Shown one piece after another: positions 1 through 64,000 of a DNA stretch of 64,000 bases. Positions within the stretch are counted from its first letter, which is position 1, and the number at the start of each line of letters is the position of its first letter. This DNA comes from Gemmatimonadota bacterium. Its GTDB lineage: Bacteria > Gemmatimonadota > Gemmatimonadetes > Longimicrobiales > Gaopeijiaceae. A model generated the notes under the pieces. That model did no database searches. It was not told where the DNA came from and worked only from the letters and a program-made list of their open reading frames with translations. Location of the stretch: the NCBI GenBank assembly GCA_029262115.1, contig JAJCZZ010000049.1, positions 1-64,000 of the forward strand. Direction: 5' to 3'. A program made the translations under genes and the position numbers.

Positions 1-121
1 CCCCCTATACACCGTTAACCCCCTCACTTTTCCCTTGTCCGGGCCCCGGGGGGGCGCCCCCCCCCCCCCACCGCCCACTCGGGCGACCCCTCCTCCGCGA
101 CGGTTCCGTCGCCTCCCCTGA
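1..121. other. leader upstream of prfA with a long poly-C tract
   Basis: No gene is visible in these bases. They contain a run of seven G (48-54) followed by thirteen C (57-69), then a C/G-rich stretch up to the prfA start. No clear ribosome binding site precedes the ATG at 122. The homopolymers are prone to slippage in cells and to error in sequencing, so the exact length should be treated with caution. The gene upstream is outside the window. Confidence 0.6.
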
Positions 122-1219
122 ATGAGCCAACCGTCCCTCGACCCCCGCCTCGACGAACGTCTGCGCGCCGCGGTCGAACGGTTCTCCGAAGTCGATAGCG
201 AGCTGGCCAGCCCCGAGGCGTTGGCCAACCTCGACCGCCTTCGCGAACTCGGTCAGGAACGCGCCTACCTGGAGCCGCTGGCCTCCACTGCGCACGACCT
301 GTGGAGTGCGCTGGAAGAGCGCGCCGGAGCGGCCGAGCTGGCGGAGGGCGCCGACGATCCCGAGATGCGGGAGTTGGCGCAGGCCGAACTGCTCGACTTG
401 GACGCCCGGATCGGCGAGCTGGAGTCGTCTGCACGCTCCCTCCTGGTCCCGCCCGATCCGATGGACAACCGGCCGGCCGTGGTGGAGATCCGGGCCGGGA
501 CCGGAGGCGACGAGGCCGGGCTGTTCGCATCCGACCTGATGCGCATGTACCAACGCCTGGCCGAGAAGAAGGCGTGGACCGTGGAGCTCATGAGCCTGTC
601 CGAGGGCATACCGGGATCCATCAAGGAGGTCGTCTTCCTGGTGCGGGGACGCGGCGTGTACGGGCGGCTGCGCTACGAATCCGGCGTCCACCGGGTGCAG
701 CGGGTACCGGAGACGGAGAGTCAGGGCAGGATCCACACGTCGGCGGCGACCGTTGCCGTTCTCCCGGAAGCGGAGGAGGTGGACCTCGCCATCGACCCGA
801 ACGACTTGCGGATCGACGTCTTCCGCTCGTCAGGACCGGGCGGCCAGTCCGTGAATACCACGGACTCCGCCGTGCGCATCACCCATCTGCCCACGGGCGT
901 CGTCGTCTCGTGCCAGGACGAGAAGTCGCAGCTCAAGAACAAGAACAAGGCCATGAAAGTTCTCCGCAGCCGTCTTCTCGATCGGATGATCGCCGATCAG
1001 GAGGCGGAGAGGGCGCACGAACGGCGGGCCATGGTGGGCACCGGGGACCGGTCCGCGAAGATCCGGACGTACAACTTCCCGCAGAACCGGGTGACCGACC
1101 ATCGGATCGGCCTGACGGTGCACAACCTGGACGAGGTGTTGGACGGCGCGCTGGACGAGTTCGTCGAGGCGCTGCGCTTGGCACAGGAAGAGGAGCGGCT
1201 CGAGGCGGGTGGTGCGTGA
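122..1219 (+). CDS. prfA: peptide chain release factor 1
   Basis: Class I release factor that reads UAA and UAG in the ribosomal A site and triggers hydrolysis of peptidyl-tRNA. The 365-residue length is normal for RF1. The codon-recognition loop reads P-E-T at residues 196-198, fitting the RF1 PxT tripeptide and not the SPF of RF2. The catalytic GGQ sits at residues 240-242 within SGPGGQSVN. The N-terminal third is helical and charged as expected. The stop codon overlaps the GTG start of prmC, which encodes the enzyme that methylates the glutamine of this GGQ, so substrate and modifying enzyme are translationally coupled. Identification is secure; only the start is slightly uncertain because no good SD is seen. 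Confidence 0.97.
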
Positions 1220-2094
1220 CCCGGGCGGGCGAGACGTGGACGGTTCTCCGTCTCATGCGGTGGAGTGGGGAGTATCTCCAGGAGAAGGGAGTCGAACGGG
1301 GTCGACTCGACGCCGAACACCTCTTGGCCCACGCCCTGAGCACGGAACGGCTGCAACTCTATCTGGAGTTCGATCGTCCCCTGGACACGGACGAATTGGC
1401 GCGGTTCCGGCCGCTCTTGAAGCGTCGGGCGGCGCGGGAGCCTCTCCAGTATATTCTCGGGCGCGTCGGCTTTCGTGAGCTGGATCTCGGGGTGGACCGC
1501 CGTGCGCTCATTCCCCGGCAGGAGACCGAAGTCCTGGTCGAGGAGGTGCTGCGCTGGGTGGAGGCCCAGGGCCGGGATGGGCTCACCGTGGTCGATCTCG
1601 GGACCGGGTCGGGCGCCATCGCGCTCTCGTTGGCCCGCGAGGGGGCGTTCAGCCAGGTGGTCGCGACGGATGTCTCGTCCGATGCGCTGGAGCTCGCCCG
1701 CGCCAATGCGGCCGAACTCGACGCTCAGCCCGTGGTCGAGTTCCTGCAGGGATCGTGGTTCGAAGCACTCCCCGCGGGACGGCGGTTCGATGTCCTGGTT
1801 TCGAATCCGCCGTACGTCGCGAAATCGGACGCGTCGACGCTCGAGCCGGAGGTGGGAGAGTGGGAGCCTGTCGGAGCGCTGTTCGGCGGAGATGATGGGC
1901 TTGACCTGATCCGTGAGATCGTTCGTGGGGCGCCGGCGAGACTCGCGTCGGGCGGCCTCCTGGCCCTGGAGGTCGGTCTCGGTCAGTCGGACGCGGTAGT
2001 GGCGTTGATGAAAGACACAGGGGAGTTTGAGGACGCGTCGGTTCGGCGTGATCTGACGGGACGGGACCGCGTGGTGCTGGCCCGTCGAATGTGA
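1216..2094 (+). CDS. prmC: release factor glutamine N5-methyltransferase
   Basis: SAM-dependent methyltransferase (PrmC/HemK) that methylates the GGQ glutamine of release factors. The GTG start at 1216 overlaps the prfA stop (GTGA), giving 292 residues, close to the family length. An N-terminal helical substrate-binding domain is followed by the Rossmann methyltransferase core with the SAM loop DLGTGSGAI and the diagnostic NPPY motif at residues 197-200. The reading frame is open far upstream inside prfA, but that part is an Arg/Gly-rich shadow and is not included. Adjacent prfA and prmC are a common bacterial arrangement. Confidence 0.96.
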
Positions 2095-2145
2095 TGGCGA
2101 AAGTCGTGGGATTCCGAAGATTCGAACTCGAACGAGAGGTTGATC

Positions 2146-2505
2146 ATGGCAGGGATTTACGAAATGGCACGGGAGTTGGGCGGCGCCCTGGCCCGTACCG
2201 ATGAATATCAGACGCTGAAGCGTGCGAGCGCGGCGGTGGACGAAGATCGGGAGCTTGTAGAGCTTCGGAACAAGTTGACCGCGCTCGAAGACCGAATCGA
2301 GGCCTCGCTCAGAACCGGGCAGCAGCCCGAAGACGAGGTGAAGACGGCCTATGAGGACGCCGCGTCCGAGCTTCAGGGTAAGGACGCCTTTCAGCGTCTC
2401 ATTGCGGCGCAGTCGAACTTCGAGAAGGTCATGTACAAGGTGAACGAGACCATGGCGAAAGGCCTTCAGGAAGGCGCCGCCAGTCGGATTATTCTCTCGA
2501 GCTGA
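2146..2505 (+). CDS. YlbF/YmcA-family protein
   Basis: Small helical protein of 119 residues that resembles the YlbF/YmcA (Com_YlbF) family. In Bacillus these proteins act with YaaT in RNase Y-dependent mRNA processing and in competence and biofilm control; the role in this organism is unknown. The sequence is an alpha-helical hairpin rich in Glu, Lys and Ala, with the typical C-terminal pattern of an F-x-x-V-M helix. The ATG at 2146 is chosen because GAGAGG lies six bases upstream; a TTG at 2140 is in frame but has no spacing for an SD. It stands between prmC and the inositol-phosphate synthase gene with about 50 bp on each side. Confidence 0.7.
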   Translation: MAGIYEMARELGGALARTDEYQTLKRASAAVDEDRELVELRNKLTALEDRIEASLRTGQQPEDEVKTAYEDAASELQGKDAFQRLIAAQSNFEKVMYKVNETMAKGLQEGAASRIILSS

Positions 2506-2555
2506 CGCCACCGCTCGACTTTTCATGTACCCACGACTTCAACCGAGGCAACTAC

Positions 2556-3875
2556 GTGAAGAAGCCTTCTGAGATCCGCCCGGCCGAGGGAAAGCTGGGC
2601 GTGCTGCTGCCCGGGTTCGGCGCGGTGGCCACTACCTTCGTGGCCGGCGTCGAAGCGGCGCGGCGAGGGTTGGCCCGGCCGATCGGCAGCCTGACCCAGA
2701 TGCAGACCATCCGGCTCGGGAAGCGGACCGAGGGCCGCGCTCCCCTGATCAAGGACTTCGTGCCGATCGCCCAGCTCGAGGATCTCGTCTTCGGCGCGTG
2801 GGACCCGATCGCCGACAACGGCTACGAAAGCGCGGTGAATTCGGGCGTACTCCGCAAGGAGCAGCACCTGGATCCCATCAAGGACTTCCTCTCGGGCATC
2901 GAGCCGATGCCGGCGGCGTTCGACACGAAGTACGTGAAGAAGCTGAACGGGCCCAACGTGAAGAAGGCGGCGAACAAGCGGGAGCTCGCCGAGGCGCTTC
3001 GCGAGGACATCCGTCGCTTCAAGAAGGAGAACGACTGCGACCGTCTCGTCATGGTGTGGTGCGGCTCGACCGAGATCTACGTCCGTCCCAGTGCCGTGCA
3101 CGAGAGCCTGGAAGCGTTCGAGAAGGCGATGGAGGAGGACCATCCCGACATCGCACCGAGTCAGTTGTACGCTTACGCCGCCATCATGGAGGGCGTGCCC
3201 TACGCAAACGGGGCGCCCAATCTGTCGGCGGACTTCGCGGCCCTGGAGGAGCTCGCCAAGGAGCGGAGCGTGCCGCTCTGCGGGAAGGACTTCAAGACGG
3301 GGCAAACCCTCATGAAGACCATTCTCGCCCCGGGCTTCAAGACACGCATGCTCGGTCTATCCGGGTGGTTCAGCACGAACATCCTCGGCAACCGTGACGG
3401 CGAGGTTCTGGACGACCCCGAGTCGTTCAAGACCAAGGAGGTCTCCAAGCTGGGGGTGCTCGAGCACATCCTCCAGCCCGATATGTACCCGGAGCTCTAC
3501 GGGGACATGTACCACAAGGTGCGGATCAACTACTACCCGCCGCGTGGTGACAACAAGGAGGGCTGGGACAACATCGACATCTTCGGATGGATGGGGTACG
3601 GCATGCAGATCAAGGTGGACTTCCTCTGCCGTGACTCGATCCTCGCAGCCCCGATCGTGCTGGATCTGGCCCTGTTCATGGATCTGGCGTCTCGCGCCGG
3701 ACTCGGAGGAATCCAGGAGTGGCTGTCGTTCTATTTCAAGAGCCCGCAGACCGCTCCCGGGCTGTACCCGGAGCATGACATCTTCATCCAGCACATGAAG
3801 CTCAAGAATACGCTCCGCTGGATGATGGGCGAGTCGGAAATCACGCACCTGGGCGTCGAGTACTACGACGATTAG
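2556..3875 (+). CDS. inositol-3-phosphate synthase (myo-inositol-1-phosphate synthase)
   Basis: NAD-dependent isomerase that converts glucose 6-phosphate to inositol 3-phosphate, the first step to inositol and its phospholipids. The 439-residue protein has the N-terminal NAD-binding loop with glycines at 20 and 22 (LLPGFGAV), a central catalytic part rich in lysines, including the GKDFKTGQTL segment, and the later LGNRDG motif typical of the family. The GTG start at 2556 is preceded by a short SD (GAGG, eight bases upstream). Bacteria with this enzyme often make inositol lipids or inositol-containing solutes; no further genes of such a pathway are next to it here. Confidence 0.9.
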   Translation: MKKPSEIRPAEGKLGVLLPGFGAVATTFVAGVEAARRGLARPIGSLTQMQTIRLGKRTEGRAPLIKDFVPIAQLEDLVFGAWDPIADNGYESAVNSGVLRKEQHLDPIKDFLSGIEPMPAAFDTKYVKKLNGPNVKKAANKRELAEALREDIRRFKKENDCDRLVMVWCGSTEIYVRPSAVHESLEAFEKAMEEDHPDIAPSQLYAYAAIMEGVPYANGAPNLSADFAALEELAKERSVPLCGKDFKTGQTLMKTILAPGFKTRMLGLSGWFSTNILGNRDGEVLDDPESFKTKEVSKLGVLEHILQPDMYPELYGDMYHKVRINYYPPRGDNKEGWDNIDIFGWMGYGMQIKVDFLCRDSILAAPIVLDLALFMDLASRAGLGGIQEWLSFYFKSPQTAPGLYPEHDIFIQHMKLKNTLRWMMGESEITHLGVEYYDD

Positions 3876-3889
3876 TGTGGGCACGGGCG

Positions 3890-3925
3890 GGTCCCCCCGC
3901 GGTCGCTACCGTGGCCGTGGGGACC
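3890..3925 (+). other. long GC-rich hairpin after the inositol-phosphate synthase gene
   Basis: GGTCCCC (3890-3896) pairs with GGGGACC (3919-3925), and an inner stem CCGCGGT (3897-3903) pairs with ACCGTGG (3908-3914) around a four-base loop, leaving a four-base bulge. A second smaller repeat, GGGCGG/CCGCCC, follows at 3930-3950. No T-run follows either stem, so a Rho-independent terminator is not proven; it may stabilise the mRNA 3' end or assist termination. Confidence 0.45.
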
Positions 3926-4018
3926 ACCCGGGCGGAAACCTGGCCCGCCCCGACGGGTTACCATACTTATCGGACGAGCGCGCTCGCGCTCGCGTACGCA
4001 CGTGAGGAGTGACGGGTG

Positions 4019-5659
4019 ATGAAGCGAGGCGTTCTACTACCGGCGGCGGTCCTTTTTGTGGCCGTTGTTTCCGGGGGATGGCTTCTCCAGGAAGGGGTCG
4101 ACCGGTCGGAGAACGTCTACGTCAAGGTTCGGCTCCTCCAGGAGGTCGTCGACCGGGTCCAATCCAGCTTTGTGGACGAGGTGGGCGGCGACCAGCTCTA
4201 CAATTCCGCGATCGAGGGGCTGATCGACGATCTGGACGATCCCTATTCGAGCTTTCTTCCGGCCCGCGAGTACGAGGATCTCCGGATCAGCACCGAGGGC
4301 GATTACGGAGGCGTCGGTCTGGAGGTGATCGACCGGAACGGCTTCGTAACCGTCGTCACGCCGATGCCCGGAGGGCCCGGAGGGCGGGCCGGAATCCGCT
4401 CGGGTGACCAGTTCTGGACGATCGACGGCATACGGGTCGACACGATCGACTCCGACGACGCCGTCGAACTCTTGCGCGGTCGCCCGGGCGTCGAGGTGAA
4501 GGTGGAGATGCTCCGCCCCGGAGTGGCCGAGCCGATTCCGTTTTCCATCACGCGGGAGGTCATCCGCGTCCGGGCGGTTCCGTTCGCCGTCATGGTGGAC
4601 GAATCGGTCGGCTACGTCCCGTTCCAGAGCGTTCTGGAGACGTCCACCGACGAGGTACGCTCGGCCATCGACTCGCTTCGTGCGGAGGGAATGACGCGTC
4701 TCATTCTCGACCTGCGAGGGAATCTCGGAGGCCTGTTGGATCAGGGGATCGCGGTGTCGGATCTGTTCCTGGCCGCCGGCCAGGACGTGGCCGAGACCCG
4801 TGGTCGGGACCCGTCGCAGAACGAGACGTATCGGGCGTCGACGCCCGACCGGTACGCAGGCCTTCCGGTGGTCGTGCTCGTCGATGGCTCGTCGGCGTCG
4901 GCGTCCGAGATCGTGGCCGGAGCGCTCCAGGACCATGACCGCGCGCTCCTGATCGGCGAGACGACGTTCGGTAAGGGCGTCGTTCAGAGTCTCTACCGTC
5001 TGAGCGGCGGCAACGTGCTTCGCCTGACCACCGCCCACTGGTTCACGCCGCTCGGTCGCTCGATCCACCGGGAGTCCGAGGAGCGCTTTGCCGAGATGCG
5101 CGATGGCCATCCGACCCTCGCGCTGTCGGGCCAGCTCACCACGCCGCCGCATCTGGAGGATCGGCCAACGGTCCAGTCCGAGAGCGGAAGACTGCTCTAC
5201 GGTGGTGGGGGGATCACTCCGGACTTCGTCGTGCAGCCCGAACTGCTGACGCCGGAGGAGGAGTCCGCGGTTCGAGAGTTGTATAGTCAGGAAGGTCGGT
5301 TCAACGTCGCTCTGTTCAACTTCGCTGTCCGGTTCGTCCAGAGTCATCCGGATCTGAGGCCCGGCTTCAGTCTTTCGGACGAAGATCTGTCGGTCTTCTA
5401 CCGGGCGCTTCCCGAGTGGGATGTCCAGGTGGATCGGGACGACTTCCGCGGTTCACGGCGGTTTATCGAGTACCGGCTGGAGCGTGAAATCGCGCTTCAG
5501 GCCTGGGGTGACGAAGGTCAGTTCGTCCAGACGATGCGTCACGATCGCCCGCTCCGCGAAGCGGTCGAGCGCCTTCGCTCGGTCGACTCTACCGAGGCGC
5601 TTCTGGCCACGGACGTTCCGGCGCCCGCGGTGGTCGCCCCGGCAGGCGACGGCTCCTGA
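4019..5659 (+). CDS. S41-family C-terminal processing protease (CtpA/Prc type)
   Basis: Serine protease of the tail-specific CtpA family, expected in the periplasm, where it trims or degrades envelope proteins from the C terminus. The ATG at 4019 has GAGGAG nine bases upstream. The 546-residue product begins with a hydrophobic signal anchor (about residues 4-22), then a PDZ domain (about 80-175) and the S41 protease core (about 180-390). The catalytic serine is the middle one of SASAS, about residue 294, and the lysine partner is about residue 319 in the TTFGKGVVQ segment, 25 residues later as in Prc. A C-terminal extension of roughly 150 residues follows, of unknown role. It is likely transcribed on its own. 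Confidence 0.9.
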   Translation: MKRGVLLPAAVLFVAVVSGGWLLQEGVDRSENVYVKVRLLQEVVDRVQSSFVDEVGGDQLYNSAIEGLIDDLDDPYSSFLPAREYEDLRISTEGDYGGVGLEVIDRNGFVTVVTPMPGGPGGRAGIRSGDQFWTIDGIRVDTIDSDDAVELLRGRPGVEVKVEMLRPGVAEPIPFSITREVIRVRAVPFAVMVDESVGYVPFQSVLETSTDEVRSAIDSLRAEGMTRLILDLRGNLGGLLDQGIAVSDLFLAAGQDVAETRGRDPSQNETYRASTPDRYAGLPVVVLVDGSSASASEIVAGALQDHDRALLIGETTFGKGVVQSLYRLSGGNVLRLTTAHWFTPLGRSIHRESEERFAEMRDGHPTLALSGQLTTPPHLEDRPTVQSESGRLLYGGGGITPDFVVQPELLTPEEESAVRELYSQEGRFNVALFNFAVRFVQSHPDLRPGFSLSDEDLSVFYRALPEWDVQVDRDDFRGSRRFIEYRLEREIALQAWGDEGQFVQTMRHDRPLREAVERLRSVDSTEALLATDVPAPAVVAPAGDGS

Positions 5660-6033
5660 GGCAGGCCGGCGGCCCTGCTCCGGATCGCCCAGGCCCGCAC
5701 CGCACGTCCTGCCCGGAGGATCGTGGCCGGGGTGCGTTTCAGGCTCTCCCTCTCGTGGAAGACGGGCTCGGCGCCGAGGGTGTGTACGGAGGAGGGTTGC
5801 CCGCGCGAGGTATCGGCTTCGCCATCAAAGTGGCGGATGGATCCCGCCGGGCGGTGGAGGCCGCACTCGTCCGGGTTCTCTGGCAACTCGAGGTGCTGAC
5901 CTTGGAGGACCAGGAGGCGCTCGCGACATTCGGGCGTCCCACCGTGTGCAACACATTGGGAGAGATGGTCGGCGAGATCCGCGCCGACTTTTCGCTGACC
6001 CCGGTCACTGGTGGCCTGCCCGTGCGCGGGTAG
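5660..6033 (+). pseudogene. decayed C-terminal remnant of an asparaginase II-type gene
   Basis: Between the protease stop and obg lies about 370 bp without an intact gene. From about 5755 the first frame reads GAEGVYGGGLPARGIGFAI, then VADGSRRAVEAAL, and ends with CNTLGEMVGEIRADF. This matches the C-terminal end of asparaginase II-type proteins (PF06089 family). Upstream, another frame (about 5660-5735) carries a helix resembling the preceding part of such proteins, so a frameshift plus deletion is likely. The first two-thirds of the gene and a credible start are missing. A GTG at 5755 opens a 92-codon frame, but this fragment lacks the active-site region. I call it a pseudogene; the match is from pattern memory, not a search. 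Confidence 0.6.
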
Positions 6034-6065
6034 GCCGGCCCTCTTGAGCGACGAGACTTGACTAC

Positions 6066-7100
6066 ATGTTCGTAGACCGCGCTACCATCGACGTCGTGGC
6101 CGGCACCGGCGGATCGGGCGCCGAAGCCTTCCGTCGGGAGTCCGGCGTGCCGCGCGGCGGTCCGGCGGGGGGAGACGGGGGCAAGGGGGGCGATGTGATC
6201 ATGGAAGTCGACCCCCAGCTCTCGACCCTGCTCGACTTCCGATACCGCAATCGATATGCCGCGGAGCGGGGGCGCCACGGCGAGGGGAGCAACCGGACGG
6301 GTCGGTCCGGCGACGATCTCGTCCTGCGGGTTCCGCCCGGCACCGTCGTACTCGAGGACGGGACGGACGCGCTGATCGCCGAGCTGCTGGAGCCCGGCCA
6401 GCGGCACGTGGTGGCCAGGGGTGGCCGGGGGGGGCGGGGCAACGCGCGCTTTGCGACGGCGACGCATCAAGCACCCAGGCGTTGGGAACCGGGCGAGGAG
6501 GGGGAGGAGCGCAGGCTCCGTCTCGAGCTCAAGCTCCTCGCCGACGTCGGGCTGGTGGGTGAACCGAACGCCGGCAAGTCCACATTCCTCGCGACCGTCA
6601 CCGCCGCCCGCCCGAAGGTTGCCGACTATCCCTTCACGACACTGACGCCGAATCTCGGGGTCGTCCAACTGTCTGACTACCGGTCGTTCGTGATCGCGGA
6701 CATCCCGGGCATCATCGAGGGAGCGAGCGAGGGGAAGGGGTTGGGGCACCAGTTCCTGCGGCACATCGAGCGGACCCGCACGCTCGCCTTGTTCGTCCCG
6801 GTGGACGTGGAGGATCCGCAGGCCGAGTACGACAACCTTCGTGTCGAGTTGGACGCGTACTCCTCCGATCTGGCGGCGCGACCCCACTGCGTCGTGCTGA
6901 CCAAGACGGATCTTCTCCCTCAGGGCGAGGCGCTCCCCGTGGTCGAGGCACCCGACGCATGGGGGAGTTTCGCGATATCCTCTGTGGCTCGCCGTGAGCT
7001 GACGGAACTCCTGGAGTCTCTGTGGACGCGCAGCCAGGCAGTGCGCCGTGCAGAGACGGGGGCTGAGGAGGAGGGAGATCGCAGGTGGTGGGCGGTCTGA
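6066..7100 (+). CDS. obg: GTPase Obg
   Basis: Essential ribosome-associated GTPase that acts in 50S subunit maturation and in stress and growth control. The 344 residues comprise the glycine-rich Obg fold (about 1-157) and the G domain, with the P-loop GEPNAGKS at 165-172, the switch region TTLTPNLG, the G3 motif DIPGIIEG and NKxD-like TKTD. The C-terminal OCT domain present in some Obg proteins is absent, as in many phyla. The gene starts at ATG 6066 and overlaps dprA by 16 bp at its end. Confidence 0.96.
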   Translation: MFVDRATIDVVAGTGGSGAEAFRRESGVPRGGPAGGDGGKGGDVIMEVDPQLSTLLDFRYRNRYAAERGRHGEGSNRTGRSGDDLVLRVPPGTVVLEDGTDALIAELLEPGQRHVVARGGRGGRGNARFATATHQAPRRWEPGEEGEERRLRLELKLLADVGLVGEPNAGKSTFLATVTAARPKVADYPFTTLTPNLGVVQLSDYRSFVIADIPGIIEGASEGKGLGHQFLRHIERTRTLALFVPVDVEDPQAEYDNLRVELDAYSSDLAARPHCVVLTKTDLLPQGEALPVVEAPDAWGSFAISSVARRELTELLESLWTRSQAVRRAETGAEEEGDRRWWAV

Positions 7101-8245
7101 GGGGCAGTCCGTCGAACGATGAGGCCCGCGCGCTGCTTGTCCTCAGCGAACTACCCGGCGTGGGACTACGCCGGCTTCGCCGCCTGACGGATCGCTTCGG
7201 CTCGGCCCGTGGTGTGCTTCGGGCCCGGCCGGTGGAGTTGAAGGGATCGCTCCCGGAGAAGGCGTTGGCCGCGCTCGGCGATGGGTCGGCGGCCGAGCGG
7301 GTGGATCAGGGGCTCGCCTCGGCCCGGTCCGGCGGGATGGAGTGGATCGCGTGGGACGACGACGACTACCCGCCCCGGCTCCTCCGGCTTGCCGACCCCC
7401 CGCCCGTGCTGTTCTTACGCGGCCAGCATGCGCTGCTTCGGACCCCCGGCGTCGCGGTGGTCGGTGCGAGGCGCGCAACGGCCCGAGCGCGTGACGTTGC
7501 CCGCCTCCTTGGAGCTCGGCTCGGAGCCGAGGGCTTCCCGGTCGTGAGTGGAATGGCACTGGGCGTCGACGGCGCGGCGCACCGGGGAGCGCTACAGGCC
7601 CGGGGCCCGACCATCGCCGTCGTTGCCACCGGCGCGGATCGCGCGTATCCCCCGAGCCACTCGGCACTGTACCGTGACGTCATACGGGACGGCCTTCTGG
7701 TGAGTGAGTTCCTCCCGAACACGCCCCCGCTTCCGCACCATTTTCCACGTCGAAATCGCGTGCTCGCGGCTCTGGCCCACACGGTCGTCGTGGTGGAGGC
7801 CGGCGCCCGAAGTGGGGCGCTGATCACCGTCGACCATGCCCTCGATCTCGGTCTCGATGTCTGGGCCGTGCCCGGACCGATCGACAACACCGGGTGCGCC
7901 GGAAGCAACGCCATGCTCTCCGACGGTGCCCGGCCTCTCGTGTCGGTGGCAGACTTCGTTCGTCGACTCGGGGAGGCCGGTCGGGAACGAGTCAGCCCGC
8001 TGGCGGGTGGAGACACAGCAGCAGAGGGTGAAGCGTCGGGAAGTGATCCACGGGGCGCCTCCCTTCCCCCAGGGAGCCCTGAGCGTGCGGTGCTCGCCGC
8101 ATTCGGGTCCGAGCCGGCGGGGGTGGATGACCTGGCGCTGTCGACCGGTCTTCCGACGCAGGAGTTGGTGTCGATCTTGACCGCCCTCGAACTCGTGGGT
8201 CGGGTCGAGCGGCGGCCCGGTCCGAGCTTCCAACGCGTGGGATGA
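7085..8245 (+). CDS. dprA: DNA-processing protein DprA
   Basis: DprA/Smf binds incoming single-stranded DNA and loads RecA during natural transformation. The 386 residues show an N-terminal helix-hairpin-helix/SAM-like part (LSELPGVGLRRLRRL), the central Rossmann-like SMF domain with VVGARRAT and VVSGMALGVDGAAH, and a C-terminal winged-helix domain after a low-complexity linker. The GTG at 7085 lies inside the end of obg and is preceded by a strong GGAGGAGGGAG purine run. It overlaps hemW by 4 bp. No other competence gene is visible in the window, so uptake ability is unproven. Confidence 0.93.
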   Translation: MVGGLRGSPSNDEARALLVLSELPGVGLRRLRRLTDRFGSARGVLRARPVELKGSLPEKALAALGDGSAAERVDQGLASARSGGMEWIAWDDDDYPPRLLRLADPPPVLFLRGQHALLRTPGVAVVGARRATARARDVARLLGARLGAEGFPVVSGMALGVDGAAHRGALQARGPTIAVVATGADRAYPPSHSALYRDVIRDGLLVSEFLPNTPPLPHHFPRRNRVLAALAHTVVVVEAGARSGALITVDHALDLGLDVWAVPGPIDNTGCAGSNAMLSDGARPLVSVADFVRRLGEAGRERVSPLAGGDTAAEGEASGSDPRGASLPPGSPERAVLAAFGSEPAGVDDLALSTGLPTQELVSILTALELVGRVERRPGPSFQRVG

Positions 8246-9405
8246 CCGGGGCAGAGATCGGAGAAGCGGAGCCCGTCGAAGTGGCTTCGGTCTATGTCCA
8301 CGCCCCGTTCTGCGCGCGCCGTTGCACGTATTGTGATTTCGCGGTGCACGTTCGGCGTGACGGAGACGTGGACGAATGGATCGAAACCGTGGGTGCCGAA
8401 CTCTGCCGGGTCGAGTTGTCGGAACCCGTTCGTGTCGCCGCCCGTCTCGACACCCTGTACGTCGGAGGCGGAACGCCCTCTCTGATGGGGCCGACGGCCA
8501 TGGCTCGTCTGAGGGATCTGTTGGGGGCCGAGCGGATCGGCCGCGATACGGAGTGGACGGCCGAAGCGAATCCGGAGAGCCTGACGCCCGCGCTCGCGTC
8601 CGCGTGGCGGGAGGCGGGAGTGAATCGCCTGAGCATCGGGGTCCAGACGTTCCACGAGCCGACGCTGCGCTGGATGGGACGGCTCCATGGGGCCACGGGA
8701 GCCGAACACGCCGTCTCGACCGCGCGCTCCGCGGGCTTCGACAACCTCAGTGTCGACCTGATCTTCGGCCTTCCTCGGCATCTCGGGCGCAGTTGGCGCG
8801 CCGACCTGGAACGTGTCGTGGAGTTGGCCCCGGCCCACGTGAGCCTCTATGGCCTGACCGTCGAGAGCGGCACCCCACTCGGTCGCGACGTGGCTCTGGG
8901 ACGTGAGTCCCCGGTCGACGAGGAGCAGTACCGGGAGGAGTTCCTGGAGGCCGCTGAGACGTTCACAAGCGCAGGGTACGACCACTATGAAGTGTCCAAC
9001 TTCGCGCGAGAGGGCGCCCGGTCCCTCCACAACTCGGCCTACTGGAGGGGCGTACCGTATCTCGGCTTGGGAAATGGGGCGCATAGCTTTCTACCGCCCG
9101 TGCGGCGGTGGAACGTCCGTGACTGGACACAATACCGAGGCCGTTCTGTCCGCGGCGAGAGTCCGGAGGAGGGTCGCGAGCGGCTCGACGCGGACGCTCG
9201 TCGGCTCGAAGAGGTCTGGCTGCGCCTGCGGACGGATCGCGGGTGGCCCCGCGCGGGCGCGCACGTCCGGGTGAACCGACTCTTGGATGGGTGGATTGCG
9301 AACGGGTGGGCGCAAGCGGCGGACAGCCACGTCATCCTCACGCCGGACGGTTGGCTGGTGATGGACGGCCTTACCGTCGAGCTGGACCAGGCGTCGTCGG
9401 GTTGA
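8242..9405 (+). CDS. hemW: radical SAM HemW-type heme chaperone (HemN-like)
   Basis: Radical SAM protein of the HemW branch, often annotated as oxygen-independent coproporphyrinogen III oxidase but in characterised cases a heme carrier. The cluster cysteines are C24, C28 and C31 in CARRCTYCDF. Further hallmarks are YVGGGTPS and a C-terminal HemW-type domain (EVWLRLRTDRG). At 387 residues it has the short length of HemW; true HemN carries a longer N-terminal part. The ATG at 8242 overlaps the dprA stop. It directly precedes hrcA, an order common in many bacteria. Confidence 0.9.
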   Translation: MTGAEIGEAEPVEVASVYVHAPFCARRCTYCDFAVHVRRDGDVDEWIETVGAELCRVELSEPVRVAARLDTLYVGGGTPSLMGPTAMARLRDLLGAERIGRDTEWTAEANPESLTPALASAWREAGVNRLSIGVQTFHEPTLRWMGRLHGATGAEHAVSTARSAGFDNLSVDLIFGLPRHLGRSWRADLERVVELAPAHVSLYGLTVESGTPLGRDVALGRESPVDEEQYREEFLEAAETFTSAGYDHYEVSNFAREGARSLHNSAYWRGVPYLGLGNGAHSFLPPVRRWNVRDWTQYRGRSVRGESPEEGRERLDADARRLEEVWLRLRTDRGWPRAGAHVRVNRLLDGWIANGWAQAADSHVILTPDGWLVMDGLTVELDQASSG

Positions 9406-9436
9406 GCTTTGATGGCGGCCCGCCGATCTTCGAAGG

Positions 9437-10510
9437 ATGATGCCAGAGTTTGATTCCAAGATCTTCGACAGCGACGAGCTGTCTGAGCGCGAGCGTCAGG
9501 TGCTCGACGCTGTGATCCGTACGTTCGTCGATACGGCGGAGCCGGCGGGCAGTCGCACCGTGTCCCGTAGGCATGAGCTGGGCGTGTCGGCTGCAACGGT
9601 CCGGAACACGATGAGCGATCTCGAGGAGAAGGGGTACCTGTACCATCCCCACACCTCCGCGGGTCGCGTGCCGACAGATCTGGCCTACCGGTTCTTTGTC
9701 GATCGGCTGATGGAGCCCCTGACTCTATCTCGGCGCGAGCGCACGACCATCGCCCGAGAACTCGACGCTGGAGGCTCTTCCGCGGTGGAGAAGTTGGTCC
9801 GCCAGGCAGCCCAGGCGCTGGGTTTCATCTCGAACGAGTTGGGGTTGGCCATGGCTCCCCGCCTCGACGCGGCTGTCCTGGAGCGCATCGAGTTGATCCA
9901 GGTTTCGTCGAGCAAAGTCCTCCTTGTTGCCACGATCCACGGTGGCGTCGTGCGAACCGTTTACGTGGACCTGCCGGTCGAGGTGCCTCGCGACACGCTC
10001 CTGACCTTTTCGGTAGCGCTCAACGAGCGCTTGGGTGGGCTTTCGCTCGACGAGATCAGTCGCACGCTTCCCGAACGTTTGCGAGATGCGTATGCGGACG
10101 AGAGCGGCTCCAATCTCCTGAATGTCTTCATCCAGTCCGGCGCGGAGCTTTTCGACCTGGGGTTCCTGGACGCGTCGAGCCTCCACCTGGGGAGTGCCAG
10201 CGTCCTCGCGGCGCAGCCGGAATTCGAGAGCGGCGCCCGGTTGAAGGGTCTGATCGAACTCACGGACCGGCGGGACCTCCTGGCAGAAGCGGTGGGTAAC
10301 CGGAACCACAGTGGTAAACTCCGGATCACGATCGGTGAGGAGAATTCCTCATCTGAACTATCCGACTTCACGCTGGTCACCTCGGAGTACAGTGTCGGTG
10401 GCCTGAAGGGTGTGATCGGGGTGATCGGACCCACTCGAATGCCGTACGAGAAGGTCGTGGCGATCGTCGACTACACGTCCACCATGGTTTCTCGCATCCT
10501 CGACAGCTGA
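9437..10510 (+). CDS. hrcA: heat-inducible transcription repressor HrcA
   Basis: Repressor of class I heat-shock genes that binds CIRCE operators and is tuned by GroEL. The 357-residue protein starts with a winged helix (about residues 12-80, with SAATVRNTMSDLEEKGYL) and continues with the GAF-like HrcA domain and dimerisation region. ATG 9437 and ATG 9440 are both possible; GAAGG lies immediately upstream. I see no CIRCE inverted repeat before hrcA or before dnaJ, so its targets (probably groESL or dnaK elsewhere) are outside this operon. dnaJ follows after 33 bp. Confidence 0.95.
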   Translation: MMPEFDSKIFDSDELSERERQVLDAVIRTFVDTAEPAGSRTVSRRHELGVSAATVRNTMSDLEEKGYLYHPHTSAGRVPTDLAYRFFVDRLMEPLTLSRRERTTIARELDAGGSSAVEKLVRQAAQALGFISNELGLAMAPRLDAAVLERIELIQVSSSKVLLVATIHGGVVRTVYVDLPVEVPRDTLLTFSVALNERLGGLSLDEISRTLPERLRDAYADESGSNLLNVFIQSGAELFDLGFLDASSLHLGSASVLAAQPEFESGARLKGLIELTDRRDLLAEAVGNRNHSGKLRITIGEENSSSELSDFTLVTSEYSVGGLKGVIGVIGPTRMPYEKVVAIVDYTSTMVSRILDS

Positions 10511-12585
<2,075 letters not shown>

Positions 12586-12594
12586 CCCACCGGA

Positions 12595-13023
12595 TCAGCT
12601 CGCCGAATCGAGTTGCTCACGTGTGCGAGCTTCCGCAACGAGAAGCCGCCTCCACCGCGCGACGTCCCGACTGGAACGGTCGTCGACACGTCCAGCCATC
12701 CATCGCACGGAGTCTCGAACGCGCTGCGAGAGTCCGGGGGAGTGGGGAGTAGGGTCGGCGCTCGCCGGATCCCCCAGGACGGCCACCCAGGCTCTGGACG
12801 CGCCCAGCTCCTCCAGGGCGGATAGACCCTCCAGGGGGCCGGGGTGCAGGTCGAGCACGCGGAAGAGGCCGGGCTCCGACTCCAGCCGCGTTCGGACGCC
12901 CTCGGGAGTCAGTCGTCCGTCGTCCATATGGCGACGGAGGTGATCGGTCAGGTCGGCGAGAGGGAGCCCGGGAGCGGGGTCCTGGCGAAGGATCTGTTCG
13001 GCTGCGGAGACAATCGGGTCCAC
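12595..13023 (-). CDS. hypothetical protein with N-terminal helix-turn-helix-like region
   Basis: I do not recognise this protein. The minus frame is open from 13608 to 12595, but only the last 142 codons look protein-like. A GTG at 13023 with GGAGG four bases upstream (minus strand) is the best start; an ATG at 13161 is in frame but the added residues are Pro/Ser-rich low complexity. The N-terminal half (about residues 1-55) is a series of short helices ending in R-L-E-S-E-P-G-L-F-R, a pattern like small winged helices of the HARE-HTH type. The C-terminal half is Arg/Asp-rich and helical. It is the only minus-strand gene in the first 41 kb and is convergent with prmA. Confidence 0.55.
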   Translation of the reverse strand: MDPIVSAAEQILRQDPAPGLPLADLTDHLRRHMDDGRLTPEGVRTRLESEPGLFRVLDLHPGPLEGLSALEELGASRAWVAVLGDPASADPTPHSPGLSQRVRDSVRWMAGRVDDRSSRDVARWRRLLVAEARTREQLDSAS

Positions 13024-13281
13024 GGGTCCTCCGGGGTGGGGGGGAGGCTGGCTCTGTTTGAGAGTGGCGGGCGAAGCGGGAGGATCCGATGGCTGCGGGG
13101 GACGGAGCGTGGGCGATCTTCGACCCGTCCGAGCATGGGCTTCGTTTTGAGGCGATGGCATGGCCGTGGTTGGGCAGACCCATCGACGCATTGCGCCTTG
13201 CTCCATCCCTCCAACATGGTTGGGTGGGTGGGAACCACCGCGCGCGCGGCCCGCCACGCGACCCCGCCCCTCACCACACCT

Positions 13282-13647
13282 ATGAGACCTTTCCCGATGC
13301 GCCCGGAAGACTGCCTGTTCTGCAAGATCGCCCGCGGTGACGTTCCCGCCTCCCTGTGCCACTCCGGCGACGAGGTCGTTGCGTTCGACGACGTCAATCC
13401 ACAGGCTCCCGTCCACGTCCTCGTCATCCCTCGTGAGCACATCACGTCTCTCGAACACGCCCGGGACGATCACCGCTCGCTCCTCGGGGCGCTTCTCGTC
13501 GTCGCGCGCGACGTGGCTCGCACCAGGGGACTCGCCGAGAGCGGGTACCGAACCGTGATCAACATCGGCGACGATGGAGGTCAGAGCGTCCCCCATATCC
13601 ATGTTCACCTTCTGGGTGGACGCTCTCTCTCCTGGCCTCCCGGTTGA
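13282..13647 (+). CDS. HIT-family protein (HinT-like nucleotide hydrolase)
   Basis: Small histidine-triad protein of 121 residues; HinT-type members hydrolyse purine nucleotide phosphoramidates. The family features are CLFCKIARGDVPA near the N terminus, the central HVLVIPREH segment, and the catalytic triad HIHVHLLGG near the C terminus. ATG 13282 or ATG 13297 may be used; the latter begins right before the conserved part. The frame is open upstream to 12844, but that part is not protein-like. It heads a long plus-strand run after the minus-strand unknown gene. Confidence 0.92.
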   Translation: MRPFPMRPEDCLFCKIARGDVPASLCHSGDEVVAFDDVNPQAPVHVLVIPREHITSLEHARDDHRSLLGALLVVARDVARTRGLAESGYRTVINIGDDGGQSVPHIHVHLLGGRSLSWPPG

Positions 13648-13670
13648 CCAACGGCGGGTGGCCCGGCCCG

Positions 13671-13709
13671 TTGACCCTCTCGACGCGCACGGGGTAGCTT
13701 CCGACCCCG
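13671..13709 (+). promoter_or_regulatory. candidate promoter and inverted repeat upstream of yqeY
   Basis: TTGACC at 13671-13676 is followed after 18 bases by TAGCTT at 13695-13700, a reasonable vegetative-type promoter placed about 70 bp before the GTG of yqeY. The repeat CGGGGT (13690-13695)/ACCCCG (13704-13709) overlaps the -10 region and the expected start of transcription and could be an operator. A further inverted repeat CAACGG/CCGTTG spans 13649-13673 just after the HIT gene. This is assigned by eye only. Confidence 0.45.
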
Positions 13710-13767
13710 CCTACGGTCCACCGTGGGAAGGGAAAGCCCGACACCGTCGACGAGCCGAGTTACGAAC

Positions 13768-14211
13768 GTGACCAGTGAACTGAAGTCTCGCATCCAGTCC
13801 GACTTGAATGCCGCACGCAAGGCGCGGGACAAGCACCGCACGCTGGTTCTGGGCACGGCTCTTTCGGAGATCCGTAACAAGGAAATCGACGGTCGGGTCG
13901 ACCTCGACGACGACGGTGTGGTGCAGGTGTTGGCCAAGGCCATCAAGCAGCGACGTGACGCGGCCACGCAGTTCACGGACGCGGGTCGTGACGACCTCGC
14001 CTCGGTCGAGGTTGCGCAAGCCGACGTGCTCGAGGCGTATCTCCCGGAAGGCCTGTCCGAGGACGAAGTCCGCCAGATCGTGCGCGACCTGATCGCGGGC
14101 GGCGCGACACAGATGGGGGCGATCATGGGCGGGCTGATGCCCAAGATCCGCGGGCGCTTCGACGGAAAAGAGGCCAACCGAATCGTTCGGGACGTTCTCG
14201 GAGAGGTCTGA
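13768..14211 (+). CDS. GatB/YqeY domain-containing protein
   Basis: Stand-alone YqeY protein (147 residues), related to the tRNA-binding tail of GatB in the tRNA-dependent amidotransferase. Its exact function is not settled. The sequence shows the two helical subdomains, with LGTALSEIRNKEID near the start, EAYLPEGLSEDEV in the middle and MGAIMGGLMPKIRGRFDGK near the end. GTG 13768 is chosen because the family begins right at this point (SELKSRIQSDLNAARKARDK); the frame reaches GTG 13723 without family similarity. It is followed by mutS2 after four bases. Confidence 0.9.
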   Translation: MTSELKSRIQSDLNAARKARDKHRTLVLGTALSEIRNKEIDGRVDLDDDGVVQVLAKAIKQRRDAATQFTDAGRDDLASVEVAQADVLEAYLPEGLSEDEVRQIVRDLIAGGATQMGAIMGGLMPKIRGRFDGKEANRIVRDVLGEV

Positions 14212-14215
14212 GAGG

Positions 14216-16636
14216 ATGCCGGCCGAGTCGCGGATTGCGGCCGGTCGCGGCGGTACGGATCCGCACCGAGGTTTGGTCAGCGACCACGCTCTCGCGGTCT
14301 TCGAGTTCGGGCGGGTCCTCGATCGCGTGGCAGAGCGAGCCGCCTCGGACGCGGGCAAGCGGCGCATCCGCTCCCTGGTGCCGACGAGCGATCTGGCTGC
14401 CGCGCGCCGCGAGCTCGCGCGCGTGGCGGCCGTAATCGACTTCGCGGACGACAAGCCCGCTTGGGGCCTGCCGCCCATCCCGGATGTGGACGCCGCCCTC
14501 CGAGCACTCGCGCCCGAGGGGGCGGTCCTGGAGCCGATCCAGCTTCACCGCCTGGGGGTCCTGCTGACGTCGTCCCGTGTCCTGTCCCAGGAGATGGATA
14601 CGCGGGATGGCGACTATGCCACGCTCCTGTCGATCCGTGAACGATTGATCTCGGACAGAAGCCTCGAGGGCGCCATCGAGCGGGCGGTCGATAGCGAGGG
14701 CGCGGTCCTGGACAAGGCGTCCAAAGAGCTGCGTTCGATTCGCAATCGGCTGCGGGGCGCGCATTCGCGGGTGGTGCGCCAACTCGAAACGTACATGCGG
14801 ACGTTGGACGAACGCTTCGTCGTCTCGGACGGGTCGGTCACCGTCCGCGATGGACGGTACGTGATTCCGGTCCGGCGCGAGGGCAAGGGGGCGGTCGGGG
14901 GCATCGTGCACGACGAGTCCCAGTCGGGGGCGACGCTCTTCATCGAGCCTCCCGTGGCCATTGAACTCATGAACCAACTGCGTGACCTGGAGCGGGAAGA
15001 GCGCCGTGAGATTCGACGGGTTCTCGGTGATCTGACCGCCCGCCTCGCGCCCTCACGGACCGCCCTGGTGGGCGCGTTCGACGCGCTGGTCGACTTCGAT
15101 TCGCTGTTTGCCCGCGCCCGGACCGCGAACGCCTGGCGAGCCACCGTGCCCGAACTCGTGCAGAGCGGGGGAGTTGGTCTCCGACTCGTTCAGGCTCGGC
15201 ATCCGCTTCTCCTGGAAGCCGGCGATCACGGGAGCGTGGTGCCGTATGACCTCGAGATCCTCGGGGACGAACGCGCCCTGGTGATTTCAGGACCGAACAC
15301 GGGCGGCAAGAGCGTTTTCTTGAAGGCAACCGGTCTGATCGCGGCCCTCGCCCAGAGTGGCGTGGTGCCACCCGTGCACGCCGGAACCAGACTTCCCGTC
15401 TTCTCCACCTTCTTCGCCGATATCGGCGACGAGCAGTCCATCGCCCAGAGCCTCTCCACCTTCTCGGCGCACCTCGCGAACCTCAAGACGATCGTCGAGC
15501 AGGCGGACGGTGGCTCCCTGGTGTTGATCGACGAGATGGGGACGGGCACCGACCCAGCCGAGGGCGCGGCCCTGGCCCGGGCGGTGCTGGAGGAGCTCGT
15601 CCAACGCGGTGCGCTCACGATCGTCTCCTCCCACCTCGGCGACCTCAAGCGCCTGGATGAGGAGGGGAGCGCCATCGTGAATGCGTCGCTGCAGTTCGAT
15701 TCGGTGCGGATGGAGCCCACCTACCAGCTCGCGAAGGGACGCCCCGGCCGGAGCTACGGGCTCGCGATCGCCCGGCGTCTCGGCTTCCCAGAACACGTGG
15801 TGGACCGAGCCGAGGCCTATCGGAACGGGGACGAGGTGAATCTGGACGAGCTCCTGGGTCGCCTCGGGGAGCGGGAATCGGAAGCGGCGCGGCTGGTTGC
15901 CGATCTGGCGCGCGAGCAGGAGCGCACGGCTCGACTCCAGGCCGATCTGGACGCGCGTGAGGCGGCGCTCCGAGAGGAAGAGAGGACCGCGTCCGAGAGG
16001 GCCCGAGAGGAAGCACGGCGAGAGCTTCTCGACGCGCGCACCGAGGTGGAGAGGGCGATCGAAGAGGTACGGGCAGCGGGTACGGACGCCGTGGCGAAGG
16101 CGAGCCAGAGTGCCCGCAGGAGAGTGGAGGAGGCCGCGCGGAGGCGACAACCCGACCGACCACGGCGGTCGAACGTGTCGTCGGCTTCCTTCGCCCTCGG
16201 GGACCGGGTTCAGGTGCGCGCGACCGGCGCCAAGGGCCATGTGATCGAAGTCAGGGGCCGGCGCGTCGTCGTCGAGGCGGGTTCTTTGCGTATCGAAGTA
16301 CCTGCCGAGGATCTGGTGCGCCTCCAGGACGCCTCGGAAGCGGGCGCGGATCGGGGCAGGGGCGGTGGGTGGACGGGGCCCGTGCTGGAACAGGCCCACC
16401 TGGAGGTGGATCTGAGGGGCCTTCGCGTAGACCAGGTGGATCTCGAACTCCCGAGGGCGCTCGACCGCGCGCTCATCGACGACCTTGCGGATCTTCGCAT
16501 CATACACGGGAAAGGGACGGGGGCGCTTCGGCAACGGGTGGGAGAACTCCTGGATCTCGATCCGCGGGTACGCGATCACCGGATGGGGGGCGTGACGGAG
16601 GGAGGGTCGGGCGTGACCGTGGCGATCTTCCGGTGA
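14216..16636 (+). CDS. mutS2: endonuclease MutS2
   Basis: MutS2 binds branched DNA and collided ribosomes and limits homologous recombination. The 806 residues comprise MutS core and lever domains, the ATPase with Walker A GPNTGGKS at 359-366 and Walker B LVLIDEMGTGTDP, a long charged coiled region (about 530-650), a KOW-like segment (FALGDRVQVRATGAKGHV), and the C-terminal Smr nuclease domain (about 725-806, with VDLRGL and IIHGKGTGALR). MutS mismatch-binding domain I is absent, as expected. It starts four bases after yqeY and is followed by dnaG. Confidence 0.95.
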   Translation: MPAESRIAAGRGGTDPHRGLVSDHALAVFEFGRVLDRVAERAASDAGKRRIRSLVPTSDLAAARRELARVAAVIDFADDKPAWGLPPIPDVDAALRALAPEGAVLEPIQLHRLGVLLTSSRVLSQEMDTRDGDYATLLSIRERLISDRSLEGAIERAVDSEGAVLDKASKELRSIRNRLRGAHSRVVRQLETYMRTLDERFVVSDGSVTVRDGRYVIPVRREGKGAVGGIVHDESQSGATLFIEPPVAIELMNQLRDLEREERREIRRVLGDLTARLAPSRTALVGAFDALVDFDSLFARARTANAWRATVPELVQSGGVGLRLVQARHPLLLEAGDHGSVVPYDLEILGDERALVISGPNTGGKSVFLKATGLIAALAQSGVVPPVHAGTRLPVFSTFFADIGDEQSIAQSLSTFSAHLANLKTIVEQADGGSLVLIDEMGTGTDPAEGAALARAVLEELVQRGALTIVSSHLGDLKRLDEEGSAIVNASLQFDSVRMEPTYQLAKGRPGRSYGLAIARRLGFPEHVVDRAEAYRNGDEVNLDELLGRLGERESEAARLVADLAREQERTARLQADLDAREAALREEERTASERAREEARRELLDARTEVERAIEEVRAAGTDAVAKASQSARRRVEEAARRRQPDRPRRSNVSSASFALGDRVQVRATGAKGHVIEVRGRRVVVEAGSLRIEVPAEDLVRLQDASEAGADRGRGGGWTGPVLEQAHLEVDLRGLRVDQVDLELPRALDRALIDDLADLRIIHGKGTGALRQRVGELLDLDPRVRDHRMGGVTEGGSGVTVAIFR

Positions 16637-16643
16637 CTCGTCC

Positions 16644-18461
16644 ATGATTCCCGACGACGTGGTGGAGGAGGTCCGTGCCCGCGCGGATATCGTGGACGTC
16701 ATCGGCGAATTCGTCGAGTTGAAGAAGGCCGGACGCGAGTTCAAGGCCAACTGCCCGTTCCACGAAGAACGGACGCCATCGTTCTACGTGGTGCCCGACA
16801 AGGGCTTCTACAAGTGCTTCGGATGCGCCAAGTCCGGAGACGTCTTTTCGTTTGTCATGGAGAAGACCGGCCTGGACTTCGTCGAAGCCGTGAAACACGT
16901 GGCGGGCAGATCGGGTGTGGAGGTCAGGGAAGTCAAGCGCGACAACCCCGAAGAAGACCCCCACAGACCGCTCTACGAGTTGAACGCGTTCGCGCGCGAC
17001 TGGTTTGGTCAGCAGCTCGTCGACGAGAACGAAGGACGGGTCGCGCGGGAGTACCTCGAGGGGCGCGGCATCGACGCGGACACCGCCGAACGGTTCGGGC
17101 TCGGTTGGGCTCCGGATGAATGGAGGGCGCTCCGCGACGCCGCCGCGAAGCACGGCATTGGCGACGCGCTGATGGAGGAGGCCGGCCTCCTGAGTCGGAG
17201 CGAGCGGTCGCCCGAGCCCTACGACAAGTTCCGTGGTCGGATCATCTTCCCCATCGAGGCCATGTCGGGGAAAGTGGTCGCCTTCGGCGGCCGGATCCTG
17301 GCGGACCGGAGCGACGCACCGAAGTACCTGAATTCGCCGGAGACGCCCATCTACCACAAGGGCCAGCTCCTGTACGGCCTGCGCTGGGCTCGTCACGCCA
17401 TCCGCCTCGACGACTGCGTGCTCGTCGTTGAGGGCTACATGGATCTGGTGGCGCTTGCGGCGCACGGATTCGAGAACGTCGTGGCCACTCTGGGTACCGC
17501 GTTGACGGAGGAGCACGCGCGCCTGGTGTCGCGGTATACCAAACGGGTCCTGCTGCTCTTCGACTCGGACGCCGCCGGACTCAAGGCCACGTTTCGCGCC
17601 GGAGACACCCTGCTGGAGGCGTCGCTCCACCCCGCGGTGGTCACCCTCCCACCTGGTGAGGATCCCGACACGCTCGTCAGGACGAAGGGAGCGGATACGC
17701 TACGAGGCCACCTCGACGATGCTGTGGACGTCCTCGACCGCAAGCTGCAGATTCTCGACGAGCGGGCGTACTTCGACTCGATCGAGCGCACGCGCTCGGC
17801 CGTGGATCGCCTCCTGCCCACGCTCCGTGCCGCCGCCGACCCGACCCTTCGCGATATCTACGTGAAGAAGGTGGCGGACCGAACGGGCGTCCGTCGGGAG
17901 ACGCTCGAGGCGGAACTGGCCCGCGCGGGGCCCGCCGTCCCGCGGCCCCGGCACGATACGGGTCGAGCACCTCGAGCGGCGTCCAGCGCTCGCCTGCCAC
18001 GCATGGGTGCGGAGCGAGCTCTGCTACAGATTCTCCTCCGCGCGCCTGAATTCTTCGACCGTGCGATGGAGCGTGTGGGGCCCGGGGACTTTGTCGATCC
18101 GGTGTACCGCGCCATCTTTGAGGCGCTCCTGGATGAACCGGAGCTGCGCGCGCCGACACCCTCCATGGACGAGACGACGGCCGCGAGGCTCCACGAACTC
18201 CTCGATGACGACGAGGAGATCGCCCACGCCGGTCGGGCCTTTGACGACACGGTCAGTCGGGTACGGGTGGCAGCGCTCGACCGCCGCCTACAGGATATCG
18301 ACCGCCGGATCGCCGACGCCGTCGGCGAGGACACCAAGCGCGAACTGACCGAAGAAAAACTCCGGCTCTCTCGGGAGCGCCGGGAGTTGGCGCCGGACGA
18401 CTGGACCACGACCGCACGACGCCTCAAGGACGACCCCAACAACAACGACGGGAACCGATGA
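16644..18461 (+). CDS. dnaG: DNA primase DnaG
   Basis: Synthesises RNA primers at the replication fork. The 605 residues show the CHC2 zinc finger with ligands C37, H40, C58 and C61, the RNA polymerase domain, the TOPRIM motifs VEGYMDL and LLFDSDAAGLKA, and a C-terminal helicase-binding domain after a Pro/Arg-rich linker (about residues 430-455). A start at ATG 16644 lies seven bases after mutS2. The end overlaps the zinc-ribbon gene by 4 bp. rpoD, the usual neighbour of dnaG, is not here. Confidence 0.97.
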   Translation: MIPDDVVEEVRARADIVDVIGEFVELKKAGREFKANCPFHEERTPSFYVVPDKGFYKCFGCAKSGDVFSFVMEKTGLDFVEAVKHVAGRSGVEVREVKRDNPEEDPHRPLYELNAFARDWFGQQLVDENEGRVAREYLEGRGIDADTAERFGLGWAPDEWRALRDAAAKHGIGDALMEEAGLLSRSERSPEPYDKFRGRIIFPIEAMSGKVVAFGGRILADRSDAPKYLNSPETPIYHKGQLLYGLRWARHAIRLDDCVLVVEGYMDLVALAAHGFENVVATLGTALTEEHARLVSRYTKRVLLLFDSDAAGLKATFRAGDTLLEASLHPAVVTLPPGEDPDTLVRTKGADTLRGHLDDAVDVLDRKLQILDERAYFDSIERTRSAVDRLLPTLRAAADPTLRDIYVKKVADRTGVRRETLEAELARAGPAVPRPRHDTGRAPRAASSARLPRMGAERALLQILLRAPEFFDRAMERVGPGDFVDPVYRAIFEALLDEPELRAPTPSMDETTAARLHELLDDDEEIAHAGRAFDDTVSRVRVAALDRRLQDIDRRIADAVGEDTKRELTEEKLRLSRERRELAPDDWTTTARRLKDDPNNNDGNR

Positions 18462-19291
18462 CGGAGCAGACCCGCAGCGCCCTCAAGAAGCTACAGACGT
18501 TGGACACCCGCATCGTGGATGTGCGCGACGAGGTCCGTGCGTTCGACCCCCTTTTCGAGGAGGTCGAGAAGCCGGCGCTGGTCCTGGAGAGCGAGTTGGA
18601 GACCACCAGGAAGCGTCTCAAGGAGATGCGCTTGGAGGAGCGTCGCCTGGAGCTTTCGGTCGACGAGAAGCAGGAGCGGGTCAAAAAGCTCGAGGACCGC
18701 CTGGGCTCCGTGCGCAACCTCCGCGAAGAAGCCGCGACCAGCGCGGAACTCGACATGGTCCGTCGCGCCCTGCAGAGCGACGAGCAGGAAGTCTACACGG
18801 TCATGGATCAGATCCGGAAACTCTCGGACCGGGAGGAGGAACTGGCTGCCGGGTTCGCGGAGGCGGACGCACAGGTGGGTCCGGCACGAGACGAACTCCT
18901 GGCCCAGCGAGACGCGGTCAAGAAGCAGCTCGCGGAACTCGAGCGACAGCGCACGGAGTTCTCCGACATGCTCGCCGCGGGTGAGCTTCGGATCTACGAC
19001 AGCATCCGGGGAGGCGGGCGGCGCGTCGCGGTTTCCGATCTGACCGATGACGGAGCGTGCAGCAACTGCTACGGCATCGTCCCCCTCCAGATACAGAACG
19101 AGATCCGCCACGGGACGGCGCTGATTCGCTGCGAGGCCTGCGGTGTGATCCTTTCGGCTCCCGATCCGGTTTCTGAAGAAGTGGACGAGGCCGAGTCGGC
19201 AGATCGTGGATCCTCAGATACCGAGGCGGACGAGGATGGCGGCGCCGCCGACGCGGACGCCACGAAAGGGGATCCGCTGGTCGAAGGGTGA
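18458..19291 (+). CDS. coiled-coil zinc-ribbon protein (CdsZ/DUF164-type)
   Basis: The 277-residue protein has a long coiled coil (about residues 1-180, heptads of Leu, Glu, Arg) followed by a C4 zinc ribbon with CSNC and CEAC pairs and an acidic low-complexity tail. This architecture fits the PF02591 family (nucleic-acid-binding C4-type zinc ribbon, CdsZ). Family members are proposed to act in translation-related quality control or RNA binding, but function here is not shown. The ATG overlaps the dnaG stop, and its own stop overlaps the recJ GTG, so it belongs to a replication/repair operon. Confidence 0.82.
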   Translation: MTEQTRSALKKLQTLDTRIVDVRDEVRAFDPLFEEVEKPALVLESELETTRKRLKEMRLEERRLELSVDEKQERVKKLEDRLGSVRNLREEAATSAELDMVRRALQSDEQEVYTVMDQIRKLSDREEELAAGFAEADAQVGPARDELLAQRDAVKKQLAELERQRTEFSDMLAAGELRIYDSIRGGGRRVAVSDLTDDGACSNCYGIVPLQIQNEIRHGTALIRCEACGVILSAPDPVSEEVDEAESADRGSSDTEADEDGGAADADATKGDPLVEG

Positions 19292-21045
19292 CACCCGGCT
19301 CGGCCGCGAGAGGGCGAGTGTACCCGCCGCCTCCCGTTCCGCGGTGGGCGTATCACGAGACGCCGTCGTCGGAGTCCGTGGAGGCACTCCACCGTGAATT
19401 GAGGCTACCGTCCGCCATGTGCTCCGTGTTGGCGGTCCGTGGACTGGCCGATCCCGACGCCGCCAAGCGCTTTCTCCGACCCCGCATCGAGCACCTCTGT
19501 AACCCGGAGCTCCTGGCGGACGGTCGTGGGGCGGCAGCCCGAATCGCGCGGGCGATCCGAGGGGGCGAGACCATACTCGTTCACGGCGACTACGATGTGG
19601 ACGGCATCTGTGCGGCGGCAATTTACACGCGGTGGCTCCGCCGACTCGGTGGTACGGTGGTTCCGTTCGTGCCGCATCGGCTCCGCGACGGCTACGACTT
19701 CTCGGCCGCCGGACTGGCGGCCGTCGACCGGGCCGGAGCCACCCTCGTCCTGACCGCCGACTGCGGCACCGTCGCGGCCGGCCCGGTACGCACCGCGCGA
19801 GACCGCGGGGTCGACGTCATCGTCACCGATCACCACACGGTGGGTGAGAACCCGGCCCCGGCATCCTACCTGGTCAACCCGCAGCGGGCCGACTGCGCCT
19901 ATCCGCACAAGGGTCTCTGCGGGGCGGGGGTGGCGTTCAAGGTGTGCCAGTTGGTTGCGGACGCGGTCGGAGTGTCAAGGGACGGTCTTCTCGACTACCT
20001 CGACCTGGTCGCCCTGGCCACTGTAGCCGACCTCGTACCGCTCCGGGACGAAAATCGCGTCCTCGTCAAGCATGGGCTCCGTCGGTTCGACGGGACCAAG
20101 ATACCCGGTGTGGCGGCGCTCCTCCGCGTATCGGAGGTCGACGCCGTGACCGTCACGGCCGGGGCTCTGGGTTTTCGAGTGGCTCCGCGTATCAACGCCG
20201 CAGGGCGGGTGGGAGAGTCGGCCGACGCGCTGCGCCTCCTCCTGACGGACGACGCACGTGAGGCGGAATCGCTCGCCCGCGCCCTGGACGACATCAACCG
20301 GATCCGCCAGGACGAGGACCGGAAGACACTCGACCAGGCGCTCGCCCAGCTGGCCGAGACCTTCGATCCCGAACGTGATTGCGCGGTCGTCCTGGCCGCT
20401 GAAGGATGGCACCCCGGGGTCATCGGCATCGTCGCCTCCCGCATCGTTGAGCGCGTCCACCGGCCCACCGTGCTGATCGCCCTGGACGGAGAGCGGGGGC
20501 GGGGCAGCGCCCGCTCGATTCCAGGATTCCATCTGTACGACGCGCTCTCCGCCTGTGCCGGCTACCTCGGGCGGTTCGGCGGGCACCGGCAGGCGGCCGG
20601 GATGGATATCGCGTGGAATATGATCGACGACTTCCGAGTGGCATTCGACCGCGAAGCGCGCCTCCGTCTCGCGTCGGACGACCTCCGGCCCACGCTTCGC
20701 GTCGACGCGCGGTTGGCTCCTGGCGAAGCCGATCTCGATCTGGTCCATTGGCTCGAGTATCTCGGCCCGCACGGGATCGGGAATCCGCGACCGATTTTCC
20801 TCATGCCGGGTGTATCGGTATCGGGCCCCCGCCGCGTGGGCCAGGGTCACTTGAAGGCCTCGCTGCGCGCGGACGGGTGTCCGCCCGTGGATGCCATCGG
20901 CTTCGGAATGGTGGACCGCTACGAACTGGACGAATTGGGGACGGGGCCGCGCGATGCGCTGGTGAGGCTGGAGCGGAACGAGTGGCGGGGGGTGGTGCGG
21001 CTCCAGGCGCAATTGGTGGATCTCCGGACGCCGCAACAGGCATGA
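19288..21045 (+). CDS. recJ: single-stranded-DNA-specific 5'-3' exonuclease RecJ
   Basis: Exonuclease for recombination and repair. The 585 residues have the DHH-superfamily metal-binding motifs, with GDYDVDG near residue 99 and D181-H182-H183 in VTDHHTVG, then the DHHA1 nucleic-acid-binding domain with GRGSARS and FGGHRQAAG and a C-terminal OB-like domain. GTG 19288 overlaps the stop of the zinc-ribbon gene. The protein starts slightly longer than the conserved core, with a Pro-rich lead. It overlaps rsmD by 4 bp. Confidence 0.95.
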   Translation: MTPGSAARGRVYPPPPVPRWAYHETPSSESVEALHRELRLPSAMCSVLAVRGLADPDAAKRFLRPRIEHLCNPELLADGRGAAARIARAIRGGETILVHGDYDVDGICAAAIYTRWLRRLGGTVVPFVPHRLRDGYDFSAAGLAAVDRAGATLVLTADCGTVAAGPVRTARDRGVDVIVTDHHTVGENPAPASYLVNPQRADCAYPHKGLCGAGVAFKVCQLVADAVGVSRDGLLDYLDLVALATVADLVPLRDENRVLVKHGLRRFDGTKIPGVAALLRVSEVDAVTVTAGALGFRVAPRINAAGRVGESADALRLLLTDDAREAESLARALDDINRIRQDEDRKTLDQALAQLAETFDPERDCAVVLAAEGWHPGVIGIVASRIVERVHRPTVLIALDGERGRGSARSIPGFHLYDALSACAGYLGRFGGHRQAAGMDIAWNMIDDFRVAFDREARLRLASDDLRPTLRVDARLAPGEADLDLVHWLEYLGPHGIGNPRPIFLMPGVSVSGPRRVGQGHLKASLRADGCPPVDAIGFGMVDRYELDELGTGPRDALVRLERNEWRGVVRLQAQLVDLRTPQQA

Positions 21046-21569
21046 GGATCATTGCCGGTCAGTGGGGAGGGCGCCGACTGCGTCCCCTCAAGGGGCGCGA
21101 TGTACGACCCACGACGGACCGGGTCCGCGAGGCGTGGATGTCCGCGCTTGGCGGGTCGCTGGCCGGTCGGAGCGTGCTCGACCTCTTTTCCGGGTCCGGA
21201 GCGCTCGCGCTGGAGGCGGCGAGTCGGGGAGCAGACCCCGTCGTCGCGGTGGAGCGGGCGCGCTCATCGGTGGCCATCATCAGGACGAACGTCGCGACCC
21301 TGGGAGCGACGGACATCGTTCGGGTCGTGGAGGATGATGCCTTCCGTTTCCTGGATCGGCACGGAGGGCCCGCGTTCGACGTCGCGTTGGCCGACCCGCC
21401 CTACGGAACCGGGCTTGCTCGGAGGTTGGTCGAGCGCTTCCTCGACGACCCGTTTGCACTCGAGCTCTGGGTCGAACATCCTTCGCGCGAAGCGCTGCCC
21501 GATGCCGAACGGAGACGGGAGCGACGGTACGGTGACACGACGCTGACAACCTATCTGGGCGATCCATGA
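21042..21569 (+). CDS. rsmD: 16S rRNA (guanine966-N2)-methyltransferase RsmD
   Basis: Methylates G966 of 16S rRNA using SAM. The 175-residue protein begins with the family signature MRIIAGQWGGRRL, has the SAM loop VLDLFSGSGALALEA and the catalytic DPPYGTG motif. The ATG at 21042 overlaps the recJ stop; although the frame is open to 20613, that part is a shadow of recJ. The following coaD overlaps by 4 bp, a very widespread rsmD-coaD pairing. Confidence 0.95.
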   Translation: MRIIAGQWGGRRLRPLKGRDVRPTTDRVREAWMSALGGSLAGRSVLDLFSGSGALALEAASRGADPVVAVERARSSVAIIRTNVATLGATDIVRVVEDDAFRFLDRHGGPAFDVALADPPYGTGLARRLVERFLDDPFALELWVEHPSREALPDAERRRERRYGDTTLTTYLGDP

Positions 21570-22069
21570 GCAGAAACGGCCACACTATCGCGATTTATCC
21601 CGGCTCGTTCGACCCGATCACGCGGGGACACGAGGACATCGCGCGCCGGGCCCTGAGGATCTGTGACTCCCTCGTCGTTGCCGTGGCACGAACGGCAACG
21701 CACGTGAAGAGCGGGCTGTTCTCGGTCGAAGAACGGGTGGCGCTACTGGAAGAGGTCTTCGCCGACGAACCTCGGATTTCGTCGGTTTCGTTCGAAGGAC
21801 TCCTCGTCGACTTCGCGAAGGAGTCTGGTGCGAACGTCGCCGTGCGCGGGCTGCGCGCGGTCTCCGACTTCGAGTACGAGTTCCAGATGGCACAGATGAA
21901 CCAGGAATTGTGGTCGGACTTCGAGACGGTCTTCCTGGCGCCCGAGGTCGATTATTCGTTCGTGTCGTCTTCCCTGGTGCGTCAGGTGGCGTCGCTCGGA
22001 GGCGAGATCGGGCGGTTCGTGTCACCGGCGGTATCCAGAGCGCTTCGGGAGAAGCTCAGCGGACCGTGA
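21566..22069 (+). CDS. coaD: phosphopantetheine adenylyltransferase
   Basis: Catalyses the reversible transfer of AMP from ATP to 4'-phosphopantetheine, the fourth step of coenzyme A synthesis. The 167-residue nucleotidyltransferase shows [15 protein letters not shown] with the family's GH pair, the [16 protein letters not shown] segment and the C-terminal [13 protein letters not shown] motif. It overlaps rsmD upstream and pta downstream by 4 bp each, linking CoA synthesis with acetyl-CoA metabolism. Confidence 0.96.
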
Positions 22070-23079
22070 GCACCCCTTCGTTTCTGACCGGGGTCCGGAC
22101 TCGTGCGGCGGCCTCGCGGCGGTCCATCGTGCTGCCGGAGGGCCGTGAGGCCCGCGTTCACGAAGCGGTGCGAACCATCCAGGATCAGGGGCTGGCTCGT
22201 CCCGTGGTCCTCGGCCCGATCGACGAAGTGATGGCCGGGCTGAAAGCGGCAGGGGCGGTGTCCGACGGCGTGACCGTGCTGGACTCCGCCGAGCCGGAGC
22301 GGGTGGATCGGTATGCTCGACTCTTCGCTGGCCTCAAGGCCGGACGAGGCATCGGCGACTCCGACCGACGGTGGGCCGTTTCCGATCCGCTGCTACAGGC
22401 GGCTCTCATGGTCCGTTCGGGCGAAGTGGACGGTTCGGTGGCAGGTTGTGTCCGCACGACCGGCGACGTGGTGGTTGCGGCGTTGTGGGGTGTGGGCACG
22501 GCCCCGGGAATCCGGACCGTCAGCTCGGCATTCTACATGGTGCTTCCCGAGCAGCCCGGGCGGGCGTCGTCCGTTCTTACATTCGCCGACGCCGGCGTCA
22601 TTCCCGACCCGAGTGCCGAGCAACTCGCCGATATCGCGGTCGCGGCGGTCCATGCCCGCCGAAAGGTGGTCGGAGATGAGCCAAGAGTGGCGTTTTTATC
22701 CTACTCGAGCCACGGATCGGCGTCCGGGCCGTCGGTGAGCAAGGTAGCGGACGCGTTCTCACGTTTTCGCGACCTGATGCCGGAAATCGTGGCGGATGGG
22801 GAACTTCAGGCGGATGCCGCGCTCGATCCGGGCGTCGCGGCACGAAAAGTGCCTCAGTCCCCCCTGTCGGGAAGCGCGAACGTGCTGGTGTTTCCGGACC
22901 TCGACGCGGCCAACATCGCCTACAAGCTGGTTCAGTACCTCGGTGGTGCCGTCGCGCTCGGTCCGATTCTCCAGGGCCTCGCCGCTCCGTGCAATGATCT
23001 GTCGCGCGGAGCGATGTCGACCGACATCGTGGACGTAGCATGTATCACTGCGCTTCTGGCAGGCCGCAGTGCATCTTGA
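22066..23079 (+). CDS. pta: phosphate acetyltransferase
   Basis: Interconverts acetyl-CoA and acetyl phosphate. The GTG at 22066 overlaps the coaD stop and gives 337 residues, the length of the single-domain Pta form. Conserved parts include [17 protein letters not shown] at the N terminus, the [10 protein letters not shown] core, [12 protein letters not shown], and the C-terminal [17 protein letters not shown] and [17 protein letters not shown]. No acetate kinase gene is adjacent, so the acetyl phosphate may be used or made elsewhere. It ends about 117 bp before the STAS gene. Confidence 0.92.
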
Positions 23080-23196
23080 ATCCGTCGAACGTCGCGTCTT
23101 GTGGCGCTTGTCGGCTTCTTTTTACCTTTCGTACCAGTCCTCATCCGACCAGGCCCCAGACCTGGCGGTCGACTCAAGAAATTCGGAGCAACATCC

Positions 23197-23529
23197 ATGG
23201 GCTTTCAGGTATCTGAGAACGGTGAAATCACCCTCGTCGAAGTGGAGGGGCAGCTCATCGTCGGGAACCGGCAGGAGCTGAAGCAGAAGGTCCTCGAGCG
23301 TCTGGAGGGCGGAGACCGGAAGTTCGTCGTTGATTTCGCCAAGACCGGCTACATCGACTCGTCGGGTCTCGGCGTACTCGTGAGCCTCTCCAAGAAGATC
23401 CGTGAGCAGGGCGGCGAACTCCGCCTGTCGAGCCTCAATGAGGATCTGCGCACGCTGTTCGAGTTGACCAAGCTCGACACTTTGTTCCGGATCACGGACG
23501 ACAAAGAACAGGCGATGGACGGGTTCTGA
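23197..23529 (+). CDS. STAS-domain anti-sigma factor antagonist
   Basis: A 110-residue STAS protein of the SpoIIAA/RsbV type. It carries the phosphorylatable serine context YIDSSGLGVLVSLSKK at mid-protein and the typical Val-rich strands before it. In partner switching, the unphosphorylated form binds the anti-sigma kinase and frees the sigma factor; the kinase of the next gene phosphorylates it. ATG 23197 has GGAG nine bases upstream; the longer open frame from 23101 is hydrophobic and unlike the family. Two genes for kinase and phosphatase follow. A weak promoter-like pair, TTGTGG (23099) and TACCTT (23123), precedes it. Confidence 0.9.
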   Translation: MGFQVSENGEITLVEVEGQLIVGNRQELKQKVLERLEGGDRKFVVDFAKTGYIDSSGLGVLVSLSKKIREQGGELRLSSLNEDLRTLFELTKLDTLFRITDDKEQAMDGF

Positions 23530-23585
23530 GACAGGATGGGTCCATCAGGTTCGCCCTCCCGTTCCAACCGAACCCGGCCTGAACA

Positions 23586-24026
23586 ATGAAAAACGAACTG
23601 GTACTCGAGCTTCCGACCGACATTCGATCCATCGAGCCTGCCGTCCAGTACGTCGTGGATCACTGTCCCAACTGTCCGACCAACAGTGGCAAGGTGAATC
23701 TGAACTTCAGGGTCGGCCTTACCGAGGCGTTGGCCAATGCCATGCTGTACGGCAACGGGCACGATCCGGACAAGTGCGTCACCGTTGAAGTTTGCCTGAC
23801 CGAGACACGCATCGAAGCGTGTGTGACGGACCAGGGGGAGGGCTTCAACCCGGGCGCCGTCCCGGACCCGACTTCGGACGAAAACCTCGCGAAGGGGGGC
23901 GGGCGCGGACTGTACTTGATGCGACGTCTCCTCGACGAGGTCTGCTACAACGAGCGTGGCAACCAGGTGAAGCTGGTCCTCAACTTCGATTCGGATGTCC
24001 CGCTGGAGGGCGGCGCCCAGGCGTGA
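23586..24026 (+). CDS. anti-sigma factor serine kinase (RsbW/SpoIIAB-like)
   Basis: GHKL-type ATPase of 146 residues expected to bind a sigma factor and phosphorylate the STAS protein encoded just upstream. The N box EALANAMLYGN, the G1 box VTDQGEGFNP and the G2 box GGRGLYLMRRL are all intact. An unusual CPNC pair (C27 and C30) lies in the N-terminal part, ahead of the N box; such a pair could form a disulfide or bind metal, though this is not shown. The stop overlaps the GTG of the phosphatase gene. No sigma factor gene lies nearby, so the target is encoded elsewhere. Confidence 0.9.
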   Translation: MKNELVLELPTDIRSIEPAVQYVVDHCPNCPTNSGKVNLNFRVGLTEALANAMLYGNGHDPDKCVTVEVCLTETRIEACVTDQGEGFNPGAVPDPTSDENLAKGGGRGLYLMRRLLDEVCYNERGNQVKLVLNFDSDVPLEGGAQA

Positions 24027-25618
24027 CCCCACTCGAGGGGCGTGTGGCAGAGCCATTGCCGTCACCGGTGGAGAGCACGCTGCACGACTTCGAGAGCGCG
24101 TTCGGGATCTGGGTTCGCCTGTGTAGACCGGGGCTTGAGGCTGACGCGAGTTCCGAGGTGGATCTCGCTCAGTGTGAGATCGTCTACGAGTCAGACTCTG
24201 CCCCCGGGGGCCGGGGGGCCGCGACCGCCACGGTCACACCGCGGGACGGACCGCCGCTCATCCTGGAGGTTTCCGGGCTCGAGGGCGTGAGTCCGGAGGC
24301 TCTGTCTGGAGTCCTGGCGTCGGCGTTGGATCGAGCCTTCGAAGCGGCACGAGAGGTGCGCTTCTTCACGTTCGAGCTGTCGGAGCGGTACGAGGAGATC
24401 AACCTCCTCTACTCGATCTCCGAGACGTTGGGCTCGATCCTCGGGCTCGACGAAGCCGCCGCCGTGATCCTCCAGGAGGTCTGTGACGTTCTCGGTGCTC
24501 GCCGCGGATCGCTGTGGACCCATAGCCCCGAGCGTAACGAGTTGGACCTGACCGCGTCGGTGGGCCAGGACGGGATGGAGGGTCCGCTTTCGGTCGACGA
24601 TCCCGACACGCTGACCGCCACGGTTTTCCGTGAGGGTCGGTCGGTCATCGCCACGCGGAAGTCGAGTGGCGAAGATGCCGAGGGCGATGCGGAGGGTGAG
24701 TCGTTCCTCTCGGTTCCCATCCGCTACACGCCGCCAGCAGGGGAGTCACGGACGGTCGGCGTCGTCAATCTGATCGGACGCGGGGAGGGCGAACGGTTCA
24801 GCGCCGCCGATCAGAAGCTCCTGTCCGCCATCGCCTCCCAGATCGGTGCCGCTCTCGAGAACAACCGGCTCATCCAGGAGAGCCTGTCGAAGGAGCGGAT
24901 GGCCAAGGAGATGGAGCTCGCCCACGATCTCCAGATGAAGCTCCTCCCGGACCTCGCGAGGTTCGACGGCGCCGAGGCGGCCGGCCAGGTTTCTCCGGCC
25001 GAGCAGGTGGGGGGGGACTTCTATCAGCTCTTCAAGCTTGCCGACGGCAAGGTGGGCGTGATGCTGGGCGATGTCTCGTCGCACGGCTTTCCGTCGGCGC
25101 TGATCATGACGCTCGCGATGAGCGCGGCCGGCATCTACGCCCGTGAGCACGATTCTCCGGCACGCGTTCTCAGCGAGCTGGACAAGGCTCTTCGCGACGA
25201 GTTGGAAACCACGGAGATGTTCATCACCGCGTTCTACTGCGTCGTCGACCCTGCTTCGGGGACGCTGACCTACTCGAATGCGGGCCATCCTCATGCGTTC
25301 ACGGTCCGCCCCGACGGCCAGATGGACCGACTGTCGGCCACCGACCCGCCGGTCGGGTTCGCGGTGCCCGACTCCTACGAACAGCGTCAGGTCGCGTGGG
25401 AGACGGGGGCGGATCTTCTTCTGCTCTTCACGGACGGCCTCTCGGACACGCTGTCCAGCGGCGATGACAACGACGGGGAGGATCGTGTCCTCGAGACGGT
25501 TCGCACATGCCGGGGCTGTGCGGTCGGCGACATCGTCGACGAACTCTTCGCGCTCGAACTCGGTGTTGACTCCCCGATCCACGCGGATGATCGCACGGCG
25601 CTGCTCCTCAGGCTGTGA
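24023..25618 (+). CDS. GAF-PP2C (SpoIIE/RsbU-type) serine phosphatase
   Basis: Phosphatase that would dephosphorylate the STAS antagonist and so release the sigma factor. GTG 24023 overlaps the kinase stop, giving 531 residues. An N-terminal region of about 120 residues of unknown type is followed by a GAF domain (about 125-280, beginning NLLYSISETLGSILGLDEAA), a linker helix and the SpoIIE/PP2C domain (about 310-530) with ELAHDLQMKLLP, GGDFYQLF, GDVSSHGFPSAL and NAGHPHAF motifs. Metal-binding Asp residues of the DVSSHG and FTDGLSD motifs are present. The signal sensed by the GAF domain is unknown. Confidence 0.9.
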   Translation: MTPLEGRVAEPLPSPVESTLHDFESAFGIWVRLCRPGLEADASSEVDLAQCEIVYESDSAPGGRGAATATVTPRDGPPLILEVSGLEGVSPEALSGVLASALDRAFEAAREVRFFTFELSERYEEINLLYSISETLGSILGLDEAAAVILQEVCDVLGARRGSLWTHSPERNELDLTASVGQDGMEGPLSVDDPDTLTATVFREGRSVIATRKSSGEDAEGDAEGESFLSVPIRYTPPAGESRTVGVVNLIGRGEGERFSAADQKLLSAIASQIGAALENNRLIQESLSKERMAKEMELAHDLQMKLLPDLARFDGAEAAGQVSPAEQVGGDFYQLFKLADGKVGVMLGDVSSHGFPSALIMTLAMSAAGIYAREHDSPARVLSELDKALRDELETTEMFITAFYCVVDPASGTLTYSNAGHPHAFTVRPDGQMDRLSATDPPVGFAVPDSYEQRQVAWETGADLLLLFTDGLSDTLSSGDDNDGEDRVLETVRTCRGCAVGDIVDELFALELGVDSPIHADDRTALLLRL

Positions 25619-26436
25619 CGACCGGCGGCCCCGGTGAGAATCGCCACCGGGCCAAGCGCTCGCTGGGACAGAACTTCCTCATCGATGCGAATCTCCAGCG
25701 CAAGATCGTCCGGGCCGTTGCGGCCGATCGGGACGATGTACTGGTAGAGATCGGGCCCGGGCGCGGAGCGCTCACCCGCCATTTGATCGGCCGAACGCGG
25801 CGCTTGGTCCTCATCGAGTTGGACGACCTTCTAGCGGCTCGGCTCCAGGACCAGTACGGCGACCGAGCCGATGTCGACGTCATCCACGCCGATGTCCTCG
25901 CGACGGACGTCATGGCCCTGAGTGAGCCCGGCGCGCGCACTCACGTCGTGGGGAACATCCCCTACAACATCACCACGCCGATCCTCTTCCATCTCCTGAG
26001 CCGTCCGCGCCCGGCGGACATCGTCCTCATGGTTCAGCTCGAGGTTGCCCAGCGAATCGTTGCGGCCAGCGGTACCCGAGAGTACGGAGCGCTCGCCGTG
26101 GGAGTGCAGAGCGTGGCGGAGGTCGACCTGCTATTTCGAGTACGTCGTGGCGCCTTCCGACCGGTGCCCCGGGTCGACTCCGCCGTTGTTCGGGTTACGC
26201 CCCGGAGCCCCTGCCAGCTGACCCCGGAGGAGGAGGCGCGCCTCCGCAACCTCGTGCGCGCGCTGTTTCAGTGGAGGCGGAAGCAGTTGGCCAAGACGCT
26301 TCGAGACCATCCGGATCTCGGACTGGATCGCGACGAAGTGGAGGCGGTGGCGGCGGCGGTCGGCTTCGACCCCTCCGATCGCCCGGAAAATCTCTCTCCG
26401 GAAGCGTTCATCAGGCTGGCAAGCGCGTTGCCCTGA
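25615..26436 (+). CDS. rsmA: 16S rRNA dimethyladenosine transferase RsmA (KsgA)
   Basis: Dimethylates A1518 and A1519 of 16S rRNA in late 30S assembly. The 273-residue protein shows KRSLGQNFLID near the start, the SAM loop EIGPGRGALT, the catalytic NIPYNIT, and the C-terminal helical domain with FQWRRKQLAKTL. GTG 25615 overlaps the phosphatase stop, so it is co-transcribed with the partner-switching genes although functionally unrelated. The rex promoter begins within the end of this gene. Confidence 0.96.
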   Translation: MTTGGPGENRHRAKRSLGQNFLIDANLQRKIVRAVAADRDDVLVEIGPGRGALTRHLIGRTRRLVLIELDDLLAARLQDQYGDRADVDVIHADVLATDVMALSEPGARTHVVGNIPYNITTPILFHLLSRPRPADIVLMVQLEVAQRIVAASGTREYGALAVGVQSVAEVDLLFRVRRGAFRPVPRVDSAVVRVTPRSPCQLTPEEEARLRNLVRALFQWRRKQLAKTLRDHPDLGLDRDEVEAVAAAVGFDPSDRPENLSPEAFIRLASALP

Positions 26437-26456
26437 CCCGGGGCCCGCTCTACATT
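26428..26456 (+). promoter_or_regulatory. promoter of rex
   Basis: TTGCCC at 26428-26433 and TACATT at 26451-26456 are 17 bases apart, a good vegetative promoter. The -35 lies inside the last codons of rsmA. The Rex operator starts within the last base of the -10 hexamer, so repressor binding would block polymerase. Assigned by eye; a transcription start near 26463 is predicted. Confidence 0.55.
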
Positions 26457-26473
26457 TGTGAAGCTTTTCACAA
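26456..26473 (+). promoter_or_regulatory. Rex operator (autoregulatory site)
   Basis: The sequence TTGTGAAGCTTTTCACAA has perfectly complementary 7-bp arms (TTGTGAA and TTCACAA) around four bases. This matches the known Rex operator pattern TTGTGA-N6-TCACAA. It lies 67 bases before the rex GTG and touches the -10 hexamer, so Rex very likely represses its own gene, with relief when NADH rises. I saw no second site of this quality in the window. Confidence 0.88.
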
Positions 26474-26540
26474 GCTTTCAGCACCTGCCCTGACAGGGTT
26501 TTCGGGTGCCCAGCCTCCTCCTTTCGCTCTGCGCGACCAC

Positions 26541-27176
26541 GTGTCCCGACGTATCTCCGATTCGACCGTCCGAAGGCTCTCGCACTATCTCCGGGCCTTG
26601 GAGGAGTTGGAGGGACGCCACGCGACCACGGTATCGAGCGACCAACTCGCCGCGAGAGGGGGGACGACCGCGGCCCAGGTGCGGAAGGACCTGTCCCACT
26701 TTGGATCCTTCGGGAAGCGGGGTCTCGGGTACTCGGTTGCCGAACTCGCGGGCCGACTGCGTCGGATCCTCGGTGTGGACCGCCACTGGAAGGTGGCGCT
26801 CGTCGGAGCGGGTCGCATCGGCTCGGCCCTGTTCGAGTACCCCGACTTCGCTGCCCGCGGCTTCCGGTTGGTGGCGGTTCTCGACCGGGACCCCGCCAAG
26901 GTGGGGCGAGTGTGGGGCCCGGTGACCATCAGCGATATCTCGGAGTTGGAGCGGGTTGTCGGTGAGCGCGACATCGACTTGATGATCCTGGCGGTACCGG
27001 GTGACGCCGCCCAGGCCATCGCGGAGCGGGCCGTGGCGGCGGGGGCGCGTGGACTTCTCAACTTCGCGCCGACCCAACTGAGGGTCGCTGACGACGTACC
27101 CGTCACGAATGTGAATCTCGTGATGGAAATGGAGGCGCTCTCCTTCGCGCTCACGAAGGACCAAACTGCGTCGTGA
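26541..27176 (+). CDS. rex: redox-sensing transcriptional repressor Rex
   Basis: Rex senses the NADH/NAD+ ratio and represses fermentation and respiration genes when NADH is low. The GTG at 26541 gives 211 residues, the usual size. The N-terminal winged helix (about 1-80) contains SSDQLAARGGTTAAQVRKDLSHFG, and the C-terminal Rossmann domain has the NADH loop GAGRIG at 89-94, with the swapped C-terminal helix at the end. The frame is open upstream to 26271 but covers rsmA and the operator. Its own operator and promoter lie just upstream. The stop overlaps the exonuclease GTG. Confidence 0.95.
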   Translation: MSRRISDSTVRRLSHYLRALEELEGRHATTVSSDQLAARGGTTAAQVRKDLSHFGSFGKRGLGYSVAELAGRLRRILGVDRHWKVALVGAGRIGSALFEYPDFAARGFRLVAVLDRDPAKVGRVWGPVTISDISELERVVGERDIDLMILAVPGDAAQAIAERAVAAGARGLLNFAPTQLRVADDVPVTNVNLVMEMEALSFALTKDQTAS

Positions 27177-28018
27177 CCCGCGGCGCGCCCACCTCGCTCG
27201 TTCGTCGCGCGGCGTTGCGCCTCCAGGAAGGTCCGCTCCACACCCACGATCTGGCCCGAGAGGTGTTCGGCCTTTCCGGGTACCCCGGGGCCGCGGCTTC
27301 GGCGGTGTTCCATCTACTCGGGAGTGACAGCCGCTTTCAGGTCGACCGCACCGGCACATGGAGTCTCGACCCCGATCGCCATCCCTTGGGGACTCCGCTG
27401 CGGGACCTGTCGTTTGCCGTGGTCGACGTCGAAACGACCGGCGGAGGGCGGGGAGTCGGGCATCGAATCATCGAGTTCGCGGTTGTCGAGGTGCGCGGCG
27501 GCGAGATCGTGGACGAGTATCAGACGCTCGTGAACCCCGGGCGATCGATTCCGTTCGGCGTCGTCTCTCTGACCGGGATCCACGACGGGATGGTCTCCGG
27601 TGCACCCCACTTCGAGCATGTCGCCGACGAGATCCAGTCCCGACTGGATGGTCGTGTGTTCGTGGCCCACAACGTCGCGTTCGATTGGCGCTTCGTGTCA
27701 ATGGAACTCATCGGCGCGCTGGGTGATGCGCCGGACGTGCCCCGGCTCTGCACCGTGCGGATGGCCCGACGGCTCGTACGGGGTCTGCGGCGACGGAACC
27801 TCGACGAACTGTCGCGACACTACGGGGTGAAGATCCACGCTCGCCATCGCGCCCATGGCGACGCGCTCGCTACCGCGAGGATTCTTCTTCGGCTCCTGGA
27901 CGAGGCGGCAGGCGAGGGCCTGGACGACCTCGAGTCGCTCATGGGGTACCTCGCTCGGCGCCGCCGTCCCCGACCCGATCCAAATCAGACCGTACTGGCC
28001 CTGGAGGTCGACCCATGA
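27173..28018 (+). CDS. DEDDh 3'-5' exonuclease with N-terminal winged helix (DnaQ-like)
   Basis: Exonuclease of the PolC/DnaQ epsilon type, 281 residues. Residues 1-70 look like a winged-helix domain (ARRLQEG-like start, AVFHLLGSDSRFQVDRTGTW at the end), and the DEDDh domain follows with D85 and E87 in VVDVETTGGG, the second motif in VFVAHNVAFDWRF and the final HRAHGDALAT motif. It may proofread or process DNA or RNA ends; the substrate is unknown. The gene is coupled by GTGA to rex and by ATGA to the metallo-hydrolase, so it is probably under Rex control by position. Confidence 0.85.
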   Translation: MTRGAPTSLVRRAALRLQEGPLHTHDLAREVFGLSGYPGAAASAVFHLLGSDSRFQVDRTGTWSLDPDRHPLGTPLRDLSFAVVDVETTGGGRGVGHRIIEFAVVEVRGGEIVDEYQTLVNPGRSIPFGVVSLTGIHDGMVSGAPHFEHVADEIQSRLDGRVFVAHNVAFDWRFVSMELIGALGDAPDVPRLCTVRMARRLVRGLRRRNLDELSRHYGVKIHARHRAHGDALATARILLRLLDEAAGEGLDDLESLMGYLARRRRPRPDPNQTVLALEVDP

Positions 28019-28896
28019 GCCGCACAGTTTCGGAACTCCCGCTCGTTCGCTCGACCACCGTCGGTTCGATCCGGATGCATGCCGTGGAGGCTGGACTCCA
28101 GTGGCTCGACGGCGGGGCGATGTTCGGCGTCGTGCCCAAACCCCTGTGGGAACGGCGGATCCCCGCCGATGAACGGAACCGGATCCCCCTCGCGCTCCGC
28201 TGCCTGCTCGTGGAGGCGCCGGGCGCGCTCGTGCTCGTCGATACGGGCATCGGTGCCAAGGAGTCCGAGAAGTTCAAGGAGTTGTACGGAGTGGAGAACG
28301 CCGGATCCCCGACACGCCTCGAGGACGGCATCCGCGCCGCCGGGTTTCAGCCGGAGGACGTCGACATCGTGCTCAGCACGCACCTCCACTTCGATCACGC
28401 GGGCGGAAACACGGTCCGGCGGGACGACGGAGCGGTGGTGCCCGCCTTTCCGGGCGCTCGGTACGTTGTGCAGCGCGGGGAGTTCGAATTCGGTGACAGT
28501 CCGAACGAGCGGGTGCGCGCGAGCTACCTGCAGGACAACATCCAGCCGGTGGCCGACGCCGGTCTTTACGACTTCGTCGAAGGGGCCAGTGCCGTGACCG
28601 AGGGCGTGCGTGTCCTGCCGACCCCCGGCCACACGCCCCACCATCAGTCGGTGGTGATCGAGAGCGGGGGCGACACCGCGTGCTTTCTTGCCGACGTCTG
28701 CCCCACGACGGCACATCTACCCCTCCCGTGGATCATGGGGTACGACCTCGAACCGTTGGTGACCCTCGAGTCCAAGCGTTCGCTCTGGGAGCGGGCGCGG
28801 GCCGACTCGTGGCTCCTCGTGTTCGAGCACGACCCGGTCACACCCTGGGGCCGCCTGGACCCGGAGAGCCCCCGCCCGCGCCTGGTCGACGAATAG
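28015..28896 (+). CDS. metallo-beta-lactamase-fold hydrolase
   Basis: A 293-residue hydrolase with the binuclear zinc motif HLHFDH at residues 123-128, followed by a later His in PTPGHTPHHQSV and an Asp in ADVCPT, as in lactonase and glyoxalase II-like members. The N-terminal GAMFGVVPKPLW segment resembles the AttM/AiiA-like or quinone-dependent lactonase group, but the substrate is not predictable. It is the third gene of the rex operon and ends before a possible terminator. Cytoplasmic, with no signal peptide. Confidence 0.82.
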   Translation: MSRTVSELPLVRSTTVGSIRMHAVEAGLQWLDGGAMFGVVPKPLWERRIPADERNRIPLALRCLLVEAPGALVLVDTGIGAKESEKFKELYGVENAGSPTRLEDGIRAAGFQPEDVDIVLSTHLHFDHAGGNTVRRDDGAVVPAFPGARYVVQRGEFEFGDSPNERVRASYLQDNIQPVADAGLYDFVEGASAVTEGVRVLPTPGHTPHHQSVVIESGGDTACFLADVCPTTAHLPLPWIMGYDLEPLVTLESKRSLWERARADSWLLVFEHDPVTPWGRLDPESPRPRLVDE

Positions 28897-28913
28897 GAGA
28901 GAAGGACGGGAGC

Positions 28914-28960
28914 GGACGGCTTTTCGCACCGTGACCGTCCCACCCTTTCTTTCTATCTTA
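28914..28960 (+). terminator. possible terminator and promoter before the thiolase gene
   Basis: GGACGG (28914-28919) can pair with CCGTCC (28935-28940), followed by the T-rich stretch 28944-28959; the loop is long (15 bases), so the terminator is weak. In the same stretch GTGACC (28931-28936) and TATCTT (28954-28959) are 17 bases apart and could form the promoter of the thiolase-bioY operon. Both readings are tentative. Confidence 0.35.
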
Positions 28961-29045
28961 TCCGGGCTGGGGAGCGACCACTCCACAGCCGACTTCCGTG
29001 CCGTCTAGTCCGTGTCCCCATCTCGTCGCAAGGCCGAACGCGTCC

Positions 29046-30260
29046 ATGCCCGATCCAGCCAAGACCGCTGTCATTCTCGCCGGAGGCGCTCGGACGCCGA
29101 TCGGTCGCTTCCTCGGGGGGCTCAGTCCCCTTTCGGCCGCGGAGTTGGGCTCGGTGGTCATTCGGTCGGCGGTCGAGCGCTCCGGCGTGGCGCCCGGCGA
29201 CATCGAAGATGTGATCATGGGCAACGTGGTTTCGGCCGGAGGAGGGCAGGCTCCCGCCCGGCAGGCCGCGGTGAATGCCGGCCTCCCGGCCACGATCCCC
29301 GCGGTGACCATCAACAAGGTGTGCGGCTCCGGTCTCAAGGCGGTCATGCTGGGCGCTCAGGCCATCAAGGCGGGTGACGCGCGGCTGGTCCTGACCGGCG
29401 GCATGGAGTCGATGTCCAATGTCCCGCACTACGTTCGCGGCATGCGCAGGGGGGTGAAGTTCGGCGACCAGACCCTGCAGGACGGCCTGATCCTCGACGG
29501 TCTCTGGTGTTCGTTCGGGAACTGCCACATGGGTGGTCACGCCGAGTACACGGCGACCAAGGCCGGCGTGGGCCGGGCCGACGCCGATGCGTTCTCGCTC
29601 CGGTCCCACCAAAGGGCGGTCGACGCGATCGAGTCCGGCCGGTTCAGGGACGAAATCGTTCCGGTGGCCATTGAAGGCCGGCGGGGCACCACCGTGGTCG
29701 ACACCGACGAGGGCCCTCGGGCCGACACGTCCATCGAGGCACTCGGGAAGTTGCGTCCCGCGTTCGTCAGTGACGCCCCCGATTCAGTGACGGAGCATGT
29801 GGTGACCGCGGGAAATGCGCCGGGTCTGAACGACGGGGCTGCCGCGCTTCTGGTCGCGTCGCAGGAGTTCGCGGAGTCGAACGGGCTGGCGTACGACGCC
29901 GTCATCACCAATTACGCCGTAGGAGCCACCGAGCCACGGGATCTCTTCTTCGCGCCCATCGACGCGGTCCAGAGGTTGATGAAGAAGGACGGTCGGGCCA
30001 TGGGCGACTACGACCTCATCGAAGTGAACGAGGCGTTCGCGGTCCAGGCCCTCGCCGACATGAAGGGCCTGGAGATGGATGAGGATCGCGTGAACGTCAA
30101 CGGCGGCGCGGTTGCGCTCGGGCATCCGATCGGAGCGTCGGGCACGCGCATTCTGATTACGCTACTGAACGCGATGAAGCAACGCGACGTGAGCACCGGG
30201 CTCGCCACGCTCTGTCTCGGTGGAGGGAACGCCGTGGCGCTCTCGGTGGAGCGCGTATGA
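29046..30260 (+). CDS. acetyl-CoA C-acetyltransferase (thiolase)
   Basis: Thiolase of 404 residues that condenses two acetyl-CoA or cleaves acetoacetyl-CoA and longer 3-ketoacyl-CoA. The acyl-binding cysteine is C93 in KVCGSGLKAV, the histidine lies in GHPIGASGTRI, and the second cysteine is C390 in LCLGGGNAVA. ATG 29046 is the natural start; the frame upstream to 28998 has no family similarity. It is followed by bioY (ATGA) and then by hydroxyacyl-CoA and acyl-CoA dehydrogenases, so a role in fatty acid or branched-chain acyl-CoA breakdown fits, with biosynthetic acetoacetyl-CoA formation also possible. Confidence 0.93.
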   Translation: MPDPAKTAVILAGGARTPIGRFLGGLSPLSAAELGSVVIRSAVERSGVAPGDIEDVIMGNVVSAGGGQAPARQAAVNAGLPATIPAVTINKVCGSGLKAVMLGAQAIKAGDARLVLTGGMESMSNVPHYVRGMRRGVKFGDQTLQDGLILDGLWCSFGNCHMGGHAEYTATKAGVGRADADAFSLRSHQRAVDAIESGRFRDEIVPVAIEGRRGTTVVDTDEGPRADTSIEALGKLRPAFVSDAPDSVTEHVVTAGNAPGLNDGAAALLVASQEFAESNGLAYDAVITNYAVGATEPRDLFFAPIDAVQRLMKKDGRAMGDYDLIEVNEAFAVQALADMKGLEMDEDRVNVNGGAVALGHPIGASGTRILITLLNAMKQRDVSTGLATLCLGGGNAVALSVERV

Positions 30261-30841
30261 GCATGGCTCCTCTCGCGCGGCGTGCCGAAGTCTGGGGCGG
30301 TCGTGAGATCATCGTCGACCGTCGGGCCCGGGCTGCCGTTGCCGTGGTCGCGTTCGCAGCGGCCACTGCGTTTGGAGCTCAGGTCGCGGTGCCGCTCACG
30401 CAGGTGCCGGTCACCCTCCAGTTGCTGTTCGTCGTGCTCTCCGGCGTCGTGCTCGGGCCCCGGCTGGGCGCCGCCTCCATGGCGCTTTACCTGGCCGTCG
30501 GGGCCGCCGGCGCGCCGATCTTTTCGATGGGCGGCAGCGGCCTGCCCTGGTTGATGGGACCCACCGGGGGGTACCTCATTGCCATGCCTGCCGCGGCCTT
30601 CGCGGCGGGCCTGGTCGCAGGAGCGCGGCGTGAGCCGCTACGGGTCCTCCTGGGTCTGACGGCCGGTGTCGCGACCGTTTACGTGGGCGGCGTCGCCCAG
30701 CTACTCCTGCTCACCGGTCAGGATGTCCGCGCGGTGATCGCGCTCGGCGTGACGCCGTTCCTTTTTGGAGACGCGCTCAAGGTCGGCGTCGCCTGGGTAC
30801 TGTCCCGGCTGATCCGCGGTACCAGCCTCGACCGATTCTGA
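30257..30841 (+). CDS. bioY: biotin transporter BioY
   Basis: Substrate-binding S component of an ECF biotin transporter, 194 residues and six hydrophobic helices. Family motifs include AQVAVPLTQVPVTLQ near the N terminus and GPTGGYL in the middle. The overlap with the thiolase stop makes it the second gene of that operon, and its stop codon lies within the loop of a terminator hairpin. No ECF ATPase (BioM) or T component (BioN) is adjacent; BioY alone or with a shared ECF module may work. Biotin supply for acyl-CoA carboxylases gives a plausible link to the neighbours. Confidence 0.92.
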   Translation: MSMAPLARRAEVWGGREIIVDRRARAAVAVVAFAAATAFGAQVAVPLTQVPVTLQLLFVVLSGVVLGPRLGAASMALYLAVGAAGAPIFSMGGSGLPWLMGPTGGYLIAMPAAAFAAGLVAGARREPLRVLLGLTAGVATVYVGGVAQLLLLTGQDVRAVIALGVTPFLFGDALKVGVAWVLSRLIRGTSLDRF

Positions 30842-30860
30842 TCGGCCGAGGCTTTCTTTT
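30826..30860 (+). terminator. Rho-independent terminator overlapping the bioY stop
   Basis: CCTCG-A-CCGAT (30826-30836) pairs with ATCGG-C-CGAGG (30841-30851) with one mismatch and a TCTG loop, followed by CTTTCTTTT (30852-30860). The bioY stop codon (30839-30841) is inside the hairpin, so ribosomes finishing bioY would sit on the stem, which could couple translation to read-through into the next gene. Confidence 0.8.
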
Positions 30861-30907
30861 GCCGGCCGTACGAGTCGTATGCGCCTGACACAGTCAAGGA
30901 GTCGCAC

Positions 30908-31762
30908 ATGAGTATCGACCGCATCGCGGTCGTGGGAGGCGGCACCATGGGCAACGGCATCGCCCACGTCGCCGCTCAGCACGGGAAGAACGTCCGCCTG
31001 CTCGACGTCGACCAGGGGGCGTTGGACCTGGCCATGTCGACGATCGGGAAGAACCTCGATCGGCAGCTCAAGAAGGGTGTGATCGACGAGGCCGCCCGCG
31101 ACGCGACCCGTGCTCGGATCGAGAGCGACACGGACCTGTCGGGGGGCGTCGCCGACGTCGACCTCGTGGTCGAGGCGGTTCCCGAGCGGCCTGAACTCAA
31201 GGCGAAGATCTTCCGGACGCTGGACTCGTCCGCGCCGGACGGGGCGATTCTGGCGAGCAACACATCGTCGATTTCCATCACCGAAATCGCCGCGCATACG
31301 AGCCGCCCCGAGCAGGTCATCGGAATGCACTTCATGAATCCGGTCCCGGTCATGAAGCTGGTCGAGGTCATCCGCGGCCTGGCCACGAGCGACGAGACCA
31401 CGGCCGCCACGGTAGCCTTGGCGGAGGAACTCGGTAAGACGCCGGTCGAGGTCAACGACTTCCCGGGCTTCGTGTCGAACCGGGTCCTGATGCCGATGAT
31501 CAACGAAGCGGTCACGGCGCTCATGGAGGGCGTCGCTCAGCCCGAGGCCATCGACACGGTCATGAAGCTGGGGATGAATCATCCCATGGGACCCTTGGCG
31601 CTGGCCGATCTCATCGGGCTCGACACCTGCCTCAACATTCTCGAGGTCCTGCACCGGGAATTGGGCGATGACCGATACCGTCCTTCACCGCTGCTCCGGA
31701 AGTACGTCGCTGCCGGTTGGCTGGGGCGTAAGTCCGGTCGCGGCTTCCACTCCTACGACTGA
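30908..31762 (+). CDS. 3-hydroxybutyryl-CoA dehydrogenase (3-hydroxyacyl-CoA dehydrogenase family)
   Basis: NAD(P)-dependent dehydrogenase of 284 residues that interconverts 3-hydroxyacyl-CoA and 3-ketoacyl-CoA. It has the Rossmann loop [10 protein letters not shown], the acidic residue for NAD at LLDVD, and the family's catalytic His in [10 protein letters not shown] and the [14 protein letters not shown] segment. The ATG has AAGGAG six bases upstream, one of the best SDs here. It follows the bioY terminator, so it may have its own promoter or depend on read-through. No enoyl-CoA hydratase is in the cluster. Confidence 0.93.
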
Positions 31763-31768
31763 CCGGCC

Positions 31769-32926
31769 ATGCCGCTCTCCGACGAACAACTCGAGATCCA
31801 GGCGCTGGCCCGCCAATTCGCCGCCGCGGAGTTGGCCCCACGCTCAGCGAAGTGGGACGAGGCGCGGGCTCTCGACGAGGGGGTCTTCGGCGAATTGGCC
31901 GAACTGGGCTTTCTCGGCATGCTGGTCCCGGAAGAGTTCGGCGGGCTCGACTTCGACGTTCTGACCTACCTGGTCGTGCTCGAGGAGTTGGCCCGGGGCG
32001 ACGCTGCGGTTGCGCTGGCCGTCGCGATCCACAATGGACCCGTCGCGGGCATGGTCGCCCGGCACGGTAGTGAAGAGCAGAAGTCGGCCTGGCTCCCCCG
32101 GCTGGCCTCGGGTGAGGCGCTCGGCGCGTTCGCCCTCTCCGAATCGGGGGCGGGCAGCGATCCGTCGGCTCTGGAGACCCGGGCCGAGGAGGGCGGCGAC
32201 GGGTGGGCGCTCACCGGAGAGAAGCGTTGGGTGACCAACGGCGCTCGGGCTGGACTCGCGATCGTGATGGCGCGTATGGAGGCCGGGGCCATCGGAGCGT
32301 TTCTCGTCGACCCGGCCCAGGACGGATACTCTGCCCACGGTGGGGAGAAGACGATGGGCCTCCGGGCCTCTCAGACGGTGTCGGTGTCGCTGGCCGACGC
32401 CCACGGGGACCCGCTCGGTCGTCCCGATCGGGGACTCGCTTACGCGCTGTCCGCTCTCGACACCGGCCGGGTGGGCATCGCCGCGCAGGCCGTCGGTATC
32501 GCTCAGGCGGCCATGGAGCACGCCACCCGGTACGCGATGGAGCGGGAACAGTTCGGGCGTCACCTCGCGGACTTCGGAGCCATTCAGGCCAAGTTGGCTG
32601 AGATGTTGCGCCAGATCCTCGGAGCCCGGGCGCTCACATATGGGGCCGGAGAAGTCCTTCAGGCGAGTCGGAGCGGTGCTACGTCGAGGGAGGGCCCGGA
32701 CGGCCTGACCGCGCGGGCGGCGGTCGCGAAGCTCGCCGCGAGCGAGGCGGCCACGTGGGTGGCCGACGAAGCCGTCCAGATCTTCGGCGGATACGGCTAC
32801 ATGCGCGACTATCCGGTCGAAAAGCTGCTCCGAGACGCGAAGGGCACCGAAATCTATGAAGGAACCAGTGAGATCCTTCGGCTCGTGATCGCCCGGGAAG
32901 TGCTCCGGGACGCACAGGCCGGCTGA
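31769..32926 (+). CDS. acyl-CoA dehydrogenase
   Basis: FAD-dependent acyl-CoA dehydrogenase of 385 residues. Signature parts are FALSESGAGSDPSAL, the WVTNGARAG stretch, and the C-terminal FGGYGYMRDYPVEKLLRDAK. The catalytic base is probably E364 in IYEGTSEI, the position found in short- and medium-chain and butyryl-CoA dehydrogenases. It lies six bases after the hydroxyacyl-CoA dehydrogenase and 26 bases before leucine dehydrogenase, so it may oxidise branched-chain acyl-CoA from leucine or short fatty acyl-CoA. Electrons would pass to an ETF not encoded here. Confidence 0.93.
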   Translation: MPLSDEQLEIQALARQFAAAELAPRSAKWDEARALDEGVFGELAELGFLGMLVPEEFGGLDFDVLTYLVVLEELARGDAAVALAVAIHNGPVAGMVARHGSEEQKSAWLPRLASGEALGAFALSESGAGSDPSALETRAEEGGDGWALTGEKRWVTNGARAGLAIVMARMEAGAIGAFLVDPAQDGYSAHGGEKTMGLRASQTVSVSLADAHGDPLGRPDRGLAYALSALDTGRVGIAAQAVGIAQAAMEHATRYAMEREQFGRHLADFGAIQAKLAEMLRQILGARALTYGAGEVLQASRSGATSREGPDGLTARAAVAKLAASEAATWVADEAVQIFGGYGYMRDYPVEKLLRDAKGTEIYEGTSEILRLVIAREVLRDAQAG

Positions 32927-32952
32927 GACCAAATACACGGCGGAGCGGGTGA

Positions 32953-34008
32953 ATGGAAATCTTCGAGCGGTTGGGCCGGCACGACCACGAGCAACTCGTC
33001 TTCTGGAGCGAGCCGGAGGTCGGCTACAAGGGCATCATCGCCATCCACGATACATCGCTGGGTCCCGCGCTCGGTGGCACCCGCTTCTGGCAATACGCCA
33101 GCGATTCCGACGCCGTCGTGGACGCGCTCCGGCTCTCGAGGGGGATGTCGTACAAGGCGGCCATCACCGGATTGAATCTGGGTGGCGGGAAGTCGGTCAT
33201 CGTCGGCGACAACAGGGTGAAGGATCGGGAGATGATCTTCCGGGCCCACGGCCGCGCCGTGGAATCGCTCGGCGGGCGCTACATCACCGCAGAAGACGTG
33301 GGCACGTCTCCCGACGACATGGAGTTCGTCCGCATGGAGACCGAGAGCGTGGTCGGGGTTCTCGGCCGGTCCGGTGACCCCTCCCCGGTCACCGCGTTCG
33401 GGACCTATCAGGGCATCAAGGCTTGTGCGGCGCAGAAGTGGGGCCGCGACTCCCTCGGAGGGAAGCACATTGCCGTGCAGGGCCTTGGCCACGTGGGGTA
33501 CTATCTCTGTGAAGATCTGGCGGCGGAGGGTGCGAGGCTCACGGTCACGGATATCGACGAGGAGCGCATTCAGCGTGTGGTGGAAGACTTCGGCGCGAGT
33601 AGGGTGGAGCCGGACGCCATCTACGGGGTCGACGCGGACATCTTCGCTCCCTGCGCCCTGGGGGCGGTCGTGAACGACGAGACCCTCGACCAGTTCTCGT
33701 TCGAGATCATCGCCGGTGCGGCGAACAACCAGTTGGCCCGAGCCGCCCACGGCGAAGCGCTACGGGAGCGCGGCGTCCTGTATGCCCCGGACTACGTCAT
33801 CAATGCCGGGGGGCTGATCAACGTCTACGGCGAACTGCACGACTGGTCCCCCGAGCGCTCCAGGAGAAAGGCCGGCGACATCTACCAGACTCTCCTGCGC
33901 ATTTTCGATCGTGCGGAGTCCGCAGGTATCGCGACGAGCAAGGCCGCGGACCAGGTGGCTGAGCAGCGGATCGAGCGGGTGCGCCATCTCGGACGCTCGT
34001 TCGTGTGA
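32953..34008 (+). CDS. leucine dehydrogenase (Glu/Leu/Phe/Val dehydrogenase family)
   Basis: NAD-dependent oxidative deamination of branched-chain amino acids to 2-oxo acids. The 351-residue protein carries the catalytic lysines K68 (GMSYKAA) and K80 (LGGGKSV), at the same numbers as in characterised Bacillus leucine dehydrogenases, and the NAD loop [11 protein letters not shown]. Substrate residues are not distinguishable from valine or phenylalanine dehydrogenase with certainty. The gene follows an acyl-CoA dehydrogenase and precedes glyA, fitting a branched-chain amino acid breakdown operon. Confidence 0.88.
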
Positions 34009-34051
34009 CTCGGACAAGCGGAGAACGGTCATCGACAGGGGGAGAACGGTC

Positions 34052-35314
34052 ATGATGGATCATCTGAAGCAGACCGATCCGGCCATCTACGACTCGATCG
34101 TGCACGAAGCGCGGCGTCAGGCCGACGGACTCGAACTCATCGCGTCCGAGAACTTCGTTTCGCGGGCGGTGCTCGAGGCCATGGGCACCGTCATGACCAA
34201 CAAGTACGCCGAGGGGGTGCCGGGCAAGCGGTACTACGGCGGCTGTGAGTTCGTCGACGTGGCGGAGGATCTGGCACGCGATCGGTCCAAAGAACTGTTC
34301 GGGGCGGAGCACGCCAATGTTCAGCCCCATTCGGGCGCGCAGGCCAACATGGCCGCCTATTTCTCGTTTCTGGAGCCCGGCGATCGAATCCTCGGGATGA
34401 GCCTGAGCCACGGTGGGCACCTGACCCATGGGTCGCCGGTGAATTTCAGCGGGAAGCTGTTCGAGGTGGTGGCCTACGGCGTGCGAGACGACGACGGGCT
34501 CATCGACTACGACGCGGTTCGCGACCAGGCGATCTCAGAGAAGCCGAAGATGATCATCGCGGGCGCTAGTGCGTACCCTCGCGTTATCGACTTCGAGTCG
34601 TTCGGTGAGATCGCGCGGGAGGTCGGCGCCCGCTTCGTCGTGGACATGGCGCACATCGCGGGCCTGGTGGCGACCGGGCATCACCCCTCTCCGGTGCCCC
34701 ACGCGGACGTCACGACCACGACGACCCACAAGACGCTTCGCGGGCCCCGCGGTGGCCTGATTCTATGTCGGGAGGAGCACGCCAAGGCCATCGACAAGGC
34801 TGTCTTTCCCTTCATGCAGGGCGGCCCGCTGATGCACGTTATCGCCGCCAAAGCGGTGGCGTTTCTCGAAGCACTCCGCCCCGACTTCTCAGATTACTCC
34901 GGTCAGGTCATCGCCAATGCTCGCGCCCTTGGAGAGGGTCTGATGAGCCGAGGCCTACACCTGGTGAGCGGCGGCACGGACAACCACCTGATTCTGGTCG
35001 ACCTACGCCCGAGTCACCCGGAGTTGACCGGCAAGGAAGCGGAGCGTGCCCTCGAGGATGCGGCCATTACCGTGAACAAGAACACGGTTCCCGGAGAGAC
35101 CCGATCCCCCTTCGTTACGTCCGGTCTGCGGATCGGTACGCCGGCACTCACCAGCCGGGGGATGACCGAGGGGGAGATGGAGTCGATTGCCGGGTGGATC
35201 GCAGATATCCTGGACGCTCCCGCGGACGAGCGGGTCGGGTCCGACGTCGGCGGGCGGGTCAGAGAACTGAGCGAGCGATTCCCGCTGTATCCGGAGCTCG
35301 CCGATCGTGGCTGA
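34052..35314 (+). CDS. glyA: serine hydroxymethyltransferase
   Basis: PLP enzyme that interconverts serine and glycine, loading one-carbon units on tetrahydrofolate. The 420-residue protein has the family start [15 protein letters not shown], the SGAQANMA loop and the PLP lysine K227 in [14 protein letters not shown] 34052 is preceded by AGGGGGAG at seven bases; the open frame to 33911 is a shadow of the previous gene. A 13-bp unit GGAGAACGGTCAT occurs twice in the leader (34020-34032 and 34041-34053), so the SD plus start region is duplicated with the first copy bearing ATC instead of ATG. Confidence 0.97.
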
Positions 35315-35372
35315 ACCGTCCCACCGAGTGGGCGAATCCGGGGGCTTGGAGGCCGGCGCACCCTGGCGAATG

Positions 35373-35390
35373 TGTGGGCTGCCGCCCACA
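35373..35390 (+). other. perfect hairpin just before the Minf_1886-family start codon
   Basis: TGTGGGC (35373-35379) and GCCCACA (35384-35390) form a perfect 7-bp stem with a TGCC loop, ending eight bases before the ATG at 35399. It occupies the place of the ribosome binding site, and no SD is visible. No T-run follows, so a terminator for glyA is not supported; a translational control element is possible. Confidence 0.5.
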
Positions 35391-35398
35391 TTGGCGCT

Positions 35399-35779
35399 AT
35401 GACTGAGCTTCAGTTCGCCGACGACATTCTGGACGAACTCCAGGAACGGAACCCACGCTTCCACGCGAAGGCGTACTTCTTCGTGCTGGCCGCGTTACAT
35501 TCCGTGCTCAAGTCGCTCGACGCTCCCCGACATATTGCCGGGAAAGAGTTGGCATGCGGCGTCCGTTCGCTGGCGCTGGAGCGATTCGGCCCGATGGCCC
35601 GGACCGTGCTCGGACACTGGGGCATCCACAAGACCGAAGACGTCGGAGACGTCGTCTTCGCGCTTGTCGAGCAAGGGGTTCTGGTCAAGCAGGATGAGGA
35701 CAGTTCCGACGACTTCGCGAACGTGTTCGACTTCGAAGAGGTCTTCGAACGGGATTATCCTTGGGAAGCCCGACTCTGA
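35399..35779 (+). CDS. Minf_1886-family protein
   Basis: A 126-residue protein that fits the uncharacterised Minf_1886 family found in Planctomycetes, Verrucomicrobia, Gemmatimonadota and relatives. Recognisable parts are RNPRFHAKAYFFVLAAL, RHIAGKELACGVRSLALERFG and WGIHKTEDVGDVVFALVEQG. It has no known enzyme motif and no membrane segment; the function is unknown. It follows glyA by 85 bp with a hairpin at the start codon and ends at a pair of hairpins of which the second is a terminator. Confidence 0.8.
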   Translation: MTELQFADDILDELQERNPRFHAKAYFFVLAALHSVLKSLDAPRHIAGKELACGVRSLALERFGPMARTVLGHWGIHKTEDVGDVVFALVEQGVLVKQDEDSSDDFANVFDFEEVFERDYPWEARL

Positions 35780-35780
35780 A

Positions 35781-35844
35781 GGTTCGGTTCTTGCCGAACC
35801 GGGGTCCAATCAGTTGAGTCGCCCGGCATGCCGGGCTCTTTTTT
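35781..35844 (+). terminator. Rho-independent terminator after the Minf_1886 gene
   Basis: The 16-bp palindrome GCCCGGCATGCCGGGC (35821-35836) is followed by TCTTTTTT (35837-35844), a textbook terminator. Twenty bases upstream a separate perfect stem, GGTTCGG (35781-35787)/CCGAACC (35794-35800), adds a second hairpin without T-run. A third small repeat, GCGACA/TGTCGC, follows at 35845-35859. Confidence 0.88.
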
Positions 35845-35882
35845 GCGACACGATGTCGCCCTACCCATGGGAGGGGTAACAC

Positions 35883-36077
35883 ATGAACGACCACGGTTTT
35901 CCGCGCTGCCTGAAGTGCGAAACCGGGATTCTTCTTCCGCTCTCCGACTACGGGAGAGACGGTGCGCCGATCCGGTACAAAGCCTGGGTGTGTTCGAACC
36001 CGGAATGCGGGTTCAACATTCGGATCGACAACGGCGAAGTGACGCTCGGCCGGACCATCGGTCAAAGCTACAAGTAG
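35883..36077 (+). CDS. small zinc-ribbon-like protein
   Basis: A 64-residue protein with CLKCETG near residues 9-12 and CSNPEC near residues 37-42, so four cysteines (CxxC and CxxxxC) probably hold one zinc. The rest includes a short strand-rich segment NIRIDNGEVTLGRTIG. The ATG is preceded by the strong SD GGGAGGGG six bases upstream, showing it is a real translated gene. No family name can be given with confidence. It stands alone after a terminator and before the NAD(P)HX repair gene; a hairpin GGCCG-N6-CGGCC follows at about 36099-36114. Confidence 0.7.
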   Translation: MNDHGFPRCLKCETGILLPLSDYGRDGAPIRYKAWVCSNPECGFNIRIDNGEVTLGRTIGQSYK

Positions 36078-36248
36078 CGCTCCCCGGGGCCCGCTTTGGC
36101 CGGAGTGTCGGCCCCCCGAATCCCTGGAAAGCATGAACAACCCTCCGTCGGACGCCGTTGTGCGGTCCCGGCGCGGTCGTGTCGTGCAAGTCGGTCGCGG
36201 GAGGCGCGTCGGCCGTGGTGAAGCCGTCGGTCGCACGGGTCTCGTCGG

Positions 36249-37817
36249 GTGACCCCGACGTTCGGGCGTCGGCACCTCGGGGTGCGAACGGTATTCGCGC
36301 CCACCGGCACCGAAGCCGCAGCCTTCGATGCTCGGGCTATTCGTGACCTGGATGTTCCGCAACGTGTGCTCATGGAGAACGCGGGCCGGGCCGCGTCTTT
36401 TCTGGTGGATCGCCTTTTCTCCATGGGCCCGATCGTCGTGGCGGCGGGCGGCGGCAACAACGGAGGGGACGCGCTCGTCGTGGCACGGATCCTTACCGCG
36501 TGGGGGCGCGAAGTCACCCTCGTGTGCGTCGGCGACGGGCACGACCGCGGCCTCCTTCACGGCTGGGACGTCCCCACGCTGGACGCGTCGTCGCTCGAAG
36601 CGGACGGATGGGCGGGCCTGATGCCTCTCGGGGCCACGGTGGTCGACGGCATCCTCGGCACCGGCCAGCGGGGAGCGCCGCGCGAGCCGCACGCCACCGC
36701 AATCGAACAGATCGTCCGGGTGGGTCGACCCGTCGTGGCGCTGGACGTACCGTCCGGGGTCAACGCCGATGACGGCTCCGTCCCCGGTGCGTCTATATGG
36801 GCCGACATGACGGTCGCGTTCGGGTCACCGAAGCTCGGGACGCTTCTGCACCCCGGTCGTGAGCGGGTTGGTCGGCTCGTGGCGGTCGAGATCGGCTTCC
36901 CACCCATGTCGAAGTCGGACGCGGGCGCACGGGTCATCACGGGGGGGTGGGCCGGGTCGGTCCTCCCCGAGCGGGCGTTGAACACCCACAAGAACGCGGT
37001 GGGTCGGGTGCTCATTGTGGCGGGCGGCCCGGAGATGCCGGGTGCCGCCGTGCTGAGCGCGCGGGCAGCCTTCCGGAGCGGTGCGGGGCTGGTTCAGGTG
37101 TGCGCACACCCGGACAACCGTGGTGTCCTTCAGGCCGCCGTTCCCGAAGCGATCTTCGTGTCGGGGAGCGATGCGGAGGCGGTCGCCTCGGCCGTGGAGC
37201 GGGCGGACACGATCGCGGTGGGACCCGGTCTCGGCACGGACGACTGGGCGGCTTCCCTCGTCTCGAGCGTTCTCGGCCGGGGCTCCTGCCCTCTGGTGCT
37301 GGATGCCGACGCGCTCACCCTCCTGGCCGATGGCGCGGTCGACGGGTGGCAGCGGGCGGTTCGCCAACGGCCCACTCTGATCACGCCGCACGCCGGAGAG
37401 ATGCGGCGCCTTCGGCCGCAGGAGTCGTCGAATGATCGGGTGGACCAAGCACGCGCGGCCGCAGATGCCTTGGGCGTCGCCGTGCTCTTCAAGGGTGCGC
37501 CGTCATTCGTGGCTGTCGGGGACGGACCGGTCTGGCTGTCGTCGGGCGGGTCCTCGGACCTTGCTGTGGCCGGAATGGGCGACGTGCTCACGGGTGTGTG
37601 TGCCGCGCTTGCCGCGCAGGGCCTGGCCCCGGAGGATGCCGGGGCCGTCGCGCTCCACCTCACTGGGACCGCGGCCCGAGCGGCGGCCCGCGGGGCGGGG
37701 ATGATCCCGAGTGACGTGGTGGAACGGCTTCCTGATGCCCTTCGCGACACGCGCGCCCCGGGGAGCGATCTCCTCGAGTGGCCCTTCGTGACGTTCGACG
37801 AGGAGGCTCCGTGGTGA
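36249..37817 (+). CDS. bifunctional NAD(P)HX epimerase/dehydratase
   Basis: Repairs hydrated NADH and NADPH: the N-terminal half (NnrE, about residues 1-220) is the epimerase, with LMENAGRAAS and the GGGNNGGDALVVAR motif, and the C-terminal half (NnrD, about 230-520) is the ADP/ATP-dependent dehydratase, with HKNAVGRVLIVAGG, GLGTDDW, DADAL, TPHAGEM and GMGDVLTG. Fused proteins are common in bacteria. GTG 36249 gives 522 residues; GTG 36282 is equally possible and begins closer to the conserved part. The stop overlaps thiL. Confidence 0.93.
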   Translation: MTPTFGRRHLGVRTVFAPTGTEAAAFDARAIRDLDVPQRVLMENAGRAASFLVDRLFSMGPIVVAAGGGNNGGDALVVARILTAWGREVTLVCVGDGHDRGLLHGWDVPTLDASSLEADGWAGLMPLGATVVDGILGTGQRGAPREPHATAIEQIVRVGRPVVALDVPSGVNADDGSVPGASIWADMTVAFGSPKLGTLLHPGRERVGRLVAVEIGFPPMSKSDAGARVITGGWAGSVLPERALNTHKNAVGRVLIVAGGPEMPGAAVLSARAAFRSGAGLVQVCAHPDNRGVLQAAVPEAIFVSGSDAEAVASAVERADTIAVGPGLGTDDWAASLVSSVLGRGSCPLVLDADALTLLADGAVDGWQRAVRQRPTLITPHAGEMRRLRPQESSNDRVDQARAAADALGVAVLFKGAPSFVAVGDGPVWLSSGGSSDLAVAGMGDVLTGVCAALAAQGLAPEDAGAVALHLTGTAARAAARGAGMIPSDVVERLPDALRDTRAPGSDLLEWPFVTFDEEAPW

Positions 37818-38797
37818 GCCGGGCTCCCGCACGGCTGGCGCTCGGTCCGGGCAAGGAGTTCGACGCGATTCGGGCGTTCGTCACGGGGGACGCGCTCCCG
37901 CGGGGGGTCTCCCTCGGACCCGGGGACGACGCGGCCGTGCTCGAGGGTGGCTGGGTCGTCAGTACGGACGCTTCAGTGGAAGGGATCCACTTCCGCCGTT
38001 CATGGATGACCGACCAGGAGGTCGGGTACCGGGCGACGGCGGCCGCGCTTTCGGACCTGTCCGCCATGGGCGCGCGTCCCGTCGCGGTTCTGGTGTCCGT
38101 CGCAGTTCCGCGCTCCCGCTTTTCGCTTGCCGATCTCCAGCGAGGCGTGCGGCTGGCCGCGGGCTCGGCCGGGGCCGCCGTCATCGGCGGGGACGTGTCC
38201 TCCTCGCCCGGGACCGTCTTCGTGGACGTTACCGTGCTTGGCAGAGCGGAGAGCCCGGTCCTACGTTCGGCCGCGCGACCCGGCCACGAGTTGTGGGTCT
38301 CCGGGACCCTGGGAGCGGCGGCGGCTGCGGTGCGGGTATGGGAGGCCGGTGACACAGGCACGGACCGTCTGCGTGAACGGTTCGTCCACCCACCTGACCG
38401 GAGCTCTTTGGGGCAGGAACTCGCGACCTTGGAGGGGCTCGGAGCCATGATCGATCTCTCGGACGGCGTCGCCGGCGATGCCGGCCATGTCGCAACGGGG
38501 TCGGGCGTCCGCCTGGTGGTGGAGGTCGCCGCACTGCCGGTAGCCGACGAGGCGCGCGCCGTCCTGTCCGACGCGGCGGCGGCGGCGTCCGCCCTCTACG
38601 GAGGAGAGGACTACGAGCTGATGTTCACCGCGGAGCCCGGCGCCTTCGATCCGATCGCGCTTTCCCATCGGCACGGCGTCGCACTCACGCGAGTGGGTCG
38701 GGTGAGCACGGGGGGCGGGGTGTGGCTGGAGGACGAGACAGGTGACCTGACCGCGATCCAGGCGGGTGGATACGATCACCTGGAGGACCGCGGATGA
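37814..38797 (+). CDS. thiL: thiamine-monophosphate kinase
   Basis: Phosphorylates thiamine monophosphate to the active diphosphate cofactor. The 327-residue PurM-like protein shows GPGDDAAVL, DASVEGIHFR and GYRATAAALSDLSAMGA, and the C-terminal MIDLSDGVAGDAGH and YGGEDYELMFT. GTG 37814 overlaps the stop of the preceding gene and has AGGAGG seven bases upstream, better spaced than GTG 37811. It is coupled to plsC by a 4-bp overlap. Confidence 0.94.
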   Translation: MSRAPARLALGPGKEFDAIRAFVTGDALPRGVSLGPGDDAAVLEGGWVVSTDASVEGIHFRRSWMTDQEVGYRATAAALSDLSAMGARPVAVLVSVAVPRSRFSLADLQRGVRLAAGSAGAAVIGGDVSSSPGTVFVDVTVLGRAESPVLRSAARPGHELWVSGTLGAAAAAVRVWEAGDTGTDRLRERFVHPPDRSSLGQELATLEGLGAMIDLSDGVAGDAGHVATGSGVRLVVEVAALPVADEARAVLSDAAAAASALYGGEDYELMFTAEPGAFDPIALSHRHGVALTRVGRVSTGGGVWLEDETGDLTAIQAGGYDHLEDRG

Positions 38798-39519
38798 TCT
38801 CGTTGATACGGGTATGCGTGACCATCATCCCGGCCACCCTGTGGTACGGAGCGAGGATCCTGCTCGAAGCCCGTAGGGGCCAACGGGCCGACCGAGCGCT
38901 TCTCGATGACCTGCCGCGCCGCTGGGCTCGACTTCTGCTACGGGCGGCGCGGGTGAAGGTCGTGCTCGAGAACGCCGAGGTCATCGATCCGGAGCGTCCA
39001 CAGATCGTGGTCGCGAATCATTCGTCGTGGTTCGACGTGCTCGCTCTCACGTCGGGCGTGCCGGGTCCCTATCGCTTCGTCGCGAAACAGGAGCTGGCCA
39101 GCGTTCCGGTGTTCGGTGCGGCATGGCAGGCGTGCGGGCATATCGCGATCGACCGTCACGATCGCCGCAGCGCCATCGCGTCGTTGGCGGTCGCCCGCAA
39201 GCGTCTCGAAGAGGATCGACCCACCGTCATCCTGTTTCCGGAGGGGACGCGCTCGGACGACGGAGAGTTGCGCCCGTTCAAGAAGGGTGCGTTCGTGCTG
39301 GCGATCGAGGCGGGCGTGGAGGTCGTACCCGTCGGCATCGTCGGAAGCTACGATGTCATGCGAAAAGGATCCTGGCTCATCCGACCCGGCACCGTCACGG
39401 TCCGCTTCGGCACGCCGATACCCGCGGAGGGCCGCGCCTTGGATGGTCGGGACGTTCTTGCCGCGGAGTCGCGCGACGCTGTGCAGATGCTGCTCGGGCC
39501 ACCACACCGAGACCCATAG
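38794..39519 (+). CDS. plsC: 1-acylglycerol-3-phosphate acyltransferase
   Basis: Membrane-bound acyltransferase that converts lysophosphatidic acid to phosphatidic acid. The 241-residue protein begins with a hydrophobic segment (about residues 1-24), followed by the catalytic HX4D motif in VANHSSWFDVL, the RFVAKQEL stretch and the FPEGTRSDDG motif that binds the glycerophosphate. It overlaps thiL by 4 bp and precedes enolase after a short gap. Confidence 0.92.
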   Translation: MISLIRVCVTIIPATLWYGARILLEARRGQRADRALLDDLPRRWARLLLRAARVKVVLENAEVIDPERPQIVVANHSSWFDVLALTSGVPGPYRFVAKQELASVPVFGAAWQACGHIAIDRHDRRSAIASLAVARKRLEEDRPTVILFPEGTRSDDGELRPFKKGAFVLAIEAGVEVVPVGIVGSYDVMRKGSWLIRPGTVTVRFGTPIPAEGRALDGRDVLAAESRDAVQMLLGPPHRDP

Positions 39520-39533
39520 ACCCCCGGAGGTAG

Positions 39534-40823
<1,290 letters not shown>

Positions 40824-40832
40824 CGACGCACC

Positions 40833-41147
40833 ATGTTCCGACTCTCCCGCCTGGCTCTCGCTGCCGTCGTGCTCCTGGCCGCGTATTTCGCGCTGTACGG
40901 CGGCGAGTACTCGTACGCGGAACTCCGCGCGGCGCGCGCGGCCGAGGATCGTGAACGCCAGGAGTTGGCCGAGCGCGAACGCCAGATCGACTCACTCAGG
41001 GCGTGGGCTGATTCGATGCAGGTGGACTCCGCGACCCTGGAACGCATTGCCCGCGAACGGTTCGGGATGATCCGCGAAGGCGAGGTGCTCTACCGGATCA
41101 TCGAGAGAGACACGGCCTCCGTGGACTCGGTGCCGCCGGTGGGGTAG
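40833..41147 (+). CDS. FtsB/DivIC-like septum formation initiator
   Basis: Short bitopic membrane protein of 104 residues with one N-terminal transmembrane helix (about 5-24) and a long coiled coil (about 27-75) rich in Arg, Glu and Ala. This is the pattern of FtsB/DivIC proteins of the division complex that bridge FtsQ and FtsL. The C-terminal RERFGMIREGEVLYRII segment matches the family. It follows enolase by nine bases, the order eno-ftsB being widespread in bacteria. Confidence 0.85.
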   Translation: MFRLSRLALAAVVLLAAYFALYGGEYSYAELRAARAAEDRERQELAERERQIDSLRAWADSMQVDSATLERIARERFGMIREGEVLYRIIERDTASVDSVPPVG

Positions 41148-41148
41148 T

Positions 41149-41820
41149 GTGGCTAGCCCCCGCCTTCTGCCGCCGGTGGACGGGCGGGTCGGTAAGCGTG
41201 TAGTCTGCGAGTTATGGACCGGAGGGTTCGCAGCAGAATCCCAAGATCATTGGGTCTCGAGCCTGAGAGGCGGTGCAGACCTGGAGTGTCGCGTCGGAGC
41301 CCTCGCTCAGGCTGGTGGCGTAGTTGTGGTAGATGCCGGGCTCGCTGAGATCCGAGTCTACGGCGCAAGCGGCGCCTTTGAGATAGGTATTGGTCGCGAA
41401 GGGGAGGGCCCGGGGGAGTTCGCGTGGCTCGGACATCTCGAGGTTAGCGGCGACACCATCCTCGTCTACGACCCGTCGCTCTTCCGCATGACACGGTTCC
41501 TTCGGGACGGACGCCTGCTTCAAACTCGTCAGATTCGTAGTGGCGGTAGCGCTCCTGAGTTGTTCGTTGGCACCTACTCCAATGGGGACGCCGCGTTCGG
41601 CGCGATCACCTCCATCGATCGTGACCCCGTGACCGCCTCGTCAGATCGGTGGACCCTCGGACGGTATGGACGTGACGGGAACTTGATTCGGACGGTGGGG
41701 ACCGGGGCCGGCTACCGTCGTCTCGGCGGTCCTCCGGTACCGTTCTCGGCGAGCCTTCACACCTTTCTACTCTCCGATTCGGTCTTCTATTCGGACGGCC
41801 GCAGTGCCAGCATCGGCGGG
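41149..41820 (+). pseudogene. truncated six-bladed beta-propeller gene
   Basis: The frame beginning at GTG 41149 is open to 42087, but only about the first 220 codons look like protein. They match the first blades of the secreted six-bladed beta-propeller (6-bladed NHL-like) proteins common in Gemmatimonadota and Bacteroidetes: AEIRVYGASGAFEIGIGREG and the GEGPGEF motif, then two more blades. No signal peptide precedes them, and after about residue 222 the frame becomes an Arg-rich shadow of the convergent gene. Both ends are therefore missing. The base composition is a little less GC-rich than the flanks. The end coordinate is approximate; I regard it as a non-functional remnant. Confidence 0.6.
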
Positions 41821-42525
41821 TCCGAGTCTCCTCGTCTGGTTCGCCGACGTGCTCGAGCTGTCCAACACGCGCAGGAGGCTCATGGTCGTGTCCTCGATCA
41901 GCGCCAACGTTCGGCGTTCGGTCCGCTTCCAGAAGGGCCGAGCAAAGATGAGTGGGAGCAGGCCGATCAGGAGCACGGTGGCCACGACGCCTATCTGTGC
42001 CTGGAGTCCCACCATGGCGGCCAGCACCGACAGAGCGAACGTGCCGAAGAACCAGGACAGCGTGAAGGTCCCGGTTCGGTCGGCTGAGACGCGGACATCG
42101 ATCCCGTCGTCGCGCTGTTCGACCGCGACCGTGGAGCGACCGAGCGCGCCGTCCTCGCCCCACACGAAACGGCCTTCCTTGCGCTCGAGAACCGTCCCTC
42201 TCCGTGCGAGCCCGGCTTCCGCCGCGCGCTCCAGTCCTGCGGTGTCGTCAGGCATTTCGACGCCCGTCAGGTGGGCGCGGACGTCCCGCCGAGATCCCGC
42301 GCCGAAGGCCACCGTGCCGAACGTCCTGGCCGGAGGGACACGCTCGATCAGGGCGGCACGTCGAACTTCCTGAGGTTCCAGTCCGACCGCTGCCGCCGCT
42401 TCCATGAGGTCCGAGACGGTCACCGCGTCTCCAACGTCGGGGCGTTGCAGGTCGTGCCTGGATGCCCGGGCCAGGATCCGGTCGGCTTCCGCCCGGTGGA
42501 CCCGCCGTGCGAGCGGTCCGCTCAT
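41767..42525 (-). CDS. hypothetical membrane protein, second gene of the SPFH operon
   Basis: A 252-residue protein that I cannot name. It has an N-terminal helical stretch (about 1-65) with a helix-turn-helix-like pattern (DLMEAAAAVGLEPQEVRRAAL), a middle soluble part, and two adjacent transmembrane helices (about 155-200, with WFFGTFALSVLAAMVGL and VVATVLLIGLLPLIF) followed by a short tail. The ATG at 42525 lies three bases after the stop of the SPFH gene, so the two are co-transcribed. The last 17-20 residues are read from DNA that on the other strand is the propeller remnant, suggesting that the original C terminus was replaced. Confidence 0.7.
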   Translation of the reverse strand: MSGPLARRVHRAEADRILARASRHDLQRPDVGDAVTVSDLMEAAAAVGLEPQEVRRAALIERVPPARTFGTVAFGAGSRRDVRAHLTGVEMPDDTAGLERAAEAGLARRGTVLERKEGRFVWGEDGALGRSTVAVEQRDDGIDVRVSADRTGTFTLSWFFGTFALSVLAAMVGLQAQIGVVATVLLIGLLPLIFARPFWKRTERRTLALIEDTTMSLLRVLDSSSTSANQTRRLGPADAGTAAVRIEDRIGE

Positions 42526-42528
42526 TCC

Positions 42529-43548
42529 TCAGTCTTGCGGATCTTCGACGTCGCTTCCGCGCACCTGGGACTCCAAGGCCACCTCGGCGGGCGAACGGAT
42601 CCCCGCGGTATCGCCGTCGGGCTTGCCCAGGACATGGCGTGCCGCCGCCTGTAGCGTGCTCGCCGACTCTCCATCCGGGAGCGACTCCACCATCGCCTCC
42701 GCGGCGCGTCGCAGCGTCTCCAGCTTCGCCTGGCGGTCTTCCTCGGAGTGGGGCTGGCTCCCGCTGTCCTGCAGGAGAGGACGGACGAGGTCGATCGGGA
42801 TGGGAAACAGCGTGGTCGAGTTGTTCTCTGCCGCGACCTCGACCACGGTCTGCAGGTAGCGCAACTGCAGGGCCACCGGGAACTGCTGAATCACGTCCGC
42901 CGCCAGGGCGAGCTTCGTCGAGGCCTGATATTCCCCCTCGGCCGCAATGACCTTCGCCCGCCGCTCCCGCTCGGCCTCGGCCTGCTTGGCCATGGCGCGC
43001 TTCATCTCCTGGGGAAGATCGATGTCCTTGATTTCGACACCCGTGACCTCGATACCCCACTGATCGGTACCCTCATCGATGATCTCCCGCACCACCTCAT
43101 TGATCCGGTCTCTCTCCGCGAGCAACTCGTCCAGCTCCGACTGCCCGATCACCGAGCGAAGCGTGGTCTGTGCGAGCTGGCTGGTGGCGAAGTAGTAGTC
43201 CTCGATCTCGATCACCGCCTTGGTTGGGTCGGCCACGCGGAAGTACACGACGGCGTTCACCCGCACGGACACGTTATCCTTCGTGATGGTGTCCTGGGGT
43301 GCGATGTCCAGGGCAACGATACGGAGGTCCATCTTCTGAAGCCGCTCGACACCGAACGGCAACAGGAAGATGAGCCCGGGCCCCTTTGCGCGGGTCAGCT
43401 TCCCGAGCCGGAAGACCACTCCGCGCTCGTATTCGTAGAGAACACGCAGGCTGGTGATGATGCCGAGGCCCAGGACAGCGAGAACGGGCCAGACGATCAG
43501 TCCGAGTTCCACGGAATCCTCCAGGAAGATGATGCGGACGGGTGCCAT
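42529..43548 (-). CDS. SPFH/stomatin-like membrane scaffold protein (slipin family)
   Basis: A 339-residue band-7 protein with an N-terminal membrane segment (about 13-33), the SPFH domain ([23 protein letters not shown] onward to about 215) with [24 protein letters not shown], and a C-terminal coiled coil and tail. The [24 protein letters not shown] segment is typical of slipins and prohibitin-like proteins that build membrane microdomains. It is the first gene of a minus-strand operon. No NfeD gene is adjacent. Confidence 0.9.
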
Positions 43549-43649
43549 TTCGGGACTCCGGACCCGCGTCCGGAGAAGTCACCCTCAGCGTCGCGTTCCG
43601 AGCCGACCAGCGCAAGCCGACGGCGCATGTGAGCGGACTGTATCGGCGG

Positions 43650-43679
43650 TTGACACGTACCCAGCCCCGGGAGAGCTTT
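43650..43679 (+). promoter_or_regulatory. candidate promoter of the tRNA gene
   Basis: A perfect TTGACA (43650-43655) is followed after 18 bases by AGCTTT (43674-43679), ten bases before the tRNA. The -10 is a poor match, so the assignment rests on the -35 and the position. The -35 with its next three bases, TTGACACGT, recurs at the exbB promoter (52600). Confidence 0.45.
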
Positions 43680-43688
43680 GTCAGCCCC

Positions 43689-43762
43689 GCCGGAGTAGCT
43701 CAGTCGGTTAGAGCAGCGGAATCATAATCCGCGTGTCGGGGGTTCGAGTCCCTCCTCCGGCA
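43689..43762 (+). tRNA. tRNA with anticodon CAU (probably elongator Met)
   Basis: Acceptor GCCGGAG (43689-43695) pairs with CTCCGGC (43755-43761), with A as discriminator. D arm GCTC/GAGC, anticodon stem GCGGA/TCCGC with loop ATCATAA (anticodon CAT), variable loop GTGTC and T arm GGGGG/CCCTC with TTCGAGT are all complete. G1-C72 pairing excludes initiator tRNA. CAU can also be the lysidine-modified Ile2 tRNA, which sequence alone does not exclude. The 3' CCA is not encoded (ATCCA follows). Confidence 0.95.
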
Positions 43763-43781
43763 TCCAGTTCCGAAGTCCGAG

Positions 43782-43819
43782 ACGGCCCCGTGGCGCGTGC
43801 TCACGTGGGCCGTTTCTTT
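43782..43819 (+). terminator. terminator of the tRNA gene
   Basis: ACGGCCC-CGTG (43782-43792) pairs with CACG-T-GGGCCGT (43802-43813), an 11-bp stem with one bulged T, followed by TTCTTT (43814-43819). It ends the tRNA transcript 20 bases after the gene. Confidence 0.8.
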
Positions 43820-43888
43820 GCCGGACCTGCAGCCCGCGGGGCACCTCTGACTATGTTGGGCCGATCGTTCAAGACGAGGGGGCGGCGC

Positions 43889-44266
43889 ATGGAGTATTCG
43901 TTCTCGACGGACGCTGGATTCGCGGAGGTTCACCTGACGGGACAGTCCGAGCCGGGCTGTTTTCGCGAGATCTTCGACGCCCTGGAGGAGAATGCGTCAT
44001 GGCGACCGGGCATGCCGCTCCTGATCGACAAGACGGAGTACGACACGAGCCGGCTCACCGTCGGCGATGTGCATGTCATCGCCCGGACTTGCTCCGACCG
44101 CAAGGACATCGTCGGGCGTTCCCGCATTGCCGTGCTCGTGGCGCGCGACATTGAGTACGGCATGAACCGGATGTTCGAGGTGTTCGTCCGGTGGGACGCG
44201 GATTTCGGGCTTTTCCGAGAGCGGGAGGCAGCGGTCGATTGGGTCTGCGGGCGCGTCGCTGTTTGA
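43889..44266 (+). CDS. SpoIIAA/STAS-like protein
   Basis: A 125-residue protein with alternating strands and helices of the SpoIIAA-like (STAS/SEC14-related) type: an N-terminal strand pair (MEYSFSTDAGFAEVHLTG), then LLIDKTEYDTSRLTVGDVHVIA and IAVLVARDIEYGMNRMFEVF. It lacks the D-S-S-G serine of true anti-sigma antagonists, so phosphorylation control is not indicated. ATG 43889 has AGGGGG about ten bases upstream; ATG 43853 is also in frame. The gene is isolated between the tRNA terminator and a convergent minus-strand operon. Family assignment is tentative. Confidence 0.6.
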   Translation: MEYSFSTDAGFAEVHLTGQSEPGCFREIFDALEENASWRPGMPLLIDKTEYDTSRLTVGDVHVIARTCSDRKDIVGRSRIAVLVARDIEYGMNRMFEVFVRWDADFGLFREREAAVDWVCGRVAV

Positions 44267-44272
44267 CGCCCC

Positions 44273-44947
44273 CTAACGGTGGTGGTTGGCCGGTGGGTCC
44301 TCGTGCCGCGCCATGACCCACAAGACCCACGTTCCAGCCACGAGAGAGCCGACCATGAGGAGCTGTGCGACCGTTCGGAAGGACCGCGCGATCTCCGCGT
44401 CCTTCGACAGACGCCCGAAGCGCATCAGAAGGTAGGTCCAGTCGTGGCTGTCGGAGTCCACCGGTCCGAAAGGTGACACGAGCGGAAGCGCTTGAGCCCG
44501 AGCGTCGCCAGCGTAGGCCGCGATACCCCACATCGCGGTTCCCATCCAGAAGAGGCACACCAGCGCACCGAATGGATCTCGCTGCTTGATCAGCAGGTAG
44601 AGCGCCGCGACCAGCGGGATCCCGAGTTCGAAGAGCGTTCCCCCAGCGACGGTCAGGAGACGGTTGCCGGTGTACATGAACACGGCGTGTCCCATCTCGT
44701 GGAAACCGAGGGAGACGCCGTCGAACATCGACGTGTGGAGTGGGTCGCCGGGGTACCCCTGGTACATCCAGGCCAGGAGCAGGAGTAGCGGCAGCCGGTA
44801 ATACCAGACCTGATGTTCCACCCTCCTGGCCAGCCATCCGGTGACGCCACCGAGGGCCGCAACGGTTTGGCCGCCCGCCTCTTCCCGGCGCGCGCGGGCC
44901 GCTTCGTCCTGGCGCGCGCGGGCCGCGCGAAAGGGGTTGGTCTCCAT
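44273..44947 (-). CDS. membrane protein with HExxH motif (possible metalloprotease)
   Basis: A 224-residue protein with about four to five hydrophobic segments and the zinc-binding motif H-E-M-G-H in GFHEMGHAVFMYTGN, located inside or next to a membrane helix as in M50/site-2-protease-like enzymes. The N-terminal part is charged and cytosolic. I cannot identify a family, and a second metal ligand is not obvious, so an M50-like activity is only a suggestion. It is the second gene of an operon behind the secreted amidohydrolase, two bases apart. Confidence 0.65.
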   Translation of the reverse strand: METNPFRAARARQDEAARARREEAGGQTVAALGGVTGWLARRVEHQVWYYRLPLLLLLAWMYQGYPGDPLHTSMFDGVSLGFHEMGHAVFMYTGNRLLTVAGGTLFELGIPLVAALYLLIKQRDPFGALVCLFWMGTAMWGIAAYAGDARAQALPLVSPFGPVDSDSHDWTYLLMRFGRLSKDAEIARSFRTVAQLLMVGSLVAGTWVLWVMARHEDPPANHHR

Positions 44948-44949
44948 GG

Positions 44950-46209
44950 CTAGGGCAGGATTACCCCGCCCTTCATCACCAGGACCACCTCCCGCAAAGC
45001 CGAGAGATTCCGCGTCGGATCGCCGTCCACGGCCACCAGGTCGGCCAACAGACCCGGCCGTACGCGTCCCCGGTCGTCCAGTCCGAAGATGTCTGCGTTC
45101 CCCGCCGTCGCAGCCCGAAGTACCGCGACCCGGTCCATGCCGTACTCGTTCATCAGTTCGAGTTCACGAACGTTGTCTCCGTGGGAATAGACGCCGACGT
45201 CCCCCCCGAAGCACATGTCGACCCCCGCACGCAGAGCGGCGCTGAAGCTTTCCTTCTTCCGCCCGATCCGGGCGGGCTCGGGGTCGGCTCCCTTCCGCCA
45301 GCCGTTGTACTGGAGGATCGCGTCACCGGCCGCGAGGGTGGGGCAGAACGCGACGCCCCGCTCGGCCATCAGTCGGAAGATCTCCACGGTGCCGCCGTCC
45401 CCGTGCTCGATCGTCCGAACACCGGCGAGCGCGGCCCGCTCCATCCCTTCGGGTGTCGACGCGTGGGCAACCACGTAGCGGCCCGACGACGCGGCCGTTT
45501 GAACGACCACCCCGATCTCTTCGACCGAGTAGGTGGGCCGAGCCTGACCATTCGGGCCCCACCGATAGTCCGCGTAGACTTTTACCCAATCGGCGCCTCG
45601 TCCAATCTGGTCACGGGTCACACGGACGAGGTCGTCGTACCCGTCGGCGGCCTCCGCCCCCAGCGGAAGGCTCCACTCGGGCGCCCCTTTCGGATTGTAC
45701 GATCCGGTCGCCACCAGCGCGCGGCCGGCCACCAGCATCCGCGGACCGGGCACGACCCCCTTGTCGACGGCCGACTTGAGGCCGACATCTCCGTACCCCG
45801 CGCCTTCGCTACCCAGGTCCCGAACGGTTGTGATTCCGGCCCTCAGCGTGGCCTCGGCGTGCACGACGCCGCGCGCGATACGTTCGCCGAGCGGCTCGAG
45901 CAGAACCTGATCGGTCCAAGGGGTTTCGTCGTACGGATGCAACAGTAGATGGCTGTGGCCCTCGATCATCCCCGGCATCAGGGTGGCGCCGGGCAGGTCG
46001 ACCACGCGCACGCCGCCCCCGGCGGGAATCGACGGACCCGCCGCCGCGATTTGCCCATCTCGAACGAGGACCGACCAGCCCTCCTGCATGACGTCGCCAT
46101 CGAAGACCCGCGCGGGCCGGAGCAGGACCGCCTCCTGGGAAGCGCCGAGCGTCGGAGCCAGGGCCGCGAGGGCGAGGAGAGTCGAGCCGAGCAGGAGGGG
46201 ACGGCGCAT
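44950..46209 (-). CDS. secreted amidohydrolase (imidazolonepropionase/prolidase-like)
   Basis: A 419-residue metal-dependent hydrolase with a cleavable signal peptide (about residues 1-23, hydrophobic core LLLGSTLLALAAL, end LGASQ). Family motifs are GHSHLLLH (metal His pair), ADWVKVYAD (possible carboxylated lysine), VAHASTPEG and IEHGDG (further His ligands), and GGDVGVY (Asp). Periplasmic members of this group are typically peptidases or dipeptidases, often expanded in Gemmatimonadota. The substrate is unknown. It is divergent from the gene at 46395. Confidence 0.88.
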   Translation of the reverse strand: MRRPLLLGSTLLALAALAPTLGASQEAVLLRPARVFDGDVMQEGWSVLVRDGQIAAAGPSIPAGGGVRVVDLPGATLMPGMIEGHSHLLLHPYDETPWTDQVLLEPLGERIARGVVHAEATLRAGITTVRDLGSEGAGYGDVGLKSAVDKGVVPGPRMLVAGRALVATGSYNPKGAPEWSLPLGAEAADGYDDLVRVTRDQIGRGADWVKVYADYRWGPNGQARPTYSVEEIGVVVQTAASSGRYVVAHASTPEGMERAALAGVRTIEHGDGGTVEIFRLMAERGVAFCPTLAAGDAILQYNGWRKGADPEPARIGRKKESFSAALRAGVDMCFGGDVGVYSHGDNVRELELMNEYGMDRVAVLRAATAGNADIFGLDDRGRVRPGLLADLVAVDGDPTRNLSALREVVLVMKGGVILP

Positions 46210-46394
46210 GAGAGTCTTCGGTCGAGAGGAGGTAGAAAAAGGGACAGTGGCGGGAAGGTCGGCGGCACGAGGCGCCCACGCCAGCCGCCCAGGGGAGTCC
46301 GGCCGTGGCGTCCGGGCCCTGGGCCCGCTTCCACCGGAGCGGGTGACGGTCTATGTTGGCCGCCGGACGAACCTCAACGATCGTGATTCCTTCC

Positions 46395-46916
46395 ATGACC
46401 CAACGCGTCTCCACTCTCGTCTCCGGCCGCAAAGAGCGGTTGGAACGCCTCCTCGGGCGGTCGCTGCACGCGCCCAAGACAGGGCCGCGTCCTCCGCTTC
46501 CCCAGCGGATCCGTGGCTATCTGCTCGAGGAGGCCCAGGACCTCTACTGGAACGAGTTGGCGTGGGAGAACATCACCGAGGAAGAGGCGCTGGAGGGGGG
46601 CGGTTCGCTCACGGAGCTCGCGTTCCCGGGCTTCCTCGCGTTCATCCGTGGGCTCCTGCTCAAAGAAGTCATGCCGGACGCGCTGGCGCCCGCGAGTCCC
46701 CGGCCCGAAGTCGTGGTGGACGTCACGGAGTTCCTCGCCGGCAGGGTCGTGGAGCTGGAGGAATGTCTCGCCGCTCCCGACGTGGACAACGCCGACGGGT
46801 TGCGGGCCGATTTGGACATGACGAGCCGCCTGATCGATCTCGTCCTCTACCTCTATCATGAGTTGAAGCTGGAGGACGTGGAGCGGTTGGAGGCAGCCCG
46901 GAAGGCGTCGGCCTGA
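46395..46916 (+). CDS. conserved-looking hypothetical protein
   Basis: A 173-residue soluble, acidic, mostly helical protein that I do not recognise. It begins after ATG 46395; the frame reaches 46353 but the extra residues have no SD. Notable segments are RIRGYLLEEAQDLYWNELAWENI, a Leu-rich middle and LDMTSRLIDLVLYLYHEL near the end. No motif, signal peptide or membrane helix is visible. It is divergent from the amidohydrolase across 185 bp that contain a strong GGGCCC-type inverted repeat (46313-46327), and it lies nine bases before the glycerophosphodiesterase gene. Confidence 0.65.
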   Translation: MTQRVSTLVSGRKERLERLLGRSLHAPKTGPRPPLPQRIRGYLLEEAQDLYWNELAWENITEEEALEGGGSLTELAFPGFLAFIRGLLLKEVMPDALAPASPRPEVVVDVTEFLAGRVVELEECLAAPDVDNADGLRADLDMTSRLIDLVLYLYHELKLEDVERLEAARKASA

Positions 46917-46925
46917 CGACGCCCC

Positions 46926-47756
46926 ATGGATCGCCGCCGCCCTGGGTGCACTTATCTTGCGGGTGCTCCTCTCCTCGTGGCCCATCGGGGTGGGTCCCGG
47001 CTCGCGCCTGAAAACACGATCGGTGCGTTTCGTGCGGCCTTGGACGTCTGGGACGCGGACATGATCGAGACGGATGTGCGCCTCTCGTCCGACGGACATG
47101 TCATGGTCATCCACGACGAGACCGTCGATCGTACGTCGGACGGGAGCGGGTCCGTGGTCGACTACATGGCGGCCCGGCTCGGCGAGATGGACGCCGGGGC
47201 ACGGTTCCTCGATCCCGATGGGTGCGCAACCTACCGCGGCCGAGGGGAGGGGATTCCCCGTCTGGACGACGTGTTGGAGGCCTTTCCCGATACCCGCTTC
47301 AACATCGAGGCCAAGGAAGCCCGGGTGGCAGCCCCTCTTGCCGAGACGATTCGGCGGCACCGAGCGGAGAAGCGTGTATTGCTCGCGGCCGAGTTCGAAA
47401 AGAACCGAGTGGGCGTACGTGACTACCCGGGGCCGTGGGGCGCGAGCCGGACCCACGTCGGGTGGTTCTTTCTGCGTCGGCGCCTGCCGGAAGCCCTTCG
47501 GTACGTCCCTCCAGTGGACATCCTCCAGGTGCCGGAGGTTTTCAACGGCGTCCGGATCGTGGATGAGGGCTTCATCGCGGCGGCTCACAGGATGAACATC
47601 CCCGTTCAGGTGTGGACCGTGGACGACGAAGACACGATGCGGAAGCTGCTCGCGTGGGGCGTGGACGGGATCCAGACGGACCGGCCCGACCGCCTCGCAC
47701 GAGTTCTACACGAGGAACGGGGGCGCCCGCTGCCGCCGGGTCTTCGGGACGCATGA
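46926..47756 (+). CDS. glycerophosphodiester phosphodiesterase
   Basis: Hydrolyses glycerophosphodiesters to glycerol 3-phosphate and an alcohol. The 276-residue TIM-barrel protein has the catalytic His-Arg-Gly at AHRGGSRLAPENT, the metal-binding pair in IETDVRLSSDGHVMVIHDETVDR with H-D, and IEAKEA later. No signal peptide is evident, so the cytoplasm is likely. It overlaps tilS by 4 bp, an unusual partner. Confidence 0.9.
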   Translation: MDRRRPGCTYLAGAPLLVAHRGGSRLAPENTIGAFRAALDVWDADMIETDVRLSSDGHVMVIHDETVDRTSDGSGSVVDYMAARLGEMDAGARFLDPDGCATYRGRGEGIPRLDDVLEAFPDTRFNIEAKEARVAAPLAETIRRHRAEKRVLLAAEFEKNRVGVRDYPGPWGASRTHVGWFFLRRRLPEALRYVPPVDILQVPEVFNGVRIVDEGFIAAAHRMNIPVQVWTVDDEDTMRKLLAWGVDGIQTDRPDRLARVLHEERGRPLPPGLRDA

Positions 47757-49087
47757 CCCGCGACGAGCGCCTCTCGGCCACGGTTCGAGGTGAGCTACCG
47801 GGCATGCCCCTGGTGGTCGCTGTGTCGGGGGGGGTGGACTCGATGGTCCTCCTCCACCTTCTCCGCTTCGGCTGCGGTCTCGACCCCGCCCGCCTCCGTG
47901 TCGCCCACTTCGACCATGCCATGCGACCGTGCAGCCCGTCCGACGCCGATTGGGTTCGGGGTGTGTGTCGGGCCTGGTGCGTGGCGTGCCACACTGCCGC
48001 CGCACCCGCGCCACCGACGTCCGAAGACGAAGCTCGCCGCCTCCGTTACCGGTTTCTCCAACGGGTCCGGCAGGAGGTCGGGGCGGGGTGGATCGCAACG
48101 GCCCACCACATGGACGACCAGGCAGAGACCGTCCTCTTCCGCGCCCTCCGCGGCACCGGGGTGGACGGCTTGGCCGCGATGCCGTCCAGGAGCTCGAACC
48201 ACGTGTGGCGTCCCCTTTTGGGCCATCACCAGCGGGAGCTCACCGAGTATGCGGCCTCCGTGGGACTGCGCTGGCGCGAGGACCCGACCAACCGCGGCAT
48301 CGGCGCGAGGAGCGTGATGCGGCATGTTCTTCTTCCGGAAGCGGCACGGGTGGTCGCGAACGATCCCGTGGAGGCCCTGGCCGGCCTGGCCCGGCGCGCG
48401 GCGCTCGATGAAGGCGCCTGGACGAGCCTCTATTCCCGGCTGTTGGAAGATACGGATGCGCGCTGGGACGATGCGGGTGTGTCCTTGTCGCGAGACGCTC
48501 TCCTGGCCGCACACGCCGGAGTTCGCACCCGTCTCATCCGGTACGTTGCCAAAGAGCTCGGCCACCCGTTGACGGCGTCCGGAACCGCCGCAGCAGTCCA
48601 GTTTACTACCGGCGCCGCGAGTGGTCGCGCGCTGGATTTGACGGCCGGATTGCGGGTTCGGCGGGACTTCGAACGCATCGGATTCCGCGTGGGCGGCGTC
48701 GATCGGACGAACGCCCCGCTCCGGATCGAGCACAGTCAGGGGAGGGGGTTTGTGGTGGTCGGCGGGAGGCGGTATCACGTGAGGTGGGGCCACGGCCCGG
48801 GTGCCATGAATGGCGAAGCCTGTTTCGCGCAGGACGTCGCCTTTCCGCTGGAGGTTCGCGGTTGGCAACCCGGTGATCGAATTCGACTCCCCGTGGGGTC
48901 CAAGAAGTTGAAGGAGCTTTTTCGCGAAGCGCGGGTGCCGGCGCCGGATCGGCATCGTACTCCCGTGGTCGTGGACGGCACGGGATCGCTTCTGTGGGTC
49001 CCCGGGGTGGCGCAGTCGGTCGACTCGGTCGCGATGTCCGGAGCCGTCGGTCTTCACATGGGGATCGCTCGTGCCGACATTGACTGA
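47753..49087 (+). CDS. tilS: tRNA(Ile)-lysidine synthase
   Basis: Attaches lysine to C34 of the CAU anticodon of tRNA-Ile2, changing it to read AUA. The 444-residue protein has the PP-loop SGGVDSM near residue 24 and the N-type ATPase features HFDHAMR and TAHHMDDQAETVLFRALRGTG, then the TilS C-terminal domain with RLPVGSKKLKELFREARVP. The ATG at 47753 overlaps the previous stop; the open frame from 47612 is a shadow. hpt follows with an overlap, the usual tilS-hpt-ftsH order. Confidence 0.95.
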   Translation: MTRDERLSATVRGELPGMPLVVAVSGGVDSMVLLHLLRFGCGLDPARLRVAHFDHAMRPCSPSDADWVRGVCRAWCVACHTAAAPAPPTSEDEARRLRYRFLQRVRQEVGAGWIATAHHMDDQAETVLFRALRGTGVDGLAAMPSRSSNHVWRPLLGHHQRELTEYAASVGLRWREDPTNRGIGARSVMRHVLLPEAARVVANDPVEALAGLARRAALDEGAWTSLYSRLLEDTDARWDDAGVSLSRDALLAAHAGVRTRLIRYVAKELGHPLTASGTAAAVQFTTGAASGRALDLTAGLRVRRDFERIGFRVGGVDRTNAPLRIEHSQGRGFVVVGGRRYHVRWGHGPGAMNGEACFAQDVAFPLEVRGWQPGDRIRLPVGSKKLKELFREARVPAPDRHRTPVVVDGTGSLLWVPGVAQSVDSVAMSGAVGLHMGIARADID

Positions 49088-49619
49088 GGACACGCAGTTG
49101 GGCGGGCAGCAACTCCAGCGGGTGGTCTACACTCCCGAGGAGATCGAAGTCCGCGTGCGTGCTCTTGGTGAAGACATCTCGCGGTCGTTCACCGCCTCGG
49201 ATCGTCTTTTGTTGATTGCGTTCCTGAAGGGGTCGTTCCTCTTCGTCGCCGACCTCGTTCGCGTCATCGACCTCCCGCTTCAAGTAGATTTCCTCGTGGC
49301 GTCGAGCTACGGGCGCGACAAGGTTTCCAGCGGAGATGTGCGTCTTCTCTATGATCCGGCTGCGTCGCTCAAGGATCGCGCGGTTGTTCTCGTAGAGGAT
49401 ATCGTGGACAGTGGCACGACACTTCAACGGCTGGTTCCCCGTCTTGAAGCACGGGGGCCTGCCAGTCTGGACGTGTGCACGCTTCTCCACAAACGAATCG
49501 CGGGAGCGGGACCGGAGCCGCGATGGGTCGGATTCGATGCACCCAATGAGTTCCTTGTGGGGTACGGACTCGACTACGCCGAGGATTTCCGCCACCTGCC
49601 ATACATCGCCTCGCTGTAG
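49071..49619 (+). CDS. hpt: hypoxanthine phosphoribosyltransferase
   Basis: Purine salvage enzyme that makes IMP or GMP from hypoxanthine or guanine and PRPP. The 182-residue protein shows the PRPP-binding loop VLVEDIVDSGTTL and the GSFLFVADLVR and KVSSGDVRLL regions typical of HPT. GTG 49071 lies within the end of tilS (17-bp overlap). The C-terminal WVGFDAPNEFLVGYGLDYAEDFRHLPYI is the characteristic end. Confidence 0.95.
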   Translation: MPTLTEDTQLGGQQLQRVVYTPEEIEVRVRALGEDISRSFTASDRLLLIAFLKGSFLFVADLVRVIDLPLQVDFLVASSYGRDKVSSGDVRLLYDPAASLKDRAVVLVEDIVDSGTTLQRLVPRLEARGPASLDVCTLLHKRIAGAGPEPRWVGFDAPNEFLVGYGLDYAEDFRHLPYIASL

Positions 49620-49646
49620 GCGGCACGGTTATGAGAGTGAGTAGAT

Positions 49647-51680
49647 ATGTCTGACAAGGATCCGATCCGCCCCGACCCCGGCAACCGCTGGGCGCGCCTG
49701 TCGAAGACGGCCGCGTTCTGGATGCTCATGGTCCTGATCTTCCTGATGGCGATGCAGTTCGTACGCGGCCAGGACGGCGCCGTCGCAGAGCTGAACCACA
49801 CCGAGTACAAGGCCCAACTCGACGCCGGCAACATCAGCAAGATCACCGTCATCGGCGATCGCCGGGTCGAGGGGGAGCTCCGAGCGCCCGTGGTCCGCGA
49901 CGGCGCGGAGCTCCGGGAGTTCGAGACCATCCTTCCGTCGGATATGACGGACGGAATGCTGGAGCAGCTCGACAACGAGGGTGTCGTCGTGGTTGCCGAG
50001 CTGGCCGAGCAGAGCTGGGGCACCATCCTGTTCTCGATTCTGCCGTGGGTCGTCTTCCTCGGCTTCTGGATCTGGATCTTCCGCACGATGCAGGGCGGAG
50101 GGAATCGAGCGTTCCAGTTCGGCCGATCGAAGGCCAAGATGATCAGTCCGGACACCCCGAAGATCACGTTCGCGGATGTGGCGGGCGCGGACGAAGCGAA
50201 GGAGGAGCTTCAGGAGATCATCGAGTTCCTGAAGGATCCGGCCCGCTTCTCTCGCCTTGGTGGACGCCTTCCGAAGGGTGTGCTGCTCGTTGGCCCCCCG
50301 GGAACCGGTAAGACGCTCCTGGCAAAGGCAGTGGCCGGCGAGGCCGGCCGCCCGTTCTTCCAGATGTCGGGGTCGGACTTCGTGGAGATGTTCGTCGGTG
50401 TCGGCGCGTCGCGGGTTCGCGATCTGTTCGAGCAGGGCAAGGCGCACGCCCCGTGCATCATCTTCGTCGACGAGATCGACGCGGTGGGACGGCACCGGGG
50501 CGCCGGGCTCGGCGGTGGCCACGACGAACGGGAACAGACCCTCAACGCTCTGCTCGTCGAGATGGACGGCTTCGAGTCCAACGAAGGTGTGATTCTCCTT
50601 GCGGCGACCAACCGACCGGACGTGTTGGACCCGGCGCTGTTACGGCCGGGCCGCTTTGATCGGCAGGTGGTCGTCGACCTGCCCGATGTCCGGGGCCGTG
50701 AAGGCATTCTGCGGGTGCATGCGAAGAAGTTGCCCCTGGCCGACGACGTCGAGCTCGGTCTGATTGCCCGGGGCACCCCGGGAATGAGCGGTGCCGATCT
50801 GGCGAACATCTGCAACGAAGCCGCACTTCTGGCGGCGCGTCGCGGCGCCGACAAGGTGGCCATGGAGGACTTCGAGCAGGCCAAGGACAAGGTGATGCTG
50901 GGAACCGAGCGTCGTTCCCTGGTCCTGAACGAGCGTGAACGGCGCCTGACCGCTTATCACGAGGCGGGGCACGCGGTCATCGGCCTCAAGATTCCGGGAC
51001 TCGATCCTGTTCATAAAGTCACGATTGTGCCGCGCGGGCGCGCGCTCGGGATCACCGCCAGCCTCCCTGAGGAGGACCGGCACTCCTACACGAAGGAGTG
51101 GCTGGGCGGTCAACTGGCCATGCTCTTCGGTGGGCGGGTGGCCGAGGAGATGACCTTCGGACCGGAGTATGTCACGACCGGTGCCGGGAACGACATCGAA
51201 CGCGCCACCGCCATGGGACGCCGAATGGTCACCCAGTTCGGCATGAGCGAAGCGATTGGCCTCGTGGCCGTCGGCGACGCGGATCACGAGGTCTTCCTCG
51301 GGCGTGAACTGTCGCAGCGGCGGCAGGTGTCCGAGCATACCGCGCGGCTCGTCGATCAGGAGTTGAAGAGGATTCTCGACGGGGCCCACGAGAAGGCCAG
51401 AGAAGTCCTGGAGGAACACAAGGACCTTCTGGAGAACATTGCGCAGGCGCTCCTCGAGCGCGAAACGCTCGATCGGACGGAAATCGAGGCGCTGGCGCGG
51501 GGCGACCAGCTTCCACCGTTGCCCGAGCCGGAGGTCGAGGACCCTGCCGCTGCGGTACTACCACAGCTTCGCCGCGCCCCGGCGCCCAAGCCACCATTGG
51601 GCCTGCCTGGACGAGACGGTCCACTGCCGGGTCCGGCGGCGGGCTTCACGGGCTTCGACGGCGGCGGACGCCCTGGCTGA
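49647..51680 (+). CDS. ftsH: ATP-dependent zinc metalloprotease FtsH
   Basis: Membrane-anchored AAA+ protease that degrades membrane and short-lived cytosolic proteins. The 677-residue protein has an N-terminal transmembrane helix (about 17-38), a short periplasmic domain, a second helix (about 124-147), the AAA+ module with Walker A GPPGTGKT at 216-223 and Walker [12 protein letters not shown], the zinc motif HEAGH at 438-442 and an acidic, Pro-rich C terminus. It starts 28 bp after hpt and precedes cdaA. Confidence 0.97.
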
Positions 51681-51752
51681 GGTACGGTCGGGATCCGGCG
51701 TGGTGGCCGCGGCTGCCACGGGTTGTTCTGAGGCGGGAGCCAAGAGAGACGT

Positions 51753-52556
51753 GTGAACAGGATCTGGGAGCAGATGCAGTTCTTGCGGCCCGGCTGGGGG
51801 GATCTGTTCGAGATCCTTCTGGTCGCGTTTCTCCTGTACCGGGTGCTCCTGATCCTCCAGCGGACCCGGGCCATGCAGATCCTGCTCGGCTTCGTGGTGC
51901 TCTCCGTGCTGTATGGCGCTGCCCGGCTGTTCGACCTGATCCTGATCCGCACGCTGCTGGAGACGACGTTCCAGTTCGGCGCCATCGCGGCGCTGGTGAT
52001 CTTCCAGCCGGAACTCCGGGCGGCGCTCGCGCGGTTGGGCCAGACCCGAATGATCCGGGTCTTCCAGCGGCTCGAGGGTAGCCGCGTAACGGATGAGATC
52101 ATCGAGGCGGTCGAGCGCCTTTCGGCCAAGCGGATCGGAGCGATCATCGCGATCGAGAGGGACGTGGGGCTCGAAGAGTACGCGCAGTCGGGAAGCCCGG
52201 TCCACGCCCGCGTGTCGGCGGAAATGCTCACGACCATCTTCACGCCATATTCGCCGCTCCACGACGGCGCGGTCCTGATTTCCGGTGACCTGATCCATAC
52301 GGCGGGTGCTATCCTGCCGCTGACTCAGTCGTCGATTCCCGACCGGTCTCTCGGCACCCGGCATCGTGCGGCTCTGGGCCTCAGTGAGGAGACCGACGCG
52401 GTGGTCATCGTTGTGAGCGAGGAGACCGCGAAGATCTCGTTGGCGGTGGGCGGGCGACTGGAGCGGGGCGTCGGGGGCGATCGGTTGCGCCAGATCCTCT
52501 CGGGTGCTCTCCCTGAGCGGGACATCGCGCTGGCGACCACCCCGGCCACCGCGTGA
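51753..52556 (+). CDS. cdaA: diadenylate cyclase CdaA
   Basis: Synthesises the second messenger c-di-AMP from two ATP. The 267-residue protein has three N-terminal transmembrane helices (about 17-85), a coiled linker and the DisA_N cyclase domain with the DGA motif at 171-173 (LHDGAVLI) and RHR at 203-205 (GTRHRAALG), both required for activity. GTG 51753 is 72 bp after ftsH. glmM and cdaR, its usual partners, are not next to it, and no c-di-AMP receptor or phosphodiesterase is visible in the window. Confidence 0.93.
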   Translation: MNRIWEQMQFLRPGWGDLFEILLVAFLLYRVLLILQRTRAMQILLGFVVLSVLYGAARLFDLILIRTLLETTFQFGAIAALVIFQPELRAALARLGQTRMIRVFQRLEGSRVTDEIIEAVERLSAKRIGAIIAIERDVGLEEYAQSGSPVHARVSAEMLTTIFTPYSPLHDGAVLISGDLIHTAGAILPLTQSSIPDRSLGTRHRAALGLSEETDAVVIVVSEETAKISLAVGGRLERGVGGDRLRQILSGALPERDIALATTPATA

Positions 52557-52599
52557 AATCGTGTGGTTTCGGGGCCGTACGAGGGATTTAGAGCGCGCG

Positions 52600-52629
52600 T
52601 TGACACGTCCGAGCGACCCCCCGTACATT
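52600..52629 (+). promoter_or_regulatory. promoter of the exbB-exbD-exbD-tonB cluster
   Basis: A perfect TTGACA (52600-52605) is followed after 18 bases by TACATT (52624-52629). Transcription would start near 52636, which makes an upstream GTG at 52634 unlikely as the start codon of the first gene and points to ATG 52682 or GTG 52718. Confidence 0.65.
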
Positions 52630-52717
52630 CGGCGTGTCGTTCCATCCGGATCCGGGACCCGCACCGCGGGTCGGGCCCCGAATGTCCGCTCCAACACATT
52701 ACCGAGGCGAGCCTTAC

Positions 52718-53491
52718 GTGGGCACTCAGTATCAGTTGCTGACGCTTTTTTCGGACGGCGGGTGGATGATGTATCCGCTCGTTCTCTGTTCCTTGATCGC
52801 GCTCGGCGTCATCATCGCGAAGGGCTATACCCTTTGGATGGCACACAAGGACTCGCAGAAGGTCATGGAGGAGGTCGAGGCGGCCGCCATGGGAGGTGAC
52901 CTCGACGAGGCGGTCCGGATCGCCCGCGACACCCCCGGTCCGACCGCGGCCATTCTCATGGTGGGCCTTCGCCGAATCCAGGACCGGACGTTCCATCAGT
53001 CCGATCTGGACAAGGCCGTTGCCACCACCGGGGCCATCGAGCTGGGCTTTCTCGAGCGCGGGCTCGTCATTCTGGCCACGATCGCGAATGTGGCTCCGCT
53101 CATGGGTTTCCTCGGGACCGTGGCGGGCATGATCGAGGCGTTCGGCGCCATCGAGATGGCGGGTGACGTCGATCCGAGCCTCGTGGCCGGGGGCATCAAG
53201 GTGGCGCTCCTGACCACGGCGGCAGGCCTCACGGTCGCGCTCCCGGTGAACATCGGGTACAACTTCTTCGTGTCTCGCATCGACACGTTGATCGTGGATA
53301 TGGAGCACGGCGCCCAGAAGATCATCAACTTGGCGTGGGACCTCGAAAAGGACGGGCGTGTGACCATCCTGAAGGGCAAGCGAGGTGCCGACGATTTCGC
53401 GGCGGCGGCAAGTAGTTCGTCACCGATCAGCGCCGACCGCACGACGTCCCAAGGTGTCACCGACGACGATACCACCTCGGATATCTTGTAG
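52718..53491 (+). CDS. ExbB/TolQ-type proton channel protein
   Basis: Inner-membrane protein of the MotA/TolQ/ExbB family that forms the proton channel energising TonB. From GTG 52718 (GAGG ten bases upstream) it has 257 residues, with transmembrane helices at about 20-40, 115-145 and 160-185; GFLGTVAGMIEAFGA and ALLTTAAGLTVALPVNI are the conserved parts. ATG 52682 would add 12 residues without an SD. A disordered Ser/Thr/Asp-rich tail of about 35 residues follows. Two ExbD-type genes and tonB come next, so it is the Ton system rather than Tol-Pal, as no TolA, TolB or Pal is present. Confidence 0.9.
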   Translation: MGTQYQLLTLFSDGGWMMYPLVLCSLIALGVIIAKGYTLWMAHKDSQKVMEEVEAAAMGGDLDEAVRIARDTPGPTAAILMVGLRRIQDRTFHQSDLDKAVATTGAIELGFLERGLVILATIANVAPLMGFLGTVAGMIEAFGAIEMAGDVDPSLVAGGIKVALLTTAAGLTVALPVNIGYNFFVSRIDTLIVDMEHGAQKIINLAWDLEKDGRVTILKGKRGADDFAAAASSSSPISADRTTSQGVTDDDTTSDIL

Positions 53492-53559
53492 TCAGCGCAG
53501 GAACCTTTCGCAGAACCCTTCGTACCTTCTCTTAGACCGACTTCCAACCCGGGGCGGAC

Positions 53560-53985
53560 ATGGCAGTCCTCGATAAAAAGAAATCACGGGTCAGCGGCGA
53601 GGTCCCGATGTCGTCCACAGCCGACATCGCCTTCCTCCTCCTGATCTTCTTCCTGGTCACCACGGTGTTCCCGAAGGACAAGGGTCTTTCGATCGTGCTC
53701 CCGGAGGAGTCGTCCGAAGTCCAGGTCTCTCAGAAGAACATCCTCCACCTCATCATCCAGCCCACCGGGATCGTGGATGTGAAGCGGGGTGAGAGCCAGC
53801 AGGTCCAGCAGATGCGGCCGAGCGAGATCGAAGGTCTGTGGCGGCAGGAAGTGGCCAACAACGATGGCCTCATTGCCGCGGTGAAGACGCACCCGGACGC
53901 CGCCTACCGGTTCATGGTCGACGTGCTCGATGCGCTGCACGCCGCCAACGCCGAGCGGATTTCCCTACAGGTTCTGGAGAACTGA
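53560..53985 (+). CDS. ExbD/TolR-type protein 1
   Basis: Bitopic membrane protein of 141 residues with a single transmembrane helix (about 20-42) containing the conserved aspartate in STADIAFLLLIFFLVTT, thought to take part in proton transfer, and a periplasmic domain beginning at EVQVSQKNILHLIIQ. The ATG at 53560 follows the ExbB gene by 68 bp. It is followed five bases later by a second, divergent ExbD gene. Confidence 0.9.
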   Translation: MAVLDKKKSRVSGEVPMSSTADIAFLLLIFFLVTTVFPKDKGLSIVLPEESSEVQVSQKNILHLIIQPTGIVDVKRGESQQVQQMRPSEIEGLWRQEVANNDGLIAAVKTHPDAAYRFMVDVLDALHAANAERISLQVLEN

Positions 53986-53989
53986 CGCG

Positions 53990-54436
53990 ATGTCGATGAA
54001 AGGTGGCTTCAAGAGGAAGTCCAAGGCCTCCGAGGAGATCCCGTCCTCGTCGTTGGCGGACATCGCATTCCTTCTCCTGATCTTCTTCATGGTCACGACG
54101 GTGTTCCCGAACGACCAGGAGCGCCCCATCGACTGGACTGAGGCGAGCGCCGCTCAGAAGATCGACGAGAAGAGCAAGAACATCCTCAACATCTGGGTCG
54201 AGCGGGACGGTTCGGTCTATATGAACGACCAGCAGTTCCAGATGGAGGAGGTATCGCAGTACATTGCGCCGCGCTATGCGCAGTCGGACCGAGCCCTGGT
54301 CATTTCGATCCGGGGCGACCGCGAGGTACCGTACAGGATCATCGACCAGCTTCAGGACGAGCTCGTCGCGGCCGGTGTGGTGCGCGTGGTCTTCGCCGCC
54401 CAGTTGGAACAGCAGATGCAGAGGGCAAGACGATGA
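53990..54436 (+). CDS. ExbD/TolR-type protein 2
   Basis: A second ExbD-type protein of 148 residues: SSSLADIAFLLLIFFMVTT carries the transmembrane helix with the conserved aspartate, and the periplasmic part begins KSKNILNIWVERDGS. It differs from the first copy in most of the periplasmic domain, so the two are old paralogues and not a recent duplication; they may form a hetero-oligomer. The gene overlaps tonB by 4 bp. Confidence 0.9.
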   Translation: MSMKGGFKRKSKASEEIPSSSLADIAFLLLIFFMVTTVFPNDQERPIDWTEASAAQKIDEKSKNILNIWVERDGSVYMNDQQFQMEEVSQYIAPRYAQSDRALVISIRGDREVPYRIIDQLQDELVAAGVVRVVFAAQLEQQMQRARR

Positions 54437-55110
54437 ATCCAGAAGCCGTACCGTCCGGACCCGTAGGCCCGACGGCGAACGATCGCTTGAAGCAGAGCTT
54501 CCAGAGTTGGTTCTGGGGCTCGATGATCGCAGCGACGGTCATCCACTTCGGCATCTTCGCCTTCTGGCCCGACTTCACCGCCGCGGACGTTTCGTACACG
54601 GCGGACGAACTCGAGGCCATCGAGCTTCCCCCCGAGATCGAGATTCCGCCGCCACCTCAGCAGATTTCGCGGCCGGCGACACCGGTGATCGCCGAGGCGA
54701 ACATCGACGAGGACATCACGATCGCGCCGACCACGTTCGAGGACAACCCGGTCGAGGACCTCCCGCCGCCGCCGGAAGAGGTGGCGACGGACATCTCGTC
54801 CGCCCCGACGTTCACGCCGTTCACGGTGGCACCCTCGATCCAGAATCGCCGCGACGTGATTCGCGCCATGGAGCGGGAGTATCCGCCGCTCCTTCGTGAT
54901 GCCGGGATCGGTGGAACGGTCAAGGTGTTCTTCTTCATCGACGAAGAGGGCAAGGTCAACGACTTCCGGATCGACCAGACGTCCGGACACCAGGCCCTGG
55001 ACGACGCCGCGTTGAACGTGGCGGAGGTCTATCGCTTCTCGCCTGCCCTGAACCGGGACAAGAAAGTGCCGGTGTGGGTGTCGTTCCCGATTACCTTCCA
55101 GGTTCGGTAG
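54433..55110 (+). CDS. TonB-family energy transducer
   Basis: A 225-residue protein with one N-terminal transmembrane helix (about 28-46), a Pro- and Glu-rich spacer (about 55-125, for example PPEIEIPPPPQ and DLPPPPEE) crossing the periplasm and a C-terminal TonB_C domain (about 138-225) with EYPPLLRDAGIGGTVKVFFFIDEEG. It delivers energy from ExbB-ExbD to outer-membrane receptors. It is the last gene of the four-gene cluster and is followed by a strong terminator. Confidence 0.93.
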   Translation: MNPEAVPSGPVGPTANDRLKQSFQSWFWGSMIAATVIHFGIFAFWPDFTAADVSYTADELEAIELPPEIEIPPPPQQISRPATPVIAEANIDEDITIAPTTFEDNPVEDLPPPPEEVATDISSAPTFTPFTVAPSIQNRRDVIRAMEREYPPLLRDAGIGGTVKVFFFIDEEGKVNDFRIDQTSGHQALDDAALNVAEVYRFSPALNRDKKVPVWVSFPITFQVR

Positions 55111-55136
55111 ACACCGGAGCTGACCAGGCGACGTCT

Positions 55137-55174
55137 GGACCCCGCCGGAGCTCCGGCGGGGTCCTTGCGTTTGT
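55137..55174 (+). terminator. terminator of the exbB-exbD-exbD-tonB cluster
   Basis: Positions 55137-55164 are a perfect 28-bp palindrome (arms of 14 bp, starting GGACCCC and centred on GAGCTC), one of the longest perfect inverted repeats in the window. It is followed by the T-rich TTGCGTTTGT (55165-55174). It ends the operon 26 bp after the tonB stop. Confidence 0.85.
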
Positions 55175-55221
55175 ACCCCGCCGGCGGTGGCGTCAGGCTG
55201 ACATCCACTGGACGGAGGAGC

Positions 55222-55965
55222 ATGGAATCGGTGGGGCAGAGCGAGGAGGTCGCGGCGATCGAGCGCGCCCGATATCGGGCGCGACTTTCGGAGAGCGTGC
55301 CACGGCTCCGTGATCGCATCAATGCGGCGGTGCTTGCGGCCGGCCGGTCACCGGAAGACGTCCGCCTGGTCGCCGTCTCGAAGTCCCACCCCTTGGCGGC
55401 CGTCGAGGCCGCTCTGGAGTGTGGCCTGACCGACCTCGGCGAGAATCGCGTGGGGGAACTGCAGGCAAAGGCGGCCGCGACGAACCGCAAGGACGTTCGC
55501 TGGCACATGATCGGGCACGTTCAGAGCAGGAAGGCGCCCATGGTGGTCGGGTTGGCCGATCTGGTCCACTCGGTAGATTCCGTTCGCCTTGCGAAGCGGC
55601 TCTCGTCGGCCGCAGTGGACGAAGTTGTGGAGATGTCGATCCTGGCGCAGGTGAACACTTCGGGTGAGGCGAGCAAGTACGGACTTGACGCCTCGTCCGC
55701 CGTGGAAGCGGTGCACGAGATGTCGGAACTGCCTGGCGTACGCGTGGAAGGGCTGATGACGATGGCTCCGTTCGTGGACGACGAGGCGGTTCTGCGGGAG
55801 GCGTTCGCGGCGCTCCGTGAACTGAGGAATCGCGTGCGGGCCGCCGCCGACACGGTCGGAGCCGAGCTGTCGATGGGCATGACGAACGACCTCGAGTCTG
55901 CGATTCAGGAGGGGAGCACGATGATCCGTATCGGAACTGCACTCTTCGGAGACCGAAGCACATGA
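55222..55965 (+). CDS. YggS-family PLP-binding protein
   Basis: Pyridoxal phosphate homeostasis protein of the YggS/PROSC family, 247 residues with the alanine racemase-like N-terminal fold. The PLP lysine is in LVAVSKSHP, and the conserved GENRVGELQAK, WHMIGHVQSRK and MGMTNDLESAI motifs are present. ATG 55222 is preceded by GGAGGAG. It overlaps divIVA by 4 bp; yggS next to cell-division genes is usual in many bacteria. Confidence 0.92.
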   Translation: MESVGQSEEVAAIERARYRARLSESVPRLRDRINAAVLAAGRSPEDVRLVAVSKSHPLAAVEAALECGLTDLGENRVGELQAKAAATNRKDVRWHMIGHVQSRKAPMVVGLADLVHSVDSVRLAKRLSSAAVDEVVEMSILAQVNTSGEASKYGLDASSAVEAVHEMSELPGVRVEGLMTMAPFVDDEAVLREAFAALRELRNRVRAAADTVGAELSMGMTNDLESAIQEGSTMIRIGTALFGDRST

Positions 55966-56819
55966 TCGACCTGACACCGTTGGACGTCCGGAACAAGCGC
56001 GGTGACTTCAAACGCGTCCTGAGGGGCTACGACCCTCAGGAGGTCGACGTATTCCTCGAGTTGGTCGCGGAGCGGTTGGACCACCTCGTCATGGAAAACC
56101 TCCGGCTACGGGAGCGCTCGGAGAACCTTCACGAGCAGGTGCAGTCGCAAACCGGTCGTGAGAAGGCCGTTCAGGAAGCGCTCGTGACAGCCCAGGAGTT
56201 GCGCGCGGACATCCGCTCGCAGGCCCAGCGCGGAGCCGAACTCGTCCTGGCCGAGGCGCAGACCGAGGCGCGGCGCCTGTTGGCCGAGGCGGAAGCCGAA
56301 GCCAAGGCCAGCGTCAGGAACGCCGAGCGGAACCTCGAGATGGGTCGCGACGCCCTCGAAGAGATGGAGCGGCGCCGGGGCCGCTTCCTGAAGCAGTTCC
56401 GCCAGCTCCTCGAACGCGAGTTGGACGTCGTGCAGGTGGAGGAGGAGCGAACCCCGCTCGAGGACCGTCCGATCGAGATGGAGTTGATGGGGGGGCGTAC
56501 GCGCTCCGGTGACGAGGCGGCGCGGGAAGCCCGTGCCGCCATGAAAGCCGCGGAAGGCGCCTGGGATCCCGTCGACTCTCGTTCCGACACACAGGGTGAT
56601 CCCGACACCGCTCCTCCCCCTCTCGACGCCTCACTCGATGAACTGGCGGCCGGATACTCCGGGCCCCTGGCCATGGGCGAGAAACCCGTACACGACCCGG
56701 TCTTCGACGCCCCTGATCTCCTCGATGGGCTCGCGGACGACTCCGAACCGCAGGACGGCACCCTCAGCCTCTCGTTCGAGGACACGCCGCCCGATGACGA
56801 CAAACCACGGTGGGGCTGA
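55962..56819 (+). CDS. divIVA: DivIVA-domain protein
   Basis: Coiled-coil protein of 285 residues that recognises curved membranes at poles or septum in many bacteria. The N-terminal DivIVA signature MIDLTPLDVRNKRGDFKRVLRGYDPQEVD is followed by a coiled coil to about residue 160 and a variable acidic, disordered C terminus with TLSLSFEDTPPDDD at the end. It overlaps yggS and is followed by ileS after 20 bp. Partners and function (polar growth, division or signalling) are not predictable from sequence. Confidence 0.88.
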   Translation: MIDLTPLDVRNKRGDFKRVLRGYDPQEVDVFLELVAERLDHLVMENLRLRERSENLHEQVQSQTGREKAVQEALVTAQELRADIRSQAQRGAELVLAEAQTEARRLLAEAEAEAKASVRNAERNLEMGRDALEEMERRRGRFLKQFRQLLERELDVVQVEEERTPLEDRPIEMELMGGRTRSGDEAAREARAAMKAAEGAWDPVDSRSDTQGDPDTAPPPLDASLDELAAGYSGPLAMGEKPVHDPVFDAPDLLDGLADDSEPQDGTLSLSFEDTPPDDDKPRWG

Positions 56820-56839
56820 GTCGCCCCGAAAGAGATCCG

Positions 56840-59800
56840 ATGAACTACCCCGAACTGCCCGCGACCCTCGAGGCGTTGGAAGAGGAGACCCTCGCCCGCT
56901 GGCGTGAGGACGACCTCTTCCGTCAGACGCTCAGCGCGAACGCGGACGGTGAGCCGTTCGTCTTCTACGAGGGCCCACCCACGGCCAACGGCCGCCCAGG
57001 CCTTCACCACATCTTGTCGCGCACGATCAAGGACATGGTGTGCCGATACCATGCGCTGCGTGGTCGGCAGGTTACGCGTATCGCGGGCTGGGACACCCAC
57101 GGCCTCCCGGTCGAAATCGAGACGGAAAAGCGACTGGGAATCAGTGGGAAGCCGGAGATCGAGGCGCTCGGGATCGAGGCATTCAACGCCGCGTGCCGCG
57201 ATTCGGTCTTCACCTACCAGGAGGAGTGGGAGAACCTCTCGGAGCGTATCGGCTACTGGCTGGAGTACTGGCGCCCGTACGTGACCTTCCACGCGCCGTA
57301 TGTGGAGTCCGTATGGTGGATCCTCAAGGAGCTGTCGGAGCGGGGCCTCATGTACCGGGGCCACAAGAGCGTCCCGTACTGTCCCCGGTGCGGTACCACG
57401 CTCTCGTCGCATGAGGTGGCGCAGGGCTACGAGGACGTCGAGGACCCCTCCCTCACGTTCCTGGCGCACATCCTCGACGAGGCGGGTCAGCCGGACGGGC
57501 GTGCGTTCCTCGTCTGGACCACGACTCCCTGGACGGTGCCGTCCAACGCGGGAATGGCCGTTCACCCCGACCTCGACTACGCCGAGGTCGCCCACGAGGG
57601 CCGGCGCTTCATCCTGGCCGAGGGACGCGTGGAGGCACACTTCGGAGAGGACGCCGAGGTCGTAGCCCGGCACAAGGGCTCGGCGCTGGTCGGCCTGCGG
57701 TATCGCCGCCCGCTGGACGTGGTGCCCATGCCGGCGGATCCGATGAACGGGTGGACGGTGGTCGGCGAGGACTTCGTGAGCGCGGACGACGGTACCGGCG
57801 TCGTGCACATGGCGCCCGCGTACGGCGCCGACGACTACGCGGCAGGGCAGCGCCATGGGCTGCCGATGCTCAACCCTCTCGACGACGAGGGGAAGTTCAC
57901 CGACGACGTCGCTCTGGTGGCGGGTCTGTGGGTGAAGGACGCGGACCCGATCCTCGTGGAAGCTTTGAAGGCGAACGACGGCCTGTGGAGCATCGGGAGC
58001 CTCGTGCACTCTTACCCGCACTGCTGGCGCTGCTCCTCACCGCTTCTGTACGTCGCGCGTACCTCGTGGTTCGCCGCGACGTCGAGCCTCAGAGACGAGC
58101 TGATCGCGAACAACGATCAGGTGGCGTGGCACCCGCCGGAAGTGGGCGAAAACCGCTTCGGAGACTGGCTCAGGGGCAATGTCGACTGGGCGCTGTCTCG
58201 TGATCGCTACTGGGGGACGCCGCTTCCCGTCTGGGAGTGCGACGCGGAGCCGGACCATACGCAGTGGATCGGCTCGCTGGACGAGCTGTCCGCGGCCGCG
58301 GGCGGGCTTCCCGAGGACTTCGATCCGCACCGGCCCTTCATCGACGCGTTGACGTGGCCGTGCGCGTCGTGTTCGGGCACCATGAAGCGGAATCCGGCGG
58401 TCATCGACGTATGGTTCGACTCCGGCGCCATGCCGTTTGCTCAGTGGCACTACCCGTTCGAGCACGAGGCGGACTTCGACCGCCACTTTCCGGCCGACTT
58501 CATCTGCGAGGGACTCGACCAGACCCGTGGGTGGTTCTACTCGCTCATGGCCATCAGTACGATGCTCGGTCGCGGCCCGGCGTACCGGAATGTCGTCGTG
58601 AACGACCTCGTCCTCGACGCGACGGGCAGCAAGATGTCGAAGTCCAAGGGCAACGTCGTGAATCCCTGGGACGCCATCGGAGAGCACGGGGCGGACGCCC
58701 TGCGCTGGTACTTCATCACCGGCTCCAATCCATGGGTACCCAAGCGATATGATCCCGCGGGCGTGAAGGAGGCCGCGCGAAAGTTCTTCGACACGCTCTT
58801 CAACACGTACCGCTTTTTCAAGCTGTATGCGGACGCGGAGTCCTGGTCGCCCTCGGACGACGATCCGCCCGTGGCGGAGCGACCGCTTCTCGATCGCTGG
58901 TTGGCTGCCCGTCTCGATGACGTGACCGCGACTGTCGGGCGCGAAATGGACGAGTATCAACTCACGCCGGCCTACCGCGCGCTCGGCGACTTCGTGGTCG
59001 AGGACCTTTCCAACTGGTACGTGCGCCGGAGCCGCTCGCGCTTCTGGGGGAACGCCGACTCGCACGACGCACGTTCGGCGTTCCGGACGCTTCATGAGGC
59101 GTTGAGATCGGTGGCGCTGCTCGCGGCGCCTGTGGTGCCGATGACGGCGGATTGGCTGCATCACGCCTTGACGGGGGAGAGCGTACATCTCCAGCGCTTT
59201 CCCTCAGGCGCGGATCATCGGGATGCGCGGCTGGAAGAGGACATGGCGGCGGCGCGCGTCCTGGTCTCCTTGGGTCGAGCGGCCCGGGAGGACGTTAAGA
59301 TCCGCGTCCGGCAGCCGCTCGGGACGCTCGAGGCGCTGATTCCCGGGAATCGGTCGTTGTCCGACGACGTGCTGGATGTGGTCAGGGACGAGTTGAATGT
59401 GAAGCGGGTCGAGTTCCTCGGCTCCGCCGATCACCTCGTGTCGCTCTCGGGCAATCCGAATTTTCGATCTCTGGGCAATCGGTTCGGGAAGCGAACGCAG
59501 AGGGCGGGCGGTGCCGTGCGGGCGTTGACCCAGGAGTCGCTTCAGGCCTACCGGGACGGACAGGTGGTCAAGATCGAGGTGGATGGAGAGCGGTTCGCGC
59601 TCGAGCCGGACGACCTGACCGTAGTCGAGGAGGCCACCGGCGACCGGGTCGTGAAGAGTGAGGCGGGCTTCACCGTCGCACTCGATCCCGCTATCGACGA
59701 CGCGTTGGCATCCGAGGGGTTGGCGCGCGAACTGGTCAATCGGATTCAGCGGCTCCGGCGGGATGCTGGACTCGACATCACAGACCGGATCACGCTCCGG

Positions 59801-59977
59801 GTGGACGGCGATGAGCCCGTGAAGGAGGCGGCGCGCCGTCACCGAGACTTCATCGCGGGAGAGGTGCTTGCCCCATCCGTCGTGATCGGGGAGGCGGACG
59901 AGGAGTCCCTGGAGCATTCGCGCGACGTCGACCTCGACGGATCGAGGGGGCTGATCGAACTGTCCGTTCACTCCTGA
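56840..59977 (+). CDS. ileS: isoleucyl-tRNA synthetase, eukaryote-like (type 2)
   Basis: Charges tRNA-Ile. ATG 56840 gives 1045 residues, longer than the usual bacterial type 1 enzyme. The HIGH-like motif is GLHH at 54-57 and KMSKS is at 598-602. The N-terminal FVFYEGPPTANGRPGLHHIL and GWDTHGLPVEIETEKRLG segments, the CP1 editing domain, the zinc-type CPRC and CWRC pairs and the long C-terminal domain fit the IleS2 type found in eukaryotes and some bacteria. Type 2 enzymes are known to be insensitive to mupirocin in studied cases. The gene is followed by rluD at 13 bp. Confidence 0.93.
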   Translation: MNYPELPATLEALEEETLARWREDDLFRQTLSANADGEPFVFYEGPPTANGRPGLHHILSRTIKDMVCRYHALRGRQVTRIAGWDTHGLPVEIETEKRLGISGKPEIEALGIEAFNAACRDSVFTYQEEWENLSERIGYWLEYWRPYVTFHAPYVESVWWILKELSERGLMYRGHKSVPYCPRCGTTLSSHEVAQGYEDVEDPSLTFLAHILDEAGQPDGRAFLVWTTTPWTVPSNAGMAVHPDLDYAEVAHEGRRFILAEGRVEAHFGEDAEVVARHKGSALVGLRYRRPLDVVPMPADPMNGWTVVGEDFVSADDGTGVVHMAPAYGADDYAAGQRHGLPMLNPLDDEGKFTDDVALVAGLWVKDADPILVEALKANDGLWSIGSLVHSYPHCWRCSSPLLYVARTSWFAATSSLRDELIANNDQVAWHPPEVGENRFGDWLRGNVDWALSRDRYWGTPLPVWECDAEPDHTQWIGSLDELSAAAGGLPEDFDPHRPFIDALTWPCASCSGTMKRNPAVIDVWFDSGAMPFAQWHYPFEHEADFDRHFPADFICEGLDQTRGWFYSLMAISTMLGRGPAYRNVVVNDLVLDATGSKMSKSKGNVVNPWDAIGEHGADALRWYFITGSNPWVPKRYDPAGVKEAARKFFDTLFNTYRFFKLYADAESWSPSDDDPPVAERPLLDRWLAARLDDVTATVGREMDEYQLTPAYRALGDFVVEDLSNWYVRRSRSRFWGNADSHDARSAFRTLHEALRSVALLAAPVVPMTADWLHHALTGESVHLQRFPSGADHRDARLEEDMAAARVLVSLGRAAREDVKIRVRQPLGTLEALIPGNRSLSDDVLDVVRDELNVKRVEFLGSADHLVSLSGNPNFRSLGNRFGKRTQRAGGAVRALTQESLQAYRDGQVVKIEVDGERFALEPDDLTVVEEATGDRVVKSEAGFTVALDPAIDDALASEGLARELVNRIQRLRRDAGLDITDRITLRVDGDEPVKEAARRHRDFIAGEVLAPSVVIGEADEESLEHSRDVDLDGSRGLIELSVHS

Positions 59978-59990
59978 CGGGCGACTCACC

Positions 59991-60986
59991 ATGACATTGA
60001 GCCACACCACCTTGGTGGTTGAGCACGGACATGGCGGCCGGTTGGATACGTATCTGTCCCATCAGTTGGACCTGTCGCGGACGCGGGTGCAGAAGCTCAT
60101 CGCGGACGATCGGGTTCGCGTCGACGGTCGCCGCGCGCGGAAGTCGGAGCCGGTCGAGGAAGGGACGCGGATCGAGGTCGAGATCCCGCCGCCCGAGGCG
60201 ACCGGGATCGAAGCGGAAGACCTGCCGTTGTCGATCGTGTATCAGGACGAGCATCTCGCCGTCGTCGACAAAGCTGCCGGGATGGTGGTCCACCCCGCTC
60301 CGGGGAACCGGACCGGGACGATGGTGAACGCGCTTCTCCACCATCTGGACGACCTGTCCGAAGTGGGCGGCCGGGCCCGCCCGGGCATCGTGCACCGCCT
60401 GGATCGCGATACATCGGGGCTGCTGGTGGTGGCCAAGACCGACCGTGCGCATCGCGGGCTCGCGGAGGACTTGAGGAAGCGGCTGCTGAAGCGTCTGTAC
60501 GTCGCGGCGGCATGGGGGCACCTCGACGAGGCCGAGTTCATGGTCGATGCCCCGATCGGCCGGGACCCGGTGCACCGCAGACGGATGGCTGTGATCCCCG
60601 ACGGACGGCGCGCCGTGAGCCACATGCGCGTGGTCGAACGTTGGACCCGTGCGGACCTTGTGCACGTCGCCCTCGAGACGGGGCGAACGCACCAGATTCG
60701 CGTCCACCTGGCACACCTCGGCCACCCCGTTGTCGGGGACGAGCAGTACGGCGTCGGATGGGAGCGGGGGATGGGGGGGCCGGCGCACGGGTGGGCGAAG
60801 GCACTGGCTCGCAGGGCGGGTCGACACTTCCTGCACGCGAAGGAACTCGCTTTCGACCACCCGGTCTCCGGTCGGCGCATGGAGTTCGAGGCACCGCTCC
60901 CTCCCGATCTCGCGGCCATTCACGAATGGGCGCGGGGGGAAAACGCGGACGACGGCCTCGCTCGCGGCGGTGGGTCGGAAGAGTGA
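59991..60986 (+). CDS. RluA-family 23S rRNA pseudouridine synthase (RluD-like)
   Basis: Pseudouridine synthase of 331 residues with an N-terminal S4 RNA-binding domain (about 17-75), the catalytic Asp in HRLDRDTSGLL and the RTHQIRVH motif. Such proteins modify helix 69 of 23S rRNA (RluD) or other sites (RluA/RluC); the exact uridine is not predictable. The frame starts at ATG 59991, after ileS, with a short gap. Confidence 0.9.
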   Translation: MTLSHTTLVVEHGHGGRLDTYLSHQLDLSRTRVQKLIADDRVRVDGRRARKSEPVEEGTRIEVEIPPPEATGIEAEDLPLSIVYQDEHLAVVDKAAGMVVHPAPGNRTGTMVNALLHHLDDLSEVGGRARPGIVHRLDRDTSGLLVVAKTDRAHRGLAEDLRKRLLKRLYVAAAWGHLDEAEFMVDAPIGRDPVHRRRMAVIPDGRRAVSHMRVVERWTRADLVHVALETGRTHQIRVHLAHLGHPVVGDEQYGVGWERGMGGPAHGWAKALARRAGRHFLHAKELAFDHPVSGRRMEFEAPLPPDLAAIHEWARGENADDGLARGGGSEE

Positions 60987-61089
60987 GTCGGACCTTTTAT
61001 TGCGGCTCCGAGTGGCCGATACTTAGGGCTCCGTTCCCAGAACCTCGCACCTCGTGGCTCCCGTCAAGGGAGGCGTCATTCCGCCGGCA

Positions 61090-62973
61090 ATGACGGATCC
61101 AGATCCGAAACTGACCTTCGACTCCTTTGTCGTCGGGCCTGCCAACCGGTTGGCCAGCGCCGCCGCGCGCCGAGCGGCCGAGTCACCGGGCACCAGCTAC
61201 AATCCGCTCTTCCTCTATTCCGCGTCGGGACTCGGGAAGTCGCATATCCTCAACGCCATCGCCAACCACGCGGGGCGTGTCGAGGGAGGGCCACGGATCG
61301 AGTATATGGCGCTGGAGGGATACCTCTCCGAGTTGACATCAGCGCTCGAATCGGGTGAGCGAGATGCGTTTCGCGACCGCTACGCCGAGCTCGATATCCT
61401 CCTTCTCGACGACGTACAGTTCCTGGCGGGTCAGCCGGAAGCTCAGGAGATGCTCCTTCGAACCCTGGACCAGTTGAGTTCGGGGGGGAGTCAGATCGTG
61501 CTTGCCAGCGATCGTCCGCCCGCCGACATCAACGGACTGGACGCCCGACTGGTATCGCGCTTCTCGGGGGGGTTGATCGTCGACATCGCGGCGCCGGAGT
61601 TGGAAACACGCGTGGCGATCATCCGGAAGAAGGCGGAGGAGCGGGGGCAGGTCCTGGATGAGGGTGTGGCGGAGGCGCTGGCGCGCATCCCGTTCCGCAA
61701 CGTGCGGGAGCTCGGCGGTTCACTGAACAAGGTTTTCGCCACGCAGGATCTCGAGGGGCGCCGAGTGTCGGCCGGGGAGGTGGCCGACATGATGCGGGAC
61801 GGCGCACCCATACCCACGCTGAGCGGTGACGAATTCGGGAGCTTCCTGTCCGACCTGAGCACGACGGTCGCCGCCACGGTCGAGGCGCAGGAAGAGGCAT
61901 GGAGGAGGGCCTTCCGAGAAGCGATCGACGGCGCCGAGCGGGAGGGCTTCTCCGCCAAGCGGCTGCAGAACCTCGAAGGGTTGTCCGAGCCGAACGAGTG
62001 GGAGTCGGTGCTGCATACGTTCCACGACGATGTCGCCCGCCTGCGTGAGATCGAGGCGGACCTCGATCGTCTCGGAAACCCGTGGCCCGAGGCGGCCAAG
62101 GGCGTGCTCAAGGATCCGGACCGCGTCCCGGAAGCGGAGGCTCTGCTCACGTCGGTTCGTGAACGGCGACGTCCGTTTCGTCGGCTGGGGCCGGGGGCGG
62201 ATCTGGAGGGGTTGGACGGCTTTGCCATGATCGCGGTGCGGGCGAGTCACCAGTTGGTGTTCGACGAGAAGCCGGAGTACAACCCGCTGTATGTGTGGGC
62301 CACCGACCCGAAGATCGGTCAGGCGCTTCTGGGCGCAGCAGGGCGCTCGTTCCAGGGGGTGCAGGGCGAGGCCCGTATGGCGGTCACCTCCGTGCGTGAA
62401 TTCGCCGACGACTTCATCCGTGCCCTCGGCGACGGCGTTGCCGGCGCGTGGCGCGAGCGTTGGTGGACCGTTGACCTCCTGTTGGTACACGGCGTCGAAG
62501 AGCTGTCCGAGACCGAGCGGGCACAGGACGAGTTCTTCCACCTGTTCGAGGCGCTCAAACGCCGTGGTGCCCGGGTGATGCTTGCTGCGGACCGGCCGCC
62601 GTCGGGCATCGAGTCGATCGACGAGCGACTTCGCTCCCGGTTCGAGGGCGGGTTGGTTCTGGAGGTGGACGGCGGGTCCGCCGCCGGGAACCTGGCCCTG
62701 GTCGACGCGGCTGCCGACACTGCTGAAACCGAGGGGTTGTGGGGCGTTTCTGATGAGCCGTCAGGGATTCCTCCCCTCGATGAGTTGGAGGTTGGCGACC
62801 GGGCGGGGCTCTTCACCGAGGCGGGCCCGGGCGGTTCGGCCACCGGCGTCGCCGCTTCGATCGCTGAGGCGCCACCCGCGCCGAAGAAGGGCGGGGCCTG
62901 GTTCCCGTCCCAGGAGAACGTCGTGCTTCAATGGACCTGCGTCGATCAACTCCTTCAAGAGGAGTTGGACTGA
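61090..62973 (+). CDS. DnaA-like protein with two AAA+ domains, lacking the DNA-binding domain
   Basis: A 627-residue protein whose first half resembles the DnaA AAA+ domain: Walker A S-A-S-G-L-G-K-S at 44-51 (first Gly of the motif replaced by Ser), Walker B DILLLDDV with D107 and D108, arginine finger R157 in VSRFSG and sensor II R206 in NVRELGG. A helical linker (about 250-385) joins a second AAA+ copy (about 385-560) that starts with YNPLYVWATD, has lost Walker A (DPKIGQ at 406-411) and Walker B (VHG at 466-468), but keeps the arginine of the SRF motif (R517). The C-terminal DnaA helix-turn-helix is missing. A GTG at 61054 is an alternative start. The final residues WFPSQENVVLQW suggest a conserved tail. 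It is fused by TGATG to the DUF4388 gene. Function unknown; replication initiation is unlikely. Confidence 0.85.
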   Translation: MTDPDPKLTFDSFVVGPANRLASAAARRAAESPGTSYNPLFLYSASGLGKSHILNAIANHAGRVEGGPRIEYMALEGYLSELTSALESGERDAFRDRYAELDILLLDDVQFLAGQPEAQEMLLRTLDQLSSGGSQIVLASDRPPADINGLDARLVSRFSGGLIVDIAAPELETRVAIIRKKAEERGQVLDEGVAEALARIPFRNVRELGGSLNKVFATQDLEGRRVSAGEVADMMRDGAPIPTLSGDEFGSFLSDLSTTVAATVEAQEEAWRRAFREAIDGAEREGFSAKRLQNLEGLSEPNEWESVLHTFHDDVARLREIEADLDRLGNPWPEAAKGVLKDPDRVPEAEALLTSVRERRRPFRRLGPGADLEGLDGFAMIAVRASHQLVFDEKPEYNPLYVWATDPKIGQALLGAAGRSFQGVQGEARMAVTSVREFADDFIRALGDGVAGAWRERWWTVDLLLVHGVEELSETERAQDEFFHLFEALKRRGARVMLAADRPPSGIESIDERLRSRFEGGLVLEVDGGSAAGNLALVDAAADTAETEGLWGVSDEPSGIPPLDELEVGDRAGLFTEAGPGGSATGVAASIAEAPPAPKKGGAWFPSQENVVLQWTCVDQLLQEELD

Positions 62974-64000
62974 TGGCCATCGAGGGCTCCCTCCAGGACG
63001 TCAGTCTGGCCGACATTTGCCAGTTGCTGAGCATGGGAATGAAGACCGGGTGCCTCAGCCTGACGGACCGCTCGAACTTCGGGTACGTGTACTTCCGGAA
63101 GGGCAGGGTCATCCACGCGTCGGTCCTCAACCGGGCGGACCGTCTCGGTGAGCTGCTGGTACGCAACCACGTCATCACCCGGAAGGACCTTTCCCAGGCC
63201 ATGGAGAAGCAGGCCATGGAAAAGGGAAAACGGCTGGGTGAGATCCTGGTGGAGATGGGTGCGCTGTCGGAAGAGGGCCTGCATAAGTACATCCAGATGC
63301 AGATCGAAGAGGCGGTGTACGCGCTCTTCACATGGGACCAGGGCTCGTTTCACTTCGACCCCGATCAGATGCCCGACGAGGAGGGCATTTTCCTCGTCAA
63401 CGTGCCGGCTGAGGTGCTTCTCATGGAGGGCGCCCGCCGGGTCGACGAGTGGTCGCTGGTGGAGAAGAAGATTCCCTCGTTCGACCTCGTTCTCCAGTTC
63501 GACAAGCATCCGGACGAGAACGAAGAAGAGGTCGAGCTGACGAAGGATCAGAAGAAGGTCCTGCCGTTCATCGATGGTGTCCGCACCGTCTCCGAGATCA
63601 TGATGGAAGCCGGGCTGGTGGAATTCGACACCGGGAAGGCCCTGTACGGCCTCATCCAGGCCGGCTTCGTGAGCCGGGCCGGTGCCCGCAGCACGAGCGA
63701 GGAGACCGGCGGGGACGAGAGGCTACAACAGCATCTCAACCTCGGCATCGCCTTCTATAGATCGGGGATGATGGAGGACGCGATGCGTGAGTTCGAAGCC
63801 GCGCTCGCCTCGGATCCCAAGCAGGCACGTGCCAACTTCATGCTCGGCTTGATGGCGTTCCGCAAAGGGCGATTCGAGGACGCGCTCTCGAGGTTCGGCG
63901 CGATGCCCGACGGACTCAAGGGCGCCTACGCGGTGCAGCGCAACCGTGCGCTGGCCCTGGAGATGCTGGGCCGGTACGACGAGGCATCCAAGGCGCTGGA
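62973..64000 (+). CDS. DUF4388 and TPR protein (5' part, cut by the window end)
   Basis: The ATG lies within the TGATG that also ends the DnaA-like gene, so the two are translationally coupled. The 342 codons inside the window show a DUF4388 (PATAN-type) domain (about 1-160, beginning IEGSLQDVSLADICQLLSMGMKTG-like), a winged-helix-like part around VLPFIDGVRTVSEIM (about 195-240) and then TPR repeats (NLGIAFYRSGMMEDAMREFEAALASDP, followed by two more). DUF4388/TPR proteins are common scaffolds in signalling and motility in Myxococcota, Planctomycetes and Gemmatimonadota. The C terminus is outside the window; function is unknown. Confidence 0.8.
   Translation, partial: MAIEGSLQDVSLADICQLLSMGMKTGCLSLTDRSNFGYVYFRKGRVIHASVLNRADRLGELLVRNHVITRKDLSQAMEKQAMEKGKRLGEILVEMGALSEEGLHKYIQMQIEEAVYALFTWDQGSFHFDPDQMPDEEGIFLVNVPAEVLLMEGARRVDEWSLVEKKIPSFDLVLQFDKHPDENEEEVELTKDQKKVLPFIDGVRTVSEIMMEAGLVEFDTGKALYGLIQAGFVSRAGARSTSEETGGDERLQQHLNLGIAFYRSGMMEDAMREFEAALASDPKQARANFMLGLMAFRKGRFEDALSRFGAMPDGLKGAYAVQRNRALALEMLGRYDEASKAL

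Follow-up and report, generated by a model that had tools for sequence, protein, structure and literature searches.

A fragment of a six-bladed β-propeller gene has very probably been inserted at the tail-to-tail junction between divIC and a convergent gene for a putative membrane protein, thereby giving the latter an additional C-terminal tail. The junction lies in a window of 64,000 nucleotides, the whole stretch analysed, from the Gemmatimonadota bacterium contig JAJCZZ010000049.1 (assembly GCA_029262115.1). The coordinates of its features are collected in Table 1. The first-pass annotation had proposed that a rearrangement joined the propeller sequence and the convergent gene. The substance of this proposal holds, although the event is better described as insertion of a fragment than as the joining of two long-standing neighbours.

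In the sequence of events that we favour, about 0.65–0.69 kb of DNA, comprising an 86-bp repeat followed by approximately the middle half of a six-bladed propeller gene, would have entered a nearly spacerless junction at which divIC faces a putative membrane gene linked to an SPFH gene. The insert would have separated the membrane gene from its native stop codon, and its translation would then continue along the antisense of the propeller piece until it first meets an in-frame stop, a gain of about 20 residues of which 15–18 are antisense. We infer one insertion event rather than several.

Table 1 Features of the divIC junction in the window
Feature	Positions	Strand	Basis or remark
eno (enolase), left-flanking gene of the conserved block	39534–40823	+	tblastn, 76–84% identity in 7 syntenic relatives
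divIC (septum formation initiator, FtsB-like), the gene preceding the insert	40833–41147	+	Pfam PF04977, 45 bits; syntenic in 7/7 relatives
Candidate native stop (TAG) of the convergent gene	41153–41155	-	5 bp past the divIC stop; flank-joining model
Dispersed repeat, left edge of the inserted DNA	41161–41246	+	86 bases, 87 aligned columns
Six-bladed β-propeller remnant, roughly the middle half	41269–41823	+	left limit judged visually on the alignment
Convergent putative membrane protein (P0002)	41767–42525	-	252 aa; body is residues 1–229
Extra C-terminal tail of P0002	41767–41838	-	residues 230–252 and the stop; absent in 7/7 relatives
SPFH/Band 7 protein, partner encoded 3 bp upstream of P0002	42529–43548	-	Pfam PF01145, 134 bits

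Gene order at the junction in related genomes

A search of 121 family genomes for the convergent protein gave a match at E ≤ 0.001 in 22, including the genome under study. Gene order was then taken for the seven best loci from the 21 other genomes. All seven (L063–L069) show the order thiL-plsC-eno-divIC facing the convergent gene and the SPFH gene, as does the window at 37778–43548; the names eno, thiL and plsC are ones that we presume for these block genes. The SPFH protein is 71–81% identical in the seven relatives, and the convergent protein is 28–39% identical between the window and the relatives. The stops of divIC and the convergent gene lie -11, -4, 3, 4, 9, 14 and 30 bp apart in the relatives, compared with 619 bp in the window, and the relative with the -11 bp overlap is the sole other genome of the same genus in the set. 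Neither a propeller between divIC and the convergent gene nor a similar tail is present in any of these seven syntenic relatives. In a leave-one-out comparison, six of the relatives' proteins stop 0–1 residues beyond their homologous envelope and one (L068) stops 10 residues beyond it. Thus, as the first-pass annotation had anticipated, the native C terminus is found in relatives without the tail (7/7), abutting divIC, and propeller genes are found separately, elsewhere in the same genome and in related ones.

The junction was also approached from its other side. Of 117 family genomes, 107 yielded divIC, and its 30 best loci were compared; among the other 77 divIC-bearing genomes, the junction was looked at in one (G062). 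A partner resembling the convergent gene faces divIC at seven of these 30 loci, including that of the window. At a further 16, the SPFH gene faces divIC without a clear copy of the convergent gene, the end of the SPFH match and the divIC stop being 9–195 bp apart; at the remaining seven, neither partner lies within the stretch examined. A propeller match near divIC was seen at only one of the 30 loci, namely that of the window.

Several points temper the insertion reading. The state before insertion is reconstructed over a large distance, given that the relatives are just 28–39% identical in the convergent protein. The roughly 10 residues past the envelope in L068 show that the tails of this protein vary somewhat without any insert. 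The repeat and the propeller piece, moreover, might have arrived separately, in two steps.

The propeller remnant and the tail of the convergent protein

A profile built from seven same-family propeller frames matches 41302–41823 (residues 52–225 of the plus-strand frame) with 158 bits, and in pairwise comparison with intact propellers the eight top matches run out at 41799–41838, which bears out the earlier placement of the propeller end near 41815. The matched region spans residues 87–259 of two intact 405-codon frames (L079 and L080), so that both ends are missing, as the first-pass annotation had noted. Pfam PF17170 (DUF5128) gave 19.1 and 20.3 bits against the remnant, both under the gathering score of 22.9. 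Longer members of that family that look intact, in this genome and in others of the bacterial family, align with the remnant, which differs from them in being truncated at both ends and in its Pfam score below gathering. Judged from these alignments, it is a pseudogene fragment that lacks the N-terminal (secretion) region and the C-terminal half, rather than a working member; by eye, it has no signal peptide. The plus-strand frame that contains it, from a GTG at 41149 to 42087, is open with no stop through the remnant, and the event is therefore probably recent relative to decay. For the remnant, the GC content at third codon positions (GC3) is 0.68, below the 0.79–0.86 of nine flanking-gene segments but within the range of propellers of the same genome (mean 0.74, s.d. 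0.085, n = 27 segments, with a few genes counted twice).

On the opposite strand, residues 7–226 of the convergent protein match a profile from the seven syntenic relatives (173 bits, envelope to residue 229), and the homologous body reaches down to 41839–41850. Both this score and the 158 bits of the propeller profile are far beyond chance, the associated E-values of about 1e-50 referring to one-sequence searches. Searches of Pfam and NCBIfam with the convergent protein gave nothing above the Pfam cut-off and no NCBIfam match; two hydrophobic stretches were judged by eye. The gene ends at the TAG at 41767–41769, in agreement with the stop given by the first-pass annotation, so that the protein continues 23 residues beyond its homologous envelope, compared with 0–10 in the relatives. 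Residues 238–252, or 235–252 if the longer propeller end is taken, are antisense to propeller sequence. The antisense character of the tail is therefore as first described, but its extent is 15–18 residues and not the 17–20 initially counted. The right-hand junction can be placed to about 41815–41848, close to the 41.8 kb suggested earlier. Neither microhomology nor target duplication at the candidate edges exceeded chance, the microhomology being 4 bp, a length reached by 97% of 300 random pairs.

The first-pass annotation had further held that the original C terminus of the convergent protein was replaced. Its native stop would have been lost, but since the relatives' proteins stop 0–10 residues past the envelope, the C terminus itself was probably lengthened for the most part and not replaced. 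In its three antisense frames, each of about 182 codons, the remnant has 2, 2 and 9 stops, so that a tail of about 20 residues is unremarkable and such as chance gives. The tail follows the conserved body and for this reason is probably neutral, an accident of little effect, and the tailed protein would remain functional. A 185-aa mechanical open reading frame (41606–42163, minus strand) uses a different frame, overlaps both the convergent gene and the remnant, and looks like a product of chance.

The open plus-strand frame (41149–42087, 312 aa) could itself be a new, translated chimeric gene coupled to divIC and overlapping the convergent gene by 321 bp. The frame is open throughout, and its GTG is separated from the divIC stop by 1 bp. 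However, the product would be half a propeller with no secretion signal by eye, roughly its final 87 residues come from the antisense strand of a conserved gene, and the other 29 divIC loci have no propeller at the same place, all of which makes a working gene here extremely improbable. There is also no sigma-70-type promoter match in 40800–42000, which says little as about 0.1 would be expected by chance; more generally, the counts of promoter-like and terminator-like sites in this interval (0 and 0, compared with 0.1 and 0.6 from shuffled sequences) are uninformative.

The genome (5.45 Mb) contains 42 propeller matches at E ≤ 0.01, the remnant included. These propeller genes form a large and diverse set, mostly frames of 300–565 codons. 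The best-scoring match to the remnant is 33% identical over 165 residues, with shorter matches of up to 47% over some 43 residues. Across the family and order, the best matches are 37–40% identical over about 170 residues, and one genome (G047) has a shorter match of 51% over 81 residues. At the DNA level, among the family matches listed (four scored per genome), most are 23–56 bases long, the majority of these around the GREGEGPGEF motif, and one is 68% identical over 180 bases; phages and plasmids gave no match to the DNA of the propeller piece. Thus, no gene close enough to be its donor was found in the same genome, the family, the order, phages or plasmids.

The abundance of propellers in this genome bears on two other accounts of the locus. 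In the first, a complete propeller gene would have been inserted, and later deletions would have taken its start, its C-terminal half and the native stop of the convergent gene. The 41 other matches, which point to a large and possibly expanding family, agree with such decay in place, as does the open frame of the remnant, which indicates that the loss is probably recent. We nevertheless regard this course as unlikely: a propeller accompanies divIC in the window's own locus only (1/30), and the fixed edge of the repeat together with the candidate native stop to the left of the fragment fit a single insertion at least as well. In the second account, a short propeller-bearing segment was misjoined into the contig during assembly. 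In its favour, the genome is fragmented (110 contigs), has an estimated contamination of 2.74% and carries many propeller genes. For an artefact, however, the contig would have to be misjoined at two points separated by about 0.65 kb, between flanks whose synteny is genuine, and the genome offers no near-identical propeller copy to confuse, the sole shared DNA found being the repeat at 83% identity. We consider this very unlikely.

The left edge of the probable insert

The insertion reading is also informed by the left side of the fragment. Thirteen bases after the divIC stop begins a dispersed repeat, of which two further copies occur in the same genome, at 23468–23554 of contig C95 and 4404–4479 of contig C51, the copies being 76–87 bp long. 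The window copy is 83% identical to the C95 copy over 87 columns and 83% identical to the C51 copy over the first 47, while the C95 and C51 copies resemble each other over 76. The three copies share one sharp left edge with the same first base and differ in their right extent. The first 24 bases occur exactly at three places in the genome, and at two more with 3 mismatches, compared with two for a reversed control. The C95 and window copies differ by 13 transitions, 1 transversion and 1 gap. The C95 copy sits just upstream of a HAD hydrolase gene. Since the repeat ends near the start of the propeller piece, the inserted DNA would consist of the repeat followed by the propeller fragment.

In 116 other family genomes, with up to seven candidates scored per genome, the repeat gave short matches only (18–34 bases among those listed), which were taken as chance; 23 of the 116 have matches at E 5e-4 to 0.05. 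Other identities for the repeat were considered and set aside. As an RNA, it was not recovered in an Rfam search of 38000–45000 at E up to 1, in which tRNA-Met alone reached its gathering score and the other match, Plastid-ycf2, was far below its own. As an integron cassette site, it would be expected in arrays, and no further copies were found at E 0.01 in the 18 kb surrounding the C95 copy or the 12 kb surrounding the C51 copy. A suspected resemblance of the open reading frame beside the C51 copy to PIN-like proteins was dropped when Pfam gave no match. It is conceivable, if quite unlikely, that the repeat is the end of a small, undescribed mobile element, peculiar to this lineage, which carries along or captures adjoining gene pieces and which delivered the propeller fragment here; were this so, an old gene would have gained a new, antisense-derived C terminus through an element.

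Between the divIC stop and the repeat lies a minus-strand TAG that, when the flanks are rejoined at 37 trial right edges, falls in frame with the convergent gene at 12 of them. Its position fits that of a lost native stop because the gaps in the relatives run from -11 to +30 bp. These features are suggestive only: the TAG may be a fossil of the native stop, and could also be a chance TAG.

Parallels to known extensions and meaning of the proposed insertion

The kind of event proposed here, in which a native stop is lost and a protein is extended into foreign sequence, is already known. In stop-loss C-terminal extension (Andreatta et al. 2015, PMC4494051), non-native sequence likewise becomes a short new C terminus, and, as in stop loss, the orthologues of the convergent protein end earlier and at a conserved place in all seven syntenic relatives. 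Those cases are polymorphic extensions into noncoding sequence in Saccharomyces and Drosophila. By contrast, the extension described here is attributed to an insertion, and what it adds is the antisense of a gene remnant. A second parallel is provided by overlaps that arise through elongation of the 3' end (Fonseca et al. 2013, PMC3887535), in which the native stop is likewise lost and the next one, located in the neighbour, is used. That work simulates same-strand overlaps arising by nucleotide change, whereas the overlap in the window is convergent, on opposite strands, and with a pseudogene fragment. A search of the literature on Gemmatimonadota propellers returned nothing related by title, and we make no claim that the event type is absent from print.

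This case changes no general view and is an ordinary genome scar. It provides a clean example in which insertion at a tail-to-tail junction would give an old protein a C terminus read from the antisense strand of an unrelated pseudogene fragment, and it suggests that spacerless convergent junctions are exposed to such tail gain.
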